Source: Streptomyces sp. NBC_00224
GTDB lineage: Bacteria > Actinomycetota > Actinomycetes > Streptomycetales > Streptomycetaceae
Direction of reading: 5' to 3'
DNA: 64,000 bases
Assembly: GCF_041435195.1 (NCBI RefSeq)
Contig: NZ_CP108106.1
Coordinates: 3,348,001 to 3,412,000, forward strand
Positions 1-64,000 of the stretch are shown one piece after another. Each line of letters starts with the position of its first letter. Positions within the stretch are counted from its first letter, which is position 1. Position numbers and translations under genes: made by a program. A model generated the notes under the pieces. It was not told the DNA's origin and ran no database searches. It was given only the letters and a program-made list of their open reading frames with translations.

Positions 1-217
1 TCAGCGGCACGAGGGAGAACAGCCCCACGAGCCCCACGCTGAAGCTGGACCCGGTGATGTCGTACACCTGGAGCGAGATCGCCAGGGAGGTCATGCCCTG
101 CCCCACCCAGGAGATGGTGCTGCCGAACCACAGCCGCCGGTAGTCCGGGGAGCTGCGCAGGGGGGTGAGGTCGGCGAGTATTCGGGAGCGGGGTGGGGAG
201 CTGGTGTCGGGGGTCAC
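1..217 (-). CDS. MFS transporter, N-terminal part (runs off the window)
   Basis: Reading leftward from a GTG at 217 gives an open frame to the window edge with no stop. It encodes about 72 residues, including LTPLRSSPDYRRLWFGST and ISWVGQGMTSLAISLQVYD. The short cytoplasmic 'LRSSPDYRRLWFG' lead followed by a first membrane helix is typical of the enterobactin-exporter-like (MFS_3) branch of the major facilitator superfamily. The 'tca' at 1-3 is out of frame, so the gene continues beyond the window. No clear Shine-Dalgarno sequence precedes the GTG, so the start is tentative. Substrate cannot be inferred from this fragment. Confidence 0.75.
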   Translation of the reverse strand, partial: MTPDTSSPPRSRILADLTPLRSSPDYRRLWFGSTISWVGQGMTSLAISLQVYDITGSSFSVGLVGLFSLVPL

Positions 218-279
218 GGGGGATGCTAACCGGTGCCGTGGGGCGGTTGGCCTGCGGGTCCTTTTCGGCCCGGTGTCTG

Positions 280-482
280 TCTGCGGGTCGGCTGTGGTTG
301 CTCGCGCAGTTCCCCGCGCCCCTGAGGGGGTTGCTGGGTGGCCGGGGTGCGGGCTTGCCCGGGGCGGTGCGGATTCGTCTGCGGGTCGACTGTGGCTGGC
401 CGCGCAGTTCCCCGCGCCCCTTCTCGGCCCGGTGTTCGTCTGCGGGTCGACTGTGGTTGCTCGCGCAGTTCCCCGCGCCCCT
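280..482 (+). repeat. Three direct copies of a dispersed 20-bp intergenic repeat
   Basis: GCGCAGTTCCCCGCGCCCCT occurs at 304-323, 402-421 and 463-482. Each copy is preceded by a TGCGGGTCG-CTGTGG-type lead, so the real unit is about 45 bp. The same element recurs at 19.3, 24.3, 29.9 and 52.9 kb. The 218-680 interval contains no convincing gene; the only other structures are the GC hairpins listed next. Confidence 0.85.
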
Positions 483-564
483 AAAGGCAGGACGGGGTCC
501 GGCCAAATTCAGCCCCTCCGGCGTTTGAGGAGCGGGGTCCGGGGCGGAGCCCCGAAAGCGGGGT

Positions 565-612
565 GCAGGGGCCGCAGGCCCCGCAACGGGGGTCCGGGGG
601 CGCAGCCCCCGG
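565..612 (-). terminator. Tandem GC-rich hairpins downstream of the methyltransferase
   Basis: Two tight hairpins lie just past the 3' end of the minus-strand methyltransferase: GGGGCC-gca-GGCCCC at 568-582 and CCGGGGGC-gca-GCCCCCGG at 594-612. There is no T-tract, as is usual for Streptomyces terminators. Function is inferred from position and structure only. Confidence 0.45.
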
Positions 613-680
613 GAAACCACCCTCACCCCCACCCACCCCCGGAGGGTTAAGGGAACGGGCGGGGTGGGGGGAATCAACCG

Positions 681-1430
681 TCAGATGCGCTCCGCGTGCA
701 CGTACGACATCGGGTACACGATGCGCCCCTTCGCGTCGACATCGAACGCGTTCGGGTCGAACGGCAGCGTCCCACCGGTCTCGGCCCGCTGCTTCTCGAA
801 GTACTCACGCGTGTGGTTCGTCGTGCACAGGCTGTCCTCGATCGCGAGGATGCGCCACGTGCCCTCCAGGTTGACGCGGAAGTTGTCCTTGCTGACACGG
901 AGCTGCTGCGGCGGCAGCCCGACCAGCTCGGACTCCGCGAAGGCGAACAGGTGCAGCTGGGCCCCCGGCGCCGTCACCCGGTGCAGCGCGGCCGCGTACT
1001 TGCGCCGCTGCTCGTCGGTGAGGACGTGGTAGAGCCCGTAGTCGAGGACCGTCTCGAAGTCGCCCTCGACGCCCTCGAAGGCGGTCGCGTCCGACACGGC
1101 GAACTTCACATCGGCCCCGCGCTCCCGCGCCCGCTCCTGCGCCTGCTCGATCGCGGAGGGCGAGAAGTCGAGGCCGGTGACGCGGTGGCCGCGGCTCGTC
1201 AGGTGCAGCGAGTTCTGCCCGGTGCCGCACCCCGCGTCCAGCACCTTCCCACGGAACGCGCCGGACGCCTCCAGGGCGACCACGACCGGCTGCGGCTCGG
1301 GGATGTTCCAGGGCGCGAAGTCGAACTTCATGCCCAGGCCCTCTGTCCGCACCTTCCCCGCGTACAGCGGATCGAAGTTGGCACTGCCCGCCGTGTAGAC
1401 CTCGCCGCCCTGCGGTTCTTCCGTGCTCAC
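681..1430 (-). CDS. Class I SAM-dependent methyltransferase
   Basis: The 249-residue product contains the glycine-rich SAM-binding motif I, VLDAGCGTGQNSLHL, at roughly residues 64-78, followed by the acidic motif 'VTGLDFSPSAIEQA' and a 'TVLDYGLYHVL' motif IV region. This is the Rossmann-like methyltransferase fold (Methyltransf_25/thiopurine-methyltransferase-like). I chose the GTG at 1430 because GGGAGG sits 7 bases upstream; an ORF extension to 1484 lacks such a site. The substrate is unknown. It is a single-gene unit with an inverted repeat about 85 bp upstream (1515-1543) that may control it. Confidence 0.85.
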   Translation of the reverse strand: MSTEEPQGGEVYTAGSANFDPLYAGKVRTEGLGMKFDFAPWNIPEPQPVVVALEASGAFRGKVLDAGCGTGQNSLHLTSRGHRVTGLDFSPSAIEQAQERARERGADVKFAVSDATAFEGVEGDFETVLDYGLYHVLTDEQRRKYAAALHRVTAPGAQLHLFAFAESELVGLPPQQLRVSKDNFRVNLEGTWRILAIEDSLCTTNHTREYFEKQRAETGGTLPFDPNAFDVDAKGRIVYPMSYVHAERI

Positions 1431-1514
1431 CTGGTGCCTCCCCTTTGCGAATCGTGATGTGGTCAATCTCCCGGACCGAATCACCTCCGGACAAGCCCGG
1501 GCGGCTGATCAGAC

Positions 1515-1543
1515 GTTCAATCGCGGGAACTCCGCGGTTGAAC
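1515..1543. promoter_or_regulatory. Inverted repeat upstream of the methyltransferase gene
   Basis: GTTCAATCGCGG (1515-1526) and CCGCGGTTGAAC (1532-1543) form an 11/12 inverted repeat with a 5-bp spacer. It lies about 85 bp before the methyltransferase GTG and looks like a dimeric-regulator operator. A TTGACA also lies beside it on the plus strand (1551-1556). The rest of 1431-2090 is low-complexity GC-rich DNA without a believable gene. Confidence 0.45.
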
Positions 1544-1833
1544 ACAGGGCTTGACAATTCAACGAAAGAGACGATGGAGGCGAAGGAAATGCGCCACGGG
1601 GTCGCGGGCCCGCCCCCGGCTCGCCGCGCCGACGCCCCAGGCCGCGCAGCCACGCCCCCCGCGCCCCACCGGCCCAGCCACGCCCCCCAGGCCCCCACGC
1701 CCGCCCGCCTGCGGCCGCGGCCCCGCCACCCCGGCGGACGCCACCCCGGGCGGCCCCCGCCCCGCCCCCGCCCCCGGGGCCGGGACCGGATCGGAATGCG
1801 GGGGAATTCAATTCACTCCCGGCCCATCTCTCC

Positions 1834-1876
1834 CGTACACGTACACGTACACGTACACGCACACATACACGCACCC
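1834..1876. repeat. Short tandem repeat (CGTACA)n
   Basis: Four perfect CGTACA hexamers occupy 1834-1857 and decay into CGCACA/CATACA variants to about 1876. It is a simple-sequence tract in non-coding DNA, likely variable in length between strains. No function is evident. Confidence 0.8.
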
Positions 1877-2090
1877 GGAATCGGGAATTCACGGCGCCCG
1901 AAAGACGGCGCGGCGCACCACGGCGTATCGCAATTACGGGGAATGCGCCCCAGAACTCCGGAAGCCGCGAACCCCGGAACCCCGGAAGAAAGCCCGCCCC
2001 GCGCGCCAAGCCGTACACCCGGCCGCGCCTCCCGCTCCCCGGCCCCGCCCGGCCCCCGCTCCGCCGTCACTCCGACCGGGTGGGTGCCAC

Positions 2091-2137
2091 GATGCCCCCG
2101 GTGTGTCGTACGTGGAGTACGACGCCCCGGGGGCATC
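2091..2137 (-). terminator. Long inverted repeat downstream of the CAT tRNA gene
   Basis: The arms at 2091-2111 and 2117-2137 pair over 21 positions with two mismatches around a 5-base loop (GTGGA). The outer 11 bp are perfect (GATGCCCCCGG/CCGGGGGCATC). It lies 40 bp downstream of the minus-strand tRNA and is probably its terminator, though an operator role cannot be excluded. Confidence 0.5.
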
Positions 2138-2178
2138 ATGGTCGCGCCTGTCTGAAACGTTCCTGCAGGAACGCCGCG

Positions 2179-2255
2179 TGGTGGGGCGGGTGGGACTCGA
2201 ACCCACGGCCGACGGATTATGAGTCCGCTGCTCTAACCGGCTGAGCTACCGCCCC
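2179..2255 (-). tRNA. tRNA with CAT anticodon (elongator tRNA-Met or tRNA-Ile2)
   Basis: The minus strand folds as a complete cloverleaf. The acceptor GGGGCGG pairs with CCGCCCC; the D arm contains TAGCTCAGCCGGTTAGAGC; the anticodon stem GCGGA/TCCGT encloses loop CTCATAA; the T loop is TTCGAGT. The 3' CCA is encoded (2179-2181). The CAT anticodon alone cannot separate elongator Met from the Ile tRNA whose C34 is modified by TilS. It is not an initiator, because the first acceptor pair is G-C. Confidence 0.9.
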
Positions 2256-2388
2256 TAACGGCGCGTCGCGCACATTTGTGCGCGCCGTCTGCCGCAGCAT
2301 AGCCGCTCATACGATCTCCTGCCTCGGATGGTCGGCAACGCACGACCATGAGGACCCCGTCGCGGCCCGCCCGGTTCCCCGGGGCATG

Positions 2389-2414
2389 AAAAAGGACCCT
2401 CAAGGGGTCCTTTT
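2389..2414 (-). terminator. Intrinsic terminator of the tRNA-Asn pair
   Basis: AAAAGGACCC (2390-2399) and GGGTCCTTTT (2405-2414) form a 10-bp stem with a 5-base loop, ending in A/T runs on both strands. It lies directly downstream of the two tRNA-Asn genes on the minus strand, a canonical Rho-independent terminator. Confidence 0.8.
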
Positions 2415-2419
2415 CACTG

Positions 2420-2492
2420 CTCTCCCGACTGGACTCGAACCAGTAACCTGCCGGTTAACAGCCGGCTGCTCTGCCAATTGAGCTACAGGAGA
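2420..2492 (-). tRNA. tRNA-Asn (GTT), distal copy
   Basis: The minus strand gives the acceptor TCTCCTG/CGGGAGA, the D arm TAGCTCAATTGGCAGAGC, the anticodon stem-loop CCGGC-TGTTAAC-CGG with anticodon GTT, and the T arm ACTGG-TTCGAGT-CCAGT. The discriminator base is G and no CCA is encoded. It is nearly identical to the neighbouring copy, differing in acceptor pairs. Confidence 0.93.
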
Positions 2493-2497
2493 CCGAG

Positions 2498-2570
2498 CTC
2501 CCCCGACTGGACTCGAACCAGTAACCTGCCGGTTAACAGCCGGCTGCTCTGCCAATTGAGCTACAGGGGA
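2498..2570 (-). tRNA. tRNA-Asn (GTT), proximal copy
   Basis: This is the same cloverleaf as its neighbour, but with acceptor TCCCCTG/CGGGGGA; the anticodon is GTT. Only 5 bp separate the two genes, so they are surely co-transcribed and arose by tandem duplication. Confidence 0.93.
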
Positions 2571-2764
2571 ATGTCTCGTTGCATCGAACGTACCTACCCC
2601 GGGTGTCCCCGGGCGGCGTGCGCTCGCTGCGACACATACATTAGCGCAAGCAGGGGGGTGCTCCGCCAATCGGTTCCGCCCCGGGTGATCACGGGGCTGC
2701 ACGGGTAGGCGCAGCACACGACGCCACAGCGACGTCAGACAGACGCCACAGAAGGGTGACCGCC

Positions 2765-3079
2765 ATGCGCTACCGGCTCACGTTCGCCGTCGGACTCGTC
2801 GTCGGGTACGTGCTCGGGACCCGTGCCGGACGCGAGCGGTACGAGCAGCTGAAGAAGTCCGCCCGGCAGGTCGCCCAGAACCCGGCGGTCCGCAACACCG
2901 CGGAGTCGGCCGCGCAGAACGGCCGCGCGTACGCGGGCAAGGCGCTCCACGCGGTGAGCGAGAAGGTGTCCGAGAAGGTCGGGGACGGCGTGCCGGAGGC
3001 GGTCGCCAAGCGGGTGCGGGCGCTGCGCGAGCGCGGCCAGGGCTCCGCCGAGGACGACTGGGGCACCAGCAACACCTGA
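2765..3079 (+). CDS. YtxH-like small membrane-associated protein
   Basis: A 104-residue protein. An N-terminal hydrophobic stretch (LTFAVGLVVGYVLGT) runs into 'RAGRERYEQLKKSA', the signature seen in YtxH-domain proteins. The remainder is an amphipathic, Ala/Lys/Glu-rich helix ending 'AEDDWGTSNT'. It is predicted to be an N-terminally anchored membrane protein of unknown role. I prefer the ATG at 2765, preceded by AAGGG about 10 bases upstream; an in-frame GTG at 2756 lacks room for a ribosome site. Confidence 0.75.
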   Translation: MRYRLTFAVGLVVGYVLGTRAGRERYEQLKKSARQVAQNPAVRNTAESAAQNGRAYAGKALHAVSEKVSEKVGDGVPEAVAKRVRALRERGQGSAEDDWGTSNT

Positions 3080-3178
3080 CGGATCCCGCACACCGGCGGC
3101 GCTCGCCGGGGCCCCCGCCCGCAAGACCGGACCGCCGCGGGGCCCCGGTGGCCCCCGGCGTGATGCAGAATCGTGCGC

Positions 3179-4624
3179 ATGGGGATAGTCGCCGGGCTGG
3201 ACAGCTCTTCCGCCTTCACACGCATCGTCGTCTGCGACACCGACACCGGTGCCGTGCTGCGGCAGGGGTACGCCCCGCATCCCGTCGACCCGAAGGCCAC
3301 CGAGGTCGATCCGCAGGCCTGGCTGCTCTCGCTCGGCGAGGCCGCGGCGGGCGGGCTGCTCGAAGGCGTGCAGGCCATCGGCGTGGCCGCCCAGCAGCAC
3401 GCGCTGATCGCACTCGACGGGCAGGGCGCTCTCGTACGGGCGGCGCTGACCGGCAACGACAAGCGCGCCCAGGCCGGCGCGGCGGATCTGACCGACGCGC
3501 TCGGCGGGCGCGAGGCGTGGGCCAAGGCCGTCGGCTGTGTGCCGCAGGCCGCCCAGGCCGTGGCGAAGCTGCGCTGGCTGGCCCGTACCGAACCGGAGTC
3601 CGCCCAGCGCACCGCCGCGATCGTGCAGGCGCACGACTGGCTGGTGTGGCAGTTGCTCGGCCGTCCGGCCCGCCGCACCACCGACCGGGGCGCCGCCTCC
3701 GGCACCGGCTACTGGTCGGCCGCGACCGGCTTCTACCGCCCCGATCTCGTCGAGCTCGCGCTCGGCCACCACGTCGCGCTCCCCGAGGTGCTCGGCCCCT
3801 CCGACGCGGCCGGGACCACCCCCGAGGGGCTGCTGATCTCGGCCGGCACCGGCGAGACGATGGCCGCCGCGTTCGGGCTCGGCGTCGGGCCCGGCGACGC
3901 GGTCGTCTCGCTCGGCGCGTCGGGTTCCGTCATGGCCGTGCACCACGAGGCGCTGGCCGACCCGGCCGGGATGATTACGTCGTTCGCCGACGCCACCGGC
4001 CGCCATCTGCCGGTCGTGCATACGAGCAACGCGGTACGGGCGCTGCGCGGCACGGCGGAGATGCTCGGCACCGAGAGCCTGGAGGAGCTCTCCGCCCTTG
4101 CGCTGAAGTCCACTCCGGGCGCCTGCGGGCTCGTCCTGCTGCCGTATCTGGAGGGCGAGCGCACGCCCCGGCTGCCGCACGCGGCCGGCACGCTGGCGGG
4201 GCTGCGGCGCGAGTCGATGAAGCCCGAGCACCTGGCGCGGGCCGCCTTCGAGGGCATGCTCTGCTCGCTGGCGGACGCGCTCGACGTACTGCGGCTGCGC
4301 GGGGTCGAGGTGCGGCGGGTCTTCCTGCTCGGGGCCGCGGCCGAACTGCCCGCCGTACAGGCGGCGGCGCCCGCGATCCTGGGCACACAGGTGGTCGTCC
4401 CGCAGCCCGCCGAGTACGCGGCGCTCGGCGCGGCCCGGCAGGCGGCCTGGGCGCTCGGCGTCTCGCAGGGCACCCTCGCCGCGCACACCCCGCCGGCCTG
4501 GCAGGGCGCGGCCGCGCAGGTCTTCGAGCCGGGCGAGGAGCTGCCCGTGGGGCAGGCGGTGCGCCAGCAGTACATCGCGACGCGCGACGAGATCCACCCG
4601 GGCGCGTTCGACACGGGAGCCTGA
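3179..4624 (+). CDS. FGGY-family carbohydrate kinase (xylulokinase-like)
   Basis: This 481-residue cytoplasmic protein matches the FGGY/ASKHA sugar-kinase architecture. The N-terminal phosphate-1 motif is GIVAGLDSSSAFTRIVV, the catalytic Asp region 'TDRGAASGTGYWS' lies near residues 164-176, and the C-terminal ATPase half has the motifs 'DAVVSLGASGSVMAVHHE' and 'RRVFLLGAAAELPAVQAAA'. It should phosphorylate a pentulose or related sugar with ATP; the actual sugar cannot be read from sequence. The length is normal for xylulose kinases. The start could be the ATG at 3179 or the GTG at 3173; neither has a strong ribosome site. No sugar-transport genes are adjacent. Confidence 0.8.
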   Translation: MGIVAGLDSSSAFTRIVVCDTDTGAVLRQGYAPHPVDPKATEVDPQAWLLSLGEAAAGGLLEGVQAIGVAAQQHALIALDGQGALVRAALTGNDKRAQAGAADLTDALGGREAWAKAVGCVPQAAQAVAKLRWLARTEPESAQRTAAIVQAHDWLVWQLLGRPARRTTDRGAASGTGYWSAATGFYRPDLVELALGHHVALPEVLGPSDAAGTTPEGLLISAGTGETMAAAFGLGVGPGDAVVSLGASGSVMAVHHEALADPAGMITSFADATGRHLPVVHTSNAVRALRGTAEMLGTESLEELSALALKSTPGACGLVLLPYLEGERTPRLPHAAGTLAGLRRESMKPEHLARAAFEGMLCSLADALDVLRLRGVEVRRVFLLGAAAELPAVQAAAPAILGTQVVVPQPAEYAALGAARQAAWALGVSQGTLAAHTPPAWQGAAAQVFEPGEELPVGQAVRQQYIATRDEIHPGAFDTGA

Positions 4625-4792
4625 GTTCGACGCGAGTGGCTGAGGCGGTGCTTCCGGTCGCCGGAGGCGGAGAATCAGCCGTACGGGGTGCTCTTCGGCG
4701 TGTCGTCTTGACTGCGCCGGAGGTCCCCTCTTGACTCATCCTTTTGACTCGCCCTTGGCTTAATCGCTTGAGGTTCCAGGGGTGGAGTGTCG

Positions 4793-4822
4793 CAAGATGG
4801 GGGGTCGAACCCCTCGATCTTG
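4793..4822 (+). promoter_or_regulatory. Inverted repeat in the leader of the ABC exporter operon
   Basis: CAAGAT...ATCTTG with inner GGGG/CCCC forms a 30-bp hairpin-capable palindrome ending 20 bp before the GTG start. Three TTGACT hexamers (4708, 4731, 4744) lie just upstream. It is either a repressor operator or an RNA hairpin in the leader; inferred from symmetry and position. Confidence 0.45.
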
Positions 4823-4842
4823 CCGACCCGGAGAGCCTCCAC

Positions 4843-6576
4843 GTGCTCATACGACTCCTGCGGACCCATCTGGTTCCGTACAAGAAACCGATCGCGCTCC
4901 TGGTGCTGCTGCAGCTGCTCCAGACGTGCGCGACCCTCTATCTGCCGACCCTGAACGCCGACATCATCGACAACGGTGTCGTCGGCGGGGACACCGGTTA
5001 CATCCTGGAGTTCGGCGGCATCATGATCGCCGTCAGCCTGGTCCAGGTGGTCTGCAACGTCGGCGCCGTCTACTTCGGCGCACGCACCGCGTCCGCCGTG
5101 GGCCGGGACATGCGGGCGGCCGTCTTCGGGCGCGTCCAGTCGTTCTCCTCGCGCGAGGTGGGCCACTTCGGGGCGCCGACCCTGATCACCCGGACCACCA
5201 ACGACGTACAGCAGGTCCAGATGCTGACGCTGATGTCGTTCACGCTGATGGTGTCCGCGCCCATCATGTGCTTCGGCGGCATCATCATGGCGCTCGGCCA
5301 GGACGTGCCGCTGTCGGCGGTGCTGCTGGCCGTGGTGCCGGTGCTCGGCATCTCCGTCTCGCTGATCGTGCGCAGGATGCGACCGCTGTTCCGCACCATG
5401 CAGACCCGCCTGGACACGGTGAACCGCGTACTGCGCGAGCAGATCACCGGCAACCGTGTGATCAGGGCGTTCGTGAAGGACGACTACGAGAAGAACCGCT
5501 TCAAGGGCGCCAACACCGAGCTGACGGACGTCTCCCTGGGCACCGGCCGGCTGATGGCGCTGATGTTCCCCACGGTCATGACGGTGGTCAACGTCTCCTC
5601 GGTGGCCGTGGTGTGGTTCGGCGCCCACCGGATCGACAGCGGCTCCCTGCAGATCGGCCAGCTCACCGCGTTCCTCACGTATCTGATGCAGATCGTGATG
5701 GCCGTGATGATGGCCACGTTCATGTTCATGATGGTGCCGCGCGCCGAGGTCTGCGCCGAGCGCATCGAGGAGGTCCTCGCCACCGACACCAGTGTGGTCC
5801 CGCCGCTCTCGCCGGTGCGCGAGCTGCGCCGCAGCGGCCATCTGGAGGTCCGCGGCGCCGACTTCACCTACCCGGGCGCGGAGGAGTCCGTCCTGAACGG
5901 GGTGGACCTGGTGGCCCGTCCCGGCGAGACCACCGCGATCATCGGGTCTACGGGCAGCGGCAAGTCGACGCTGCTCGGGCTGGTGCCGCGGCTGTTCGAC
6001 GTGACGGACGGCACGGTCCTGGTCGACGGCGAGGACGTGCGCGGAATCGATCCCGTACTGCTCGCCAAGACCGTGTCGATGGTGCCGCAGAAGCCGTATC
6101 TGTTCTCCGGGACGGTCGCGACCAATCTGCGGTACGGCAACCCCGACGCCACCGACGACGACCTGTGGCACGCCCTGGAGGTCGCCCAGGCCAAGGAGTT
6201 CGTCTCCGAGCTGGAGGGCGGGCTCAACGCGCCGATCGCGCAGGGCGGCACCAACGTCTCCGGCGGCCAGCGCCAGCGGCTCGCGATCGCGCGGACCCTG
6301 GTGCAGCGCCCGGAGATCTACCTCTTCGACGACTCGTTCTCGGCGCTCGACTACGCGACGGACGCGGCCCTGCGGGCGGCGCTGCTGCACGAGACGCGCG
6401 AGGCGACCGTCGTGATCGTGGCCCAGCGGGTCTCCACGATCCGCGACGCCGACCGGATCGTCGTCCTGGACGAGGGCCGGGTCGTCGGCACCGGCCGCCA
6501 CCACGAGCTGATGGCCGAGAACGAGACGTACCGGGAGATCGTGCTCTCCCAGCTGACGGAGGCCGAGGCGGCATGA
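4843..6576 (+). CDS. ABC exporter, first half-transporter (degenerate Walker B)
   Basis: A 577-residue half-transporter. Six membrane helices (about residues 15-300) precede one nucleotide-binding domain with Walker A GSTGSGKST near 368-376 and the canonical signature VSGGQRQR near 472. Walker B reads LFDDSFSALD: the residue after the Walker B Asp is Asp497 instead of the usual catalytic Glu. With the next gene this is the pattern of heterodimeric type IV exporters such as TM287/288 and BmrCD. I chose the GTG at 4843 (GGAGAG 8 bases upstream) over a TTG at 4744. It overlaps the next gene by ATGA, so the two are translationally coupled. The substrate is unknown, probably a drug or lipid. Confidence 0.88.
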   Translation: MLIRLLRTHLVPYKKPIALLVLLQLLQTCATLYLPTLNADIIDNGVVGGDTGYILEFGGIMIAVSLVQVVCNVGAVYFGARTASAVGRDMRAAVFGRVQSFSSREVGHFGAPTLITRTTNDVQQVQMLTLMSFTLMVSAPIMCFGGIIMALGQDVPLSAVLLAVVPVLGISVSLIVRRMRPLFRTMQTRLDTVNRVLREQITGNRVIRAFVKDDYEKNRFKGANTELTDVSLGTGRLMALMFPTVMTVVNVSSVAVVWFGAHRIDSGSLQIGQLTAFLTYLMQIVMAVMMATFMFMMVPRAEVCAERIEEVLATDTSVVPPLSPVRELRRSGHLEVRGADFTYPGAEESVLNGVDLVARPGETTAIIGSTGSGKSTLLGLVPRLFDVTDGTVLVDGEDVRGIDPVLLAKTVSMVPQKPYLFSGTVATNLRYGNPDATDDDLWHALEVAQAKEFVSELEGGLNAPIAQGGTNVSGGQRQRLAIARTLVQRPEIYLFDDSFSALDYATDAALRAALLHETREATVVIVAQRVSTIRDADRIVVLDEGRVVGTGRHHELMAENETYREIVLSQLTEAEAA

Positions 6577-8504
6577 GCGGAAACATGGCCCGGATGATGG
6601 GTCAGGGCGACGGCAAACGCTCGATGGACTTCAAGGGCTCCTCGAAGCGGCTGCTGCGGCAACTCGCCCCGGAGAAGGGCACGCTCTATGTGATGGTCGT
6701 CGCCGCGGTGCTCAGCGTCGCGCTGTCGGTGGTCGGGCCGAAGATCCTCGGCAAGGCGACCGACCTGGTCTTCGCAGGCGTCGTCGGCCGGCAGATGCCG
6801 GACGGGACGACCAAGGAGCAGGCTCTCGACCGGCTGCGCGAGAAGGGCGACGGCGGGCTCGCCGACATGCTCTCCGGGGTGGACTTCACCCCCGGCCACG
6901 GCATCGACTTCGGCTCGGTCGGCGGGGTGCTGCTCTGGGCGCTCGCGGTGTACGTGGGCGCGGGGCTGCTGATGCTGGTGGCGACCCGGCTCTCCAACCG
7001 GGCGATCAACCGCACGGTGTTCCGGATGCGCGAGCAGGTGCAGGCGAAGCTGTCGCGGCTGCCGCTGTCGTACTTCGACCGCGCCAAGCGCGGCGAGGTG
7101 CTCAGCCGCGCCACCAACGACATCGACAACATCTCGCAGACGATGCAGCAGACGATGGGCCAGCTCATCAACTCACTGCTCACCATCGTCGGCGTGCTCG
7201 CGATGATGTTCTGGATCTCGCCGCTGCTCGCCCTGGTGGCGCTGGCGACCGTACCGCTGTCGGTGGTCGTCGCGACGAAGATCGGCAAGCGGTCGCAGCC
7301 GCAGTTCGTGCAGCAGTGGAAGACCACGGGCCGGCTCAACGCGCACGTGGAGGAGATGTACACCGGGCACACCCTGGTGAAGGTCTTCGGGCGCCAGGAG
7401 GAGTCGGCGCGGCAGTTCGACGAGCAGAACGAGGCGCTGTACGAGGCCGGGTTCAAGGCGCAGTTCAACAGCGGTGTGATGCAGCCGCTGATGATGTTCA
7501 TCTCGAACCTGAACTACGTCCTGGTCGCGGTCGTCGGCGGGCTGCGGGTCGCCTCCGGCGCGCTGTCGATCGGCGATGTGCAGGCGTTCATCCAGTACTC
7601 GCGGCAGTTCTCGATGCCGCTCACCCAGGTCGCCTCGATGGCGAACCTGGTGCAGTCGGGGGTCGCCTCCGCCGAGCGGATCTTCGAACTGCTCGACGCG
7701 GACGAGCAGGAGCCGGAGCCGGACGCGCAGTCGGCCGAGCGGCCGGTGGAGCGGCGCGGCGCGGTGACGCTGGAGAAGGTGGCGTTCCGCTACGACCCGC
7801 AGAAGCCGCTCATCGACGACCTGTCGCTGAAGGTCGAGCCGGGCCAGACGGTCGCGATCGTCGGCCCGACCGGCGCGGGCAAGACGACGCTGGTCAACCT
7901 GCTGATGCGGTTCTACGACGTGACGGACGGGCGGATCACCCTGGACGGGGTGGACGCGGCCCGGATGTCGCGCGAGGAGCTGCGCTCGGGCATCGGCATG
8001 GTCCTCCAGGACACCTGGCTGTTCGGCGGCACCATCGCGGACAACATCGCGTACGGGGCGTCGCGGCCGGTCACCCGCGAGGAGATCGAGGAGGCGGCCC
8101 GGGCCGCCCACGCGGACCGGTTCGTACGGACGCTGCCGGACGGCTACGACACAGTGATCGACGACGAGGGTACGGGGGTGAGCGCGGGCGAGAAGCAGCT
8201 GATCACCATCGCCCGGGCGTTCCTGTCCGACCCGGTGATCCTGGTGCTGGACGAGGCGACGAGTTCGGTGGACACCCGGACCGAGGTGCTGATCCAGAAG
8301 GCGATGGCGCGGCTCGCCCACGGGCGCACGAGCTTTGTGATCGCCCACCGGCTGTCGACCATTCGCGACGCCGACGTGATCCTGGTGATGGAGAACGGGT
8401 CCATCGTCGAACAGGGCACGCACGACGAGCTGCTGGCGGCGGACGGGGCCTACGCGCGGCTGTACGCGGCGCAGTTCGCGCAGGCGGTGGCGGAGGTCGA
8501 CTGA
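6573..8504 (+). CDS. ABC exporter, second half-transporter (catalytic Glu present)
   Basis: A 643-residue partner of the preceding gene. A cytoplasmic lead of about 40 residues and a charged insertion (about 75-110) precede six membrane helices and the ATPase domain. Walker A is GPTGAGKTT (about 431); Walker B VLDEATSSVD carries Glu561. The signature is altered to VSAGEKQL instead of LSGGQ. The consensus ATP site would therefore combine this Glu with the neighbour's SGGQ, and the degenerate site would combine Asp497 with SAGE. The product sits in the inner membrane as an exporter. It is separated from convergent hrdA by a GC hairpin. Confidence 0.88.
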   Translation: MSGNMARMMGQGDGKRSMDFKGSSKRLLRQLAPEKGTLYVMVVAAVLSVALSVVGPKILGKATDLVFAGVVGRQMPDGTTKEQALDRLREKGDGGLADMLSGVDFTPGHGIDFGSVGGVLLWALAVYVGAGLLMLVATRLSNRAINRTVFRMREQVQAKLSRLPLSYFDRAKRGEVLSRATNDIDNISQTMQQTMGQLINSLLTIVGVLAMMFWISPLLALVALATVPLSVVVATKIGKRSQPQFVQQWKTTGRLNAHVEEMYTGHTLVKVFGRQEESARQFDEQNEALYEAGFKAQFNSGVMQPLMMFISNLNYVLVAVVGGLRVASGALSIGDVQAFIQYSRQFSMPLTQVASMANLVQSGVASAERIFELLDADEQEPEPDAQSAERPVERRGAVTLEKVAFRYDPQKPLIDDLSLKVEPGQTVAIVGPTGAGKTTLVNLLMRFYDVTDGRITLDGVDAARMSREELRSGIGMVLQDTWLFGGTIADNIAYGASRPVTREEIEEAARAAHADRFVRTLPDGYDTVIDDEGTGVSAGEKQLITIARAFLSDPVILVLDEATSSVDTRTEVLIQKAMARLAHGRTSFVIAHRLSTIRDADVILVMENGSIVEQGTHDELLAADGAYARLYAAQFAQAVAEVD

Positions 8505-8511
8505 GGCCGGG

Positions 8512-8540
8512 GCGGGGGCGGGCCCGGAGCCCGGCCCCGC
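8512..8540. terminator. GC hairpin between convergent ABC exporter and hrdA
   Basis: The 12-base arms 8512-8523 and 8529-8540 (GCGGGGGCGGGC / GCCCGGCCCCGC) pair with a single mismatch around a 5-base loop, in the 40-bp gap between two converging genes. It is a likely bidirectional terminator lacking a T-tract. Confidence 0.55.
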
Positions 8541-8544
8541 CCGC

Positions 8545-9813
<1,269 letters not shown>

Positions 9814-9962
9814 GAGGGGCGTGCGGTGACTTTTTGAAGCCGGTCCGTGACCGGGCGGTTACCCGAGCGGCAGCGGCTCGCGCCGCGCTGTTGCGGGTTC
9901 GGGTACCCCGGCGCCGGTCGGGTAAGCGGTCCGGGGCGCCCGGGACGGGCCGCGCGCCGGCC

Positions 9963-11855
9963 TCAGAGGGCTTCGGAGCCCCGGTTGCGCAGCGCCTGCC
10001 CGTACTGCTGGAGGACCCACAACTCGTTCTGCACGGCGGCCAGTCGCTCCGGGTCGCCGTTCTGCCCGAGACGCGCCAGGGTGCCCTGGATGTCGAGGAG
10101 GCGGCGGTCGACGGCCCGGCGGCGGACGGCCACCAGCTGCTCGCCCGCGTACGCCTCGTCGACCACGCGCGCGTGGATGGCCTCCACGGCGAGCTCGGTG
10201 ACGAGCGCGCGGACCGTGTCGTTGGGGGCCGAGTCCATGACCGCCGGGAGGTAGTCGGAGGGGGCGTCCGTGGCGCCGCCCGCGTCCATGACGCACTGGC
10301 GCACCGCCGCGTACGGCGGGGCCGTGAACTCGTCCACGCCGTACGCGTCGAAGGCCGGGGAGACCAGGTGCGGGTGCTGGAGGGCGAGCTTGAGGAGCTC
10401 GCGCTCGGTGCGGTGGGCGGGGCTGCGCAGGTTCAGGGCGGGGCCGGAGGGGGCGGCGGACGGGGCCTGCACCTCCCCGTACTCGCGACGGCGGTCCGGG
10501 GCCGGGCCCTTGCCGCCGCGGTCGCGGGCCCAACGGGCCAGCTGGCCCACGCGCTTGACCACGAACTGGGTGTCCAGGATGCCGAGGATGCCGGCCAGCT
10601 GGACGGCCACCTCGTGCTGGGAGGCGATGTTCTTGATGCGGGCGACGATCGGGGCGGCCTCGTCGAGGGCGGCCGCACGCCCCGCCGGGGTCTCCAGGTC
10701 GTACCGCTGCACGATCTGGCGGATCGCGAACTCGAAGAGCGGGGTGCGCGGCTGCACCAGGTCCGCGACCGCCTCATCGCCCTTGGCCAGGCGCAGGTCG
10801 CAGGGGTCCATGCCGTCGGGGGCGATGGCGATGTAGGTCTCGGCGGCGAACTTCTGGTCGTCCTCGAAGGCGCGCAGGGCGGCCTTCTGGCCCGCCGCGT
10901 CACCGTCGAAGGTGAAGATCACGCGCGCGCTGCCGTTGTCCATCAGGAGGCGGCGCAGGATCTTGATGTGGTCGCCGCCGAAGGCCGTGCCGCAGGTGGC
11001 GATGGCGGTGGTGACCCCGGCGAGGTGACAGGCCATCACATCGGTGTAGCCCTCGACGACCACCGCGCGGCTGGACTTGGCGATGTCCTTCTTGGCCAGG
11101 TCGATCCCGTACAGGACCTGCGACTTCTTGTAGATCGCGGTCTCGGGGGTGTTGAGGTACTTGGGGCCGTTGTCGTCGTCGCGGAGCTTGCGGGCGCCGA
11201 AGCCGACCACTTCGCCCGAGACGTCGCGGATCGGCCACATCAGCCGGCCGCGGAAGCGGTCGATGGGGCCGCGGCGGCCCTCCTGGGAGAGCCCGGAGAG
11301 GGTCAGCTCCTTGTCGCTGAAGCCCTTGCCGCGCAGGAAGCGGGTGAGGTGGTCCCAGCCCGCCGGGCTGTAGCCGACGTCGAAGTGGGCGGCGGCGGCC
11401 TGGTCGAAGCCGCGCTCGGCGAGGAACTTGCGGCCGATCTCGGCCTCGGGGCTGGTGCCCAGCTGTTCGATGTAGAACTGCGCGGCGACCTTGTGCGCCT
11501 CGACCAGGCGGATGCGCTCACCGCGCTGGTGGGAGGGGTTGTAGCCGCCCTCCTCGTAGCGCAGGGTGATGCCCGCGGTGGCGGCCAGGCGCTCGACGGC
11601 CTCGGAGAACGACAGGTGGTCGATCTTCCGGACGAAGGCGATCGTGTCGCCGCCTTCCTGGCAGCCGAAGCAGTGGAAGAGACCCTTGCTCGGGCTGACC
11701 TGGAAGGACGGGGACTTCTCGTCGTGGAACGGGCAGAGGCCCTTGAGGTTGCCGCCGCCCGCGTTGCGCAGCTGGAGGTACTCGGACACGACGGCGTCGA
11801 TCGGGACCGCGTCCCGGACCGCCTTCACGTCGTCATCGTTGATCCTGCCAGCCAC
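9963..11855 (-). CDS. dnaG: DNA primase
   Basis: A 630-residue primase making RNA primers for replication. The N-terminal CHC2-type zinc finger uses Cys41, His44, Cys62 and Cys65 (LCPFHDEKSPSF ... FHCFGCQ). The catalytic core follows, with the TOPRIM motif 'SRAVVVEGYTDVMA' and acidic 'IFTFDGDAAGQKAA'. The C-terminal ~130 residues are the DnaB-helicase interaction domain. The length is typical for actinobacterial DnaG. Start ATG at 11855. The FAD-reductase gene lies 39 bp upstream on the same strand, so co-transcription is likely; hrdA follows downstream, like the rpsU-dnaG-rpoD macromolecular-synthesis arrangement of other bacteria. Confidence 0.96.
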   Translation of the reverse strand: MAGRINDDDVKAVRDAVPIDAVVSEYLQLRNAGGGNLKGLCPFHDEKSPSFQVSPSKGLFHCFGCQEGGDTIAFVRKIDHLSFSEAVERLAATAGITLRYEEGGYNPSHQRGERIRLVEAHKVAAQFYIEQLGTSPEAEIGRKFLAERGFDQAAAAHFDVGYSPAGWDHLTRFLRGKGFSDKELTLSGLSQEGRRGPIDRFRGRLMWPIRDVSGEVVGFGARKLRDDDNGPKYLNTPETAIYKKSQVLYGIDLAKKDIAKSSRAVVVEGYTDVMACHLAGVTTAIATCGTAFGGDHIKILRRLLMDNGSARVIFTFDGDAAGQKAALRAFEDDQKFAAETYIAIAPDGMDPCDLRLAKGDEAVADLVQPRTPLFEFAIRQIVQRYDLETPAGRAAALDEAAPIVARIKNIASQHEVAVQLAGILGILDTQFVVKRVGQLARWARDRGGKGPAPDRRREYGEVQAPSAAPSGPALNLRSPAHRTERELLKLALQHPHLVSPAFDAYGVDEFTAPPYAAVRQCVMDAGGATDAPSDYLPAVMDSAPNDTVRALVTELAVEAIHARVVDEAYAGEQLVAVRRRAVDRRLLDIQGTLARLGQNGDPERLAAVQNELWVLQQYGQALRNRGSEAL

Positions 11856-11894
11856 GCACGAAGTCTACGTGGCAGCGGTGACAGTCAGGACTAG

Positions 11895-13175
11895 TCAGGA
11901 CTGGTCGGGCAGCAGGTCTCCCAGGGGCACGGACGGGTCCGCGAGCCGGTCGGGGTCCACCTGGACGCCCTTGGTTCCGGCCCTGATCAGGCCCTGGATC
12001 GACTCTGTGACGTCCCACACATTCACGTTCATCCCCGCCAGCACCCGCCGCTCCTTCAGCCAGAAGGCGATGAACTCGCGCTTGCCCGCGTCGCCCCTGA
12101 GCACCACCTGGTCGTACGAGCCGGGGGGCGCCCAGCCCGAGTACTCCAGGCCCAGGTCGTACTGGTCGGAGAAGAAGTACGGCACGCGGTCGTAGCTGAC
12201 CTCCTGGCCCAGCATCGCTCGCGCGGCGGCCGGGCCGCCGTTGAGGGCGTTGGCCCAGTGCTCCACGCGCAGCCGGGTGTCGAGCAGCGGATGGTGGGAG
12301 GCGGCCACGTCTCCGGCGGCGAAGATGTCCGGGTCGGAGGTGCGCAGCGAGGCGTCGACGGCGATCCCGCCGCCGTCGGCGCGGTCGACGAGGGCGAGCC
12401 CCGCGTTCTCGGCGAGGGCGGTGCGCGGGGCGGCGCCGATCGCGGCGAGCACGTCGTGCGCCGGGTGCTCCTCGCCGTCGTCGGTGCGGGCGGCGAGGAC
12501 CATGCCGTCCTGGCCGGTGATCTCGGTGAGCCGGGCGCCGAAGTGGAAGCGGACTCCGTGCTCGGCGTGCAGATCGGTGAAGATCTGGCCGAGCTCGGGG
12601 CCGATGACCTGGTGCAGCGGGGTCTGCTCGGGCTCGACGACGGTGACCTCCGCCCCGTATCCGCGCGCGGCGGCGGCGACCTCCAGGCCGATCCAGCCGG
12701 CCCCGGCGATCACCAGGTGGCCGTTGTCGCGGCCCAGCGCCTTGAGCATGTTGCGCAGCCGCTCGGAGTGGGCGAGGCGGCGCAGGTGGTGGACGCCCGC
12801 GAGGTCGGTGCCGGGGATGTCGAGGCGGCGGGGCTCGGAGCCGGTGGCGAGCAGCAGCTTGTCGTAGCCGATGAGGGTGCCGTCGCCGAGCCGGACGGTC
12901 CTGGCCTCACGGTCGATGGCGGTGACGGTCTGGCCGAGGTGGAGCTCCACGTCGTTCTGCGCGTACCAGGCGGGCTCGTGGACGAAGACGCTGTCGCGCT
13001 CCTCCTTGCCGGAGAGGAACCCCTTGGACAGGGGAGGCCGTTCGTACGGGTGCTCCCGCTCGTCGCCGATGAGGATCACCCGGCCGTTGAACCCCTCGGC
13101 GCGCAGGGTCTCGGCGGCCTTGGCCCCGGCCAGTCCTCCACCGACAATGACAAATGTCCGGTCTGCGTCGACCAC
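11895..13175 (-). CDS. NAD(P)/FAD-dependent ferredoxin-reductase-type oxidoreductase
   Basis: A 426-residue pyridine-nucleotide oxidoreductase. The FAD-binding dinucleotide fold is at the extreme N-terminus (FVIVGGGLAGAKAAE), followed by 'ERPPLSKGFLSG'. The NAD-binding fold is 'HLVIAGAGWIGLEVAAAARGYG' near residue 155, and the FAD motif 'PDIFAAGDVA' is near 285. A C-terminal Reductase_C domain ends the protein (YFFSDQYDLGLEYSG ... WDVTESIQGLI). It probably passes electrons from NAD(P)H to a ferredoxin or other acceptor. GTG start at 13175 with AGGAGG 7 bases upstream. It precedes dnaG by 39 bp. No ferredoxin or P450 gene is adjacent, so its partner is unknown. Confidence 0.85.
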   Translation of the reverse strand: MVDADRTFVIVGGGLAGAKAAETLRAEGFNGRVILIGDEREHPYERPPLSKGFLSGKEERDSVFVHEPAWYAQNDVELHLGQTVTAIDREARTVRLGDGTLIGYDKLLLATGSEPRRLDIPGTDLAGVHHLRRLAHSERLRNMLKALGRDNGHLVIAGAGWIGLEVAAAARGYGAEVTVVEPEQTPLHQVIGPELGQIFTDLHAEHGVRFHFGARLTEITGQDGMVLAARTDDGEEHPAHDVLAAIGAAPRTALAENAGLALVDRADGGGIAVDASLRTSDPDIFAAGDVAASHHPLLDTRLRVEHWANALNGGPAAARAMLGQEVSYDRVPYFFSDQYDLGLEYSGWAPPGSYDQVVLRGDAGKREFIAFWLKERRVLAGMNVNVWDVTESIQGLIRAGTKGVQVDPDRLADPSVPLGDLLPDQS

Positions 13176-13282
13176 TTGATGCCTCCTCGTTGCTCAACCG
13201 CCATCTGCGAGCGTCCCGCACGGAGCGTGATGGGGGAAGAGGGCTTGCTCCGTTGGGGGCGCCGAGTGGCCTGGCTTCATCG

Positions 13283-13315
13283 GTGCGTCATAGGTGTGTC
13301 ATAGGTGTGTCATAC
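13283..13315. repeat. Three tandem 11-bp repeats (GTGTGTCATAG)
   Basis: GTGCGTCATAG, GTGTGTCATAG and GTGTGTCATAC sit head to tail, one helical turn apart, in the 178-bp gap between dgt and the FAD-reductase gene. They are followed by CGTACG half-sites. The spacing suggests cooperative protein binding, but a simple slippage repeat is possible. Confidence 0.6.
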
Positions 13316-13353
13316 GTACGTCGTACGGGGGCGAAAGCGCCTTCCACCGTGCC

Positions 13354-14688
13354 TCATCCGCGCCGCGCGGTGAGTCTGGCGTGCAGGGACAGGGCGGCCG
13401 CGTCGGTCAGGGACGCGATCTGGTCGACGATGACCCGTTTGCGGGCGCGGTCGTCGGGGGCGGTCGCGAAGAGCGCGCGGAACTGCGGGTCGAGCCCCTC
13501 GGCGGGTGCGCGCGCGGTGAGCGCTTCGGCCAGTTCGGCCAGAATGATGCGCTGGTCGGCGCGGAGCCGCTCCTGCTCGTCGCGCTGCATCACATAGCGG
13601 TCGGCCACCGCCTTGAGCACCGCGCACTCGTTGCGCGTCGCGCGCGGCACGACCAGCTCCGCCCCGTACCTGGTGAGCCGCCCGGAGCCTCCCCCAGAGC
13701 CTGAAGGGCCTGGGCGGTGCCCCCAGTGCTCGCGGGTCGCGCCCTCGGCCGCCAGGCAGAACCGGCCGATGAGCTGGCTGGTGGCGTCCTTGAGGCGGGC
13801 CTGGGCGACCGCCGAGCCGTCGTACCCGTGCGGCCACCACTCCTCGTCGATCAGCCGGTCGAGGGCGTCCGCGAGCTCCTGCGGGGCGGTGTCCGCCGGC
13901 ACGTACCGCCCGATCGCCACGCGCCAGATGTCCTGCCGCTCGGGCTCGGAGAAGAGCAGGTTGGGGTCGATGTGGCCGGCGTGCAGCCCGTCCTCGAAGT
14001 CGTGGACCGAGTACGCCACGTCGTCCGACCAGTCCATGACCTGGGCCTCGAAGCACTTGCGGTGGGGCTCGGAGCCCTGGCGCACCCAGTCGTAGACCGG
14101 CAGGTCGTCCTCGTAGACCCCGAACTTCACGGACTGCGGGTCGGTGGGGTGGCCGCCGCGCGGCCAGGGGTACTTGGTGGCCGCGTCCAGGGCGGCCCTG
14201 GTGAGGTTGAGGCCGACGCTGACGGGCTCGCCGGCGCCCTCGCCGCGCACGAAGCGCTTGGGCTCCAGACGGGTCAGCAGGCGCAGCGACTGCGCGTTGC
14301 CCTCGAAGCCGCCGCAGTCCTTGGCGAAGTCGTTGAGCGCCTGCTCGCCGTTGTGCCCGAAGGGCGGGTGGCCCATGTCGTGCGAGAGGCAGGCCGCCTC
14401 GACGAGGTCGGGGTCGCAGCCGAGGGCGGCGCCGAGCTCGCGGCCGACCTGGGCGCACTCCAGGGAGTGGGTGAGCCGGGTGCGCGGGCTCGCGTCCCAC
14501 AGCTGTCCGGTCACACCGGGCGTCACGACCTGCGTCTTGCCCGCCAGACGGCGCAGCGCCCCGGAGTGCAGCACGCGCGCGCGGTCGCGCTGGAAGGCGG
14601 TGCGGCCCGGCCGTTTGTCTGGCTCGACGGCCCACCGCTCGACGTCGGACGGGTCGTAGCCGGGGTGGTGTGCTGCGATGCCTTCCAT
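13354..14688 (-). CDS. dgt: Deoxyguanosinetriphosphate triphosphohydrolase
   Basis: A 444-residue HD-domain dNTPase that hydrolyses dGTP to deoxyguanosine and triphosphate. It contains '[26 protein letters not shown]', then '[17 protein letters not shown]' supplying the first metal-binding His. The HD pair follows in '[20 protein letters not shown]' and the distal metal Asp in '[14 protein letters not shown]'. This order is diagnostic of the Dgt family. Start ATG at 14688. The chelatase gene lies 46 bp upstream on the same strand and may be co-transcribed. Confidence 0.92.
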
Positions 14689-14734
14689 GCACCGACAGTA
14701 AACGGAACCACTGACAACCGGGGCAGGACGGTAA

Positions 14735-15655
14735 TCAGGCCGTGGCGAGTTCGCGGTGCGGGGCGGCGAACGGGGCCGCGGCGAGGGCCTGGTCGTAGCG
14801 GGTCAGGACGAGGCGGGCGACGGCCGGGTGCGCGCCGAGCGGGGCGGCGGCGACACCGCGCGCGTGGGCGGCGCTCTGGGTGGCGAACCGGCCGGGCGCG
14901 GTGAAGTACGACGCGATCGCGACCCGGTGGCGGCCGCGCGCGGCGAGCGCCCGCAGCGCCTCGGGGACGGTGGGGGCGGCGGCCGAGGCGTAGGCGGGTA
15001 TCACCGGCACCCCGCCGAGGCGCTCGCTCAGCATCGCGGCGGTGCGGCGGGTGTCGGCGGCCGACTCGGGGTCGCGCGACCCGGCCCCGGCGAGCACGAC
15101 TCCCCCGGCGCCACGCGCGCGCGGGTCGTCGTCCCACCCGGCCTCGACGAGCCGCTCGTACAGCGCCTCGACGAGCAGCGGGTGCGGGCCGAGCGGCCGC
15201 GCGACGCGGGCGCGCAGCCGGGGGGCGTCGGCGACGGCCGCCGGGATGTCCTGCTTGACGTGGTAGCCGCGGCTCAGCAGCAGCGGTACGAGGACGGCGC
15301 GGCCCGCGCCGAGCTCGGCGAGCGTGGCGGGCAGCGCGGGCTCGTCGATCTCGATGTGGCCGAGCCGTACGTCGAGCCCGGGGCGCAGTTCGCGGACCAG
15401 GTCGAGCAGGGCGGTGACGGTGCGCAGGGCCCGGGGGTCGCGGCTGCCGTGCGCGACGGCGACCAGGGCGGGCCGGGCGGGGGCCGGCCGGGAAGTCGTG
15501 GGCATCGGCTTGCGGCTCCCGTTCAGTCGGACGTGGCTGAGCTGGCTGCCCAGTTGGGCGGCGATGCGGGTGACGAGTTCGGCTGTGCTGTCGAGTGGCA
15601 GCGACTGGCCGGCGGACAAGAACTGCGACTGAGTCTCCGGTTCCATCTCCGTCAT
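14735..15655 (-). CDS. Sirohydrochlorin chelatase (CbiX/SirB family)
   Basis: A 306-residue protein with the two-lobed class II chelatase plan. Lobe one has '[14 protein letters not shown]' (metal-binding His) and '[18 protein letters not shown]' (second His); lobe two repeats the fold around '[13 protein letters not shown]' and '[15 protein letters not shown]'. It inserts cobalt or ferrous iron into sirohydrochlorin for cobalamin or siroheme. Siroheme is the cofactor NirB needs (NirB is encoded 9 kb away), but that link is inference. I chose the ATG at 15655, with GGCAGGA just upstream; the frame extends to 15685. Confidence 0.82.
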
Positions 15656-15856
15656 GGACCGATCCTGCCGGGCCCACATTGCCATGTCGTTGCGCCGTGG
15701 TGACGAGTGTTTTCCGTCGCCTCACGGGGGCGGGGCGGGCGGTGGGATCGGGAGCGCCCCCGGGACACCGGGCAGAACCGCCCGCCCCTCCCCTGCGTCC
15801 GATCACTCGGAAACCGCCGAACCGCTCGAACACCGTCGAAACCCAGGGGGAACCTC

Positions 15857-16546
15857 ATGCGCCTGCCGCGCACTCGCGTACGGATCGGGCTGCCGCGCAC
15901 CCGCACCGGGCAGCGGCGGGCCGTGCAGGCCGTCGCGGCGCTGTGCACCCTCGCGCTGGCGCCCGCCGCGTGGATGTTCACGGCCGCCGACGGCAAGGTC
16001 GGCACCGTGGCGCGGGCGCCCGCGTCCGGGGTCGCGGTGGTGTTCGGGGCCGGGCTGTGGGACGGCGAGCCGTCGCCGTACCTGGCGCACCGCCTCGACG
16101 CGGCGGTCGAGCTGTACCGCGCCGGGAAGGTCAGGGCGGTCCTGGTGACCGGGGACAACGGGCGGGCCGAGTACGACGAGCCGGACGCGATGCGCGCGTA
16201 CCTGGTCAAGCACGGTGTCCCGGACCAGCGGGTGGTCAGCGACTTCGCCGGGTTCGACACCTGGGACTCCTGTGTACGGGCCAGGAAGATCTTCGGGGTG
16301 GAGCGCGCGGTGCTGGTCAGCCAGGGTTTCCACATCCGGCGGGCGGTCGCGCTGTGCGAGGCCGCCGGGGTCGACTCGTACGGGGTCGCGGTCGACGCCG
16401 TGCACGACACCACCTGGTACTACGGCTCCACCCGCGAGGTGTTCGCGGCGGGCAAGGCCGCCCTGGACGCCGCTTTCAAGCCCGATCCGCGTTTCCTCGG
16501 GCCGAAGGAGAGCGGGGTGGCGCGGGCGCTGGCCGACGGGCGCTGA
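15857..16546 (+). CDS. SanA/YdcF-family (DUF218) membrane-anchored protein
   Basis: A 229-residue protein with a basic N-terminus and one membrane helix (about residues 24-45). A DUF218 domain follows: 'VAVVFGAGLWDGEPSPYLAHRLDAAVELY', 'VRAVLVTGDNG', 'YDEPDAMRAYL' and 'ERAVLVSQGFHIRRAVALCEAAGV'. This is the SanA/vancomycin-sensitivity relative whose members affect envelope integrity; biochemical activity is poorly known. Start ATG at 15857 after AGGGGGAA. Its last 71 bp overlap the 3' end of the convergent gene on the minus strand. Confidence 0.8.
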   Translation: MRLPRTRVRIGLPRTRTGQRRAVQAVAALCTLALAPAAWMFTAADGKVGTVARAPASGVAVVFGAGLWDGEPSPYLAHRLDAAVELYRAGKVRAVLVTGDNGRAEYDEPDAMRAYLVKHGVPDQRVVSDFAGFDTWDSCVRARKIFGVERAVLVSQGFHIRRAVALCEAAGVDSYGVAVDAVHDTTWYYGSTREVFAAGKAALDAAFKPDPRFLGPKESGVARALADGR

Positions 16547-16973
16547 GCCAGTCGCCACTGGGCAGCGGTGTGCCGTGCGTCCGCAGCTCGCGGGCCAGCG
16601 GGGCCGCCGCCAGATAGACCCAGGCGCGGGCGGTGCCCCCGCCCGGCAGCTCGACGGTCCGCGCCACCCGGTCGTACAGGTTCCTGGGGTCGCCCGGCCC
16701 GTAGCACTCCTCCAACTGGTCGAGCACCCGCAGGACTTGGCCGTACTCCTCGGGGAGCGGCGTGATGAGCGCGCCGGTGACGACGCCGTCCCCCCGCGTC
16801 GCGTACGGATAGCCGGGCCCCTCGTACAGCACCGCCCCCGGCAGCCGCGCGGGCGCCTCGGAGGCGGTGCGGCCGGTCAGCAGGCGCAGGTAGTAGCGCT
16901 CGCCGGGGCGCAGGGTGCCGTAGACGAAGAACGGGAGGCCGCCGTCCCGGGGCGGCCCGTCGGCCGGTGTCAC
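16476..16973 (-). CDS. Gamma-glutamylcyclotransferase-like (AIG2-type) protein
   Basis: A 165-residue protein starting with the family hallmark 'FFVYGTLRPGERYY' (the GGCT phosphate-binding YGTL motif). It continues 'PGAVLYEGPGYPYATRGDGVVTGALI', then 'LDQLEECYGP' carrying the catalytic Glu, and 'NLYDRVARTVELPGG'. The fold cyclises gamma-glutamyl amides in characterised members; the substrate here is unknown. I place the start at GTG 16973 with GGGAGAG upstream; the ORF to 17054 has no such site. The proline/arginine-rich tail overlaps the convergent SanA-like gene by 71 bp. Confidence 0.78.
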   Translation of the reverse strand: MTPADGPPRDGGLPFFVYGTLRPGERYYLRLLTGRTASEAPARLPGAVLYEGPGYPYATRGDGVVTGALITPLPEEYGQVLRVLDQLEECYGPGDPRNLYDRVARTVELPGGGTARAWVYLAAAPLARELRTHGTPLPSGDWLSARRPAPAPPRSPSARGNADRA

Positions 16974-17038
16974 AGACGCTCTCCCTCGGGGTGACGGGGG
17001 CCTCCGGCCTGGCCGAAAGTCCCTGTTCGGACGGCTGA

Positions 17039-17058
17039 AGCTGTGCGTACGCACAGCT
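17039..17058. promoter_or_regulatory. Perfect 20-bp palindrome between divergent genes
   Basis: AGCTGTGCGTACGCACAGCT is perfectly self-complementary. It sits in the 195-bp gap between the leftward cyclotransferase-like gene and the rightward lipoprotein-kinase operon, and is followed by a related TGTTACACAGTGT. A likely operator for a dimeric regulator. Confidence 0.5.
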
Positions 17059-17168
17059 GTTACACAGTGTCCCGGGTTCCGTGATGATCCGGTTCTACCG
17101 TTGATTGTCGCGGCCGGCGGATCCGGCCGGTCCCCCGCCCCCGCCCTCTGTCACCAGGCCGTCCCGCC

Positions 17169-17837
17169 ATGATCCAGTGCCTCCGCGCCACCGCGGCCGT
17201 CGCCGTGCTCGCCGTCTGCGTCCTCGCGGTGAGCGGCTGTGGCGCGCCCACCGGGCTCGGCGACGGCGGCGCCGCGCCGCCCGTGGCCGCGCAGCCGACG
17301 CCGCAGCCGCTGTGGCCCAACTGGTCCGACGGCGCCCGCAAGCGGCCCGGCGCCGGCGACCCGGCCGGGAAGCAGCCGCCGCCTGCGCCGCTGGCCAAGG
17401 GGCCCGAGGTGCCGAAGGAGGGGCTCGTGGCGGTCGACCCGTACGAGGTGCTGCGGGCCGATCCCCGTACCAAGGCGCTCGGCCGGCGCGAGAAGATCCA
17501 CCGCCCGGGGCAGCCCGGTATCCGCCCGCCCGTCCTGCGCGATCTGACCGGCGACGGTTCGCCGGAGCTGATCGTCTCCGCCGATCTGGAGAGCGGCCGC
17601 ACGGTGATGGCGGTCTACACGGCCCGCGCCGGCAAGGTCGTCCCGGTCCTCTACACCGTGGGCAAGGGGCTCGCGGTGGAGACCGTCGGCACCGACCTGG
17701 TGGTCCGCAGCGCCGCCGACGACGGCGCCGAACAGGCCGTCCGCTACCGGTGGGACGGGGCGCGGCTGGCATCGGTGAGCGACATCAAGACGTACAAGCG
17801 GGACGAGAGCGCCCCGGCGCCGGAGGGCGGGCCGTGA
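17169..17837 (+). CDS. Lipoprotein, partner of the adjacent sensor kinase
   Basis: A 222-residue protein with a lipoprotein signal: hydrophobic 'AAVAVLAVCVLAVSGC' ending in a lipobox with Cys at about residue 24. A proline/glycine-rich spacer leads to a compact domain that includes 'LRDLTGDGSPELIVSADLESG', a DxDGxxEL calcium/FG-GAP-like motif. It is predicted to be tethered outside the membrane. The stop overlaps the kinase start (GTGA), so the two are coupled. The pairing recalls CseA-CseC of the Streptomyces sigma-E system, where the lipoprotein modulates signalling, but no sigE or response regulator is present here. Confidence 0.75.
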   Translation: MIQCLRATAAVAVLAVCVLAVSGCGAPTGLGDGGAAPPVAAQPTPQPLWPNWSDGARKRPGAGDPAGKQPPPAPLAKGPEVPKEGLVAVDPYEVLRADPRTKALGRREKIHRPGQPGIRPPVLRDLTGDGSPELIVSADLESGRTVMAVYTARAGKVVPVLYTVGKGLAVETVGTDLVVRSAADDGAEQAVRYRWDGARLASVSDIKTYKRDESAPAPEGGP

Positions 17838-19249
17838 GGGCCGCCCCGCGCACGTGGCGCTGCCGGGCTGATTCCGCGCGCCCCGGCCGTCGGCTCCGGG
17901 CCGCCCGGCGGGCCTTCCGCGCGCGCCGGGCCCTCACGCGCCGCACCCCCGCGCGGCTCGCCCGGTCGGTGTGGGCGGGCTCGCGCGCCCTCGTCCGGCG
18001 CGTCCGCGCCTTCTCCCAGGGGCTCAGCCTGCGCTGGAAGATCGCCGCGGCGCTCGCGGGCGGGTGCGCGCTCGTCGCCGTCGCCATCGGGCTCCTGATC
18101 CACCAGGCGCGGGTCGCGCAGACGGTGACGACGGCCCGCGAGTCGGCGACGGCGCAGCTGGTACGGGTGCGCCAGCTGTACGAGCTGACCGGCCAGGTCG
18201 ACCAGAGCGACGCCGACGCGGCGGTGGACGACGGGCGGCTGCCGTCCGCGCTGCGCGGGTCGGCGCTGGCGGGCCGCCGCAGCACCTTCGTCGACCTGGA
18301 CGGGCCCGACCCGGCCGTGTGGGCGGCGCGGCCGATCGGCGGCCAGGTGCTGTCGGTACGGCTGCCGCTGGCCGCCGAGCGGGCCGATCTGCGGGAGTTC
18401 GACCGGGAGCTGGTCGCCTGGGGCGCGCTCGTGGTGGCGCTCGCGGCGCTCGGCGGGGCCGGGCTCGCCAGCCGCCTCAGCCGGGAGCTGCGTACGGCCG
18501 CGGCCACCGCGCGCCGGATCTCCCGGGGCGAACTCGACGCCAGGATCGGCCAGTCGGGCCCGGACACCGCCCGCAACGAGGTGGCGGAGCTGGCCCGCGC
18601 GGTCGACACGATGGCCGCGTCGCTCCAGCGGCGGCTTGAGGCGGAGCAGCGGTTCACCGCCGATGTGGCGCACGAGCTGCGCACGCCGCTGACCGGGCTG
18701 CACACCGCCGCCGAACTGCTGCCGCCGAGCCGCCCCACCGAGCTGGTGCGCGACCGGGTCGCCGCGCTGCGCACGCTCACCGAGGACCTCCTCGAAATCG
18801 CCCGCCTCGACGCGCGCGTGGAGCGGCCCGCGCTTGAGATACGGCCGCTGGGGGCGCTGGTCGAGGGGATCCTGCGGCGCTGCGGGTTCGCGGTGGAGCT
18901 GGTGGACGTCGACGGTCGCGAGGACACGCTGGTACGGACGGACCCGCGCCGCCTGGAGCGGATCGTCGCCAACCTGGTGGCCAACGCCCGCCGCCACGGG
19001 GCGTCGCCGGTCGAGGTCACGGTGACCGGGACGACCGTGACGGTCCGGGACCACGGGCCGGGCTTCCCCTCGCACGTGCTGCGCGACGGTCCCCAGCGAT
19101 TCGTTACGGGCTCGCAGGAGCGGGGGCAGGGGTCGGGGTTGGGGCTGACGATTGCCCTCGGGCAGGCGGACGTGATCGGGGCGGAGGTGACGCTTCGCAA
19201 CGCGGAGTCGGGCGGGGCGGTGGCGACGGTGGCGCTGCCGGGGGCTTAG
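17834..19249 (+). CDS. Membrane sensor histidine kinase, orphan
   Basis: A 471-residue kinase. An arginine-rich cytoplasmic lead of about 60 residues precedes TM1 (near 65-88), a periplasmic loop and TM2 (near 195-215). A HAMP linker follows, then the HisKA phospho-acceptor box 'FTADVAHELRTPLTGLHT' and the HATPase N box 'NLVANARRHG', G1 'RDHGPGFP' and G2 'GSGLGLTIA'. It overlaps the lipoprotein gene by 4 bp. No response-regulator gene exists within the neighbouring genes on either side, so its partner must be encoded elsewhere. It resembles CseC in layout. The start could be further downstream. Confidence 0.83.
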   Translation: MRAAPRTWRCRADSARPGRRLRAARRAFRARRALTRRTPARLARSVWAGSRALVRRVRAFSQGLSLRWKIAAALAGGCALVAVAIGLLIHQARVAQTVTTARESATAQLVRVRQLYELTGQVDQSDADAAVDDGRLPSALRGSALAGRRSTFVDLDGPDPAVWAARPIGGQVLSVRLPLAAERADLREFDRELVAWGALVVALAALGGAGLASRLSRELRTAAATARRISRGELDARIGQSGPDTARNEVAELARAVDTMAASLQRRLEAEQRFTADVAHELRTPLTGLHTAAELLPPSRPTELVRDRVAALRTLTEDLLEIARLDARVERPALEIRPLGALVEGILRRCGFAVELVDVDGREDTLVRTDPRRLERIVANLVANARRHGASPVEVTVTGTTVTVRDHGPGFPSHVLRDGPQRFVTGSQERGQGSGLGLTIALGQADVIGAEVTLRNAESGGAVATVALPGA

Positions 19250-19310
19250 CACGTCGGGGCTACGCCCCTTTTGGGCCCGGTGTTCGCCTGCGGGCCGGTG
19301 GGGGTTGCTC

Positions 19311-19457
19311 GCGCAGTTCCCCGCGCCCCCAAACCCCCGTCAATCCGCGGACCGTGCTCGCTCCTCGCGCAGTTCCCCGCGCCCCTAAGAATGCCGCTGC
19401 GCGGCATCCCCCCTGGGCGCCCCGCAGGGGCGCATCCAGGGGCGCGGGGAACTGCGC
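19311..19457. repeat. Composite dispersed repeat: two direct and one inverted copy around a hairpin
   Basis: The 20-bp repeat (last base varies) occurs forward at 19311-19329 and 19367-19386 and inverted at 19438-19457. The last two enclose ATGCCGC-tgc-GCGGCAT. The same arm-hairpin-arm element is present at 29917-30006 in the opposite orientation. The 19250-19610 gap holds no gene; its only other structure is a small palindrome at 19558. Confidence 0.85.
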
Positions 19458-19557
19458 GAGCAACCACCCACGGTCCGCAGGCGAACTCCGGGCTAAAGAA
19501 AGGGCGCACCCCGGAGGGCCCCGCCCTATGGACACCACCTGTCATGTACCCCTAAAA

Positions 19558-19572
19558 CTGATGCGGCATCAG
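19558..19572. promoter_or_regulatory. 15-bp palindrome upstream of the M4 protease
   Basis: CTGATGCGGCATCAG (7-1-7, perfect) lies 39 bp before the protease ATG. It is a plausible operator in the protease promoter. Confidence 0.4.
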
Positions 19573-19610
19573 CTTTACCCGAGCAGCCCCCCCCATGACC
19601 GAGGAGCCCG

Positions 19611-21254
19611 ATGAGACCGACCCGGAACGCATCGCGCCTCACCACCGCCGGGATAGCCGTCGCGGCCGGTGCCATGCTCGCCGCCGCGCTCGCCCCCGTC
19701 TCCGCCGTGGCCGAACCCCGGCCGCAGGTCCCCTCCCGTGACGCCGCCGTCCGGGACGCCGACAGCGCCGTCGGCGCGCACGCGGACGCGCTCGCCGTGA
19801 CCGCCGCCCAGGGCACGTCCGTACGGGACGTGATCGTGGACCCCGACGGCAGCCGACACGTGCGCTACGACCGCACGTACCGCGGACTGCCCGTGCTCGG
19901 CGGCGACTTCGTCGTCCACCTCTCCCCCACCGGTGCCTACCGCGGCGCCGACCGGGCCGTGGCGAACGACCTCGCCGTGCCCACCGTCACCCCCGCGCTC
20001 TCCGCGCCCCGCGCCGCCGGCCTCGCCTCCGCCGAGCTGCGCGCGGCCCACCAGGGCCTGAAGGGTCTGACCGCCAAGCCCGAGCTCGTCGTCGACGCGC
20101 TGCACGGCACGCCCAAGCTCGCCTGGCGCACCCAGACCGCCGCCCGGGACTCGCTGGGCAACCCGGTCGCGCGCGTGGTCCTCACCGACGCCCGCACCGG
20201 CGCCCGCATCGACGCCTGGGACTCCATCGAGACCGCGTCCGGCGACGGCAAGTCGCTGTACGGCGGGACCGTGCCCCTGGAGACCACGCTGTCCGGGTCC
20301 TCGTACCAGCTCAAGGATCCCACCCGCGGCAACACCTACACCGGTGACGCCCAGAACAAGACGGACCTGTGCATCTTCGGCATCTGCTTCGTCCGGGCGC
20401 CCGCCGTCGTGTTCACCGACGCCGACAACCACTGGGGCAGCGGCGCCAACACCGACCGCTCCACGGCCGCCGTGGACGCCCAGTACGGCACCAACACGAC
20501 CTGGGACTACTACAAGAACGTCCACGGCCGCAACGGCATCGCCGGAGACGGGAAGGGCTCGTACAACCGCGTCCACTACGGCAGCAACTACAACAACGCC
20601 TTCTGGGACGACAGCTGCTTCTGCATGACGTACGGCGACGGCGACGGCACCACGTTCGGGCCGCTCGTCGCCCTCGACGTGGCCGGGCACGAGATGTCGC
20701 ACGGCGTCACCTCCAAGACCGCCGCCCTCACCTACTCCGGTGAGTCCGGCGGCCTCAACGAGGCCACCAGCGACATCATGGGCACCATGGTCGAGTGGTA
20801 CGCGGCCAACGCCGGCGACCAGGGCGACTACCTCATCGGCGAGAAGATCGTGAAGCCGGGCTTCGGCAAGCCCGCCCTGCGCTTCATGGACAAGCCCTCG
20901 ACCGACACCAAGTCGGCGGACTGCTGGTACTCGGGCATCGGCAACCTCGACGTCCACTACTCCTCCGGAGTGGCCAACCACTTCGCCTATCTGCTCTCCG
21001 AGGGCAGCGGCGCCAAGGTGATCAACGGCGTCTCGTACAACAGCCCCACCTGCAACGGCTCCTCGGTCTCCGGCATCGGCCACGACAAGGTCGGCAAGAT
21101 CTGGTACCGGGCCCTGAGCGTCTACATGACGTCCTCCACCAACTACGCGGCCGCCCGCACGGCGACCCTCAACGCGGCGAAGGACCTCTACGGCAGCGGC
21201 AGCGCCGAACAGAACGCGGTCGCCGCCGCCTGGTCGGCGGTCGCCGTCGGCTGA
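19611..21254 (+). CDS. Secreted M4-family (thermolysin-like) neutral metalloprotease
   Basis: A 547-residue zymogen. The signal peptide (basic MRPTRNASR, hydrophobic AVAAGAMLAAALAPVSAVA) is followed by an FTP/PepSY-type propeptide of about 190 residues. The catalytic domain has the zinc motif HEMSH at 360-364 and the third ligand Glu384 in 'GLNEATSD'. The C-terminal M4 half has 'YSSGVANHFAYLLSEG' and the proton-donor His in 'GIGHDKVGKIWYRAL'. Cysteine-containing insertions (CIFGICF and DDSCFCM) probably form disulfides. It is secreted and degrades extracellular protein. ATG at 19611, GAGGAG 5 bases upstream. Confidence 0.93.
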   Translation: MRPTRNASRLTTAGIAVAAGAMLAAALAPVSAVAEPRPQVPSRDAAVRDADSAVGAHADALAVTAAQGTSVRDVIVDPDGSRHVRYDRTYRGLPVLGGDFVVHLSPTGAYRGADRAVANDLAVPTVTPALSAPRAAGLASAELRAAHQGLKGLTAKPELVVDALHGTPKLAWRTQTAARDSLGNPVARVVLTDARTGARIDAWDSIETASGDGKSLYGGTVPLETTLSGSSYQLKDPTRGNTYTGDAQNKTDLCIFGICFVRAPAVVFTDADNHWGSGANTDRSTAAVDAQYGTNTTWDYYKNVHGRNGIAGDGKGSYNRVHYGSNYNNAFWDDSCFCMTYGDGDGTTFGPLVALDVAGHEMSHGVTSKTAALTYSGESGGLNEATSDIMGTMVEWYAANAGDQGDYLIGEKIVKPGFGKPALRFMDKPSTDTKSADCWYSGIGNLDVHYSSGVANHFAYLLSEGSGAKVINGVSYNSPTCNGSSVSGIGHDKVGKIWYRALSVYMTSSTNYAAARTATLNAAKDLYGSGSAEQNAVAAAWSAVAVG

Positions 21255-21288
21255 CCCCGCACCCCGCTCCCCCGTCCGTACGCCGGGC

Positions 21289-21915
21289 TCAAGCGGCGTA
21301 CGGACGGGACTCCTTGGCGTCCCGCAGCGTCCGTCCCCACCAGCCGAGCTGGTCCAGGAGCCGCTTGACGGCCGCCTCCGGCTCGGCGGGCTCGCGCAGC
21401 TCGCCGTCGGGCTCGAAGAGGCCGCGGGCGTGGTGGAAGCTGACCGTGTCCCGGACCGTGACCGCGTGCATCTCGGCGAAGACCTGGCGCAGCTGCTCGA
21501 CGGCCCGCAGACCGCCCGACATCCCGCCGTAGGAGACGAAGCCGACCGGCTTGGCCTGCCACTGGACGTAGTGCCAGTCGATGAGGTTCTTGATCGAGGC
21601 CGGGAAGGAGTGGTTGTACTCGGGGGTGAGGACGAGGAAGGCGTCGGCCCGCGCGAGCTTGGGCGTGACGGTGTCGAGGACCGCCTTGACGGGCGGCGCC
21701 GGGTCGTACGAGAGCGAGGTCGGCAGGGCGATCTCGGCCAGGTCGATCAGCTCGACCTCGAAGTCGTCGCGCTCGCGCAGCCGGGCGAGCAGCCACTCCC
21801 CGACGACCGGGCCGAAACGGCCCTCGCGGTTGGAGCCGAGGATGACGGCGAGGCGGAGCGGGGCGGCGGAGACGGCGGCGGTGGGCTCCATGACGGGAGC
21901 GGTGGTGATGTCCAT
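21289..21915 (-). CDS. NADPH-dependent FMN reductase, probable SoxR target (EcaA-like)
   Basis: A 208-residue flavodoxin-fold reductase. The phosphate-binding motif is LRLAVILGSNREGRFGP, then 'YDPAPPVKAVLDTVTPKLARADAFLVLTPEYNHSFPASIKNLIDW' and 'KPVGFVSYGGMSGG', the NADPH:FMN reductase signature. It reduces flavins or quinones in the cytoplasm. A SoxR-like box lies in its promoter (21931-21950). From memory, an FMN reductase at this syntenic place in S. coelicolor (SCO2478, ecaA) is one of the few SoxR targets responding to redox-active antibiotics. Start ATG 21915. It is divergent from the aminotransferase. Confidence 0.83.
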   Translation of the reverse strand: MDITTAPVMEPTAAVSAAPLRLAVILGSNREGRFGPVVGEWLLARLRERDDFEVELIDLAEIALPTSLSYDPAPPVKAVLDTVTPKLARADAFLVLTPEYNHSFPASIKNLIDWHYVQWQAKPVGFVSYGGMSGGLRAVEQLRQVFAEMHAVTVRDTVSFHHARGLFEPDGELREPAEPEAAVKRLLDQLGWWGRTLRDAKESRPYAA

Positions 21916-21930
21916 GCCGAGGAGCCTCAC

Positions 21931-21950
21931 ACCTCGACTTAGCTTCAGGT
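21931..21950 (-). promoter_or_regulatory. SoxR-type (MerR-family) operator
   Basis: ACCTCGACTTAGCTTCAGGT matches the palindromic SoxR box form ACCTCAAGTTAGCTTGAGGT at 17 of 20 positions. It overlaps the spacer behind a TTGACC -35 element (21953-21948, minus strand), with a 19-bp spacer to GAGGCT, the lengthened spacing typical of MerR-family promoters. Confidence 0.65.
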
Positions 21951-21972
21951 CAAGCCCGGTTACGGTGGCCCC

Positions 21973-22752
21973 ATGACGTCTCCCTATGTCGAGATCAACG
22001 GCCGCCCCGCCGACGCCGAGAATCTGCGCATCCCCGCTCTGACCGGCGCGTACGGCCACTTCACCGCGATGCAGGTACGCGGCGGCCGGGTGCGCGGGCT
22101 CGCGCTGCACCTGGCGCGGCTCGACGCGGCGACCCGCGAGCTGTTCGGCCCCGGCCTCGACGGCGAGCGGGTCCGCGCGCTGGTCCGGCAGGCCCTGAAG
22201 GCGGCCGGCACCGAGGACGCGGCGACGCGCGTCTATGTGTACGGGCCGGACGAGGACCCGGCCGTGATGGTGACCGTACGGCCGCCGCTGGACATGTCGC
22301 CGGAGCCGCAGCGCCTGCTCTCCGTGCCGTACGAGCGGCCGGTCGCCCACATCAAGCACCTCGGCGGCTTCGGCCAGGCCTACTTCGGCCGGGTCGCCGC
22401 CCGCGAGGGCCGTAACGAGGCGCTCCTGACCGGTCCCGGCGGGGAGATCGCCGAGGGGGCGATCACCAACATCGCGTTCTGGGACGGGAGTTCGGTGGTC
22501 TGGCCGGACCGTGCGGCGCTGCTCGGCACGACCATGGCGCTGATCGAGTCACGGCTGCCGGAGTACGGCACGGCCACGGTCCGGCGCCCGGTCACGCTGG
22601 ACGATCTCGGCGCGTACCGGGCGGCCTTCGTCACCAACTCGCAGGGCATCGCACCGGTGGCCGGGATCGACGACACCGCGTTCGCCGTGGACGCGGAACT
22701 GATGAAGACGCTCTGGCGGCTGTACGCGGAGGTGCCCTGGGACACGATCTGA
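21973..22752 (+). CDS. Class IV aminotransferase (BCAT/ADC-lyase family)
   Basis: A 259-residue PLP enzyme. 'GAYGHFTAMQVRGGRVRGLALHLARLDAA' opens the small domain. The Schiff-base lysine is in 'PVAHIKHLGGFGQAYFGR', and the class IV hallmark 'GEIAEGAITNIAFWDG' contains the Glu that contacts the PLP ring nitrogen, followed by 'LLGTTMALI'. Members are branched-chain or D-amino-acid aminotransferases and aminodeoxychorismate lyases; which one this is cannot be told. ATG at 21973. It diverges from the FMN reductase across the SoxR box. Confidence 0.8.
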   Translation: MTSPYVEINGRPADAENLRIPALTGAYGHFTAMQVRGGRVRGLALHLARLDAATRELFGPGLDGERVRALVRQALKAAGTEDAATRVYVYGPDEDPAVMVTVRPPLDMSPEPQRLLSVPYERPVAHIKHLGGFGQAYFGRVAAREGRNEALLTGPGGEIAEGAITNIAFWDGSSVVWPDRAALLGTTMALIESRLPEYGTATVRRPVTLDDLGAYRAAFVTNSQGIAPVAGIDDTAFAVDAELMKTLWRLYAEVPWDTI

Positions 22753-22911
22753 GGCGGGGAGCGCGCGGCGGCGCCTCAGGGGCCCGCCCGCGCGAACGGG
22801 TGACGGGCGCCCCGCCGCCGTCACCCTTTCGCCCCCCGCCAGGGGGCGGGCGTCCGCGCGGGCCACTTACCTCGGAGGGAGAAGCAAGGCACCCCGCTCC
22901 CCGGAGGACCC

Positions 22912-23487
22912 ATGCGTACTGCCCGCCTGCTGACCGGTTCCGCGCTCGCGGCCGCCCTGCTGGGCCTCGGCGGCGCACCCGCGTACGCCAATGACTTCGG
23001 CGGCGCGGGTCTGGAGATCTGGCCGTCGTCGGCCGCGCCGGGCACCACCGTCACCGTGAACACGACCGCGTGCGGCCACGACGGGCATGCCACCGGGGAC
23101 GCGCGGGCGCTGGGCGACGGGGAGTTCCCGCTCACCGTCTCCACCCGTAAAGACGTGCTCGCCGGACAGTTCACCGTGCCCCACACCGCCAAGTCCGGGA
23201 CCTCCGAGATCATCGTGACCTGCGACAACGGCAAGTCCGCCCGGGGCGATGTGACGATCTCGGGCGGCGGCGAGCACACCGGATGGGACCGGGGCGACCG
23301 CCCTGACACGCATGACAAGGGCGAGCACAACGAGCCCAAGGGCCATGTGAAGACCGGGCTCGGCGGCAGCGCGACCACCTCCAACCGGACCGAGATCGCG
23401 GCCGGTGCGGCCGTCCTGTCCGTCGCCGCCGTCACCGGCGGTCTGCTGCTGCGCCGCCGGGCGCGCGGCCCGCAGGACCGGGGCTGA
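22912..23487 (+). CDS. Secreted protein with C-terminal anchor helix, likely class F sortase partner
   Basis: A 191-residue protein. It has a Sec signal peptide (LLTGSALAAALLGLGGAPAYA), an Ig-like domain with 'SSAAPGTTVTVNTTACGHDGHA' and 'TVPHTAKSGTSEIIVTCDNGK' (a probable Cys pair), and a His/Asp/Gly-rich linker. A C-terminal membrane helix ends in 'LLLRRRARG'. The tail has the layout of a cell-wall sorting signal but no LPxTG; 'KTGLGG' is the nearest motif. The sortase gene starts 6 bp downstream, implying a functional pair. ATG at 22912 with GGAGGA upstream. Exact function unknown. Confidence 0.72.
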   Translation: MRTARLLTGSALAAALLGLGGAPAYANDFGGAGLEIWPSSAAPGTTVTVNTTACGHDGHATGDARALGDGEFPLTVSTRKDVLAGQFTVPHTAKSGTSEIIVTCDNGKSARGDVTISGGGEHTGWDRGDRPDTHDKGEHNEPKGHVKTGLGGSATTSNRTEIAAGAAVLSVAAVTGGLLLRRRARGPQDRG

Positions 23488-23493
23488 CGGCTC

Positions 23494-24207
23494 TTGTCGG
23501 CGCGGTCGGCCCAGTCGCTGCGGGACGCCCAGGCCGCCCGGCGCCGCAACGGCTGGCTGGTCTGCATCGCCGTGTGCGTCGGGGTCTGGCTGCTGCGGCA
23601 GGGCATGGAGACGACCGAGCCGCCGCAGCCGTCGCGAACGGAGTCGTTCACGGGCGCGGCGAGCGGCACCCCCGCCCCGGCGGGCGGCACCGGCTCGCCC
23701 CACGCGCGCGTGGGTGAAGCCCGCACGGGCGGCGCCCTCGCGGGAGCGGCCCTGCCGCCCTCCGAGCCCGTACGCATCCGGATCCCGGCGATCCGGGTGG
23801 ACGCGCCGGTGATGCGGCTCGGCCTGGCCCGGGACGGCAGCCTGGACGTGCCGCCGCCCGGCAGCAGCGGGTCCGCCGGGTGGTACAAGGACGGCACCCC
23901 GCCGGGGGCCGACGGCACGGCCGTGATGGCCGGGCACGTCGACGACGCGCGCGGGCCCGCCGTCTTCTACGCGCTGGGCGCGCTGAAGAAGGGCAGCCGG
24001 ATCGAGGTGGCCCGCGCGGACCGGCGTACGGCGCTCTTCACCGTCGACGCGGTCGAGGTGTATCCGAACGACGCCTTCCCCGACCGGCGTGTGTACGGCC
24101 CGGCCGGGCGCCCCGAGCTGCGCGTGATCACCTGCGGCGGCGGCTTCAACGAGAAGTCGGGCTACCGGGGGAACGTGGTGGTCTTCGCCCATCTGACCGG
24201 CACGTAA
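23494..24207 (+). CDS. Class F sortase
   Basis: A 237-residue transpeptidase. The short cytoplasmic N-terminus and a membrane helix (NGWLVCIAVCVGVWLL) are followed by a Pro/Gly-rich linker and the sortase beta-barrel from 'PVRIRIPAIRVDAPVMRLGL'. The catalytic triad is visible: His in 'MAGHVDDA', Cys in 'RVITCGGGF', Arg in 'GYRGNVVVFAHL'. The class F form is typical of Actinobacteria. The annotated TTG start at 23494 lies 6 bp after the preceding gene's stop; it lacks a strong ribosome site and may depend on translational coupling. Confidence 0.85.
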   Translation: MSARSAQSLRDAQAARRRNGWLVCIAVCVGVWLLRQGMETTEPPQPSRTESFTGAASGTPAPAGGTGSPHARVGEARTGGALAGAALPPSEPVRIRIPAIRVDAPVMRLGLARDGSLDVPPPGSSGSAGWYKDGTPPGADGTAVMAGHVDDARGPAVFYALGALKKGSRIEVARADRRTALFTVDAVEVYPNDAFPDRRVYGPAGRPELRVITCGGGFNEKSGYRGNVVVFAHLTGT

Positions 24208-24256
24208 GCGCTCCGCCGGGTGCGGTGATTCCTCTGCGGGCCGTCTGTGGCCGGTC

Positions 24257-24276
24257 GCGCAGTTCCCCGCGCCCCT
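24257..24276 (+). repeat. Single copy of the dispersed 20-bp repeat
   Basis: GCGCAGTTCCCCGCGCCCCT lies 50 bp after the sortase stop, with the usual TGCGGG-type lead. The 24208-24520 gap otherwise holds only the nirB control region. Confidence 0.85.
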
Positions 24277-24378
24277 CATGGGCGCCGAACGGTGGCCGTC
24301 GGCACGCGGTGTCTCACGGCCGCCCCCGCCGCGTCTCCAGAACACTCACAGAGGTCCCCCCTCCGGGCTGAGCGGGCC

Positions 24379-24416
24379 GTTGCGCCCGGGAAACCGGTCA
24401 GATCCGACCGGGAAAC
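24379..24416 (+). promoter_or_regulatory. GlnR binding site upstream of nirB
   Basis: The sequence reads GTTGC-n6-GAAAC-n6-GATCC-n6-GAAAC at 24379-24383, 24390-24394, 24401-24405 and 24412-24416. This is exactly the gTnAC-n6-GaAAC-n6-gTnAC-n6-GaAAC spacing of Streptomyces GlnR boxes. Both GAAAC half-sites are perfect; the gTnAC half-sites are degenerate. It ends 104 bp before the nirB ATG. nirB is an established GlnR target in S. coelicolor, so nitrogen control is expected. Confidence 0.75.
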
Positions 24417-24520
24417 AGCGGCCTTGCAGGCTGCGGTCATGGGTTCGGACACCGTGCCGGTCGGCCCGCCGGCCACCCCGCCCCCGCCGCACCCGCTCAC
24501 CCACGACGGAGGGTTCCGAC

Positions 24521-27052
24521 ATGACCACACCCGCACCCTCGGCCGCAGCCCGCACGATCGTCGTGGTCGGCCACGGCATGGTCGGCCAGCGATTCCTGGA
24601 GGCCCTGGCCGAGAAGGGGGTCACCGACCACACCCGCGTGGTGGTGCTCGGTGAGGAGCCCCGCCCCGCCTACGACCGGGTCCACCTCACCTCGTACTTC
24701 ACCGGCACCACACCCGACGAACTCTCCATGGTGGAGGACGGGTTCATCGAGAAGTACGGCATCGAGCTGCACCTCGGCGACCCCGCACAGAGCGTGGACC
24801 GGGCCGCCCGCACGGTCACCGCGCGCTCCGGGAGCGTCTTCGCGTACGACGTCCTGGTGCTCGCCACCGGCTCGTACCCCTTCGTGCCGCCGGTGCCCGG
24901 CAAGGACCTGGCGGGCTGTTTCGTCTACCGGACCATCGAGGACCTGCTCGCCATCGAGGAGTACGCCCGCACGGCGACCACCGGCGCGGTGGTCGGCGGC
25001 GGGCTGCTCGGCCTGGAGGCGGCGGGCGCGCTCCAGGGGCTTGGACTGGCCACGCACATCGTGGAGTTCGCGCCGCGGCTGATGCCCGCCCAGGTCGACG
25101 CCGGCGGCGGCGCGGCCCTCCTGCGCACCATCGAGAACATGGGTCTGTCGGTCCACACCGGCGTCGGCACCCAGGAGGTCACCGGTGAGCGGGCCGTGGA
25201 CGGCATGCTCCTGTCCGACGGCTCCCGCCTCGACACCGACCTCGTCGTCTTCTCGGCCGGGGTACGCCCGCGCGACCAGCTGGCCCGCGACTGCGGTCTG
25301 ACGGTGGGCGAGCGCGGCGGCATCGTGGTCGACGAGCAGTGCCGCACCTCCGACCCGGCCGTCTACGCGATCGGCGAGTGCGCGCTGGCCTGCGACGGAA
25401 AGGTGTACGGCCTGGTCGCGCCCGGATACGAGATGGCGGTCGCGGTCGCCGACACCCTCGCGAGCGGCGAGGAGCGGCCGGAGAAGTCCTTCACCGGCGC
25501 CGACATGTCCACCAAGCTGAAGCTGCTCGGCGTGGACGTCGCCTCCTTCGGGGACGCGCACGGCACCGCCGAGGGCAGCCTCGACGTCGTCTACACGGAC
25601 GCGCGCTCGGGCATCTACAAGAAGCTGGTCGTCTCCCCCGACGGCACCCTGCTCGGCGGGGTCCTGGTGGGGGACGCCGAGATGTACGGCACGCTGCGCC
25701 CGCTCACCGGCCACATCCCGCCGATCCCGGCCGAGCAGCTGGTGCTGCCCCCCGGCCTCGGCGCACCCGTCGCGCTCGGCCCCGAGGCGCTGCCCGACGA
25801 CGCGGTGATCTGCTCCTGCCACAACGTCACCAAGGGCGCGATCACCCCGCTCGGCTCGCTGCCCGAGGTCAAGAAGTGCACCAGGGCCGGTACGGGCTGC
25901 GGCAGTTGCCTCAAGACCATCGAGAAGCTGCTGCCGAAGACCGGCGACGGCGGTCTGTGCGACTGCTTCGCCCACACCCGCCAGGAGCTGTACGAGATCG
26001 CGCTCGCGCTGCGCGTCGGCTCGTACCAGCAGCTCCTGGACGAGCACGGGCGCCCGGCCGCGCGCGGCGGCGACGGCTGCGAGATCTGCAAGCCCGCCGT
26101 CGCCTCCATCCTGGCGAGCCTCGGCAACGGCCACATCCTCGACGGCGAGCAGGCCGCGCTCCAGGACACCAACGACCACTTCCTCGCCAACATCCAGCGC
26201 AACGGCTCGTACTCGATCGTGCCGCGCATCCCCGGCGGCGAGATCACCCCCGAGAAGCTGATCGTCATCGGCGAGGTGGCCCGCGACTACGGCCTCTACA
26301 CGAAGATCACCGGCGGCCAGCGCATCGACCTCTTCGGCGCGCGGGTCGACCAGCTCCCGGTGATCTGGGCGCGCCTGGTGGCCGCCGGGTTCGAGTCGGG
26401 CCACGCGTACGGCAAGTCGCTGCGCACGGTGAAGTCCTGCGTGGGGCAGACCTGGTGCCGCTACGGGGTGCAGGACTCGGTCAAGATGGCGATCGAACTG
26501 GAGCTGCGCTACCGGGGTCTGCGCTCCCCGCACAAGCTGAAGTCGGCGGTCTCGGGGTGCGCCCGCGAGTGCGCGGAGGCCCAGTCCAAGGACTTCGGCG
26601 TGATCGCCACGGCCAACGGCTGGAACCTGTACGTGGGCGGCAACGGCGGCGCGACCCCGCGCCACGCGGATCTGCTGGCCCAGGACCTCACCGACGAGGG
26701 ACTCGTCCGTCTGATCGACAGGTTCCTCATGTTCTACATCCGCACCGCCGACCGCCTGGAGCGCACCTCGGTGTGGCTGGAGCGGATCGAGGGCGGCCTC
26801 AAGCACGTCAAGGACGTGGTGGTCGACGACTCGCTCGGCATCTGCGACGAGCTGGAGGCGCTGATGGCCACCCATGTCTCCGCGTACCGCGACGAGTGGG
26901 CCGAGACGGTCGAGGACCCCGAGCGCCTCGCCCGGTTCGTCTCCTTCGTCAACGCGCCCGGCACGCCCGACCCCACGGTCCGGTTCGTGCCGGAGCGCGG
27001 CCAGATCAAGCCCGAACTGCCCGTCCTGACCCTGGAGGTGGCCGCACGATGA
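24521..27052 (+). CDS. nirB: Assimilatory nitrite reductase [NAD(P)H], large subunit
   Basis: An 843-residue cytoplasmic enzyme reducing nitrite to ammonium with six electrons. Domains in order: FAD/NAD-binding reductase (TIVVVGHGMVGQRF; second fold 'TGAVVGGGLLGLEAAGAL'); BFD-like [2Fe-2S] domain near 431-470 (ICSCHNVTKGAI ... GCGSCLKTI) and a second Cys cluster near 525; then the sulfite/nitrite reductase core. Cys640, Cys646, Cys680 and Cys684 (CVGQTWC, GCARECA) bind the [4Fe-4S]-siroheme centre. ATG at 24521 with GGAGGG upstream. It overlaps nirD by ATGA. Control is probably by GlnR through the upstream box. Confidence 0.95.
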   Translation: MTTPAPSAAARTIVVVGHGMVGQRFLEALAEKGVTDHTRVVVLGEEPRPAYDRVHLTSYFTGTTPDELSMVEDGFIEKYGIELHLGDPAQSVDRAARTVTARSGSVFAYDVLVLATGSYPFVPPVPGKDLAGCFVYRTIEDLLAIEEYARTATTGAVVGGGLLGLEAAGALQGLGLATHIVEFAPRLMPAQVDAGGGAALLRTIENMGLSVHTGVGTQEVTGERAVDGMLLSDGSRLDTDLVVFSAGVRPRDQLARDCGLTVGERGGIVVDEQCRTSDPAVYAIGECALACDGKVYGLVAPGYEMAVAVADTLASGEERPEKSFTGADMSTKLKLLGVDVASFGDAHGTAEGSLDVVYTDARSGIYKKLVVSPDGTLLGGVLVGDAEMYGTLRPLTGHIPPIPAEQLVLPPGLGAPVALGPEALPDDAVICSCHNVTKGAITPLGSLPEVKKCTRAGTGCGSCLKTIEKLLPKTGDGGLCDCFAHTRQELYEIALALRVGSYQQLLDEHGRPAARGGDGCEICKPAVASILASLGNGHILDGEQAALQDTNDHFLANIQRNGSYSIVPRIPGGEITPEKLIVIGEVARDYGLYTKITGGQRIDLFGARVDQLPVIWARLVAAGFESGHAYGKSLRTVKSCVGQTWCRYGVQDSVKMAIELELRYRGLRSPHKLKSAVSGCARECAEAQSKDFGVIATANGWNLYVGGNGGATPRHADLLAQDLTDEGLVRLIDRFLMFYIRTADRLERTSVWLERIEGGLKHVKDVVVDDSLGICDELEALMATHVSAYRDEWAETVEDPERLARFVSFVNAPGTPDPTVRFVPERGQIKPELPVLTLEVAAR

Positions 27053-27414
27053 ACAAGGCAACGATGAACAACGCGACGATCAGCGACAGCAGCATCCGAC
27101 TCCTTCTGGACGACGGCTGGTTCGAGGTCTGCGAGCGCGCGCGGCTCATCCCGGGCCGGGGGGTCGCCGCGCTGCTGCCCGACGGGCGCCAGGCGGCGGT
27201 CTTCACCGACCGCACCGGACGCGCGTACGCGATCGACAACCGCGACCCGTTCACCGGCGCGTACGTCATGTCGCGCGGGCTGCTCGGGACGGCTCAGGGC
27301 CGGGCCTTCGTCGCTTCCCCGCTGCTCAAGCAGCGCTTCGATCTGGAGACGGGCCAGTGCCTGGACGACGACGAGGTCTCCCTCCAGGTGTACTTGACCG
27401 ATCATTCCATATAG
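27049..27414 (+). CDS. nirD: Nitrite reductase small subunit
   Basis: A 121-residue Rieske-fold subunit: 'WFEVCERARLIPGRGVAALLPDGRQAAVFTDRTGRAYAIDNRDPFTGAYVMSRGLLG'. As in other NirD proteins, the CxH/CxxH iron-sulfur ligands of true Rieske proteins are missing, so it is structural or regulatory rather than redox-active. The start overlaps the nirB stop (ATGA). The frame closes only 17 bp before the tetR start, so the tetR promoter lies inside nirD. Confidence 0.9.
   Translation: MNKATMNNATISDSSIRLLLDDGWFEVCERARLIPGRGVAALLPDGRQAAVFTDRTGRAYAIDNRDPFTGAYVMSRGLLGTAQGRAFVASPLLKQRFDLETGQCLDDDEVSLQVYLTDHSI
27394..27407 (+). promoter_or_regulatory. Operator/promoter of the tetR gene (TTGACCGATCATTC)
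   Basis: This 14-mer lies at the 3' end of nirD and is repeated, inverted, at 28080-28093 as TTGACCAATCGTTC (12/14 identical). Its TTGACC may be the -35 element, with TACTGT (27418-27423) as -10 after 18 bp, which would give a near-leaderless mRNA at GTG 27431. Shared sites suggest the TetR protein controls itself and the SDR. Confidence 0.55.
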
Positions 27415-27430
27415 CTCTACTGTCGTCCTC

Positions 27431-28015
27431 GTGGCCAGGACCAAGGAATTCGATCCGGACGCCGCGCTCCAGTCGGCCATAGAACTGTTCTGGCAGCGCG
27501 GCTACGAGGCGACGTCGATGGCGGACCTCGTCGAGCACCTCGGCATCGGCCGCGCCAGCATCTACGCGACCTTCGGCAACAAGCACGAGCTCTATCTGAA
27601 GGCGCTCGACCGGTACGGCGAGACGCACAGCGCGATCCTGCTCCGCGAGCTGTCGGCGCCGGGCCCCGCACTGCCCGCCGTACGGGCCGTCGTCCGCCGC
27701 TTCGCCGCCGAGTCGACTGCCCCGGAAACCCGCCTGAACGGCTGTTTCGCCACCAACACCGCCGCCGAGGTGGGCCCGCACGACGCCGCCGCGGCCCGTC
27801 GGGTCGAGCAGGCCTGGGAGCGGCTGGAGACGCTGCTGCACTCCGCGCTCGTACGGGCCGGGGCCCAGGGCGAGCTGCCGCCCGAGCGCGATCCGCGCTC
27901 GCTGGCCCGGCTGTTCCTGGTGCTCATGCAGGGCATGCGGGTGATGGGCAAGGCCTCCGACGACCCGGCGAGGGTACGGGAGGCGGCCGAGGCCGCGCTG
28001 GCACTGCTGGACTGA
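27431..28015 (+). CDS. TetR-family transcriptional regulator
   Basis: A 194-residue repressor. The N-terminal DNA-binding domain is 'FDPDAALQSAIELFWQRGYEATSMADLVEHLGIGRASIYATFGNKHELYLKAL', a textbook TetR helix-turn-helix. The ligand-binding C-terminal part (about 75-194) contains 'GCFATNTAAEVGPHD', like the AcrR/YcdC-type regulators of oxidoreductases. GTG start at 27431. It is followed by a terminator and then an SDR gene on the same strand whose promoter carries the same 14-mer as its own, making the SDR the probable regulated enzyme. Confidence 0.87.
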   Translation: MARTKEFDPDAALQSAIELFWQRGYEATSMADLVEHLGIGRASIYATFGNKHELYLKALDRYGETHSAILLRELSAPGPALPAVRAVVRRFAAESTAPETRLNGCFATNTAAEVGPHDAAAARRVEQAWERLETLLHSALVRAGAQGELPPERDPRSLARLFLVLMQGMRVMGKASDDPARVREAAEAALALLD

Positions 28016-28032
28016 ACAAAGCAGCCCCGACA

Positions 28033-28062
28033 CGGGCGCCGCACCACGACGGCGCCCGTTTT
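28033..28062 (+). terminator. Intrinsic terminator after tetR
   Basis: CGGGCGCCG (28033 onward) pairs with CGGCGCCCG (to 28058), followed by TTTTCTT. A canonical Rho-independent terminator 18 bp after the tetR stop. Confidence 0.75.
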
Positions 28063-28079
28063 CTTCTCTCCCAATAACA

Positions 28080-28093
28080 GAACGATTGGTCAA
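28080..28093 (-). promoter_or_regulatory. Matching operator in front of the SDR gene
   Basis: On the minus strand this reads TTGACCAATCGTTC, matching the tetR-promoter site at 12 of 14 positions. It ends 3 bp before the SDR ATG, so a bound repressor would block initiation. Confidence 0.55.
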
Positions 28094-28096
28094 AAA

Positions 28097-28882
28097 ATGT
28101 CTACTCGCTCCACCGCCGCCCGCTTCACCGGCAGGACCGCGCTCGTCACCGGCGCCGGATCCGGCATCGGCCGGACCATCGCGCTCGCCTTCGCCGCCGA
28201 GGGGGCCCGGGTGGCCGTCGCCGGACGTACCGCGGCCTCGCTCGACGAGACCGTGGCGCTGATCGAGGAGGCGGGCGGGGTGGCGGCCGCGTTCACCGCC
28301 GACGTGTCCCGCGCCGAGGACGTGCGCGCCCTGGTGTCCGCCGTCGTCGACCGCTTCGGCTCGCTCGACATCGCCGTCAACAACGCGGCGGTGCTGCGCG
28401 GCAAGGGCGGAGCGGCCCTCGCCGACCTGGCGCCCGAGGACTGGCAGGCCATGCTCGACATCAACCTCACCGGCGTCTTCCTCGCCCTCCAGGCCGAGGT
28501 CGCCCAGATGCGCACCCAGGAGCACGGCGGCGCGATCGTCAACGTCGGCTCCAACCTCGGCGCCCACAAGCGGATCCCGGGCGCCGCCGGATACCTCACC
28601 ACCAAGGCCGCGGTCTCCGCGCTGACCCGGGCCGCCGCCCTCGACCACATCCAGGACGGCATCCGCATCAACGTGGTGAGCCCCGGCGCCTCCGCCACCA
28701 CGATGTCGCTGCGCGCGGGCGAGACGGAGGCCGAGCGCGCGGTGCGGATGAAGACGGACTCGCCGCTGGGCCGGGTCTCGACCACCGCCGAGATCGCGGC
28801 GGCGGTCCTCTATCTGGCCTCGGACGACGCGGCGTCGGCGGTGGGCACGGACCTGGTGATCGACGGCGGCTCGGCCGCGTAG
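28097..28882 (+). CDS. Short-chain dehydrogenase/reductase (classical SDR)
   Basis: A 261-residue Rossmann-fold oxidoreductase. The cofactor motif is 'ALVTGAGSGIGRTIALAFA', 'NNAAV' is near residue 95, the catalytic Ser lies in 'IVNVGSN', and Tyr/Lys in 'GYLTTKAAVSAL'. The C-terminal 'YLASDDAASAVGTDLVIDGGSAA' is typical of FabG-like classical SDRs. AGR after the second strand suggests NADP preference. The substrate is unknown. ATG at 28097, immediately preceded by the shared operator; probably induced when the upstream TetR binds ligand. Confidence 0.87.
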   Translation: MSTRSTAARFTGRTALVTGAGSGIGRTIALAFAAEGARVAVAGRTAASLDETVALIEEAGGVAAAFTADVSRAEDVRALVSAVVDRFGSLDIAVNNAAVLRGKGGAALADLAPEDWQAMLDINLTGVFLALQAEVAQMRTQEHGGAIVNVGSNLGAHKRIPGAAGYLTTKAAVSALTRAAALDHIQDGIRINVVSPGASATTMSLRAGETEAERAVRMKTDSPLGRVSTTAEIAAAVLYLASDDAASAVGTDLVIDGGSAA

Positions 28883-28937
28883 GGGCGGTCCGGCGGCCCC
28901 CTGCTGTCCGGACCTACCGGACGGTACGGTGGGCCGC

Positions 28938-29858
28938 ATGACTCAGGGCTGGAGCGCGAGGGACATCCCCGACCAGAGCGGCCGTACGGCGGTCGTCACC
29001 GGGGCGAACAGCGGCATCGGACTCGTCACGGCACGCGAACTCGCCCGCAAGGGCGCGCACGTGATCCTGGCCTGCCGCAGCGAGGCCCGGGGCAAGGAGG
29101 CGGAGGCCCTGATCAACCGTCAGGTATACGGCGCGAACGTCCAGTTCGTGCCTCTGGACCTGGCGGACCTCTCCTCGGTCCGGACTTTCGCAGAAACGTA
29201 TCAGCAGTCCAGTTTGGACCTGCTGATCAACAACGCGGGTGTGATGGCGCTGCCGTACGGCAGGACGGCGGACGGCTTCGAGCGGCAGTTCGGGGTGAAC
29301 CACCTGGGCCACTTCGCGCTGACCGGCCTGCTCCTGTCCCGGCTGCGGGCGGCTCCGGCGGCGCGGGTGGTCTCGGTCTCCAGCGGCCTGCACGCCCTCT
29401 CCAACATCGACCTCGCCGACCTCAACAGCGAACGCCGCTACCGCCGTTGGATCGCCTACGCCCGCTCCAAGACGGCCAACCTCCTGTTCATCCACGAACT
29501 GTCCCGCCAACTCCGCTCGGCGGGCTCGGCCGTGGTGGCCGCCGCCGCGCACCCCGGCTACGCCTCGACCAACCTCCAGACGGCCGGCGCCCGCATGGAG
29601 GGCCGCCGCACCGCCGAACGCCTGGCAGAACTCGGCAACCGCGTCCTGGCCCAACCGGCCGAGGCAGGCGCCCTCCCCACCCTGTACGCCGCCACGGCCC
29701 CGTCCGTCCACCCCGACTCCTTCACAGGCCCCCGCCTCCAGGGCTGGCGCGGCGCCCCCACAAGATCGGCCCGAGCGAAGTGGACGCTGGACGACGCGAC
29801 GGGGGAACGCCTGTGGGTGGCTTCTGAGGAACTTACGGGGGTGCGGTACGGGTGGTAA
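28938..29858 (+). CDS. SDR oxidoreductase, retinol-dehydrogenase-like
   Basis: A 306-residue SDR: 'GRTAVVTGANSGIGLVTARELARKGAHVILACRS' (NADP-binding Arg at the end of strand 2), 'LLINNAGVMALPYGRTADGFERQFGVNHLGHFALTGLLL', catalytic Ser in 'VVSVSSG' and 'YARSKTANLLF' supplying Tyr and Lys. The layout matches the RDH/WWOX-like 'oxidoreductase' branch common in Streptomyces. I chose the ATG at 28938 over GTG 28929 because GGTGGG is better spaced. Substrate unknown. It is followed by the composite dispersed repeat. Confidence 0.85.
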   Translation: MTQGWSARDIPDQSGRTAVVTGANSGIGLVTARELARKGAHVILACRSEARGKEAEALINRQVYGANVQFVPLDLADLSSVRTFAETYQQSSLDLLINNAGVMALPYGRTADGFERQFGVNHLGHFALTGLLLSRLRAAPAARVVSVSSGLHALSNIDLADLNSERRYRRWIAYARSKTANLLFIHELSRQLRSAGSAVVAAAAHPGYASTNLQTAGARMEGRRTAERLAELGNRVLAQPAEAGALPTLYAATAPSVHPDSFTGPRLQGWRGAPTRSARAKWTLDDATGERLWVASEELTGVRYGW

Positions 29859-29916
29859 TTCCTGGGGTCACGCCCCCGGATCCCCCCGTTTGCCTGCGGG
29901 CGAGTGGGGGCTGGTC

Positions 29917-30006
29917 GCGCAGTTCCCCGCGCCCCTGGAAGCGCCCCTCCGGGCCGCCCAGGGGGATGCCGCGCAGCGGCATTCTTAGGGGCGCGGGGAA
30001 CTGCGC
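29917..30006. repeat. Composite dispersed repeat (inverted pair around a hairpin)
   Basis: The forward 20-mer at 29917-29936 and inverted copy at 29987-30006 enclose ATGCCGC-gca-GCGGCAT. The element is homologous to that at 19367-19457 read from the other strand, including the GGCATTCTTAGGGGCG junction. It lies between convergent genes. Confidence 0.85.
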
Positions 30007-30080
30007 GACCAGCCAAAGAATGCCCGCAGACGAACGGGGTCCGGGGCGCAGCTCCCGGGAAGCCACCCTCCCCGGAGGGT

Positions 30081-30332
30081 TCAGGCAAGCGGATTGCCCG
30101 GGGCTGGGGTGACCCGGCTGAACGAGGTCACGACGGCTCGGAACCCGGCATGATCATGCTGCCGCGCGGTGTGCCGGATCGCCCAGTCCTCCGGTCCCGC
30201 CCGCTCGTCGGAGGGCGGGGAGGCGTCGAGGCACGTCGTGCACTCCATTACGTGGATCGGTCCGGAGGCGCCGGGGGTTGGGTCCGCGCCGAGCATCCAC
30301 TCTGCGTACCGGATCACCGACCGAGGGCTCAC
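30081..30332 (-). CDS. Small conserved protein (DUF7848-like), third gene of a minus-strand trio
   Basis: An 83-residue protein: 'VIRYAEWMLGADPTPGASGPIHVMECTTCLDASPP', then 'PEDWAIRHTARQHDHAGFRAVVTSFSRVTP'. The W-x-L, C-x-x-C, 'WAxRHxxxxxHxxF' pattern is one I associate with a small Streptomyces family (DUF7848) of unknown function, often placed near XRE regulators. CTTC plus HxxxxxH could bind a metal. Start is GTG 30332, overlapping the previous gene's stop (GTGA). The frame extends to 30512 without support. Confidence 0.6.
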   Translation of the reverse strand: MSPRSVIRYAEWMLGADPTPGASGPIHVMECTTCLDASPPSDERAGPEDWAIRHTARQHDHAGFRAVVTSFSRVTPAPGNPLA

Positions 30333-30823
30333 GGCATCCGCTCCGGCGACGGCACCTGACGCAGCCGGGTCTGCCCGAGCGCCACCAGGTCGGCCACGGC
30401 CCGCGCCGCGCACACGCTGCCCACCGCGCTCGGAGGCAGCGCCCAGTAAGGGCCCGGCCGTGCGGTCAGGTCGACGCGCGGTACCCCCAGCCACGTTCCC
30501 GGGCGCAGGCACTCGACGCCCGGCACCTGCCAGTGGGCGTGCGTGCCCGGGGGGACCAGCGCGTAGTACCAGACACCGACGCCGTACGCGTCGTGGATGA
30601 CGGCCCCGTTCGCGAGCGTCTGGGCGAGGTACGCGGCCACGGCGTCCGGGTCTTCACTGCCCGCGGCCGCGTGGACGACGGGGGCGGACAGCCGGATCGC
30701 GTCGAACTTCTCGCCGGTCGGCACGAGCGCGATACCCACGTCGAACTCCCGCCGGGCCTGGGCGGGGGCGTCGTGGGCCGAGGCGAGCCAGTCGGTGATG
30801 GCTCCGGTTGACTGGTCGATCAC
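30329..30823 (-). CDS. Hypothetical protein, second gene of the trio
   Basis: A 164-residue protein that I do not recognise. It begins 'VIDQSTGAITDWLASAHDAPAQARREFDVGIALVPTGEKFDAIRL' and contains the aromatic-rich 'YGVGVWYYALVPPGTHAHW'. It has no signal peptide or membrane helix, so it is probably cytoplasmic. GTG start at 30823 overlaps the upstream stop (GTGA), and its own stop overlaps the downstream GTG, so all three genes are translationally coupled. It is oriented away from an XRE regulator gene 300 bp to the right. Confidence 0.65.
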   Translation of the reverse strand: MIDQSTGAITDWLASAHDAPAQARREFDVGIALVPTGEKFDAIRLSAPVVHAAAGSEDPDAVAAYLAQTLANGAVIHDAYGVGVWYYALVPPGTHAHWQVPGVECLRPGTWLGVPRVDLTARPGPYWALPPSAVGSVCAARAVADLVALGQTRLRQVPSPERMP

Positions 30824-30999
30824 GGCGTGACCGCCTCGCCGACCCCGGTCGCCTCGGCGCAGCCACGGTGGGCGTAGCTGGTGCGGTCGCCGCCGGCGTC
30901 GCCGATGACCATCCACGTGGGGACGTCGGCGCCCGGCTCCGTGCAGACCTCGCATCGGCGGTACGCGGCCGGATTGACCGGCTGCTCAATGGCGTTCAC
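30820..30999 (-). CDS. Small Cys-rich protein, first gene of the trio
   Basis: A 59-residue protein with 'RRCEVCTEPGADVPTWMVIGDAGGDRTSYAHRGCAEATG'. The CxxC and HxxC pairs form a zinc-ribbon-like arrangement (C-x2-C-x20+-H-x2-C). A strong AAAGGAGCG sits upstream of the GTG at 30999, so this is a real translated gene despite its size. It leads the three-gene operon. Confidence 0.65.
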   Translation of the reverse strand: MNAIEQPVNPAAYRRCEVCTEPGADVPTWMVIGDAGGDRTSYAHRGCAEATGVGEAVTP

Positions 31000-31056
31000 G
31001 GGAGCGCTCCTTTGGTGGTTGACTGTGCGCCCCCAGATTCCGGTCACGGTCGGTGC

Positions 31057-31091
31057 CGGTTCGATAACCGAGCGGTAATCTCACGGTGAGA
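31057..31091. promoter_or_regulatory. Two palindromes between divergent trio operon and XRE gene
   Basis: CGGTTCGATAACCG (31057-31070) and TCTCACGGTGAGA (31079-31091, perfect 6-1-6) lie in the 128-bp divergent promoter region. They are good candidates for binding by the adjacent XRE regulator controlling both sides. Confidence 0.5.
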
Positions 31092-31127
31092 TGGATTCTC
31101 ATCCCCCTGTGGATAGGGAGCACAGCC

Positions 31128-31979
31128 GTGTCCGCATCGGTCGGCGCCATCAGCATCCCGGCATGGGCGTGGGAGCAGGCCGCGGTCCGCCAGGCCCTCC
31201 GACGCCGGGACATCGCCTCGGTGTTCGCGTACGTCCAGCAGTACTCGGGAGCGAGCCAGGCCCGGATCGCCGCAGCGGTCGACATGACCCAGAGCCGCGT
31301 CAACGAGATCATCAACCGGCGCCGCGAAGTGGCCCGGCTCGACGTGTACGAGCGGATCGCCGACGGCCTCGACATGCCCGATGACGCCCGCCACCTCCTC
31401 GGCCTGGCGGCCGGCCGGGAGAAGCGCTCAGGCGGGGCCGCGTTCGACCTGACCGCCTTCCCCGAGGTCGTGCGCGTCTACGCCTCCCAGGCCTCCGCCC
31501 GCGAGGAGATCCGTCAACAGGCCCGTGCCGCCCAGGAACTGGACGTCCTGGCCGTACGCGGCCTCGGCCTCATCGGCCTCAACGACTCGCTGCTGCGGGC
31601 CTGTCTACCGCGCGAGCAGGGCGGCTCGGGGCTCCGGGTACGTGTCCTGCTCCTCGATCCCGAGGCGCCCGCCCTCGCCCGGCGCGCAGCCGAGATCGGA
31701 GAATCCGAGGAGTCTCTGGCCAGCGGCGTACGTCTGGCTGAGGCACGGCTGAGGGAGCTTGCCGAGACATGCGACATTCAGGTCTACCGGTACGGCATGC
31801 TGCCTACTTGGCGGATGATCCGCACCGACAGCACCATGTTCGTCAGCGCCTTCGACACCGGGTGGGAAGGACACGAGTCGGCGACGTACAAGGTGATGGA
31901 GACGCCACACGGACCGCTGTTCCGAGGATTCCGGCGGATGGTCGAGGCGATCGTCGGCGGGGCCGAGCGCACTGTCTGA
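31128..31979 (+). CDS. XRE-family regulator with a C-terminal effector-like domain
   Basis: A 283-residue protein. The N-terminal helix-turn-helix is 'DIASVFAYVQQYSGASQARIAAAVDMTQSRVNEIINRRREVARLDVYERIADGL' (about 25-80). A linker leads to an alpha/beta domain from about residue 115: 'ELDVLAVRGLGLIGLNDSLLRACLP', 'LRVRVLLLDPEAPALARRAAEIGES', then 'DIQVYRYGMLPTWRMIRTDSTMFVSAFD'. This resembles the DUF5919/phospholipase-D-like sensor domain of other XRE proteins. GTG at 31128. The CYTH gene follows 17 bp later in the same operon. Confidence 0.75.
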   Translation: MSASVGAISIPAWAWEQAAVRQALRRRDIASVFAYVQQYSGASQARIAAAVDMTQSRVNEIINRRREVARLDVYERIADGLDMPDDARHLLGLAAGREKRSGGAAFDLTAFPEVVRVYASQASAREEIRQQARAAQELDVLAVRGLGLIGLNDSLLRACLPREQGGSGLRVRVLLLDPEAPALARRAAEIGESEESLASGVRLAEARLRELAETCDIQVYRYGMLPTWRMIRTDSTMFVSAFDTGWEGHESATYKVMETPHGPLFRGFRRMVEAIVGGAERTV

Positions 31980-31996
31980 GGAGAAGGGGGCACCAC

Positions 31997-32560
31997 GTGA
32001 TCGAGGCCGAGCTGAAGGCCCGCGTCCACGAGCCCGAGGCGGTGCTCCGGCGCCTCGACGAGCGCGCCCCGAGCCGGGCCGAGGTGTACCAGGACACCTA
32101 CTACGACACCCCGGACGGCGCGCTGGAGGCCCGGGATGCGGAGCTGCGGGTGCGCACCGTGCACGGGCGGGACGAGACCCGCACCGTCCTCACGTACAAG
32201 GGCGCCCGGGTGGACGAGGAATCGGGGTCGAAGCCGGAGCACGAGACCCGTGTCGAGGACGCCGGGGCGGTGCACGCGATGCTCCGGGGCCTCGGCTACG
32301 TACCGGCCATCGCCTTCGAGAAGCGGTGCCGGAACTACGCCTTCGAGGCGCGCGGCCGTCGCATGCTCGCGACGCTCGTCCGGGTCCCGGAGATCGACGG
32401 GACGTTCGTCGAGCTGGAGACACTCGTTGACGAGGGCGACTTGGCGGCGGCTCTCGACGACGTACGCGCGGTGCTGGGCGATCTGGGCATCGACGCCGCC
32501 GACTTCACGCGCGAGCTGTACACCGATGCCGTACGAGCTCGGCGAGCGGCACGCCGGTGA
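31997..32560 (+). CDS. CYTH-domain protein, class IV adenylate cyclase (CyaB)-like
   Basis: A 187-residue CYTH (triphosphate tunnel) protein. The N-terminal ExExK motif reads EAELK. It is followed by 'VYQDTYYDTPDGALEARDAELRVRTVHG', 'TVLTYKGARVDEE', 'AFEKRCRNYAFEARG' and 'TFVELETLVDEGDL'. These are the charged strands that line the triphosphate tunnel. Relatives include CyaB adenylate cyclases and thiamine-triphosphatases; the layout 'DTYYDTP...R-R...K..FEKxR' favours the CyaB branch, but the activity is unproven. GTG at 31997 with AGAAGGGG upstream. It is co-transcribed with the XRE gene and precedes the KimA-like transporter by 139 bp. Confidence 0.75.
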   Translation: MIEAELKARVHEPEAVLRRLDERAPSRAEVYQDTYYDTPDGALEARDAELRVRTVHGRDETRTVLTYKGARVDEESGSKPEHETRVEDAGAVHAMLRGLGYVPAIAFEKRCRNYAFEARGRRMLATLVRVPEIDGTFVELETLVDEGDLAAALDDVRAVLGDLGIDAADFTRELYTDAVRARRAARR

Positions 32561-32699
32561 CGGCGGCGGAGCAGCGTCCCGGCGCGCACCAGCGCATCCG
32601 GCCCCACCCCGTCAAGACCCCGTAAGGAACCCACCCCCACCCGACAAGGCCCCGCCAATAAGCCCGGCCCGCCGGGCGAGCGCGGCGGACCATCGGGGC

Positions 32700-34556
32700 A
32701 TGCTGATCAAGCCGATGACCCGGGCCGCCGAACCCGCGGCCGAGGAACCCCCCGGAGCCGCAGGCGCACCCCGCGAGGCCGACCGACACCGCCTCACCGC
32801 CACCCAGGGCCTCGCCGCCCTCTCCCTCGACGCCATGGCCTCCGTGGCGTACGGCCCCGAGGCCATCGTGCTGGTGCTGGCCGCGGCCGGGTCGTACGGG
32901 CTCGGGTTCACCCTGCCCGTGACGCTCGCCATCGCCGCCCTGCTCGCCGTGCTCGTCGCCTCGTACCGGCAGGTCATCGCCGCGTTCCCGAACGGCGGCG
33001 GCTCGTACGCGGTGGCCCGCGCCCACCTCGGCCCCCGCACCGGCCTGGTGGCGGCCGCCTCGCTGATCCTCGACTACGTACTGAACGTCGCCGTCTCCGT
33101 CACCGCCGGCGTGGCCGCGCTGACCTCCGCCTTCCCCGGCCTCTACGACGAGCGGCTCCCCATCTGCCTCGGCGTGCTCGTCCTCGTCACTGCCGTGAAC
33201 CTGCGCGGCATCGTCGAGTCCGCCAAGGCCTTCCTCGTCCCCACGGTCGTCTTCGTCGGGTCGATTCTGGCGATCGTCGTCGCCGGGCTGCTGCGCGACG
33301 GGCCGGTCTCCACGCAGGCCGCCGACGGGCATGCCTCGGTCCTGACCGGCAACGCCACCAGCGTCGGCGCGCTGCTCCTGCTCAAGGCGTTCGCCTCCGG
33401 CTGCTCGGCGCTGACCGGCGTCGAGGCCGTCGCCAACGCCGTGCCGTCCTTCCGCGCCCCCGCCGCCAAGCGCGCCCAGCGCACCGAGGTCGCCCTGGGC
33501 GCCCTGCTCGGCGTGATGCTGATCGGGCTCTCCGTGCTCATCGGGCGCTTCCACCTCCAGCCGGTCGACGGCGTCACCGTCCTCGCCCAGCTCGCGGACG
33601 CCTCCCTCGGCCACAACTGGGCGTTCTACGTCGTCCAGTTCGCCACCGTCGTCCTGCTCGCGCTCGCCGCGAACACCTCCTTCGGCGGACTGCCCGTCCT
33701 CATGTCGCTGCTCGCCCGCGACAACTACCTGCCGCACGTCTTCGGCCTGAAGGCGGACCGCCAGGTGCACCGCCACGGCGTCCTCGCGCTCGCCACCGTC
33801 TCGGGCGCGCTCCTCGTCTTCTCGGGCGGCGACACCAACACCCTCGTACCGCTCTTCGCGATCGGTGTCTTCGTCGGGTTCACCATCTGCCAGACCGGCA
33901 TGGTGCTGCACTGGAAGCGGGAGGGGTCGCCGCGCTGGCGCGCCAAGGCCGCGCTCAACGGCTTCGGCGCCCTGCTGACCGGGGTGAGCGCGGTCGTCGT
34001 CACCGCGACCAAGTTCACCGACGGCGCCTGGCTCGTGGCGATCGCGCTGCCGCTGCTCGTGCTGGCCTTCGAGGCGGTGCACCGGGCGTACGGCAGGATC
34101 AGCGAGCGCATCGGCCTGGGCCGCGTCCCGGAGCCGCCGCACCGCGACCGCTCCCTGGTCATCGTGCCGGTGTCGCATCTGTCCCGGCTCACCGGCGACG
34201 CGCTGAACGCGGCCGTGTCCCTGGGCGACGAGGTACGGGCCGTCACCGTCACCCACCCCGACGAGGAGGACCGCCGGGCCACGGAGGCGCTGCGCCGCGA
34301 CTGGCAGCTGTGGAACCCGGGCGTGGAGCTGGTCGAACTGCACTCGCCGCACCGCACGGTGGGCCGTCCGGTCGCCGCGTACGTGGACCGCGTGCACCGG
34401 TACCACCCGAACACCCGGGTCACCGTGCTGATACCGGAGGTCGAGCCCGCCCACATCTGGCAGCGGCTGCTCCAGAACCAGCGCGGCTCGGTCCTCGCGC
34501 ACGCGGTGCGGCGCGACACGGACGCGGTGATCTGCCGCCTGCGCTTCCGGCTCTGA
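32700..34556 (+). CDS. KimA-like potassium importer (APC superfamily)
   Basis: A 618-residue protein with about 12 membrane helices and a cytoplasmic C-terminal domain of ~140 residues. It matches what I recall of Bacillus subtilis KimA along its length: 'LSLDAMASVAYGPEAIVLVLA', 'ASYRQVIAAFPNGGGSYAVARAHLG', 'LLLLKAFASGCSALTGVEAVANAVPSF', 'LALAANTSFGGLPVLMSLLARDNYLP' and 'LVPLFAIGVFVGFTICQTGMVLHW'. A USP-like tail follows from 'RDRSLVIVPVSHLSRLTGDALNAAVSLGDEV'. KimA is a high-affinity K+/H+ symporter inhibited by c-di-AMP. I see no c-di-AMP riboswitch in the 139-bp leader. ATG at 32700. Confidence 0.82.
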   Translation: MLIKPMTRAAEPAAEEPPGAAGAPREADRHRLTATQGLAALSLDAMASVAYGPEAIVLVLAAAGSYGLGFTLPVTLAIAALLAVLVASYRQVIAAFPNGGGSYAVARAHLGPRTGLVAAASLILDYVLNVAVSVTAGVAALTSAFPGLYDERLPICLGVLVLVTAVNLRGIVESAKAFLVPTVVFVGSILAIVVAGLLRDGPVSTQAADGHASVLTGNATSVGALLLLKAFASGCSALTGVEAVANAVPSFRAPAAKRAQRTEVALGALLGVMLIGLSVLIGRFHLQPVDGVTVLAQLADASLGHNWAFYVVQFATVVLLALAANTSFGGLPVLMSLLARDNYLPHVFGLKADRQVHRHGVLALATVSGALLVFSGGDTNTLVPLFAIGVFVGFTICQTGMVLHWKREGSPRWRAKAALNGFGALLTGVSAVVVTATKFTDGAWLVAIALPLLVLAFEAVHRAYGRISERIGLGRVPEPPHRDRSLVIVPVSHLSRLTGDALNAAVSLGDEVRAVTVTHPDEEDRRATEALRRDWQLWNPGVELVELHSPHRTVGRPVAAYVDRVHRYHPNTRVTVLIPEVEPAHIWQRLLQNQRGSVLAHAVRRDTDAVICRLRFRL

Positions 34557-34626
34557 GGTCGGGCCCGCGTACGGCGGCCCGGCACCTCCGGCGGCGGGCC
34601 CGCGTCCGAGGACCCGCCGAGGACCT

Positions 34627-34660
34627 GCCGGGGAGCGACTGTTTCCAGCCACTCCCCGGC
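34627..34660. terminator. Hairpin between convergent transporter and regulator genes
   Basis: GCCGGGGAG (34627-34635) pairs with CTCCCCGGC (34652-34660) around a 16-base loop in the 113-bp convergent gap. A likely bidirectional terminator without a T-tract. Confidence 0.5.
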
Positions 34661-34669
34661 CCGTACGCC

Positions 34670-35680
34670 CTACAGCGTCGCCGGGGCGGAACGTTCCGCC
34701 ATCACCGGCTGGCCGCCCCGCAGCAGCGCCGTCCCCAGCGGGGTCAGCGTGTGCAGCACCGCGCTCCCGTGCCGCAGGGTCACCAGCAGGCCGGCCTCCC
34801 GCAGGACGCCGGCGTGCTGGCTGGCCGAGGCGAGCGACACCCCCGCCCTGCGGGCGAGTTCGCTCGTCGTACAGCCGTGGCCTATCGACTGGAGCACCGC
34901 CGAGCGGGTGTGCCCGACCAGCCGGCCGAGCGAGGGGCCGGGCGCGGTGCCCGCGCTCTGCCTCTCGTACGGCGTGAGGGTGTGCGTCACCGGATAGACC
35001 AGCACCGGCGCCAGCAGCGGGTCCTGGAGCGTCACCGGCGTACGGCGGCAGAAGAAGGACGGCTGCAGCAGCAGCCCGCGGCCCTCCAGGTACACATCCC
35101 GGTCCACCGGGTAGTCCGCCTCCAGGACGGGGGCCCGCCAGCGCATCATCGGCGGGAGCGAGGCGAGGAGTTCGTCCGCCCCGCCGTCGAGGAGCGCGCG
35201 GCCGCGGGCGGCCCGGTCGGCGTCGACGCGGGCCTGGATGTGCGTCCAGTACGGCGAGATGGCGGCCCGGTGGTAGCTGCGCAGTGTGCCCATGAGACGA
35301 TCCAGCGGCTCGCCACGGCCCTCGGCAAGCGCCCGCACCCAGCGGGGCAGCCCCCGGGGCCCGGCGACCCGGGAGAGCTCGTCGTGCAGCCGGTCCTGCC
35401 CCGTCTCGCGCACGACCTCAAGCCCTGACTCGATGGTGTGCGGCCCTTCGGCGGGCGTGAGGAAGTCGGGAAAATAGCCGCGGCCCGGCACCACTGCGGA
35501 GAGCAGACGTGTTTCACCGTTCAACCGGGTACGCGTTTCCGTTCGCCATTCACCGAAGACTAGGGCGCCTCGACGGTCTCTTAATCGATGAAAGCTGAGA
35601 ATCGTTTCCCACAGCGCGTCCGGACCAGGCGCCATACGCACCCGGGCCAGGTCCACGCCAGTGAAATGAATACGCAGCAC
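34670..35680 (-). CDS. ArsR-type winged-helix regulator (DUF5937-like) with a TTA codon
   Basis: A 336-residue regulator. The long N-terminal domain begins 'VLRIHFTGVDLARVRMAPGPDALWETILSFHRL' and the C-terminal ArsR-like winged helix is 'GHTRSAVLQSIGHGCTTSELARRAGVSLASASQHAGVLREAGLLVT'. This arrangement is common for DUF5937-type transcription factors in Streptomyces; ligand and targets are unknown. GTG start at 35680 after GGTGGAGATTCG. Leu33 is encoded by TTA (minus strand 35584-35582), so translation should depend on the bldA tRNA. Three phased TGTTGCA repeats lie just upstream. Confidence 0.78.
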   Translation of the reverse strand: MLRIHFTGVDLARVRMAPGPDALWETILSFHRLRDRRGALVFGEWRTETRTRLNGETRLLSAVVPGRGYFPDFLTPAEGPHTIESGLEVVRETGQDRLHDELSRVAGPRGLPRWVRALAEGRGEPLDRLMGTLRSYHRAAISPYWTHIQARVDADRAARGRALLDGGADELLASLPPMMRWRAPVLEADYPVDRDVYLEGRGLLLQPSFFCRRTPVTLQDPLLAPVLVYPVTHTLTPYERQSAGTAPGPSLGRLVGHTRSAVLQSIGHGCTTSELARRAGVSLASASQHAGVLREAGLLVTLRHGSAVLHTLTPLGTALLRGGQPVMAERSAPATL

Positions 35681-35701
35681 CGAATCTCCACCTGTCTCGA
35701 A

Positions 35702-35728
35702 TGTTGCAACGTGTTGCATCATGTTGCA
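35702..35728. promoter_or_regulatory. Three TGTTGCA repeats phased at 10 bp
   Basis: TGTTGCA occurs at 35702-35708, 35712-35718 and 35722-35728, exactly one helical turn apart, 22 bp upstream of the regulator GTG. This is a classic arrangement for cooperative binding on one DNA face and is probably the autoregulatory operator. Confidence 0.6.
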
Positions 35729-35953
35729 TCCGCAATCGTCCCGCCCCTGAGTATGCCTACCGTCACAGGCCGTGACCACCGGCCTTTCAGCCACACTTGA
35801 AAGGCATCGCGAGCAGCCCGTGTGTACCGAAAAGCTGTACGACGTCGGGCACGACACCTGGCCAACCGGAAAGACGTTGTGAGGACCGTGGGGGGCTTTG
35901 CTTCGTCTGGCGGCGGTCGGCATGGTGGCGGCTCCGTGCCCGGCGGGGATGAC

Positions 35954-35993
35954 AGAGTGCGGTTCGCGGATGGGGATCCGTGAACCGCACTCT
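35954..35993. other. 40-bp inverted repeat with 18-bp stem and GGGG loop
   Basis: The arms 35954-35971 and 35976-35993 match at 17 of 18 positions (outer AGAGTGCGGTTC/GAACCGCACTCT). It lies between the 3' end of ppdK and the 5' end of the regulator gene, both leftward. It could be a terminator or an operator. The 35681-36238 gap contains no gene that I can support. Confidence 0.6.
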
Positions 35994-36086
35994 GCATTTA
36001 GGGCCAAGGGCCCGTTAAATGTCCGCACTTCAACAGGAATTAAGCGGACGCACACCCAGAAAACATGTGTGCCGGGCCCGGAACAA

Positions 36087-36123
36087 GCGGCACAAGGGCA
36101 CGCGGCATGCGGCACAAGGGCAC
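36087..36123. repeat. Direct repeat GCGGCACAAGGGCAC, period 22 bp
   Basis: The perfect 15-mer occurs at 36087-36101 and 36109-36123, separated by a GCATGC-containing spacer whose variant follows the second copy. It is immediately 3' of ppdK and its terminator; function unknown. Confidence 0.6.
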
Positions 36124-36135
36124 CCGGGCATGCGG

Positions 36136-36170
36136 AAGGGGCAGCACCCCCGCACAGGGTGCCGCCCCTT
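36136..36170 (-). terminator. Hairpin terminator downstream of ppdK
   Basis: AAGGGGCAGCACCC (36136-36149) pairs with GGGTGCCGCCCCTT (36157-36170), 13 of 14, with a 7-base loop, about 70 bp past the ppdK stop. Confidence 0.7.
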
Positions 36171-36238
36171 CTCTGTGGATCCGGGGCCGCCACCGGATCG
36201 GTGTTGAGGGTCGGGGACCCGGTGGCGGCTCCGGGGTC

Positions 36239-38962
<2,724 letters not shown>

Positions 38963-39221
38963 GGGTCTCGACTCCTCGGCTCCGAAATAGCGTGGCGGCT
39001 GCCCTGACGGCGAGGAACATACCCAGATCGAAGGTGTCTGGGTACGTCCACTTGTGCGTCATGGGGCCGTAACCACTCGTCCGCCACCAGATCGAAAGTA
39101 ACCGCCAGGTAACCGGAGCGATCTTGATGTGTTCACTTCCTGAACTCAAATATCCCGAGAATGCGGTTCTAGCGCTCATCCGAGCACCCATAAGCGCAAG
39201 TGAGTCCACTTCTTGAACACG

Positions 39222-39250
39222 GAAGGGGTGGCACTGAGTGCCACCCCTTC
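39222..39250. terminator. Perfect 29-bp palindromic hairpin between ppdK and dus
   Basis: GAAGGGGTGGCACT, one central G, then AGTGCCACCCCTTC is a perfect 14-bp stem. It lies in the 458-bp gap upstream of ppdK and downstream of dus. Outside this hairpin and the next one I see no gene in 38963-39420. Confidence 0.6.
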
Positions 39251-39369
39251 TAGAGATGCAGCCGCCTCGAAAGTGCTCATCTGAGCGCAACCCCTATCAG
39301 GGGTGGCGAGAATCACGCCGCCGGACGGGCCGGAATTCCACGATCCGGACCCTGGATCACGCCAACGCG

Positions 39370-39401
39370 AAACGGCGGAACCGAGTCCGGTTCCGCCGTT
39401 T
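39370..39401 (-). terminator. Terminator of the dihydrouridine synthase gene
   Basis: AAACGGCGGAACC (39370-39382) pairs perfectly with GGTTCCGCCGTTT (39389-39401), loop of 6, with A/T ends, 20 bp past the dus stop. A convincing intrinsic terminator. Confidence 0.75.
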
Positions 39402-39420
39402 TCCTCCAGTTGGTACTGAT

Positions 39421-40548
39421 CTACCCGCCCGAGGTGTCCAACTCGGCGTCCGCGCTGATCCCCGAGCAGTCGTACGGGTCCTTCAGCCAGCCGTCCGGCA
39501 GAACCACCCGGTTGTTGCCCGAGGTACGGCCGCGCGGGCCGTCGGCGCCGTCCGGCCACCCCTGGTCCAGGTCGAGCTCGCTCAACTGAGCGCTCAGCTC
39601 GTCCAGGGACGAGGTGATCGCCAGTCGCTTGCGCATCTCCGAGCCGACCGCGAACCCCTTGAGGTACCAGGCCACGTGCTTGCGGAAGTCGATCACACCG
39701 CGCGACTCGTCGCCGATCCACTCGCCGAGCAGCGTCGCGTGCCGCACCATCACGTCGGCGACCGTGCGCAGCGTGGGGCGCGCATAGGAGTCCGTACCCT
39801 CGAACGCGGCCACCAGGTCGCCGAAGAGCCAGGGGCGGCCGAGGCAGCCGCGGCCCACGACGACGCCGTCGCAGCCGGTCTCCTTCATCATCCGCAGCGC
39901 GTCCTCGGCGGACCAGATGTCGCCGTTGCCGAGCACCGGGATCTCCGGGACGTGCTCCTTCAGGCGTGCGATGGCGTCCCAGTCGGCGGTGCCGCCGTAG
40001 TGCTGGGCGGCGGTGCGGCCGTGCAGCGCTATCGCGGTGACGCCTTCTTCGACGGCGATGCGCCCGGCGTCCAGATAGGTGATGTGGTCGTCGTCGATGC
40101 CCTTGCGCATCTTCATGGTGACCGGCAGGTCCCCCGCGTTGGAGACGGCCTCGTTGAGGATCGCGCGCAGCAGCGGCCGCTTGTAGGGCAGGGCCGATCC
40201 CCCGCCCTTCCTCGTCACCTTGGGCACCGGGCAGCCGAAGTTCAGGTCGATGTGGTCGGCCAGGTCCTCGTCGACGATCATCCGGACCGCCTTGCCGACG
40301 GTGACCGGGTCGACCCCGTACAGCTGGATCGAGCGAGGCGTCTCCGTCTCGTCGAAGTGGATCAGCTGCATGGTCTTCTCGTTGCGCTCGACCAGCGCCC
40401 GCGTCGTGATCATCTCGCTCACGAACAGCCCCTTGCCCCCGCTGAATTCGCGGCAAAGGGTACGGAACGGGGCATTGGTGATGCCGGCCATGGGTGCCAG
40501 CACCACGGGAGGCTGCACGGCATGCGGGCCGATGTTGAGCGTGGTCAT
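39421..40548 (-). CDS. dus: tRNA-dihydrouridine synthase (DusB/NifR3 family)
   Basis: A 375-residue flavoenzyme reducing uridine in the tRNA D-loop. FMN-barrel motifs: 'PPVVLAPMAGITNAPFRTLC', 'IQLYGVDPVTVGKAVRMI', 'HIDLNFGCPVPKVTRKGGGSALPYK' with the catalytic Cys, 'VTMKMRKGI', 'AIALHGRTAAQHYGG', 'IPVLGNGDIWSAEDALRMM' and 'GVVVGRGCLGRPWLF'. A C-terminal tRNA-binding helical region follows. I prefer the ATG at 40548 (MTTLNIGPHAV); an upstream ATG at 40578 would add ten residues and overlap the direct repeats shared with the divergent exporter. Confidence 0.92.
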   Translation of the reverse strand: MTTLNIGPHAVQPPVVLAPMAGITNAPFRTLCREFSGGKGLFVSEMITTRALVERNEKTMQLIHFDETETPRSIQLYGVDPVTVGKAVRMIVDEDLADHIDLNFGCPVPKVTRKGGGSALPYKRPLLRAILNEAVSNAGDLPVTMKMRKGIDDDHITYLDAGRIAVEEGVTAIALHGRTAAQHYGGTADWDAIARLKEHVPEIPVLGNGDIWSAEDALRMMKETGCDGVVVGRGCLGRPWLFGDLVAAFEGTDSYARPTLRTVADVMVRHATLLGEWIGDESRGVIDFRKHVAWYLKGFAVGSEMRKRLAITSSLDELSAQLSELDLDQGWPDGADGPRGRTSGNNRVVLPDGWLKDPYDCSGISADAELDTSGG

Positions 40549-40577
40549 CCAGCCATTGTCGCGCATCATCCCGGTCA

Positions 40578-40623
40578 TTAGTTAGCCGTACTACATGGAC
40601 CGGGTCGTTAGTTAGGCATACTA
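40578..40623 (+). promoter_or_regulatory. Two 16-bp direct repeats and -10 box of the DHA2 exporter
   Basis: TTAGTTAGCCGTACTA (40578-40593) and TTAGTTAGGCATACTA (40608-40623) differ at two positions and are spaced 30 bp (three turns). TACTAT (40619-40624), inside and just past the second copy, could be the -10 element, placing the transcript start at or near the ATG (40631). A typical repressor-controlled exporter promoter. Confidence 0.6.
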
Positions 40624-40630
40624 TCCATGC

Positions 40631-42088
40631 ATGCCCGATCTCAACCCCCGGCGACGCATACTCGTGCTGGCGATCTGCTGCATGAGCCTGCTGATCGTCG
40701 GCCTCGACAACACGATCCTGAACGTGGCGCTGCCCACCATGCAGCGCGAACTGCACACCACGGTCTCCGGGATGCAGTGGACGATCGACGCGTACACGCT
40801 CGTCCTCGCCTCCCTGCTGATGCTCTCCGGCTCGACGGCCGACCGGATCGGCCGCCGCCGGGTCTTCATGGCGGGCCTGATCGTCTTCACCCTCGGCTCG
40901 CTGCTCTGCTCGCTCGCCCCGAACCTCTCCTCCCTGGTCGCCTTCCGCACGATCCAGGCGGTCGGCGGCTCGATGCTCAACCCGGTGGCGATGTCGATCA
41001 TCACCAACACCTTCACCGAGCCGCGCGAGCGCGCCCGCGCCATCGGCGTGTGGAGCGGGGTCGTCGGTATCTCCATGGCGGCGGGCCCGATCGTCGGCGG
41101 CCTCCTGGTCGACTCGGTCGGCTGGCGCTCGATCTTCTGGATCAACCTGCCGGTGGGCCTGGCCGCACTCCTGCTGACCTGGCGTTACGTGCCCGAGTCC
41201 CGCGCGCCGAAGCCGCGCCGCCCCGACCCCGTGGGCCAGCTCCTGATCGTGGCACTGCTCGGCTCCCTCACGTACGCGATCATCGAGGCGCCGAGCGCGG
41301 GCTGGACGTCGGCGCGGATCCTGTTCTTCTGCGCGGTGGCGGCCGCCGCGCTCACCGGCCTCCTGATCTACGAGCCGAGGCGCCGCGAGCCGCTGATCGA
41401 CCTGCGGTTCTTCCGCAGCGTGCCGTTCAGCGGGGCGACGGTGATCGCGGTCTCGGCGTTCGCCGCGCTGGGCGGCTTCCTGTTCGTCAACACGCTCTAC
41501 CTGCAGAACGTACGCGGCCTCAACGCCCTGCACGCCGGGCTCTACATGGTGCCGATGGCGGCGGTGACGCTGGTGGCCGCACCCCTCTCCGGCCGTCTGG
41601 TGGCAAGCCGGGGCCCACGCCCGTCGCTCCTGATCGCGGGCGTCACGATGGCCGCGAGCGGGCTGGTGTTCGCGGCGTTCCGGGGCGAGTCGTCGACGCC
41701 GCTGCTCTTCACCGGGTACGTCCTGTTCGGCCTCGGCTTCGGCATGGTCAACTCCCCCATCACCAACACGGCCGTCTCCGGAATGCCCCGCTCCCAGGCG
41801 GGCGTCGCGGCGGCGGTGGCCTCGACCAGCCGCCAGACCGGCCAGACGCTGGGCGTCGCCGTGATCGGCGCGGTCCTCGCGGGAGGCCTGTCGGGCGCGG
41901 CCCCGGGCGGCTACGCCGACGCCTTCCCGGACGCGGCCCGCCCGGCCTGGTGGATCATCACGGGCTGCGGCCTGGCCGTCCTCGTCATGGGAGCGGCCAC
42001 CAGCGGCCGCCGGGCCCGGGAGTCGGCACGGCGGACGGCGGAGCGGTTGGAGACGGAGACGGAAGTGGTGGGGGCGGGGGTCGCGTAG
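40631..42088 (+). CDS. MFS drug exporter, DHA2 family (14-TM type)
   Basis: A 485-residue permease. It has the DHA2 motif in helix 1 'LLIVGLDNTILNVALPTMQRELH', motif A 'GSTADRIGRRRVFMAGL', and motif C-like 'GVWSGVVGISMAAGPIVGGLLVDSVGWRSIFWINLPVG'. About fourteen membrane helices lead to a charged tail 'ARESARRTAERLETE'. It is expected to be a proton-coupled exporter of drugs or secondary metabolites. The ATG follows the -10 box by only 6 bp, suggesting a leaderless mRNA. Direct repeats in the promoter imply a dedicated repressor, but no regulator gene is adjacent. Confidence 0.87.
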   Translation: MPDLNPRRRILVLAICCMSLLIVGLDNTILNVALPTMQRELHTTVSGMQWTIDAYTLVLASLLMLSGSTADRIGRRRVFMAGLIVFTLGSLLCSLAPNLSSLVAFRTIQAVGGSMLNPVAMSIITNTFTEPRERARAIGVWSGVVGISMAAGPIVGGLLVDSVGWRSIFWINLPVGLAALLLTWRYVPESRAPKPRRPDPVGQLLIVALLGSLTYAIIEAPSAGWTSARILFFCAVAAAALTGLLIYEPRRREPLIDLRFFRSVPFSGATVIAVSAFAALGGFLFVNTLYLQNVRGLNALHAGLYMVPMAAVTLVAAPLSGRLVASRGPRPSLLIAGVTMAASGLVFAAFRGESSTPLLFTGYVLFGLGFGMVNSPITNTAVSGMPRSQAGVAAAVASTSRQTGQTLGVAVIGAVLAGGLSGAAPGGYADAFPDAARPAWWIITGCGLAVLVMGAATSGRRARESARRTAERLETETEVVGAGVA

Positions 42089-42097
42089 AGATCAGCG

Positions 42098-42571
42098 TTA
42101 CGCGGGGAGCTCGCCGTGCTCCAGGTACACAGGATGCTGCTGGGCCCGGGCGGCCACGGCTGCCTTGACCCGGCGGGCGAGTCGCGGGATCAACAACTGG
42201 TCGACGTCTTTCGTCGGATGGAATGCGGCAGCCAACAGCTCGTCCGGCGAGAGCTTGATCGACGCCGAGGCCTGCTCACTCAATTCCCCACCGTCGAAGA
42301 CATACAGGACTTTGTCCCCTTCGGTGGGGCTGGGTGCCCAGTCGACGACAAGGAGCGGGCCGATGTCCGGGCGGATGCCCAGCTCTTCCTCGACCTCGCG
42401 CCGACACGCGGCCAGAGGAGACTCGCCGGTCTCGACGTATCCGCCGGGGATCTCCCACATCGGCTTGTACGAGGGGCGGACCAGCAGGACACGGCTCTGA
42501 GCATCGAAGAACACCGCGCCCGCCGCCATGCGGGGCCGTGCCATCCGCTGCTCGTGGTCGTTCTCAGGCAT
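42098..42571 (-). CDS. NUDIX hydrolase
   Basis: A 157-residue NUDIX-fold protein with a complete box, 'GGYVETGESPLAACRREVEEELGI', matching GX5EX7REUXEEXGU. Preceding it is 'AAGAVFFDAQSRVLLVRPSYKPMWEIP'. It hydrolyses a nucleoside diphosphate linked to an unknown moiety. It is divergent from the XRE/TPR regulator (103-bp gap), so the two may be functionally linked with the peptide-methyltransferase pair downstream. ATG at 42571. Confidence 0.85.
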   Translation of the reverse strand: MPENDHEQRMARPRMAAGAVFFDAQSRVLLVRPSYKPMWEIPGGYVETGESPLAACRREVEEELGIRPDIGPLLVVDWAPSPTEGDKVLYVFDGGELSEQASASIKLSPDELLAAAFHPTKDVDQLLIPRLARRVKAAVAARAQQHPVYLEHGELPA

Positions 42572-42674
42572 GACACGAGCCTACTGACCACCCGTCGGCA
42601 GTCCGACTCGGCCATGGGCCGGTCGGCCAGGGCCCAGCCGTGTGACACTCGCCCGGACGGAGCAAGGGGGCCCT

Positions 42675-43889
42675 GTGCACGCCATCGCTGACCGCCTCGC
42701 GTTCGGCAGACGGACGCGGTTCCACCGGGAGCGGCGCGGCCTCACCCAGGGGGAGCTCGGCGCGCTGCTGAACCGGTCCGAGGACTGGGTGTACCGGGTC
42801 GAGTCCGGCCGCATTCCGGTCAACAACCTGAAGATGCTGACGGACTTGGCGGCAGCGCTACGGATCCGCTTGGAGGATCTGCTCGGGTCTGCGGCGCTTC
42901 TCGACGGCCGTGACGAGTGCGACGGCCACCTGCCCGCCATCCGGTCGGCGCTGATGTGGTCCCGGCACCTCGCCGGAGGCTTGTACGAGGGGCGGGAGCC
43001 GCCGCGCCCGGAGCGTCTCACCTGGGAGGTCGGCGCCGCATGGAGCCTCTACCAGTCGTCGCAGTACGCGCGGCTCATCGGACTCCTTCCGGCGCTGCTG
43101 GCGGACGTACGCCTGGCCGCACAGAAACATTCCGCCGGGCCCGACAAGGCCCGGGCACTCGGCCTGTTCGCGCTGACGTGCCATGTCACCGCAGCCGTCC
43201 TGCGCAAGCGGGGAGAGACCGACCTCGCCTGGACGGCCGCCGACCAAGGTGACGTGGCCGCGTGCGAGTCCGGTGATCCGGCCGTGATCCTCGCTCTGCG
43301 GCGGTGCGTGGCACACGTCCAGCTCGGGGCCGGGATGCCGGCGGAATCGGTGAACACCACGTTGCGCGCTGCGGACGGTCTCCCGCATGGCTGGTGGGAC
43401 TCCTCTCCCACGTCGCTCTCCCTGTACGGGACGCTCCTCCTGAACGGTGCGGTCGCGGCCGCACGGCTGCGCGACCGGCCGTTGGCCGACGACCTCATGA
43501 CGAGGGCAACCGGGGCAGCCGATCGGCTGGGCCTGGACACCGATGAGATGTGGACGTCGTTCGGGCCGGCGAACGTCGAGATCCACCGCCTGGCGCTGGC
43601 GCTGGAGTTCGACGACGTACAGCTGGCCCTGGAAATGGCGATCGGCCTGCGCCCCAGCCCGAAGCTGCCGGTTGAGCGGCGGGCGCGGGCTCGTCTCGAC
43701 GTCGCCCGGGCGTACGGGGAGGCGGGTCGCACGGATGAGGCGGCAGAGCAGCTGAAGCGGGCCTTCAGGGCGGCTCCCGAACAGATGCGGGCGCACGAGC
43801 TCGCGCGCGGTCTGGCGCGCCGCCTGTACAAGCGGAGCGGCCGTCGCGAGGTCCGCGAACTCGCCTTGGGGCTGGGCGCGCTCGACTAG
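42675..43889 (+). CDS. XRE-family regulator with TPR-like C-terminal domain
   Basis: A 404-residue protein. The Cro/C1-type helix-turn-helix is at the N-terminus (FHRERRGLTQGELGALLNRSEDWVYRVESGRIPVNNLKMLTDLAAAL, about 20-65), followed by ~330 residues of Ala/Leu-rich helical repeats such as 'LDVARAYGEAGRTDEAAEQLKRAFRAAP', a TPR-type hairpin. This family in Streptomyces often sits beside small peptide or export genes; peptide sensing by TPRs is a reasonable guess. GTG at 42675 after CAAGGGGG. A perfect hairpin terminates it before the peptide gene. Confidence 0.8.
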   Translation: MHAIADRLAFGRRTRFHRERRGLTQGELGALLNRSEDWVYRVESGRIPVNNLKMLTDLAAALRIRLEDLLGSAALLDGRDECDGHLPAIRSALMWSRHLAGGLYEGREPPRPERLTWEVGAAWSLYQSSQYARLIGLLPALLADVRLAAQKHSAGPDKARALGLFALTCHVTAAVLRKRGETDLAWTAADQGDVAACESGDPAVILALRRCVAHVQLGAGMPAESVNTTLRAADGLPHGWWDSSPTSLSLYGTLLLNGAVAAARLRDRPLADDLMTRATGAADRLGLDTDEMWTSFGPANVEIHRLALALEFDDVQLALEMAIGLRPSPKLPVERRARARLDVARAYGEAGRTDEAAEQLKRAFRAAPEQMRAHELARGLARRLYKRSGRREVRELALGLGALD

Positions 43890-43911
43890 GCGCGCCTCCT
43901 TGAGCGGGTCG

Positions 43912-43948
43912 CGGGCCGGACCCGGAATTTCCTTCCGGGTCCGGCCCG
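43912..43948 (+). terminator. Perfect 16-bp stem terminator after the XRE/TPR gene
   Basis: CGGGCCGGACCCGGAA (43912-43927), loop TTTCC, TTCCGGGTCCGGCCCG (43933-43948): a flawless stem 22 bp past the stop. It separates the regulator from the peptide-methyltransferase unit, which must have its own promoter in 43949-44029. Confidence 0.75.
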
Positions 43949-44029
43949 TCTCCCGGCTCTACGGTCTCCCTTCCAGGCCGCTCGCACAGGGAGAGTGGCC
44001 GATCGGCTGACGCCATCGAAGGAGCGGTC

Positions 44030-44158
44030 ATGGGATGGGGAACCGGTAAGGGCGGTAGCGGTGGCGACGGACAGCACTCGGGCGGCAAGGACCCGGGTAC
44101 CTCCAAACCCTCGCCGGACAGCTCGCAGCCCAAACCGCCGCCGAAGCACGGGAAGTAG
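44030..44158 (+). CDS. 42-residue Gly/Lys/Pro-rich peptide, possible precursor or modification target
   Basis: The peptide opens MGWGTGKGGSGGDGQHSGG and ends QPKPPPKHGK. It has no hydrophobic segment. A near-perfect GAAGGAG lies 7 bases before the ATG, better than most genes here, so translation is likely. Its stop is 13 bp before the PCMT-like methyltransferase. It contains Asp-Gly (residues 13-14) plus Asp-Pro and Asp-Ser, the sequences most prone to isoaspartate formation, which is what PCMT enzymes recognise. It could be a RiPP-like substrate of its neighbour. I do not recognise the family; a plain small protein of other function remains possible. Confidence 0.65.
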   Translation: MGWGTGKGGSGGDGQHSGGKDPGTSKPSPDSSQPKPPPKHGK

Positions 44159-44171
44159 AGCCCGAAGAGCG

Positions 44172-45353
44172 ATGACGAACCACATCGGAACCGCTGAGCA
44201 GACCGCGATGCGGGGTCTGCTCGGCGCACTCGACGACGACCGGCTCTCGCCCCTTCCCCCGGAGTGGGAGCAAGCGTTCTGGGCCGTGCCCCGGCACAGG
44301 TTCCTGCCGGAGAGGATCTGGCTCGGCGACGACCTGAAGGCCTGCACCCGGGACTCGGCACCGGCCACCTGGCTGCGCGCGGCGTATGCGGACGGGCCCG
44401 TGGTGACGCAGCTCAATGACGGTGAGGACCCCGGCGCCAAGGGGCGCTGGCCCTCGTCGTCAGCCTCGTCACCGTCCATCGTCTTCCGCATGCTCGACCT
44501 GCTCAGGCTTCGGCCCGGTCACCGGGTGCTGGAGATCGGCACTGGAACGGGCTGGAACGCGGGGCTGCTCGCCAACAGGCTCGGGTCGGCGAACGTGACC
44601 ACCGTCGAAGTGGACCCGACGCTCGCGGAGAACGCCGCACGCGTGCTGAAGAGCATCGGCCTGGAGCCGAAGGTGGTCGCCGGGGACGGCTCTCACGGCC
44701 ACCCGGACGCGGCACAGTACGACCGCGTCATCGCCACATGCTCGGTCCGAGAAGTGCCCCACGCCTGGCTCGAACAGACCGCCCCGGGCGGACTGATCCT
44801 CACTCCATGGGAGACGCCGTGGCTCTGCTACGGGCTGCTGCGCCTCACCGTCGACGGTGAGGGCGTGGCCTCCGGCTGGTTCTCCCCGCATGCGTCGTTC
44901 ATGCTCATCCGGGGCCAACGCACTGACCTGCGGGTCTATCGGGACGTGGTACGAGACGAGCATGTCCCCGCAGAGTCGGTCACCCATCTCTCGCCGTGGG
45001 CAGTGGCAGGGGACAACTGGGCCGCCCAGTTCGCCATCGGGCTCCGCACCCGTGACGTCTGGCGGACCTGGCATGAGGGCCCCGACGTCGACGGAGTCGC
45101 TTCCCGGCTCTGGCTGGCCACCACCGACGCGACGTCGTGGGCGGCGGTCGACCAGGACGGCCTGGACGTGGATCGCTTCACCGTGTGGGAGTACGGTCCC
45201 CGGCGGCTGTGGGCCGAGGTGGAGGCGGCGTACGAGTGGTGGCGGCACATCGGCAGACCCAAGCCGGACCGCTTCGGAATGACGGTGTCCCCGGACGGTC
45301 GGCATACGGCCTGGCTCGACTCGCCGGACCACCCGGTGCCCGGGCCGGGTTGA
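44172..45353 (+). CDS. Protein-L-isoaspartate O-methyltransferase-like enzyme (PCMT family)
   Basis: A 393-residue protein. The N-terminal half is PCMT-like: 'AFWAVPRHRFLPERIWLGD', 'GPVVTQLNDG', 'SSPSIVFRMLDLLRLRPGHRVLEIGTGTGWNAGLLANRLG' (SAM motif I), 'VTTVEVDPTLAENAARVL', 'VVAGDGSHGHPDAAQYDRVIATCSVREVPHAWLEQTAPGG'. A C-terminal ~180 residues (aromatic-rich, 'DNWAAQFAIGLRTRDVW') is not in housekeeping PCMT and resembles those encoded with modified-peptide systems (ATP-grasp or FxLD types). No ATP-grasp or lanthionine gene is nearby. It is coupled to the 42-residue peptide gene. ATG at 44172. Confidence 0.78.
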   Translation: MTNHIGTAEQTAMRGLLGALDDDRLSPLPPEWEQAFWAVPRHRFLPERIWLGDDLKACTRDSAPATWLRAAYADGPVVTQLNDGEDPGAKGRWPSSSASSPSIVFRMLDLLRLRPGHRVLEIGTGTGWNAGLLANRLGSANVTTVEVDPTLAENAARVLKSIGLEPKVVAGDGSHGHPDAAQYDRVIATCSVREVPHAWLEQTAPGGLILTPWETPWLCYGLLRLTVDGEGVASGWFSPHASFMLIRGQRTDLRVYRDVVRDEHVPAESVTHLSPWAVAGDNWAAQFAIGLRTRDVWRTWHEGPDVDGVASRLWLATTDATSWAAVDQDGLDVDRFTVWEYGPRRLWAEVEAAYEWWRHIGRPKPDRFGMTVSPDGRHTAWLDSPDHPVPGPG

Positions 45354-45400
45354 GCTCAATCCGGCTACGCGCGCGCAGCGGCACTCCAGCCGATGGGGCC

Positions 45401-46264
45401 CTACACCGCCGCGCCCTCCAGCACCGCCATCTCCAGCAACCGCTCAAGCCCTGCCCGCGAGGCGTCGTCCAGCGGAACGTACGTCACCAGGCGCGGGCCC
45501 GAGGACGGGCCCAGCCACAGGTTGGTGTGTTCCAGGTGGAGGAGGCCCACATGGGCGTTGCGGATGTACTTCTCGCGGCCGCTCTGGTCGACCACCTCGT
45601 GGCGGGCCCAGATCTCGCGGAACTCGGGCGAGCCGTTCTCCAGCCGGTTCAGGAGCGTCTTCCAGGCGGGCTCGGCCAGGTGCTCGGCCATGGAGGCGCG
45701 GAACTTCGCGGCCATCATCCGGTTGACGTCCGGCAGATCGGCGACCGCCGCGCGCCAGTCGTCGTCGGTGAAGGCCAGCCACATGCAGTTGCGGTCCTCG
45801 GGCGGCAGCGCGTCCAGGTCGCAGAGCAGCCTGGCGTACGTGCGGTTGTACGCCAGGATGTCGTACCGGCTGTTCTGGATGCAGGCGGGCAGCGGCTCCA
45901 GTTGGTCCAGCATCGCGCGCATCGACGGAGTCACCGTCGGGCAGGGCGCGTTGGGGTTCGGGTCGCTCGTGCCCGCGAGGGCGAAGAGGTGCGCGCGCTC
46001 GCTGGGGTCCATCAGCAGGGCGCGCGCGAGCGCGTCCAGGACCTGCGCGGAGACCTGGATGTCCCGGGCCTGCTCCAGCCAGGTGTACCAGGTGACGCCG
46101 ACGGCGGAGAGGTGGGCGACATCCTCGCGGCGCAGCCCGGGGGTGCGCCGGCGGCGGCCGTGCGGCAGGCCGACCTGTTCGGGCGTGATGCGCTCGCGGC
46201 GGCTGCGCAGAAACTCCGCCAGCTCGTGCCTGCGGACGTCGGACTCCGGGGCCACAGTGGTCAT
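45401..46264 (-). CDS. Helix-turn-helix regulator with MmyB-like ligand domain
   Basis: A 287-residue regulator. The N-terminal HTH is 'ELAEFLRSRRERITPEQVGLPHGRRRRTPGLRREDVAHLSAVGVTWYTWLEQARDIQVS', a near-invariant opening of this Streptomyces family. The C-terminal PAS-like MmyB domain is 'LEPLPACIQNSRYDILAYNRTYARLLCDLDALPPEDRN...' ending 'LHLEHTNLWLGPSSGPRLVTYVPLDD'. MmyB-type regulators bind fatty-acid-like ligands in characterised cases. It is divergent from an MFS exporter whose promoter carries GGTACC-type operators. ATG at 46264. Confidence 0.87.
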   Translation of the reverse strand: MTTVAPESDVRRHELAEFLRSRRERITPEQVGLPHGRRRRTPGLRREDVAHLSAVGVTWYTWLEQARDIQVSAQVLDALARALLMDPSERAHLFALAGTSDPNPNAPCPTVTPSMRAMLDQLEPLPACIQNSRYDILAYNRTYARLLCDLDALPPEDRNCMWLAFTDDDWRAAVADLPDVNRMMAAKFRASMAEHLAEPAWKTLLNRLENGSPEFREIWARHEVVDQSGREKYIRNAHVGLLHLEHTNLWLGPSSGPRLVTYVPLDDASRAGLERLLEMAVLEGAAV

Positions 46265-46296
46265 GGAACCAGGGTGCCGCAGCGCCCACCCCATTG

Positions 46297-46338
46297 CCAG
46301 GTACTGCATGTACCAGGATAAAGAGACTCTGGTACCAG
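46297..46338. promoter_or_regulatory. Operator region of the divergent regulator-exporter pair
   Basis: CCAGGTAC-tgcat-GTACCAGG (46297-46317) and CTGGTACCAG (46329-46338, perfect palindrome) lie in the 101-bp divergent gap. GTACCAGG recurs in both. These are probably the binding sites of the MmyB-type regulator. Confidence 0.55.
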
Positions 46339-46365
46339 GCTGAGCGAAGGACGATCGTCTTCTGC

Positions 46366-47841
46366 GTGAGCAATGACGTGAGTACTTCCGGATCCACATC
46401 CACCGCAGAGGTCGCCGCCACCGCAGAGGTCGCCGCCGTCCCGGTCATCCGCCACGGCGGCACGGCGATCGGCTCGCTCGGGCTGTTCACCGTGCTGCTC
46501 GGCGCGGCCCTGCCCCTGATCGACTTCTTCATCGTCAACGTCGCCCTGCCCACCATGGAGAAGGACCTGTCCGCGGGCCCGGCCACGCTGGAACTGGTGG
46601 TCGCGGGCTACGGCCTCGCGTACGCCGTCCTGCTCGTCCTCGGCGGCCGGCTCGGCGACACCGCCGGGCGGCGCCGGCTCTTCCTCGTCGGCATGGCCGC
46701 CTTCGGCGTGACCTCGCTGGCCTGCGGTCTGGCGCCGACCGCCTGGACACTCGTCGCGGCCCGGGTCGCCCAGGGCGCCGCGTCCGCGCTGATGCTGCCG
46801 CAGGTCCTCGCCACCATCCAGGCCACCACGGCCGGACCGCGCCGGGCCCGCGCGATGAGCCTGTACGGGGCGACCGCCGGGCTCTCGATGGTCGCCGGGC
46901 AGATCCTCGGCGGCGTGCTGGTCGCCGCCGACATCGCGGGCAGCGGCTGGCGCGCGGTCTTCCTGGTCAACGTCCCCGTGGTGATCGTCGGGCTGGTGCT
47001 CGCGGTCCGCAGTGTGCCGGAGACCCGCTCGGACCGGCCCGCCTCGGTGGACGTGCCCGGCACGCTGCTGCTCGCGCTCTCGCTGATCAGCCTGCTGCTG
47101 CCGCTGACCGAGGGGCGCGCGGCCGGGTGGCCGCTGTGGACCTGGGTCTCGCTCGCACTCTTCCCGTTCGCCGCCTTCGCGTTCTTCCGGACCGAGCAGC
47201 GGGCCGACCGCCGCGGCGGTACGCCGCTGGTCCCGCCGAGCCTGCTGAAGCTGCCCTCGCTGCACCGGGGCCTCGCCATGATCGTGCCGTTCTCGGTGGG
47301 CTTCAGCGGCTTCATGTTCGTGATCGCGGTCGTCCTCCAGCAGGGCCTGCGGATGGGCCCGGTCTCCGCCGGGCTCGCCCTGGTGCCGATGGCGGTGGCG
47401 TTCTTCGCCGCGTCGCTCGCCGGGCCGCGTCTGATCGGCCGGTACGGGAGCCGGGTCGTCACCGCCGGCGGCCTCATCCAGGGCCTCGGCATCACGGTCC
47501 TGGTGCTCACCGTCTGGCAGGACTGGTCCGGCCTCGGGATAGCCGAGCTGGCGCCGGGTGTCGCGCTGGCCGGGCTCGGCCAGGGCCTCCAGCTTCCGGT
47601 GCTGTTCCGGATCGTGCTCTCCGACGTCCCGACCGACCGCGCGGGTGTGGGCAGCGGCGTCCTGGTGACCACCCAGCAGTCCGCCCTCGCCCTCGGCGTC
47701 GCCACCCTCGGCAGCCTCTTCCTCTCGCTCGCGTCCTCGATGGGCACCCGGGACGCACTGGTGGTGACCTTGCTGGTGCAGCTGGCGGCGGTGGTACTCA
47801 CGGTGCTGCTGAGCCTGCGGCTGCCGAAGACGGTGGGGTGA
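46366..47841 (+). CDS. MFS exporter, DHA2 family
   Basis: A 491-residue permease with a Ser/Thr/Ala-rich cytoplasmic lead. The first helix is 'LLGAALPLIDFFIVNVALPTMEKDL' (Asp-Phe in place of DHA2 DxT), motif A is 'GGRLGDTAGRRRLFLVGMAAFG', and 'ATAGLSMVAGQILGGVLVAADIAGSGWRAVFLVNVPV' is the motif C region. About fourteen helices in all. It is probably a drug or metabolite exporter controlled by the divergent regulator. GTG at 46366; GAAGGA lies 14 bases upstream, rather far, so the exact start is tentative. Confidence 0.83.
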   Translation: MSNDVSTSGSTSTAEVAATAEVAAVPVIRHGGTAIGSLGLFTVLLGAALPLIDFFIVNVALPTMEKDLSAGPATLELVVAGYGLAYAVLLVLGGRLGDTAGRRRLFLVGMAAFGVTSLACGLAPTAWTLVAARVAQGAASALMLPQVLATIQATTAGPRRARAMSLYGATAGLSMVAGQILGGVLVAADIAGSGWRAVFLVNVPVVIVGLVLAVRSVPETRSDRPASVDVPGTLLLALSLISLLLPLTEGRAAGWPLWTWVSLALFPFAAFAFFRTEQRADRRGGTPLVPPSLLKLPSLHRGLAMIVPFSVGFSGFMFVIAVVLQQGLRMGPVSAGLALVPMAVAFFAASLAGPRLIGRYGSRVVTAGGLIQGLGITVLVLTVWQDWSGLGIAELAPGVALAGLGQGLQLPVLFRIVLSDVPTDRAGVGSGVLVTTQQSALALGVATLGSLFLSLASSMGTRDALVVTLLVQLAAVVLTVLLSLRLPKTVG

Positions 47842-47878
47842 CGGCCGACCCGTAGGCGCGGAATGACAGATGACAAGT

Positions 47879-47912
47879 AACAGATGACAGATATTGAAAT
47901 CTGTCATCTGTT
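47879..47912. promoter_or_regulatory. 34-bp perfect inverted repeat upstream of the aldo-keto reductase
   Basis: AACAGATGACAGAT (47879-47892) and ATCTGTCATCTGTT (47899-47912) are perfect 14-bp arms around ATTGAA. A further ATGACAGATGACA copy lies at 47863. It is 50 bp before the reductase ATG and 38 bp past the MFS stop. Most likely a high-affinity operator, possibly for the downstream TetR. Confidence 0.65.
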
Positions 47913-47962
47913 ATGCGATGGTTGGTATCGCAACCCCCACACCCCTCAAGGAGTGACCAGCC

Positions 47963-48979
47963 ATGCGCACCCGCACCCTCGGCACCACCGGCCCCCAGGT
48001 CTCCGCCCTCGGCCTCGGCTGCATGGGCATGTCCGCGCTGTACGGCGAGGCCGACCGGGCCGAGTCGATCGCCACCATCCACGCCGCGCTCGACGCGGGC
48101 GTGACCCTGCTCGACACCGGCGACTTCTACGGCATGGGCCACAACGAGCTGCTGATCGGCGAGGCGCTGCGCAGCGCGCCCGCCGCCGCGCGCGAACAGG
48201 CGCTCACCAGCGTCAAGTTCGGCGCCCTGCGCGACCCGGACGGCGGCTGGGCCGGTTACGACGGCCGCCCCTCGGCGGTGAAGAGCTTCGCCGCGTACTC
48301 CCTCCAGCGGCTCGGCGTCGACCACATCGACGTCTACCGCATCGCCCGGCTCGACCCGGACGTCCCGGTCGAGGAGACCGTCGGCGCCATCGCCGAACTG
48401 GTCGAGGCCGGACACGTACGACACATCGGGATGTCGGAGGTCGGCGCGGACACCCTGCGCCGGGCCGCCGCGGTCGCCCCGATCTCCGACCTCCAGATCG
48501 AGTACTCGCTGATCTCGCGCGGCATCGAGGACGAGATCCTGCCGACCGCCAAGGAGCTGGGCATCGGCATCACCGCGTACGGCGTGCTCTCGCGCGGTCT
48601 GATCAGCGGCCACTTCACCCGTGACCGGCAGCTGGCGGCGAATGACTTCCGCGGGATGAGCCCCCGCTTCCAGGGCGACAACCTCGACCGCAACCTGGAC
48701 CTGGTCGAGGCGCTGCGCGAGGTCGCCGAGCACCAGGGCGTCTCGGTCGCGCAGATCGCGATCGCCTGGGTGATCGCGCAGGGCGAGCGGTTCGGCGCGG
48801 ACGTGGTGCCGCTGGTCGGCGCCCGCCGCCGGGACCGCCTCACCGAGGCGCTCGGCGCCCTGGACGTCACGTTCGACGCCCGTGACCTGGCCGCGATCGA
48901 GGCGGCGGTCCCGGCCGGAGCGGCCTCGGGCGAGCGCTACCCGGCGGCGCAGATGGCCCATCTGGACAGCGAGCACTGA
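47963..48979 (+). CDS. Aldo/keto reductase, catalytic His replaced
   Basis: A 338-residue TIM-barrel oxidoreductase. 'GPQVSALGLGCMGMSALYGEADRAESIATIHAALDAGVTLLDTGDFYGMGHNELLIGEAL' supplies catalytic Asp and Tyr; Lys is in 'LTSVKFG'. Where AKR13-type enzymes have a catalytic His (YQHR), this protein reads 'VYRIARLDP', so the tetrad is D-Y-K-Ala. NADPH-binding elements 'VPLVGARRRDRLTEALGAL' are present. ATG at 47963 after AAGGAG. Preceded by a 34-bp palindrome and followed by a tetR gene 52 bp later. Confidence 0.85.
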   Translation: MRTRTLGTTGPQVSALGLGCMGMSALYGEADRAESIATIHAALDAGVTLLDTGDFYGMGHNELLIGEALRSAPAAAREQALTSVKFGALRDPDGGWAGYDGRPSAVKSFAAYSLQRLGVDHIDVYRIARLDPDVPVEETVGAIAELVEAGHVRHIGMSEVGADTLRRAAAVAPISDLQIEYSLISRGIEDEILPTAKELGIGITAYGVLSRGLISGHFTRDRQLAANDFRGMSPRFQGDNLDRNLDLVEALREVAEHQGVSVAQIAIAWVIAQGERFGADVVPLVGARRRDRLTEALGALDVTFDARDLAAIEAAVPAGAASGERYPAAQMAHLDSEH

Positions 48980-49031
48980 GTTGTCCACAGGGCCGGGCCG
49001 GGTGGCGGACACGGCGGGTAACGTCAAGGTC

Positions 49032-49631
49032 ATGAGTACGGAACCACTGACCGCCGAGCGCATCCTCGAAGCGACCGAGGAAGTGCTGCGCCGCCACGGC
49101 CCGGCGAAGGCCACGGTCGTCGATGTCGCCCGCCAGCTCGGCGTCAGCCACGGCAGTGTGTACCGCCACTTCCGTACGAAGTCGGCGCTGCGGGAGGCCG
49201 TCACCAAGCGCTGGCTGGACCGTACGACGCGCGAGCTGAACTCCATCGCGGACGACGAGCCCAAGGACGCGGAGGCGTCGCTGCGGGCCTGGCTGGCGGG
49301 GCTCTTCGAGGCCAAGCGCCGCAAGGCGGGCGACGACCCCCAGCTGTTCGCGACGTACGAGGTGCTGCTCGCGGAGAACAGCGCGGTGGTCGAGGAGCAC
49401 ATCACCGAACTGGTCGCGCAGATCGAGCAGATCGTCCACCGGGGCGTGGAGCGCGGTCAGTTCACGTCCCTGGGGCCGGACGCGAGCGTGGCCCGCGCGG
49501 TCTTCGACGCCACGAGCCGCTTCCACGACCCGGCGTACGCACCGCAGTGGCTCAAGCCGGAGATCCTGGCGGAGTTCGGGGCCGTGGCCGACCTGGTCCT
49601 GGGCGGCCTGCGGCTCCCCCGGGGCCGCTAA
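49032..49631 (+). CDS. TetR-family transcriptional regulator
   Basis: A 199-residue protein: 'AERILEATEEVLRRHGPAKATVVDVARQLGVSHGSVYRHFRTKSALREAVTKRW' is the TetR DNA-binding domain, with a helical C-terminal domain containing 'RRKAGDDPQLFATYEVLLAENSAVVEEHI'. It resembles YcdC/DUF-type regulators beside oxidoreductases. ATG at 49032. The stop TAA shares bases with the stop TAG of the convergent gene (CTAA at 49628-49631). It probably controls the aldo-keto reductase. Confidence 0.86.
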   Translation: MSTEPLTAERILEATEEVLRRHGPAKATVVDVARQLGVSHGSVYRHFRTKSALREAVTKRWLDRTTRELNSIADDEPKDAEASLRAWLAGLFEAKRRKAGDDPQLFATYEVLLAENSAVVEEHITELVAQIEQIVHRGVERGQFTSLGPDASVARAVFDATSRFHDPAYAPQWLKPEILAEFGAVADLVLGGLRLPRGR

Positions 49632-50467
49632 CGCCGGCGGGTGTAGTCCACGGTCGCGGCGCCCGAGCCGGAGGACACCGTGATGCGGCGGTCCGAGGCC
49701 GGGTCGCGCAGGGAGTCCTCGATGTCGCGGGCGCCCGAGCCCTTGGTGCCCTCGACCCGGTAGCGGGAGCCCGCGGGGAGTCGGAGGTCGACGCTGCCCG
49801 AGCCGGTGGAGGCGGTGACCTCGCGGGGCGGGGCGGCGAACTCCAGCTCCGCGTGGCCGGAGCCGGAGTGCACCTCGGCCTTGGTGGAGCCGATCGCGTC
49901 GCCGCTGAAGGAGCCGGAGCCGACGGAGGCGTTGATCGGGCCGCGTACGCCGTAGAGCTTGACGGTGCCGGAGCCGCCGTCGACGTCGACCGGGCCGGTG
50001 AGGCCGCTGACCCGGACGGTGCCGGAGCCGCTGTTCACCTTGAGCGCGACCCCGGCGGGCACGGTCAGGTCCAGCTCGACGGAGCAGCCGAGGCTGGTGA
50101 CGGCGAACCTGCCGTCGCACTCGGGCCGCAGCTTGAGGGTGTCGCCGTCCCACTCCTTGGCGACCTTCGGTTTGCGCAGCGACCAGGAGAGCCGCTCCTG
50201 GATGCGGACCTCGCCCTCGACGCCCGGCGTCACGGTCAGCTCGGCGCTGCCCGCGTCCACCTGGATCGTCCTGACCGGGTGGCGGTCGCTGGTCTCGACG
50301 CTGGTGTGGCTGGAGGTCTGGCGGGCGTACTGCGCGTACACCTCGAAGCCCAGCGGCGCCACCACGAGCAGCGCGCTGAGCGCGGCGGCCAGGATCCACC
50401 GCCCTCGGTGCCGGGGCCGCTCGCGGTTCGTACCGGCACCCGGGGGGCGGGTGTCGGTGGCGGTCAT
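49628..50467 (-). CDS. DUF4097-family membrane-anchored protein (putative adhesin fold)
   Basis: A 279-residue protein. A short basic cytoplasmic start is followed by one membrane helix ('RWILAAALSALLVVAPLGFEVYA', about 23-45). The extracellular right-handed beta-helix-like DUF4097 domain repeats 'NSGSGTVRVSGLTGPVDVDGGSGTVKLYGVRGPI...' with many SGSG turns. The function is unknown; such proteins often accompany envelope-sensing two-component systems. The start overlaps the stop of the response regulator (ATGA), so it is the output or sensor partner in this operon. ATG at 50467. Confidence 0.8.
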   Translation of the reverse strand: MTATDTRPPGAGTNRERPRHRGRWILAAALSALLVVAPLGFEVYAQYARQTSSHTSVETSDRHPVRTIQVDAGSAELTVTPGVEGEVRIQERLSWSLRKPKVAKEWDGDTLKLRPECDGRFAVTSLGCSVELDLTVPAGVALKVNSGSGTVRVSGLTGPVDVDGGSGTVKLYGVRGPINASVGSGSFSGDAIGSTKAEVHSGSGHAELEFAAPPREVTASTGSGSVDLRLPAGSRYRVEGTKGSGARDIEDSLRDPASDRRITVSSGSGAATVDYTRRR

Positions 50468-51117
50468 GAGCCGCCGTCCAGGAACCGCAGGACCGCGAGG
50501 ACACGGCGGTGGTCGCCGTCGGCGACGGGCAGGTCGAGCTTGGCGAAGATGCTGTTGATGTGTTTGGCGACGGCGCTCTCGCTGACGACCAGCTGCTCGG
50601 CGATGCCCGCGTTGGAGCGGCCCTCGGCCATCAGGGCGAGGACTTCGCGTTCGCGCGGGGTGAGGCGTTCCAGCGGGTCGTTGCCGCCGCCCCGGCGCAG
50701 CAGCAGCTGGGCGACGACCTGCGGGTCGAGCGCGGTGCCGCCGCCCGCGACGCGCCTGAGCGCGTCGATGAACTCCTCGACGTCGGCGACCCGTTGCTTG
50801 AGCAGGTAGCCGATGCCGCCGCTCTGGGCGGTGAGCAGGTCGGCCGCGTACCGCTCCTCGACGTACTGCGAGAGGAGCAGTACGGCGGTGTCCGGCCACT
50901 GCTGACGGATCATCAGGGCGGCTCGTACGCCCTCGTCGGTGAAGCCGGGCGGCATCCGCACGTCGACCAGGGCCAGCTTCGGCCGGTGTTCCTCGACGGC
51001 GGCGAGCAGCCCGTCGGCGTCCTCCGCCTCGGCGGCCACCTCGAACCCCGCCATCTCCAGGACCTTGACGAGTCCTATCCGCAGCAGCACCGAGTCCTCG
51101 GCGATCACAGCCCGCAC
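50464..51117 (-). CDS. NarL/LuxR-type response regulator
   Basis: A 217-residue regulator. The receiver domain 'VRAVIAEDSVLLRIGLVKVLEMAGFEV' has acidic ED and phospho-acceptor Asp in 'LALVDVRMPPGFTDEG', and Lys in 'GYLLKQRV'. The LuxR HTH is 'LTPREREVLALMAEGRSNAGIAEQLVVSESAVAKHINSIFAKLDL'. It overlaps both neighbours: its GTG lies inside the kinase gene (13-bp overlap) and its stop overlaps the DUF4097 ATG. All three form a tight operon. Confidence 0.92.
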   Translation of the reverse strand: MRAVIAEDSVLLRIGLVKVLEMAGFEVAAEAEDADGLLAAVEEHRPKLALVDVRMPPGFTDEGVRAALMIRQQWPDTAVLLLSQYVEERYAADLLTAQSGGIGYLLKQRVADVEEFIDALRRVAGGGTALDPQVVAQLLLRRGGGNDPLERLTPREREVLALMAEGRSNAGIAEQLVVSESAVAKHINSIFAKLDLPVADGDHRRVLAVLRFLDGGS

Positions 51118-52358
51118 GGCAGCTCCACAGTGATGACGGTCGGGCCCCCGAGGGGGCTGTTGATCCGGATGGTTCCGTCCACGGACCCTACGCGTTTGGC
51201 GAGGCCCCGCAGTCCGGTGCCGGCGGCGGCGTCGGCGCCCCCGGCCCCGTTGTCGGAGACGGTGAGGCGCAGCAGGTCGCCGCGGCGGCCGATCTGGACG
51301 GAACAGCGCGTCGCCCGGGCGTGCTTGGCGACGTTCGCCAGCGCCTCGGAGACGACGAAGTAGGCGACGGCCTCGACCGTGGGGGCCGGGCGGCGGTCGA
51401 TGTCGACGGTGAGCTCGACGGGCAGCGGGGCACGGGCGGCGATGCCGGACAGGGCGGCATCCAGGCCCCGGTCGTCGAGGACGGCCGGGTGCAGCCCGCG
51501 CACCAGGTTGTTGAGCTCCTCGATGGCCTCCTTGGCCTCGCGGTGCGCCTCGTCGATGACGGCCCGGGCCTCGGGCGGCAGATCGGTGAGGGTGGCGCGG
51601 GCCAGGCCCAGGTTCATGGCGAGCGAGACCAGCCGCTGCTGGGCGCCGTCGTGCAGGTCGCGCTCGATGCGGCGGCGCTCGGCGTCGGCGGCGTCCAGCA
51701 CCCCGGCGCGGCTCTCGGCCAGGGTCTCCACGCGCCGCTCCAGCTCCTTGGCGCGGTTGGGGCCGAGCAGGGCGGCGGCCGCATGGCCGTCGAGCCGTGC
51801 GGCGGCGGCCGCGAACCAGGGGGTGGCGAGCAGGAGCAGCACCCCGCCGACGGAGAACAGGACGTACGCGTCGGTCCAGACCGGGAGCCGGGCGTTCAGC
51901 GGCAGCGCCCACAGCCACGACAGGACGAAGGCGCACACGCAGCCCGCCACCCAGCCGCACACCACCAGGACGCCCGCCGCCGCGGCGAGCGGGGCGACGA
52001 GGAGGTGGTAGCCGTACTGCCGCCAGGTCGACTCCGACCGCAGCCGCTCGACGAGCCCGCGCCAGCTCAGTCTGCGGCTGCGCCAGGCGATGCCCGGCAC
52101 GTCGAGGCCGAGCAGCGACCAGAAGCGGCTGCGCTGGAGGGCGGTGAGGAGCGGGCTGAGGACGAGCACGGACAGCAGGGCGCCGGGGGTATGTCCGGGC
52201 GCGAGGACCATGTACGTGACGGAGCCGGCGGCGGGCAGTGCGAGCGGTATGCCCGCCACCGCGAAGGTGGTGTTGCGCCAGGCCCACGCCGACCACGGGG
52301 CGTGCGCGGCGGCCCAGTCGAACGCGCGCCGCAGCGGGCCGGGAGTTGCCATGTGCAT
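51105..52358 (-). CDS. Sensor histidine kinase (HisKA_3, NarX/DesK type)
   Basis: A 417-residue kinase. Membrane helices lie in residues 28-190, with a cytoplasmic segment between the first and last pairs; a putative PspC/DUF-like sensor region 'WRSRRLSWRGLVERLRSESTWRQYGYHLLVAPLAA' is characteristic of Streptomyces kinases of this type. The phospho-acceptor is 'AERRRIERDLHDGAQQRLVSLAMNLGLA', and the HATPase has 'ALANVAKHARAT', 'SDNGAGGADAAAGTGLRGLAKRV'. It phosphorylates the co-encoded NarL regulator. The start may be ATG 52358 or 52352. Confidence 0.88.
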   Translation of the reverse strand: MHMATPGPLRRAFDWAAAHAPWSAWAWRNTTFAVAGIPLALPAAGSVTYMVLAPGHTPGALLSVLVLSPLLTALQRSRFWSLLGLDVPGIAWRSRRLSWRGLVERLRSESTWRQYGYHLLVAPLAAAAGVLVVCGWVAGCVCAFVLSWLWALPLNARLPVWTDAYVLFSVGGVLLLLATPWFAAAAARLDGHAAAALLGPNRAKELERRVETLAESRAGVLDAADAERRRIERDLHDGAQQRLVSLAMNLGLARATLTDLPPEARAVIDEAHREAKEAIEELNNLVRGLHPAVLDDRGLDAALSGIAARAPLPVELTVDIDRRPAPTVEAVAYFVVSEALANVAKHARATRCSVQIGRRGDLLRLTVSDNGAGGADAAAGTGLRGLAKRVGSVDGTIRINSPLGGPTVITVELPCGL

Positions 52359-52529
52359 ACCGTAAACGCCCAGGTCGGAGCGGTGCCATCACGCTACTGC
52401 CCGCTCGGGGGTATAGCTGGCACCACCCCCAGGTCGGACAGTCGCGCTACTGATCTCAACCGCCCGGCGGGCGAGGCTTGTTGCCGTGCCCGGAGGAGAG
52501 ACCACCGGGCCGGAAGGAGCCCCACCACC

Positions 52530-52919
52530 ATGACGCTCGTCGCCCCGCAGATCCGCATCCGCCGGCCGCGCCTCGCGACGCTGCTGACGGGAGCGGGGGT
52601 TTCTCTGGTGCCGTGGATGGTGGTCCTCGCGCAGACCCTGCCGCAGACCGTCGAGGTCTCCAACTGGCCGCTGGCGTGGATAGGCCTGGACGCGGGGCTC
52701 GCCGTGGGGCTCGTGGGGACCGGGGTACTGCTGCGGCGCGGGGACCCGCGGGTGTCGGCTGCGGCGGCCGCGACGGGGGCGCTGCTGTTGATGGACGCGT
52801 GGTTCGACGTCACGACCGCGGCGCCGGGTGCCGAGCTCGCGACGGCCGTCGCACTCGCCGTACTTGCGGAGCTGCCGCTGGCGGCGGCCTGCGCGGTCCT
52901 CGCGGGGCGGCGCGCGTAG
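52530..52919 (+). CDS. Small four-helix membrane protein, unknown function
   Basis: A 129-residue protein, almost entirely hydrophobic after a basic 'QIRIRRPRLATLL' start. Four predicted helices: 'GAGVSLVPWMVVLAQTLP', 'WIGLDAGLAVGLVGTGVLL', 'SAAAAATGALLLMDAWFDVTT', 'ATAVALAVLAELPLAAACAVLA'. The conserved-looking 'D-A-W-F-D-V' in helix 3 occurs in other Streptomyces proteins of this size. ATG at 52530 with GGAAGGAG upstream. It is divergent from the kinase operon and convergent with glyS across the nested terminator. Confidence 0.75.
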   Translation: MTLVAPQIRIRRPRLATLLTGAGVSLVPWMVVLAQTLPQTVEVSNWPLAWIGLDAGLAVGLVGTGVLLRRGDPRVSAAAAATGALLLMDAWFDVTTAAPGAELATAVALAVLAELPLAAACAVLAGRRA

Positions 52920-52950
52920 GACTTCACCTGCGGGCCGGTGGGGGCTGGTC

Positions 52951-53047
52951 GCGCAGTTCCCCGCGCCCCTATAGGCAAAAGGCCTGGCCCCGTACCGCAT
53001 GCTCATGCGGTACGGGGCCAGGCTTTTAGGGGCGCGGGGAACTGCGC
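52951..53047. terminator. Bidirectional terminator nested inside an inverted pair of the dispersed repeat
   Basis: Forward repeat 52951-52970 and inverted copy 53028-53047 flank a long hairpin (stem 52978-53000 with 53005-53027: AAAAGG, CCTGGCCCCGTACCGCAT and complements, loop GCTC). The A/T tails terminate both strands. It lies exactly between the convergent small membrane protein and glyS genes. Confidence 0.85.
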
Positions 53048-53075
53048 GACCAGCCACAGCGCACCCGCAGACGAA

Positions 53076-54458
<1,383 letters not shown>

Positions 54459-54625
54459 GGTGCTCTCTTCATTACGACGACGACGAACGGCGAATGCCCC
54501 AGATTAGCGGCGGCCTCCACCCCTGGATCAAATCGGTATCGCCGCACGGCCTGAAGCACGGCCTGGAGCACCGCCCGGAGCGCGGCCCGGAGGCCGTCCG
54601 AAGCAAGACCCACACCCGCCCTTGT

Positions 54626-54662
54626 TGACAATCGTTTCCACTTTTGTTGAAAATGACTGTCA
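54626..54662 (+). promoter_or_regulatory. Two tandem Zur boxes over the znuA promoter
   Basis: TGAAAATGACTGTCA (54648-54662) matches the Streptomyces Zur box TGAAAATGATTTTCA at 13 of 15 positions. TGACAATCGTTTCCA (54626-54640) is a second, weaker match (about 11 of 15), 22 bp upstream centre to centre. A perfect TTGACA -35 (54625-54630) and GAAAAT -10 (54649-54654) are covered, so zinc-loaded Zur would block transcription. Confidence 0.8.
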
Positions 54663-55618
54663 TGAATGTACGACGCCTCATACCCGCCGCCACCCTCTCC
54701 ACCGCCGTGGTGCTCGGCCTCGGCGCCCTGACCGCCTGCTCGGACTCCGGCACCGGCTCGGGCATGAAGGACGGCAAGCTGGACGTGGTGGCGTCGTTCT
54801 ATCCGATGCAGTACCTCGCGGAGCGAATAGGCGGCGACCACGTCTCCGTACGCAACCTCACCAAGCCGGGCGTAGAGCCGCACGACCTGGAGCTCAGCCC
54901 CAAGCAGACCGCCTCCCTCGGCGAGGCCGGCCTGGTCGTCTACCTCAAGGGCATCCAGCCCGCCGTGGACAAGGCCATCGCGCAGTCCGGTGCCAAGCAC
55001 ACCGTCGACGCCGCCGGCCTCACCAAGCTGGAGGACCACGGCACCGAGGTCGGCCACGGCCACGAGGGCGAGGAGCACCACGGCGAGAGCGAGGCCGGCG
55101 CCGACCCGCACGTCTGGCTGGACCCGGTCAAGTACGCCGAGGTCGCCCAGGGCGTCGGCAAGGCCCTGGAGAAGGCCGACCCCGACCACGCGGCCGACTA
55201 CAGGAAGAACACCGACGCCGTGGTCAAGGACCTCGGGGCGCTGAACCAGAAGTTCGCGGCGGGCCTGAAGAACACCGCCACCAAGACCTTCATCACCACC
55301 CACTCCGCCTTCGGCTACCTCGCCGAGCGGTACGGGCTGACCCAGGAGGGCATCGCGGGCATCGACCCCGAGGCCGAGCCGAGCCCCGCCCGGGTCAGGG
55401 AGCTCCAGTCCATCGCGAAGAAGGACCACGTCGACACGGTCTTCTTCGAGACACTGGCCAGCGACAAGACCGCCAAGACCCTCGCCGGGGACACCGGGCT
55501 GAAGACCGACGTCCTGGACCCCCTCGAAGGCATCACCAAGAAGTCCAAGGGCGACGACTACCTCAAGGTGATGGAGTCCAACCTGGCCGCGCTCCAGAAG
55601 GCGCTCGGCGCGAAGTGA
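54662..55618 (+). CDS. znuA: Zinc ABC transporter substrate-binding lipoprotein
   Basis: A 318-residue cluster A-I binding protein. The lipoprotein signal is 'LIPAATLSTAVVLGLGALTACSDSG' (lipobox Cys near 25). Metal ligands: His in 'GVEPHDLELSPKQ', His in 'GADPHVWLDPVKYAEVA', His in 'TTHSAFGYLAERYGL' and the C-terminal 'DTVFFETLASDKTA' acidic ligand. The His/Glu-rich loop 'HGHEGEEHHGESE' is typical of zinc carriers. The ATG at 54662 lies just past the -10 box, suggesting a leaderless mRNA; ATG 54653 is an alternative. It overlaps or abuts znuC. Repressed by Zur. Confidence 0.92.
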   Translation: MNVRRLIPAATLSTAVVLGLGALTACSDSGTGSGMKDGKLDVVASFYPMQYLAERIGGDHVSVRNLTKPGVEPHDLELSPKQTASLGEAGLVVYLKGIQPAVDKAIAQSGAKHTVDAAGLTKLEDHGTEVGHGHEGEEHHGESEAGADPHVWLDPVKYAEVAQGVGKALEKADPDHAADYRKNTDAVVKDLGALNQKFAAGLKNTATKTFITTHSAFGYLAERYGLTQEGIAGIDPEAEPSPARVRELQSIAKKDHVDTVFFETLASDKTAKTLAGDTGLKTDVLDPLEGITKKSKGDDYLKVMESNLAALQKALGAK

Positions 55619-55674
55619 GCATCCCCCCGTCCGCATCCGGCACCCCGGAATCCGGCACATCGGAGGCCCCAGTG

Positions 55675-56445
55675 ATGGAACCCGTGATGGAACCCGTCAT
55701 ATCCCTGCGCGGAGCCACGGCGACCCTCGGCTCGCGTCCGGTGCTGCGCGGCATCGACCTCACCGTCCGACGCGGCGAGGTCGTCGCCCTGCTCGGCGCC
55801 AACGGCTCCGGCAAGTCCACCGCCGTGCGCTCGGTGATCGGCCAGGTGCCGCTCACCGGGGGCCGCATCGAGCTGTTCGGTACGGAGCTGAAGCGCTTCC
55901 GGGACTGGGCGCGCGTCGGCTATGTGCCCCAGCGCACCACCGCCGCCAGCGGGGTCCCCGCGACCGTCCGCGAGGTCGTCGCCTCGGGGCGGCTCTCCCG
56001 TACGAAACTGGGCCTGCTCTCCAAGGCGGACCGGGCGGCCGTGCGCCGCGCCATCGAGCTCGTGGGCCTCGCCGACCGCGCCAAGGACTCGGTGAACGCC
56101 CTCTCCGGCGGCCAGCACCAGCGCGTCCTGATCGCCCGCGCGCTCGCCTCCGAGCCCGAGCTGCTGATCATGGACGAGCCGATGGCGGGCGTCGACCTGG
56201 CCAGCCAGGAGATCCTCGCCGCGACCCTGCGCGAGCAGGTCGCGGGCGGCGCGACCGTGCTGCTCGTGCTCCATGAGCTCGGCCCGCTGGAGCCGCTGAT
56301 CGACCGCGCGGTGGTGCTGCGCGACGGCTGCGTCACCCACGACGGCCCGCCGCCCAAGGCCACCGGCCAGCACGCGCTGCCGGGCCACGACCACGTCCAC
56401 CCCCACTCGGCCGCCGAGCCGATCCGTACAGGACTGCTGACCTGA
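55675..56445 (+). CDS. znuC: Zinc ABC transporter ATP-binding protein
   Basis: A 256-residue ATPase: Walker A 'LLGANGSGKSTAVRSVIG', Q-loop 'VGYVPQRTT', signature 'ALSGGQHQRVLIARAL', Walker B 'LLIMDEPMAGVD', H-loop 'LLVLHELGPL'. The C-terminal 'GHDHVHPHS' is His-rich, fitting zinc. I chose the ATG at 55675, 8 bases after GGAGG; a GTG at 55615 overlaps the znuA stop (GTGA) and would add 20 low-complexity residues. It powers zinc import with ZnuA and ZnuB. Confidence 0.93.
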   Translation: MEPVMEPVISLRGATATLGSRPVLRGIDLTVRRGEVVALLGANGSGKSTAVRSVIGQVPLTGGRIELFGTELKRFRDWARVGYVPQRTTAASGVPATVREVVASGRLSRTKLGLLSKADRAAVRRAIELVGLADRAKDSVNALSGGQHQRVLIARALASEPELLIMDEPMAGVDLASQEILAATLREQVAGGATVLLVLHELGPLEPLIDRAVVLRDGCVTHDGPPPKATGQHALPGHDHVHPHSAAEPIRTGLLT

Positions 56446-56447
56446 TC

Positions 56448-57341
56448 ATGGAAATCCTCCAGACCGCCTTCATGCAGCGGGCGCTCATCGCGGCCGTCCT
56501 GGTCGGCATCACCGCGCCCGCCGTCGGCATCTACCTGGTCCAGCGCCGACAGGCCCTGATGGGCGACGGCATCGGCCACGTCGCCATGACCGGCGTCGGC
56601 CTCGGCTTCCTGCTCAACGCCAGCCCGGTGTGGATGGCGACGCTCGTCTCCGTGGTCGGCGCCGTGACGATGGAGCTGATCCGGGCGTACGGCAAGACGC
56701 GCGGCGACATCGCGCTCGCCATGCTCTTCTACGGCGGCATGGCGGGCGGTGTGCTTCTGGTCAACCTCTCGGACACCGGCTCCAACGCCAACCTCTCCTC
56801 GTACCTCTTCGGCTCGCTCTCCAGCGTCTCGGACTCGGACGTCACCTCGATCTGTCTGCTCGCCGCGTTTGTGGTGCTCGTCACGGTCGGGCTGCGGCGG
56901 CAGCTGTTCGCGGTGAGCCAGGACGAGGAGTTCGCGCGGGTCACCGGACTGCCGGTGCGGGCCCTGAACCTGCTGATCGCGGTGACCGCTGCGATCACCG
57001 TCACGGTCGCCATGCGGGCCGTGGGGCTGCTGCTCGTCAGCGCGCTGATGGTGGTCCCGGTGGCGGCGGCCCAGCAGATCTCCCGCTCCTTCGCGGTGAC
57101 GTTCGTCCTCGCGGTGGTCATCGGCACGACGGTCACGCTGGCCGGAACGGTCACCTCGTACTACCAGGACGTGCCGCCCGGCGCGACGATCGTGCTGCTC
57201 GCCATCGGCGCGTTCATCGCCCTGACCGCGCTCGCCGCACCTTTGGCGCGCAGGCGTGCGCGGATGGCCGAAACCGCCGCGGAACAGTGCACCCTGGAGG
57301 TGCCGGGGTCGCGTACCGCGGCCGACGAGGCCACGGTCTGA
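56448..57341 (+). CDS. znuB: Zinc ABC transporter permease
   Basis: A 297-residue permease of the ABC-3 family with about eight membrane helices: 'FMQRALIAAVLVGITAPAVGIYLVQRRQALMGDGIGHVAMTGVGLGFLL' (the ABC-3 signature), 'DIALAMLFYGGMAGGVLLVNL', 'SYLFGSLSSVSDSDV' and 'VGLLLVSALMVVPVAAAQQISRSF'. ATG at 56448, 2 bp after the znuC stop. It forms the membrane channel for zinc. Confidence 0.93.
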   Translation: MEILQTAFMQRALIAAVLVGITAPAVGIYLVQRRQALMGDGIGHVAMTGVGLGFLLNASPVWMATLVSVVGAVTMELIRAYGKTRGDIALAMLFYGGMAGGVLLVNLSDTGSNANLSSYLFGSLSSVSDSDVTSICLLAAFVVLVTVGLRRQLFAVSQDEEFARVTGLPVRALNLLIAVTAAITVTVAMRAVGLLLVSALMVVPVAAAQQISRSFAVTFVLAVVIGTTVTLAGTVTSYYQDVPPGATIVLLAIGAFIALTALAAPLARRRARMAETAAEQCTLEVPGSRTAADEATV

Positions 57342-57400
57342 CCCCGACCTGGCAGAATGGCCCGACGACGTGAGCGGGCGACGGTTAGAGGGAGGCACCT

Positions 57401-57829
57401 GTGGCGACGGCTGGACCACCCGTACGCGGCCGGTCGACCAAGCAGCGGGCCGCCGTGGCGGCGGCCCTCGACCAGGTGGACGAGTTCCGCAGCGCGCAGG
57501 AGCTGCACGACATGCTCAGACACCGGGGTGACTCGGTGGGGCTGACCACGGTCTACCGCACCCTGCAGTCGCTCGCCGACGCCGGCGAGGTCGACGTGCT
57601 GCGCACCAGCGACGGCGAGTCGGTCTACCGGCGCTGCTCGTCGGGCGACCACCACCACCATCTGGTCTGCCGGATGTGCGGCAAGGCCGTCGAGGTCGAG
57701 GGCCCGGCGGTGGAGAAGTGGTCCGAGGCGATCGCCGAGCAGCACGGCTTCGTCAACGTGGCGCACACCGTGGAGATCTTCGGCACCTGCGCGGAGTGCG
57801 CGGCGGCCGCGGCGGCCGCGGAGAAGTAG
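57401..57829 (+). CDS. zur: Zinc uptake regulator, Fur family
   Basis: A 142-residue Fur-family repressor. The winged helix is 'STKQRAAVAAALDQVDEFRSAQELHDMLRHRGDSVGLTTVYRTLQSLADAGEVDVLRT', followed by the dimer/metal domain 'DHHHHLVCRMCGKAVEVEG' and 'HTVEIFGTCAECAAAAAA' (two CxxC pairs for structural zinc, His cluster for the sensing site). GTG at 57401 after GGGAGG. It is last in the znuACB-zur operon, so it represses its own synthesis when zinc is sufficient. Confidence 0.94.
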   Translation: MATAGPPVRGRSTKQRAAVAAALDQVDEFRSAQELHDMLRHRGDSVGLTTVYRTLQSLADAGEVDVLRTSDGESVYRRCSSGDHHHHLVCRMCGKAVEVEGPAVEKWSEAIAEQHGFVNVAHTVEIFGTCAECAAAAAAAEK

Positions 57830-57857
57830 GCACGCGCGGGACGTACGAGACCTACGA

Positions 57858-57891
57858 AAAGGGGCCCTGGGAGTCGTTCCCGGGCCCCTTT
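57858..57891 (+). terminator. Terminator of the zinc operon
   Basis: AAAGGGGCCC (57858-57867) pairs with GGGCCCCTTT (57882-57891); the inner GGGA/TCCC extends the stem. It lies 29 bp after the zur stop, an intrinsic terminator. Confidence 0.8.
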
Positions 57892-57953
57892 CGCGTACCC
57901 GGCGCGAGGGGCACTTGCAGACCGGGTGTCCCGTTCGTAGCGCGCCGGAACTC

Positions 57954-57985
57954 TGGATTCAGCCGTGAGCAACCGGCTGAATCCA
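57954..57985. promoter_or_regulatory. 12-bp perfect inverted repeat in the zur/receptor gap
   Basis: TGGATTCAGCCG (57954-57965) and CGGCTGAATCCA (57974-57985), loop of 8. It is 70 bp past the zur terminator and 120 bp before the receptor's ARE. The rest of the 57830-58193 gap has no gene. It may be an operator or a second hairpin. Confidence 0.5.
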
Positions 57986-58104
57986 GCCGTCAGAACATAC
58001 GTCGATGTCGCCCCACTGCGCCTTAAGTGCAGGTCAGCGAGGTGGAGCGCGGATGCGTTCGGGCCACTCCGGGAACGCTTTGGGCCAGACTCGACCAGGA
58101 CTAA

Positions 58105-58126
58105 AGAAACCGTCGGGTTGGTTTCT
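58105..58126 (+). promoter_or_regulatory. ARE-type operator in front of the butyrolactone-receptor gene
   Basis: AGAAACC-n8-GGTTTCT (22 bp, arms perfect) ends at 58126, directly before a TACAAT -10 box (58128-58133). Size and AAACC/GGTTT core match autoregulatory elements bound by ScbR/ArpA-type receptors. The same geometry occurs at 60658-60679. Confidence 0.7.
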
Positions 58127-58193
58127 ATACAATCTCCTCCTTGGCTCCTGTCCTGCAGAAGCCCCCTCCTTCATGCGACAACGGAGTTACACC

Positions 58194-58832
58194 ATGAGCA
58201 AGCAGCAACGGGCTGAGCGGACACGTCAGACGCTGATCCTGGCCGCGGCCGAGGTGTTCGACACGGACGGCTTCGCACCGTCCTCACTGACCGCGATCAG
58301 CACCCGGGCCGGCGTCAGCAACGGGGCGCTGCACTTCCACTTCGTCAGCAAGAACGCCCTGGCCGAGGCCGTCTGCGACCACGCCATGGCGTCCCTGCGG
58401 CAGATCGCGCGCCCGCGCGACACCGGGCACGGCCGGGCGCTCCAGGTCCTCGTGGACACCACGCACGCGCTGGCGTTCCGGCTCGGCGACGACGTGATCC
58501 TGCGGGCCGGGTTCGGGCTCAGCTCCGACGCGACCTGGAAGGGGGCGACGGACCTGCGCCAGTACTGGGTCGACTGGGTGGGCGACGTGCTGGCCGGGGC
58601 GGCCGCCGAGGGCGCGCTCGCCGACGGGGTCGCGGTGGAGGACGCCAAGGCGGTGATCGCGGCGACCACCGTCGGCTTCGAGGCGATGGGGCGCAGCCAA
58701 CCGCGCTGGTTCTCGCGGCAGATGTTCGGCAAGTTCTGGGGGCTGCTGCTGCCCCGGCTGGCCCGGGCCGACGCGCTCGGCGCCCTGAAGCCCGACGGCA
58801 GCCCGGGGCTGGCGGCGGCGCTGCCTTTGTAG
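58194..58832 (+). CDS. Gamma-butyrolactone receptor-like TetR regulator (ArpA/ScbR family)
   Basis: A 212-residue protein whose N-terminus is the family hallmark: 'KQQRAERTRQTLILAAAEVFDTDGFAPSSLTAISTRAGVSNGALHFHFVSKNALAEAV'. The C-terminal ligand pocket includes the characteristic Trp region 'SDATWKGATDLRQYWVDWV'. Such proteins repress antibiotic regulators until a butyrolactone or butenolide (or, for pseudo-receptors, the antibiotic) binds. ATG at 58194 with CGGAG upstream. Its own promoter and that of the convergent SARP gene carry ARE-like palindromes. No AfsA-type synthase gene is in the window. Confidence 0.85.
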   Translation: MSKQQRAERTRQTLILAAAEVFDTDGFAPSSLTAISTRAGVSNGALHFHFVSKNALAEAVCDHAMASLRQIARPRDTGHGRALQVLVDTTHALAFRLGDDVILRAGFGLSSDATWKGATDLRQYWVDWVGDVLAGAAAEGALADGVAVEDAKAVIAATTVGFEAMGRSQPRWFSRQMFGKFWGLLLPRLARADALGALKPDGSPGLAAALPL

Positions 58833-58872
58833 GGGCCGCTATTAGGGGCTGCGGCGGATCCCCGCCGCACCG

Positions 58873-58950
58873 GACGTGTTCGGGCGCCGAGGTGAGTGCG
58901 TGTCCCGCCCCCCGACGGGACACGCACTCACCTCGGCGCCCGAACACGTC
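58873..58950. terminator. Perfect 35-bp stem hairpin between convergent receptor and SARP genes
   Basis: The arms 58873-58907 and 58916-58950 are exactly complementary over all 35 bases around an 8-base loop (CCCCCCGA). It begins GACGTGTTCGGGCGCCGAGG. It lies in the 142-bp gap between two converging genes, so termination in both directions is the simplest role. There is no T-tract, and the length and perfection are unusual. Confidence 0.7.
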
Positions 58951-58974
58951 GAAGGCCACGGGCGGCGCGGGCGG

Positions 58975-60603
58975 TCAGGCCCCGATCCGCCGGGGCGGCC
59001 GCGCGAAGGGCGCGGAGTACGCCGCAGCCGCCGCCGAGCCCGGACGGGCGTACACCTCACGCACCCGCCAGTGCCGCGGGGAGCCCTCGGCCGGGCCGTA
59101 GGAGACCTCGGGTCCGGCGGCCGCGCGGGAGTCGTCGCAGACGAGGATCTCGCCGGGCGCGGCCAGCGCCAGCAGCCGCTGGCAGAGGTCCAGGAGCGCC
59201 CCGTTGACGGACAGCGGGGTGCCGGAGTCGCCGGGCGCGAAGCGGACCAGCGCCTCACCGGTCGCCACCGCCGCGTGCAGGGTCAGGCCCGGGTCGGCGT
59301 GCGAGCGGCGGACGGCGGTCCGGCCGGGCGGGGCGACCGCGTCGCGTACGGCGGCGGCCGCCCGCAGCGCGCGCAGGGCGGCGCCCACCCGTCCCGTACC
59401 GTCCCCGCCGTCCTCCTCGTCCTGGAAGAGACCGAGCGAGACCGGGCCGATGGAGCCGACGACACGGCCGCCGAAGTGCTCGATCCGCGCGCGCGTGGCC
59501 CCGCTGACCCGCTCCAGCGTCTCGTCAAGAGCGACCGCCCGGTCGGGCTGGAGCGCGTCGTCGAGGTGGACCGCCCCTGGGGCGATCCTGGTCTGCACGA
59601 GGAGCACGCTCAGCGCCTGACGTCGCATCACATCGGGTCGTACGACAGCCCGTTGGGGCACGTTCACCGCGCGCGACGGCGCCGTACGCTCGGGGGCGTG
59701 GCCGTGCCTGCGGTGCCCGGAGACTGCGGTCAGCGTACGGCGCCGGTCAGCGCGTTCGCACGGCTGGTCGGCGGCGGGGACGGGCGCGAGCGACGTCGGC
59801 TGCGCGGGTGCGGCGGCCGGGCGCGGGGGCGCGAGGCCCAGGGACGGATCCTGGGCGAGGATCGCCTGCTGGAGGCGGCGCAGCTCGCGGCCGGGCTCCA
59901 GGCCGAGGTCCTCGACCAGAGTGGCGCGCAGGCGGTTGTAGACGGCGAGCGCGTGGGCCTGCCGCCCGCAGCGGTACAGGGCCAGCATCAGCAGCCCCGA
60001 GCTGCGCTCGCGCAACGGCTCGGCCTCGACGGCGGCTTCCAGCTCGCCGAGGACCGCGTAGTGCTGGCCGCACGCCAGCTTCGCCTCGAAGTAGTCCTCC
60101 AGGACGTCGAGCCGGGTGTTCTGCACGGCCGTGAGCTCGGGCCACATGATGCCGGTCTCGGCGAGGTCGGCGAGCGCCGGGCCGCGCCACAGGCCGAGTG
60201 CCGCGCCGAGCGAGGCGACGGCCGCCTCGGGCCGCCCGCCCGCGAGTTCGGCCCGCCCCTCTCCGACCCGGCGCCGGAAGACGTTCAGGTCGATCTGCTC
60301 GGGGTCGGTCCGGATCAGGTACCCGGGAGCCCGGGTGACCAGCTCGGCCGCACCCCCGGCGCCGTCGGGGCCGCCCCCGGCGAGGGTCCCGCGGAGCCCC
60401 CACACCGCGTTCTGCAGGATCTTCCGCGCCGTGACGGGCGTGTTGTCCGCCTGCCAGAGCGCGGCCAGCAGTCGGCTCGTCGGGACGACCTGGTTGGCCT
60501 GCAGCAGCAGACAGCCCAGCGTCGCCCGCTGCTTGATTCCCCCCAGTGGGACCTGCTGGTCGCCGGACATCACCTCCAGCGGGCCCAACATCCTGAAGCG
60601 CAT
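58975..60603 (-). CDS. SARP-family regulator with BTAD and degenerate nucleotidyl-cyclase domain
   Basis: A 542-residue activator. The OmpR-like DNA-binding domain is 'MRFRMLGPLEVMSGDQQVPLGGIKQRATLGCLLLQANQVVPTSRLLAALW...', with 'APGYLIRTDPEQIDLNVFRR' (about 1-110). The BTAD domain is 'GLWRGPALADL...LEDYFEAKLACGQHYAVLGELEAAVEAEPLRERSSGLLMLALYRCGRQAHALAVY' (to ~255). The C-terminal ~240 residues resemble class III cyclases ('FGGRVVGSIGPVSLGLF', 'LTLHAAVATGEALVRF', 'NGALLDLCQRLLALAAPGEILV'), but both metal-binding Asp are absent. ATG 60603 with GGGGGAG upstream. A perfect ARE palindrome lies in its promoter. Confidence 0.85.
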   Translation of the reverse strand: MRFRMLGPLEVMSGDQQVPLGGIKQRATLGCLLLQANQVVPTSRLLAALWQADNTPVTARKILQNAVWGLRGTLAGGGPDGAGGAAELVTRAPGYLIRTDPEQIDLNVFRRRVGEGRAELAGGRPEAAVASLGAALGLWRGPALADLAETGIMWPELTAVQNTRLDVLEDYFEAKLACGQHYAVLGELEAAVEAEPLRERSSGLLMLALYRCGRQAHALAVYNRLRATLVEDLGLEPGRELRRLQQAILAQDPSLGLAPPRPAAAPAQPTSLAPVPAADQPCERADRRRTLTAVSGHRRHGHAPERTAPSRAVNVPQRAVVRPDVMRRQALSVLLVQTRIAPGAVHLDDALQPDRAVALDETLERVSGATRARIEHFGGRVVGSIGPVSLGLFQDEEDGGDGTGRVGAALRALRAAAAVRDAVAPPGRTAVRRSHADPGLTLHAAVATGEALVRFAPGDSGTPLSVNGALLDLCQRLLALAAPGEILVCDDSRAAAGPEVSYGPAEGSPRHWRVREVYARPGSAAAAAYSAPFARPPRRIGA

Positions 60604-60657
60604 AGCTCCCCCGGTCCTGTGTGCACAGTCGTGCCGCATTGACTCGTTGAAGAGATT

Positions 60658-60679
60658 ACAAACCGGAATCCCGGTTTGT
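60658..60679 (-). promoter_or_regulatory. Perfect ARE palindrome in the SARP promoter
   Basis: ACAAACCGG-AATC-CCGGTTTGT is a flawless 9-4-9 palindrome, 55 bp upstream of the SARP ATG. It is a textbook autoregulatory element for a butyrolactone receptor and shares the AAACC-n8-GGTTT frame with the receptor's own site. Confidence 0.82.
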
Positions 60680-60850
60680 CAAAGCCGCTAAACCAGTACG
60701 AAATCCCCCAAAGGCTCAAGCCGATTGCCGAGTTCGAGCCCTGCGCAAGCAGAGGAACCGTACGACAGGGCGGTTTTAGTGTGCCTTACGGGGTGGCGAC
60801 CGCACCCGGCGTACGGGCAAATCACGAGAGGAGCCCGCTCGCCGGCCCAC

Positions 60851-60890
60851 TCCGGCTCGCTCCGGCTCGCTCCGATTCGTTCCGGTTCAC
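60851..60890. repeat. Four tandem 10-bp repeats (TCCGGCTCGC type)
   Basis: TCCGGCTCGC twice, then TCCGATTCGT and TCCGGTTCAC, in direct tandem. They lie mid-way in the 688-bp gap between the SARP and carboxylase genes (60604-61291), which also holds the two ARE-type sites but no gene. Confidence 0.7.
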
Positions 60891-61224
60891 CTGGGCTCCG
60901 CCCTCAACTGACTCAAGGGTCACTACAACTGCCGGGAGAGCGAGGAATTCAAGGGTTCCGTTTCCCGCGATCAGGAATGCATTTCGTCGGCCGATCGCCG
61001 GCCGGGGCCGAAGTCAACCCCGAAGTGATTTCCGGCAATTCCCTGCCACACGGGACCACTCGGGGTGGGCCCCACCTGCGGCGCGGCCCCGACTCCCGGG
61101 CACGCCAGGGGCCTTGGGTGGGCCCGTCCGGTACTCGGCACTCCCCGTTTGACTTCCGGACGGTGGACAACTGCGGAGTAACGCCGGATACGGTCCCTCA
61201 AGGATGCTTCGAGGGTGGAGCTGT

Positions 61225-61246
61225 ACAAACCCACTCGGTGTTTCGT
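61225..61246 (+). promoter_or_regulatory. Imperfect ARE-like site before the carboxylase gene
   Basis: ACAAACC at the left and GTTTCGT at the right match the ARE at 60658 in the left half, with mismatches in the right half. It ends 46 bp before the GTG. It suggests, weakly, that the carboxylase operon belongs to the same regulon. Confidence 0.35.
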
Positions 61247-61291
61247 TCTCGATCTTTCCACTTCAGCACCGCAAGTTGAGGAGCAGTCGTC

Positions 61292-63049
61292 GTGCGCAAG
61301 GTGCTCATCGCCAACCGTGGTGAAATCGCTGTCCGCGTTGCCCGAGCCTGTCGGGACGCCGGGATCGCCAGCGTAGCCGTCTACGCCGATCCGGACCGGG
61401 ACGCTCTGCACGTCCGCGCGGCCGACGAAGCATTCGCTCTGGGCGGTGACACCCCGGCCACCAGCTACCTGGACATCGCCAAAGTCCTCCAGGCCGCCGC
61501 CGACTCCGGCGCCGACGCGATCCACCCGGGTTACGGCTTCCTCTCCGAGAACGCCGACTTCGCCCAGGCCGTCCTCGACGCCGGTCTGACCTGGATCGGC
61601 CCGCCGCCGCAGGCCATCCGCGACCTCGGCGACAAGGTCGCCGCCCGCCACATCGCCCAGCGCGCCGGCGCCCCCCTGGTCGCCGGCACCCCCGACCCGG
61701 TCTCCGGCGCCGACGAAGTCGTCACCTTCGCCGAAGAACACGGCCTCCCCATCGCGATCAAGGCCGCCTTCGGCGGCGGCGGCCGCGGCCTCAAGGTCGC
61801 CCGCACCCTCGAAGAAGTCCCCGAGCTCTACGACTCCGCCGTCCGCGAGGCCGTCGCCGCCTTCGGCCGCGGCGAATGCTTCGTCGAGCGCTACCTGGAC
61901 AAGCCCCGCCACGTCGAGACCCAGTGCCTCGCCGACACCCACGGCAACGTCGTCGTCGTCTCCACCCGCGACTGCTCACTCCAGCGCCGCCACCAAAAAC
62001 TCGTCGAAGAGGCCCCCGCGCCGTTCCTGAGCGAGGCACAGAACGCGGAGCTGTACGCCGCCTCCAAGGCCATCCTCAAGGAAGCCGGCTACGTCGGCGC
62101 CGGCACCGTCGAGTTCCTCGTCGGCACCGACGGCACCATCTCCTTCCTCGAAGTCAACACCCGCCTCCAGGTCGAACACCCGGTCACCGAAGAAGTCACC
62201 GGCATCGACCTCGTCCGCGAAATGTTCCGCATCGCCGACGGCGAGGAACTCGGCTACGGCGACCCCGAGATCCGCGGCCACTCCTTCGAGTTCCGCATCA
62301 ACGGCGAGGACCCCGGCCGCGGCTTCCTCCCCGCCCCCGGCACGGTGACGCTCTTCGCCCCGCCCACCGGCCCGGGCGTGCGCCTGGACGCCGGCGTCGA
62401 ATCCGGCTCCGTCATCGGCCCCGCCTGGGACTCCCTCCTCGCCAAACTGATCGTCACCGGCGCCACCCGCGAACAGGCCCTGCAACGCGCCGCCCGCGCA
62501 CTCGGCGAGTTCAAGGTCGAAGGCATGGCCACCGCCATCCCCTTCCACCAGGCCGTCGTCGTCGACCCCGCCTTCACCGCCGACCCGTTCCGCATCCACA
62601 CCCGCTGGATCGAAACTGAATTCGTCAACGCCATCCCGGCGTTCGTCCCCCCTGCGACCGACGGGGACGAGGAGGCGGCCACCGAGCGGGAGTCGGTGGT
62701 GGTCGAGGTCGGCGGCAAACGCCTCGAAGTCTCGCTGCCCTCTTCCTTGGGCATGACGCTCGCTCGTACGGGCCTCGCGGCCGGGGCCAAGCCCAAGCGC
62801 CGGGACAAGAAGAAGACGGGATCCGCCATTTCGGGTGACGCGCTGGCGTCCCCGATGCAGGGCACGATCGTCAAGGTCGCCGTCGAAGAGGGCCAGGAAG
62901 TCAAGGAAGGCGACCTCGTCGTCGTCCTCGAAGCCATGAAGATGGAACAGCCCCTCAACGCCCACCGCTCCGGCACCATCAGGGATCTCGCCGCGGCGGT
63001 GGGCGCGTCCGTCACGTCCGGCGCCACCATCTGCGAAATCAAGGGTTGA
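61292..63049 (+). CDS. accA: Acyl-CoA carboxylase alpha subunit (biotin carboxylase + biotin carrier domain)
   Basis: A 585-residue protein. The biotin carboxylase part runs from '[24 protein letters not shown]', with ATP-grasp '[14 protein letters not shown]', '[16 protein letters not shown]', '[19 protein letters not shown]', catalytic '[22 protein letters not shown]', to ~residue 450. A linker leads to the carrier domain with biotinyl Lys550 in 'EAMKMEQP'. Like AccA1/AccA2 of S. coelicolor, it would carboxylate acetyl- or propionyl-CoA with a separate beta subunit, supplying malonyl/methylmalonyl-CoA. GTG at 61292 after GAGGAG; 11 bp before the next gene. Probably an extra, cluster-linked copy. 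Confidence 0.92.
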
Positions 63050-63060
63050 GGAGCCACCCA

Positions 63061-64000
63061 ATGCTGAAGGAAGTCAAGCGTCTTGATCGGGTGATCATCC
63101 GTTTCGCGGGTGATTCGGGTGACGGGATGCAGCTGACGGGCGACCGGTTCACGTCGGAGACCGCCTCGTTCGGCAACGATCTGTCGACCCTGCCGAACTT
63201 CCCCGCCGAGATCCGTGCTCCCGCAGGGACCCTGCCCGGTGTCTCCAGCTTCCAGCTCCACTTCGCCGACCACGACATCCTCACCCCGGGCGACGCGCCC
63301 AACGTCCTGGTCGCCATGAACCCCGCCGCGCTGAAAGCCAACCTCGCGGACGTGCCGCGCGGCGCGGACATCATCGTCAACACCGATGAGTTCACCAAAC
63401 GCCCGATGGCGAAGGTCGGTTACGCCACCAACCCGCTGGAAGACGGCACCCTGGACGCCTACAACGTCCACCCCGTCCCCCTCACCACCCTGACGGTGGA
63501 GGCGCTGAAGGACTTCGGCCTGCCGCGCAAGGAGGCCGAGCGCAGCAAGAACATGTTCGCGCTGGGTCTGCTGTCGTGGATGTACCACCGCCCCACCGAG
63601 GGCACCGAGCGCTTCCTGCGGCAGAAGTTCGCCAAGAAGCCGGAGATCGCCGAGGCGAACGTGGCGGCGTTCCGGGCGGGCTGGAACTTCGGCGAGACCA
63701 CCGAGGACTTCGCGGCCTCCTACGAGGTCGCCCCGGCCACCAAGGCCTTCCCCACCGGTACGTACAGGAACATCTCCGGGAACCTGGCTTTGGCATACGG
63801 GCTGATCGCCGCGGGCCGCCAAGCGGACCTGCCCCTGTATCTCGGCTCGTATCCGATCACCCCGGCCTCGGACATCCTGCACGAACTGTCCAAGCACAAG
63901 AACTTCGGCGTCCGCACCTTCCAGGCCGAAGACGAAATCGCCGGAATCGGCGCCGCGCTGGGAGCCGCCTTCGGCGGATCCCTCGCGGTCACCACCACCT
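63061..64000 (+). CDS. korA: 2-oxoacid:acceptor (2-oxoglutarate:ferredoxin) oxidoreductase alpha subunit, partial
   Basis: An open frame to the window edge (313 codons seen). 'RLDRVIIRFAGDSGDGMQLTGDRFTSETASFGNDLSTLPNFPAEIRAPAGTLPGVSSFQLHF' is the gamma-domain start of OFOR alpha subunits; 'NISGNLALAYGLIAAGRQADLPLYLGSYPITPASDILHELSKHKNFGVRTFQAEDEIAGIGAALGAAFGG' is the pyrimidine/TPP-associated domain. It would oxidatively decarboxylate a 2-oxoacid to acyl-CoA, reducing ferredoxin, with a beta subunit expected downstream. ATG at 63061 with GAGGAG, 11 bp after the carboxylase, so co-transcribed. The accA-korA pairing echoes SCO6271-SCO6270 of the coelimycin (cpk) cluster as I recall it. Confidence 0.88.
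   Translation, partial: MLKEVKRLDRVIIRFAGDSGDGMQLTGDRFTSETASFGNDLSTLPNFPAEIRAPAGTLPGVSSFQLHFADHDILTPGDAPNVLVAMNPAALKANLADVPRGADIIVNTDEFTKRPMAKVGYATNPLEDGTLDAYNVHPVPLTTLTVEALKDFGLPRKEAERSKNMFALGLLSWMYHRPTEGTERFLRQKFAKKPEIAEANVAAFRAGWNFGETTEDFAASYEVAPATKAFPTGTYRNISGNLALAYGLIAAGRQADLPLYLGSYPITPASDILHELSKHKNFGVRTFQAEDEIAGIGAALGAAFGGSLAVTTT

Follow-up and report, generated by a model that had tools for sequence, protein, structure and literature searches.

The genes wedged between the housekeeping genes zur and uppS in the source genome (G000) are best explained as a reduced cpk-type locus, in which a self-contained butyrolactone circuit has outlived its antibiotic, the polyketide synthase (PKS) and tailoring genes being absent. 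We give this reading a probability of roughly 75%. The locus spans ~57.9–70.4 kb and thus runs past the right edge of the window, which is the whole 64,000-nucleotide stretch that was analyzed. Coordinates above 64000 continue the same frame beyond this edge, and positions in the 20-kb locus sequence (L004) equal window positions minus 56000. The features are as follows.

57401..57829, + strand: zur (Fur family, PF01475), left core flank
58102..58129, no strand: putative ARE-like operator of the receptor 1 gene, inverted arms 58102–58111/58120–58129, 9 of 10 bp paired
58194..58832, + strand: receptor 1, ScbR2-like (pseudo-receptor type; NF041196, 171 bits, cut-off 150)
58975..60603, − strand: SARP, CpkO/KasO-like over its full length (BTAD, E 1e-48)
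60658..60679, no strand: putative SARP-promoter ARE, arms of 9 bp paired perfectly around a spacer of 4 nt
61292..63049, + strand: accA1, acyl-CoA carboxylase alpha subunit, apparently partly homogenised with the core copy
63061..64917 (crossing the 64000 edge), + strand: korA, 2-oxoacid oxidoreductase alpha
64910..65974, + strand: korB
66036..66053: putative ARE before the P450 gene, exact core
66187..66312, + strand: orfB fossil
66369..67601, + strand: P450
67705..68550, − strand: NmrA/ScbB-like
68580..69473, − strand: AfsA/ScbA-like (NF041195, 342 bits, cut-off 200; PF03756)
69680..70348, + strand: receptor 2, ScbR-like (NF041196, 216 bits, cut-off 150)
70379..71221, − strand: uppS, right core flank

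Profile matches and coordinates confirmed the receptor, SARP, accA1 and korA that a first-pass annotation of the window had placed after zur, including accA1 and korA as precursor-supply genes. The butyrolactone-type control proposed there agrees with the family profiles, which identified an AfsA-family synthase and two ScbR-family receptors. That annotation saw no AfsA gene, which is true inside the window; the gene sits 4.6 kb beyond its edge. With AfsA present at the locus, an outside source of the signal, which had been considered, is not required. The suspicion that receptor 1 is a pseudo-receptor fits its likeness to ScbR2: it is 61% identical to the ScbR2-position gene of the G118 cpk cluster and 60% to that of G250, and the ScbR-like receptor lies outside the window. 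The calculated pI was 7.97 for receptor 1 and 6.23 for receptor 2.

Kinship with cpk and the missing antibiotic genes

The order and orientation ScbR2-CpkO-accA1-korA-korB-ScbB-ScbA-ScbR are shared with the G118 and G250 cpk clusters, on which the comparison was made, so the earlier suspicion of a relationship to the scbRA/cpk region of S. coelicolor holds. In the coelimycin (cpk) cluster of S. coelicolor with scbR/scbA/scbB (PMC6667686, in part), korA and korB correspond to the cpkP alpha and beta subunits, and operators likewise lie before CpkO, before the gene following korB, and between scbA and scbR (in G000, the intergenic stretch at L004 positions 13474–13679). In contrast to cpk, the G000 locus is sited between zur and uppS, has no PKS, ScF, CpkD–K, ScoT or CpkN, and carries orfB as a fossil with the P450 gene in its place. 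Across 540 aa, the SARP and the gene in the CpkO position of G118 share 56% identity, and the C-terminal domain of the SARP matched nothing in Pfam at E values up to 5.

A polyketide cluster had been predicted right of 64 kb, but korB, P450, NmrA, AfsA and receptor 2 are followed there by core genes, which we take from their sequences to be uppS, recO, leuA and era. The rightward extension proposed to find korB, PKS and afsA thus yielded korB and afsA, but no ketosynthase in the window and the next 72 kb (136 kb in total; two ketosynthase queries, E 1e-5). Similarly, CpkA (N-terminal ORF), CpkB, CpkC, CpkD, CpkE, CpkG, CpkH, CpkK, ScF and ScoT had no match in the 136 kb at E 1e-5. Other queries found generic matches (CpkI, SDR genes at 28–29 kb; CpkF, an MFS gene at 40.7 kb), the SARP (CpkN) or the NmrA gene (CpkJ). 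The Cpk letters of the query genes are assigned by their position in the gene order; as a positive control, G250 matched 17 of the 17 queries. At E 1e-30, CpkG had no match in any of the four genomes with the island or part of it, two of which are gapped drafts, while the G118 self-match was found.

The orfB histidine kinase gene after korB is reduced to a 42-aa C-terminal fossil between korB and P450 (55% identity; E 7e-8 in the 136 kb and 2e-10 in the island intergenics only). Its start resembles orfB by eye, and it was also found in S. melanogenes. Because of this fossil, the locus looks like a reduced cpk-type cluster. No PKS relic was detected in the island intergenics at E 0.1, where besides the orfB fossil two chance-level matches appeared (CpkN, 22 aa; CpkG, 16 aa); therefore PKS loss, as opposed to PKS gain in the cpk lineage, is argued by parsimony and is no proof.

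An orthologous locus lies between the same neighbors in S. melanogenes (on two contigs) and in Streptomyces sp. CBMA152, and zur is near uppS in most other Streptomyces examined. The locus is PKS-free as a whole in CBMA152 and in the parts on contigs in S. melanogenes; the accA1-korB stretch has gaps in S. melanogenes and ERV7. Streptomyces sp. cg36 and TLI_146 are further candidates, seen through an AfsA match at 81% and a SARP match. The SARP is present in S. melanogenes and was not found in CBMA152, so the remaining genes can be retained without this regulator. The receptors, SARP, P450, NmrA and AfsA showed dN/dS of 0.15–0.37. As for mobile-element signs, L004 has no tRNA and no recombinase was among the Pfam/NCBIfam matches of nine locus genes. 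A general association of accA/kor with AfsA was rejected, since among 80 named AfsA loci korB was in the flank of two, korA of one and accA1 of three, many of these flanks being short or ended by contig ends. Among eight korA loci from eight other genomes, two (L052, L053) look like core copies by their neighbors, and none of the other six (L054–L059) has an adjoining AfsA gene like that of G000; in L058, the AfsA-like genes are distant ones (25 and 33%). Streptomyces sp. E2N166 was rejected as a further PKS-free case, because accA1 is followed there by a type II PKS cluster (L251) with two ketosynthase-like genes, an ACP and an oxygenase, as read from the sequences. A search of titles and abstracts in the open-access literature found no report of a PKS-free cpk locus or of accA1/accA2 gene conversion.

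Putative operators and probable exchange with core genes

The exact ARE core AAACCGGN4CCGGTTT occurs at two places in the 9.18-Mb genome, at 60660 (SARP) and 66036 (P450), and no place has the core with one mismatch. In S. melanogenes, the exact core is confined to the locus too, and the SARP-promoter ARE is kept. The site at 60658–60679, previously called a perfect palindrome, is perfect in its 9-bp arms but not in its center, a 4-nt spacer. With up to three mismatches, L004 contains five sites against 0.57 expected (one of 200 shuffles had as many), of which three are the operators described here and two are not. The window alone holds three such sites against 1.85 expected, an ordinary count reached in 27 of 100 shuffles. 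Thus, the case for the ARE-like site reported at 58105–58126, which is indeed present, rests on conservation: S. melanogenes and CBMA152 both keep it, within intergenic sequence of low conservation. The ARE sites are present, conserved and rare, and they are candidate operators that the receptors would bind. A half-site-like stretch near 61226, directly before accA1, was rejected, as it is not conserved. Receptor control at accA1 may nevertheless exist, since in S. coelicolor a degenerate site before accA1 is bound by ScbR2 (PMC4595836, in part).

The island copies of accA1, korA and korB appear to have been repeatedly overwritten by the core copies through gene conversion, as judged from clustered runs of within-genome identity that are broken by runs of paralogue-specific sites in all three genes. 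The site patterns formed 20 runs versus 46 in accA1 (none of 10,000 shuffles had as few), 27 versus 41 in korA (1 of 10,000) and 12 versus 27 in korB (0 of 10,000). In trees, island and core copies pair by genome in accA (G000, G118 and G153) and korA (G000). The accA1 gene is 93.4% identical in nucleotides to its own core copy, and the region upstream of its start has no homology to the core upstream region (45.8% over 277 columns). The korB gene is no closer to the core copy of its own genome (89.5% identity) than to the island copy of CBMA152 (89.6%), so here it is only the clustering that speaks for conversion. The S/P/O site counts between G000 and CBMA152 were 94/30/4 for accA, 98/25/9 for korA and 23/29/4 for korB. 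Independent accA1/korAB duplication in each species was rejected for this pair, because paralogue-specific sites are common to both, P exceeding O by 30 to 4, 25 to 9 and 29 to 4, respectively. This test does not apply to G000 and G118 in accA for want of paralogue-specific sites (S 151, P 1, O 1); a common origin of accA1 in these two is suggested only by the gene order that they share. Conversion from the core would also keep genes intact, and thus the low dN/dS of accA1 and korAB cannot show function.

A nearly identical second AccA is likewise found in the cpk-type locus of S. coelicolor, whose AccA1 and AccA2 are described as differing by four residues (PMC8062868, in part) or as identical polypeptides (PMC13118682, in part). 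What the G000 locus adds is mosaic patterns between two species, which suggest gene conversion as the reason for this near-identity.

Proposed circuit and alternative explanations

In the circuit that we favor, AfsA, the NmrA reductase and the P450 would make a butyrolactone- or butenolide-type signal, as suggested by family and neighborhood. Until the signal has built up, the ScbR-like receptor would bind and repress the operators of AfsA and its own gene, of the SARP, of the P450 and of the ScbR2-like gene. By analogy with S. coelicolor, the SARP may then turn on its targets, and the ScbR2-like protein may shut the circuit off. Its neighborhood suggests that the P450 acts on the signal; AfsA-type synthase and P450 also occur together in S. 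rochei SrrX/SrrO, where SrrO oxidises the signal side chain (PMC7564063, in part). Among solved structures, the G000 P450 is closest to CYP154A1. The S. filipinensis sfb locus likewise has a receptor, a pseudo-receptor, an AfsA-type synthase, a P450 and several AREs, and the Cyp17/avenolide system of S. avermitilis is a further P450-containing counterpart (PMC7480387, in part). That paper finds sfb to share no synteny with comparable clusters and notes that its P450 gene contains a TTA codon, whereas the G000 locus keeps the cpk order, includes accA1-korAB and has no TTA codon in any island gene as called. The second accA, korA and korB copies encode enzymes that the core genes already provide; they are partly converted, lie behind a different upstream region and probably supply an extra enzyme dose when the circuit fires. 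That no conserved ARE lies directly before accA1 counts against the favored explanation. We think it rather unlikely that the circuit, its antibiotic lost, now gates central metabolism. In that reading, the only enzyme output left besides the signal would be additional carboxylase alpha subunit and oxidoreductase, which conversion would keep interchangeable with the core enzymes while their promoter would remain under locus control.

That an intact polyketide cluster begins with this locus and continues to the right was plausible from its accA1, korAB, SARP and receptor genes, all of them cpk-cluster genes (G118, G250; PMC6667686, in part). This idea now has next to no probability: it is refuted by the contig sequence, with uppS, recO, leuA and era to the right and no ketosynthase in 136 kb, and the locus is PKS-free also in CBMA152, as a whole, and in S. 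melanogenes, in the parts on contigs. A more serious competitor, though one we would still bet against, is a detached control locus, whose SARP and receptors would control a distant cluster in trans, with the signal as the trigger of that cluster. The locus holds the only AfsA match in the genome (E 1e-20; 15 of 19 first-look candidates scored), and in S. coelicolor numerous remote promoters are bound by ScbR and ScbR2, in some cases at degenerate sites (PMC4595836, in part) of a kind that the present search would overlook. However, no exact or one-mismatch ARE core lies outside the locus in G000, and CBMA152, which lacks the SARP, retains the remaining locus genes.

It is improbable that the locus is an ancestral module into which PKS genes were later inserted to give cpk. 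The receptor-AfsA-NmrA-P450 set does occur in other settings (four further named loci of 80, P450 67–70%), and a PKS relic was not seen in the island intergenics; however, the orfB fossil marks gene loss in this lineage, and a CpkO-like SARP and an ScbR2-like gene would be hard to assemble beforehand without a cluster. More improbable still is a decaying relic without current function. Although the PKS and kinase are absent, and in CBMA152 the SARP too, the signal and receptor genes have open reading frames with dN/dS of 0.15–0.35 in two comparisons, and the putative operator sites are conserved.

A butyrolactone system is normally regarded as the switch of an antibiotic cluster next to it. 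The present locus retains, at a housekeeping position, the signal synthase, the two receptors and the predicted operators of a cpk-type cluster, together with the SARP in two of three species, but has no product gene beside them. It thus allows a direct look at the job of such a circuit without an attached antibiotic. Gene conversion would explain the near-identity of AccA1 and AccA2 in cpk-type strains, and it predicts assembly gaps and ambiguous proteomics at the accA and kor genes.

Gene content and position of the locus

The source genome (G000; 9.18 Mb, three contigs, with the window at G000:C1:3348001-3412000) was readable to the right of the window, and coordinates above 64000 continue the same frame. 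The locus was bounded by zur (57401-57829, +) and uppS (70379-71221, -), with gene starts taken from a simple purpose-made gene caller.

Genes and operator-like sites of the locus (conservation of sites from an alignment of intergenics from three species)
58102-58129, receptor-type site before receptor 1, conserved
58194-58832, +, receptor 1 (ScbR2-like), passes the curated cut-off of NF041196
58975-60603, -, SARP (CpkO-like)
60658-60679, receptor-type site before the SARP, conserved in the two species with the SARP
61292-63049, +, accA1
63061-64917, +, korA
64910-65974, +, korB
66036-66053, receptor-type site after korB and before the P450, conserved in all three species
66187-66312, orfB fossil
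66369-67601, +, P450
67705-68550, -, NmrA-like reductase (ScbB-like)
68580-69473, -, AfsA (ScbA-like), passes the curated cut-off of NF041195
between afsA and receptor 2, receptor-type site, conserved in all three species and in G118, a genome with a cpk cluster
69680-70348, +, receptor 2 (ScbR-like), passes the curated cut-off of NF041196

The locus was followed by genes that, judged by their sequences, are probably uppS, recO, leuA and era. No ketosynthase was detected when the window and the 72 kb to its right were searched by tblastn with 17 queries (cpk proteins and ketosynthases). At E 1e-5, these queries matched only the orfB fossil, the SARP, the NmrA gene, generic SDR genes (28-29 kb) and an MFS gene (40.7 kb), and all 17 matched in the control genome G250, which carries a cpk cluster. 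Right of 64 kb, where the first-pass annotation expected a polyketide-type cluster, lie korB, signal and receptor genes. The reported lack of an AfsA-type synthase held for the window only, as the gene lies 4.6 kb past its edge; one AfsA was found in G000 (E 1e-20). An inverted repeat with perfect 13-bp arms around an 8-nt loop (57953-57986) was also observed between zur and receptor 1; S. melanogenes retains it only in part.

zur and uppS lay next to each other in most of the other Streptomyces examined. Among the 29 zur loci from other genomes that matched best, 19 had uppS inside the 1.5-kb flank of zur; nine of the remaining ten (all except L205) were read with wider flanks, showing uppS ~1.5-5.5 kb off in eight and none within ~6 kb in one (L241). 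No other locus genes were found at this site in the 28 loci with both ends in view, and G118 had a zur-uppS gap of 0.1 kb and its cpk cluster elsewhere. The same locus at the same neighbours was present in Streptomyces sp. CBMA152, complete except for the SARP, and in S. melanogenes JCM 4398, with the SARP, on two contigs ending inside korB and accA1. ERV7 contributed a 3.3-kb fragment (L062). AfsA was matched at E 1e-90 in 16 of 392 genomes of the genus; among these, besides G000, only the AfsA of G172 exceeded 58% identity (93% over residues 96-297), with match coordinates that agree with ERV7 (G152). The contig breaks in S. melanogenes (at the ends of L216 and L215) and the short ERV7 contig show how easily draft assemblies can miss or mis-assemble loci of this kind.

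Kinship to cpk clusters and the orfB remnant

Cpk letters for the G118 and G250 genes were assigned by position, from what we take to be the cpk order. Gene order and orientation of the locus were those of the G118 cpk cluster, with protein identities of 61% (ScbR2), 56% over 540 aa (CpkO), 89% (accA1), 70% (ScbB), 57% (ScbA) and 65% (ScbR). In contrast to that cluster, the locus has no PKS, tailoring, export or thioesterase genes and no second SARP, CpkN. At E 1e-30, a CpkG search found nothing in any of the four genomes G000, CBMA152, S. melanogenes and ERV7, the last two being drafts, indicating that this part of the cluster is not simply elsewhere in the genome. In G118 (L041 4725-7617), korA and korB of the cluster were each split over two frames and CpkA was called as two ORFs, unlike the single frames of G250; these splits may reflect either decay or assembly error. 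The clusters of G118 and G250, two genomes of the genus sample, fit the cpk gene list as published (PMC6667686).

A stretch of 42 residues between korB and the P450 (66187-66312) matched the C-terminal end of orfB, the cpk kinase, at 55% (E 7e-8 in the 136-kb search, E 2e-10 in that of the intergenics). The frame opens with a ribosome site and start, and by eye its first residues resemble those of orfB. The same remnant was present in S. melanogenes, and the fossil DNA of the two genomes gave matches at 67-71%. These results indicate that in this lineage an internal deletion removed the kinase but left its operator, which makes the locus a reduced cpk-type cluster and not one of unrelated origin. 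The PKS may have been lost as well, a simpler account than its absence from the start. The korB-P450 gap of CBMA152 (L061 11790-13212) was shorter, keeping the operator and ribosome-site region but giving no match to the fossil; this is a further reduction step.

The last ~240 residues of the SARP (58975-59706, -) are common to CpkO-position SARPs and were present in 24 proteins at E 1e-5, the query included, with no Pfam family match up to E 5. By eye, they bear some resemblance to a degenerate domain of the nucleotide-cyclase type, such as that of PimR-like SARPs.

Operators, selection and gene conversion

The core AAACCGGN4CCGGTTT was searched as exact or near-exact matches, which is blind to degenerate sites of the ScbR2 kind. 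G000 had two exact places, both inside the locus, none with one mismatch and 15 with two; a control pattern gave nine places in all. In S. melanogenes, the same two places were exact and a single further place differed at one position. CBMA152 had one exact place (P450) and three that differed at one position, and ERV7, where the available locus sequence is incomplete, had no exact place. The best core in G118 was a one-mismatch site before the CpkO gene. In G000, the orfB fossil separates the 66036-66053 site from the P450. The core that follows korB in G250 is part of the published ScbR/ScbR2 site before sco6268 (PMC4595836).

dN/dS against CBMA152 and S. melanogenes, respectively, was 0.17 and 0.22 for receptor 1, 0.16 and 0.16 for receptor 2, 0.29 and 0.15 for the P450, 0.30 and 0.31 for NmrA and 0.35 and 0.24 for AfsA; the SARP gave 0.37 (S. 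melanogenes only). Such low values indicate that signal and receptor genes look maintained. The 0.08-0.14 of accA1 and korAB proves nothing, since conversion gives the same values.

The core accA and korAB of G000 are 300 kb apart (C1: 5.69 and 5.39 Mb). The island and core copies of G000 and CBMA152 were compared as quartets, in which each informative site was scored as uniting copies of one genome (S), copies of one paralogue (P) or neither (O).

Island copies of G000 (DNA identity to own core; to the CBMA152 orthologous island; S, P, O sites; S/P runs, with shuffled mean and shuffles with as few runs)
accA: 93.4%; 89.8%; 94, 30, 4; 20 runs (46; 0/10,000)
korA: 93.8%; 86.6%; 98, 25, 9; 27 runs (41; 1/10,000)
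korB: 89.5%; 89.6%; 23, 29, 4; 12 runs (27; 0/10,000)

The excess of P over O sites indicates common ancestry of the two island copies, and the blocks of S sites indicate that they were later overwritten. Homology ended at the accA1 start, as upstream identity of 45.8% over 277 columns amounts to none. Island korA protein was 98% identical to its own core copy; no other genome exceeded 93% among the matches listed, best first, from 150 genomes of the genus. Outside this sample, core korA of CBMA152 reached 94%, and ERV7 gave a partial match at 96%. In trees, island and core copies paired by genome for G000, G118 and G153 (accA; the G000 pair with moderate support, 80/86) and for G000 (korA, omitting the partial G118 cpk and ERV7 rows). 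The accA copies of CBMA152 formed a group that included a third copy, and the korA tree did not resolve the copies of this genome. The two places in G118 were 99.6% identical for accA and 99.9% for the C-terminal part of korA, and the S. melanogenes contig breaks fit near-identical repeats. In Streptomyces sp. E2N166 (L063, L251), a receptor-AfsA-NmrA-P450 set precedes a type II PKS cluster, whose accA1 shares 99.0% DNA identity with another copy in that genome, possibly another conversion pair.

Proposed working and output

Family knowledge suggests that AfsA, NmrA and the P450 would make the signal. Receptor 2 would then be the true receptor, and receptor 1 probably an ScbR2-type brake. P450s adjoining such receptors are proposed to tailor the signal; Cyp17 (avenolide; PMC7480387) and SrrO (PMC7564063) are demonstrated cases. 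Candidate outputs would be extra carboxylase and oxidoreductase activity, some distant cluster or just the signal, among which the sequence does not decide; CBMA152 has no SARP, so the SARP cannot be the sole output. In S. coelicolor (PMC4595836), the kasO promoter is bound by ScbR2 and that of sco6268 by ScbR2 and, in footprints, ScbR; both proteins also target accA2, thereby providing a precedent for butyrolactone control linked to carboxylase dose.
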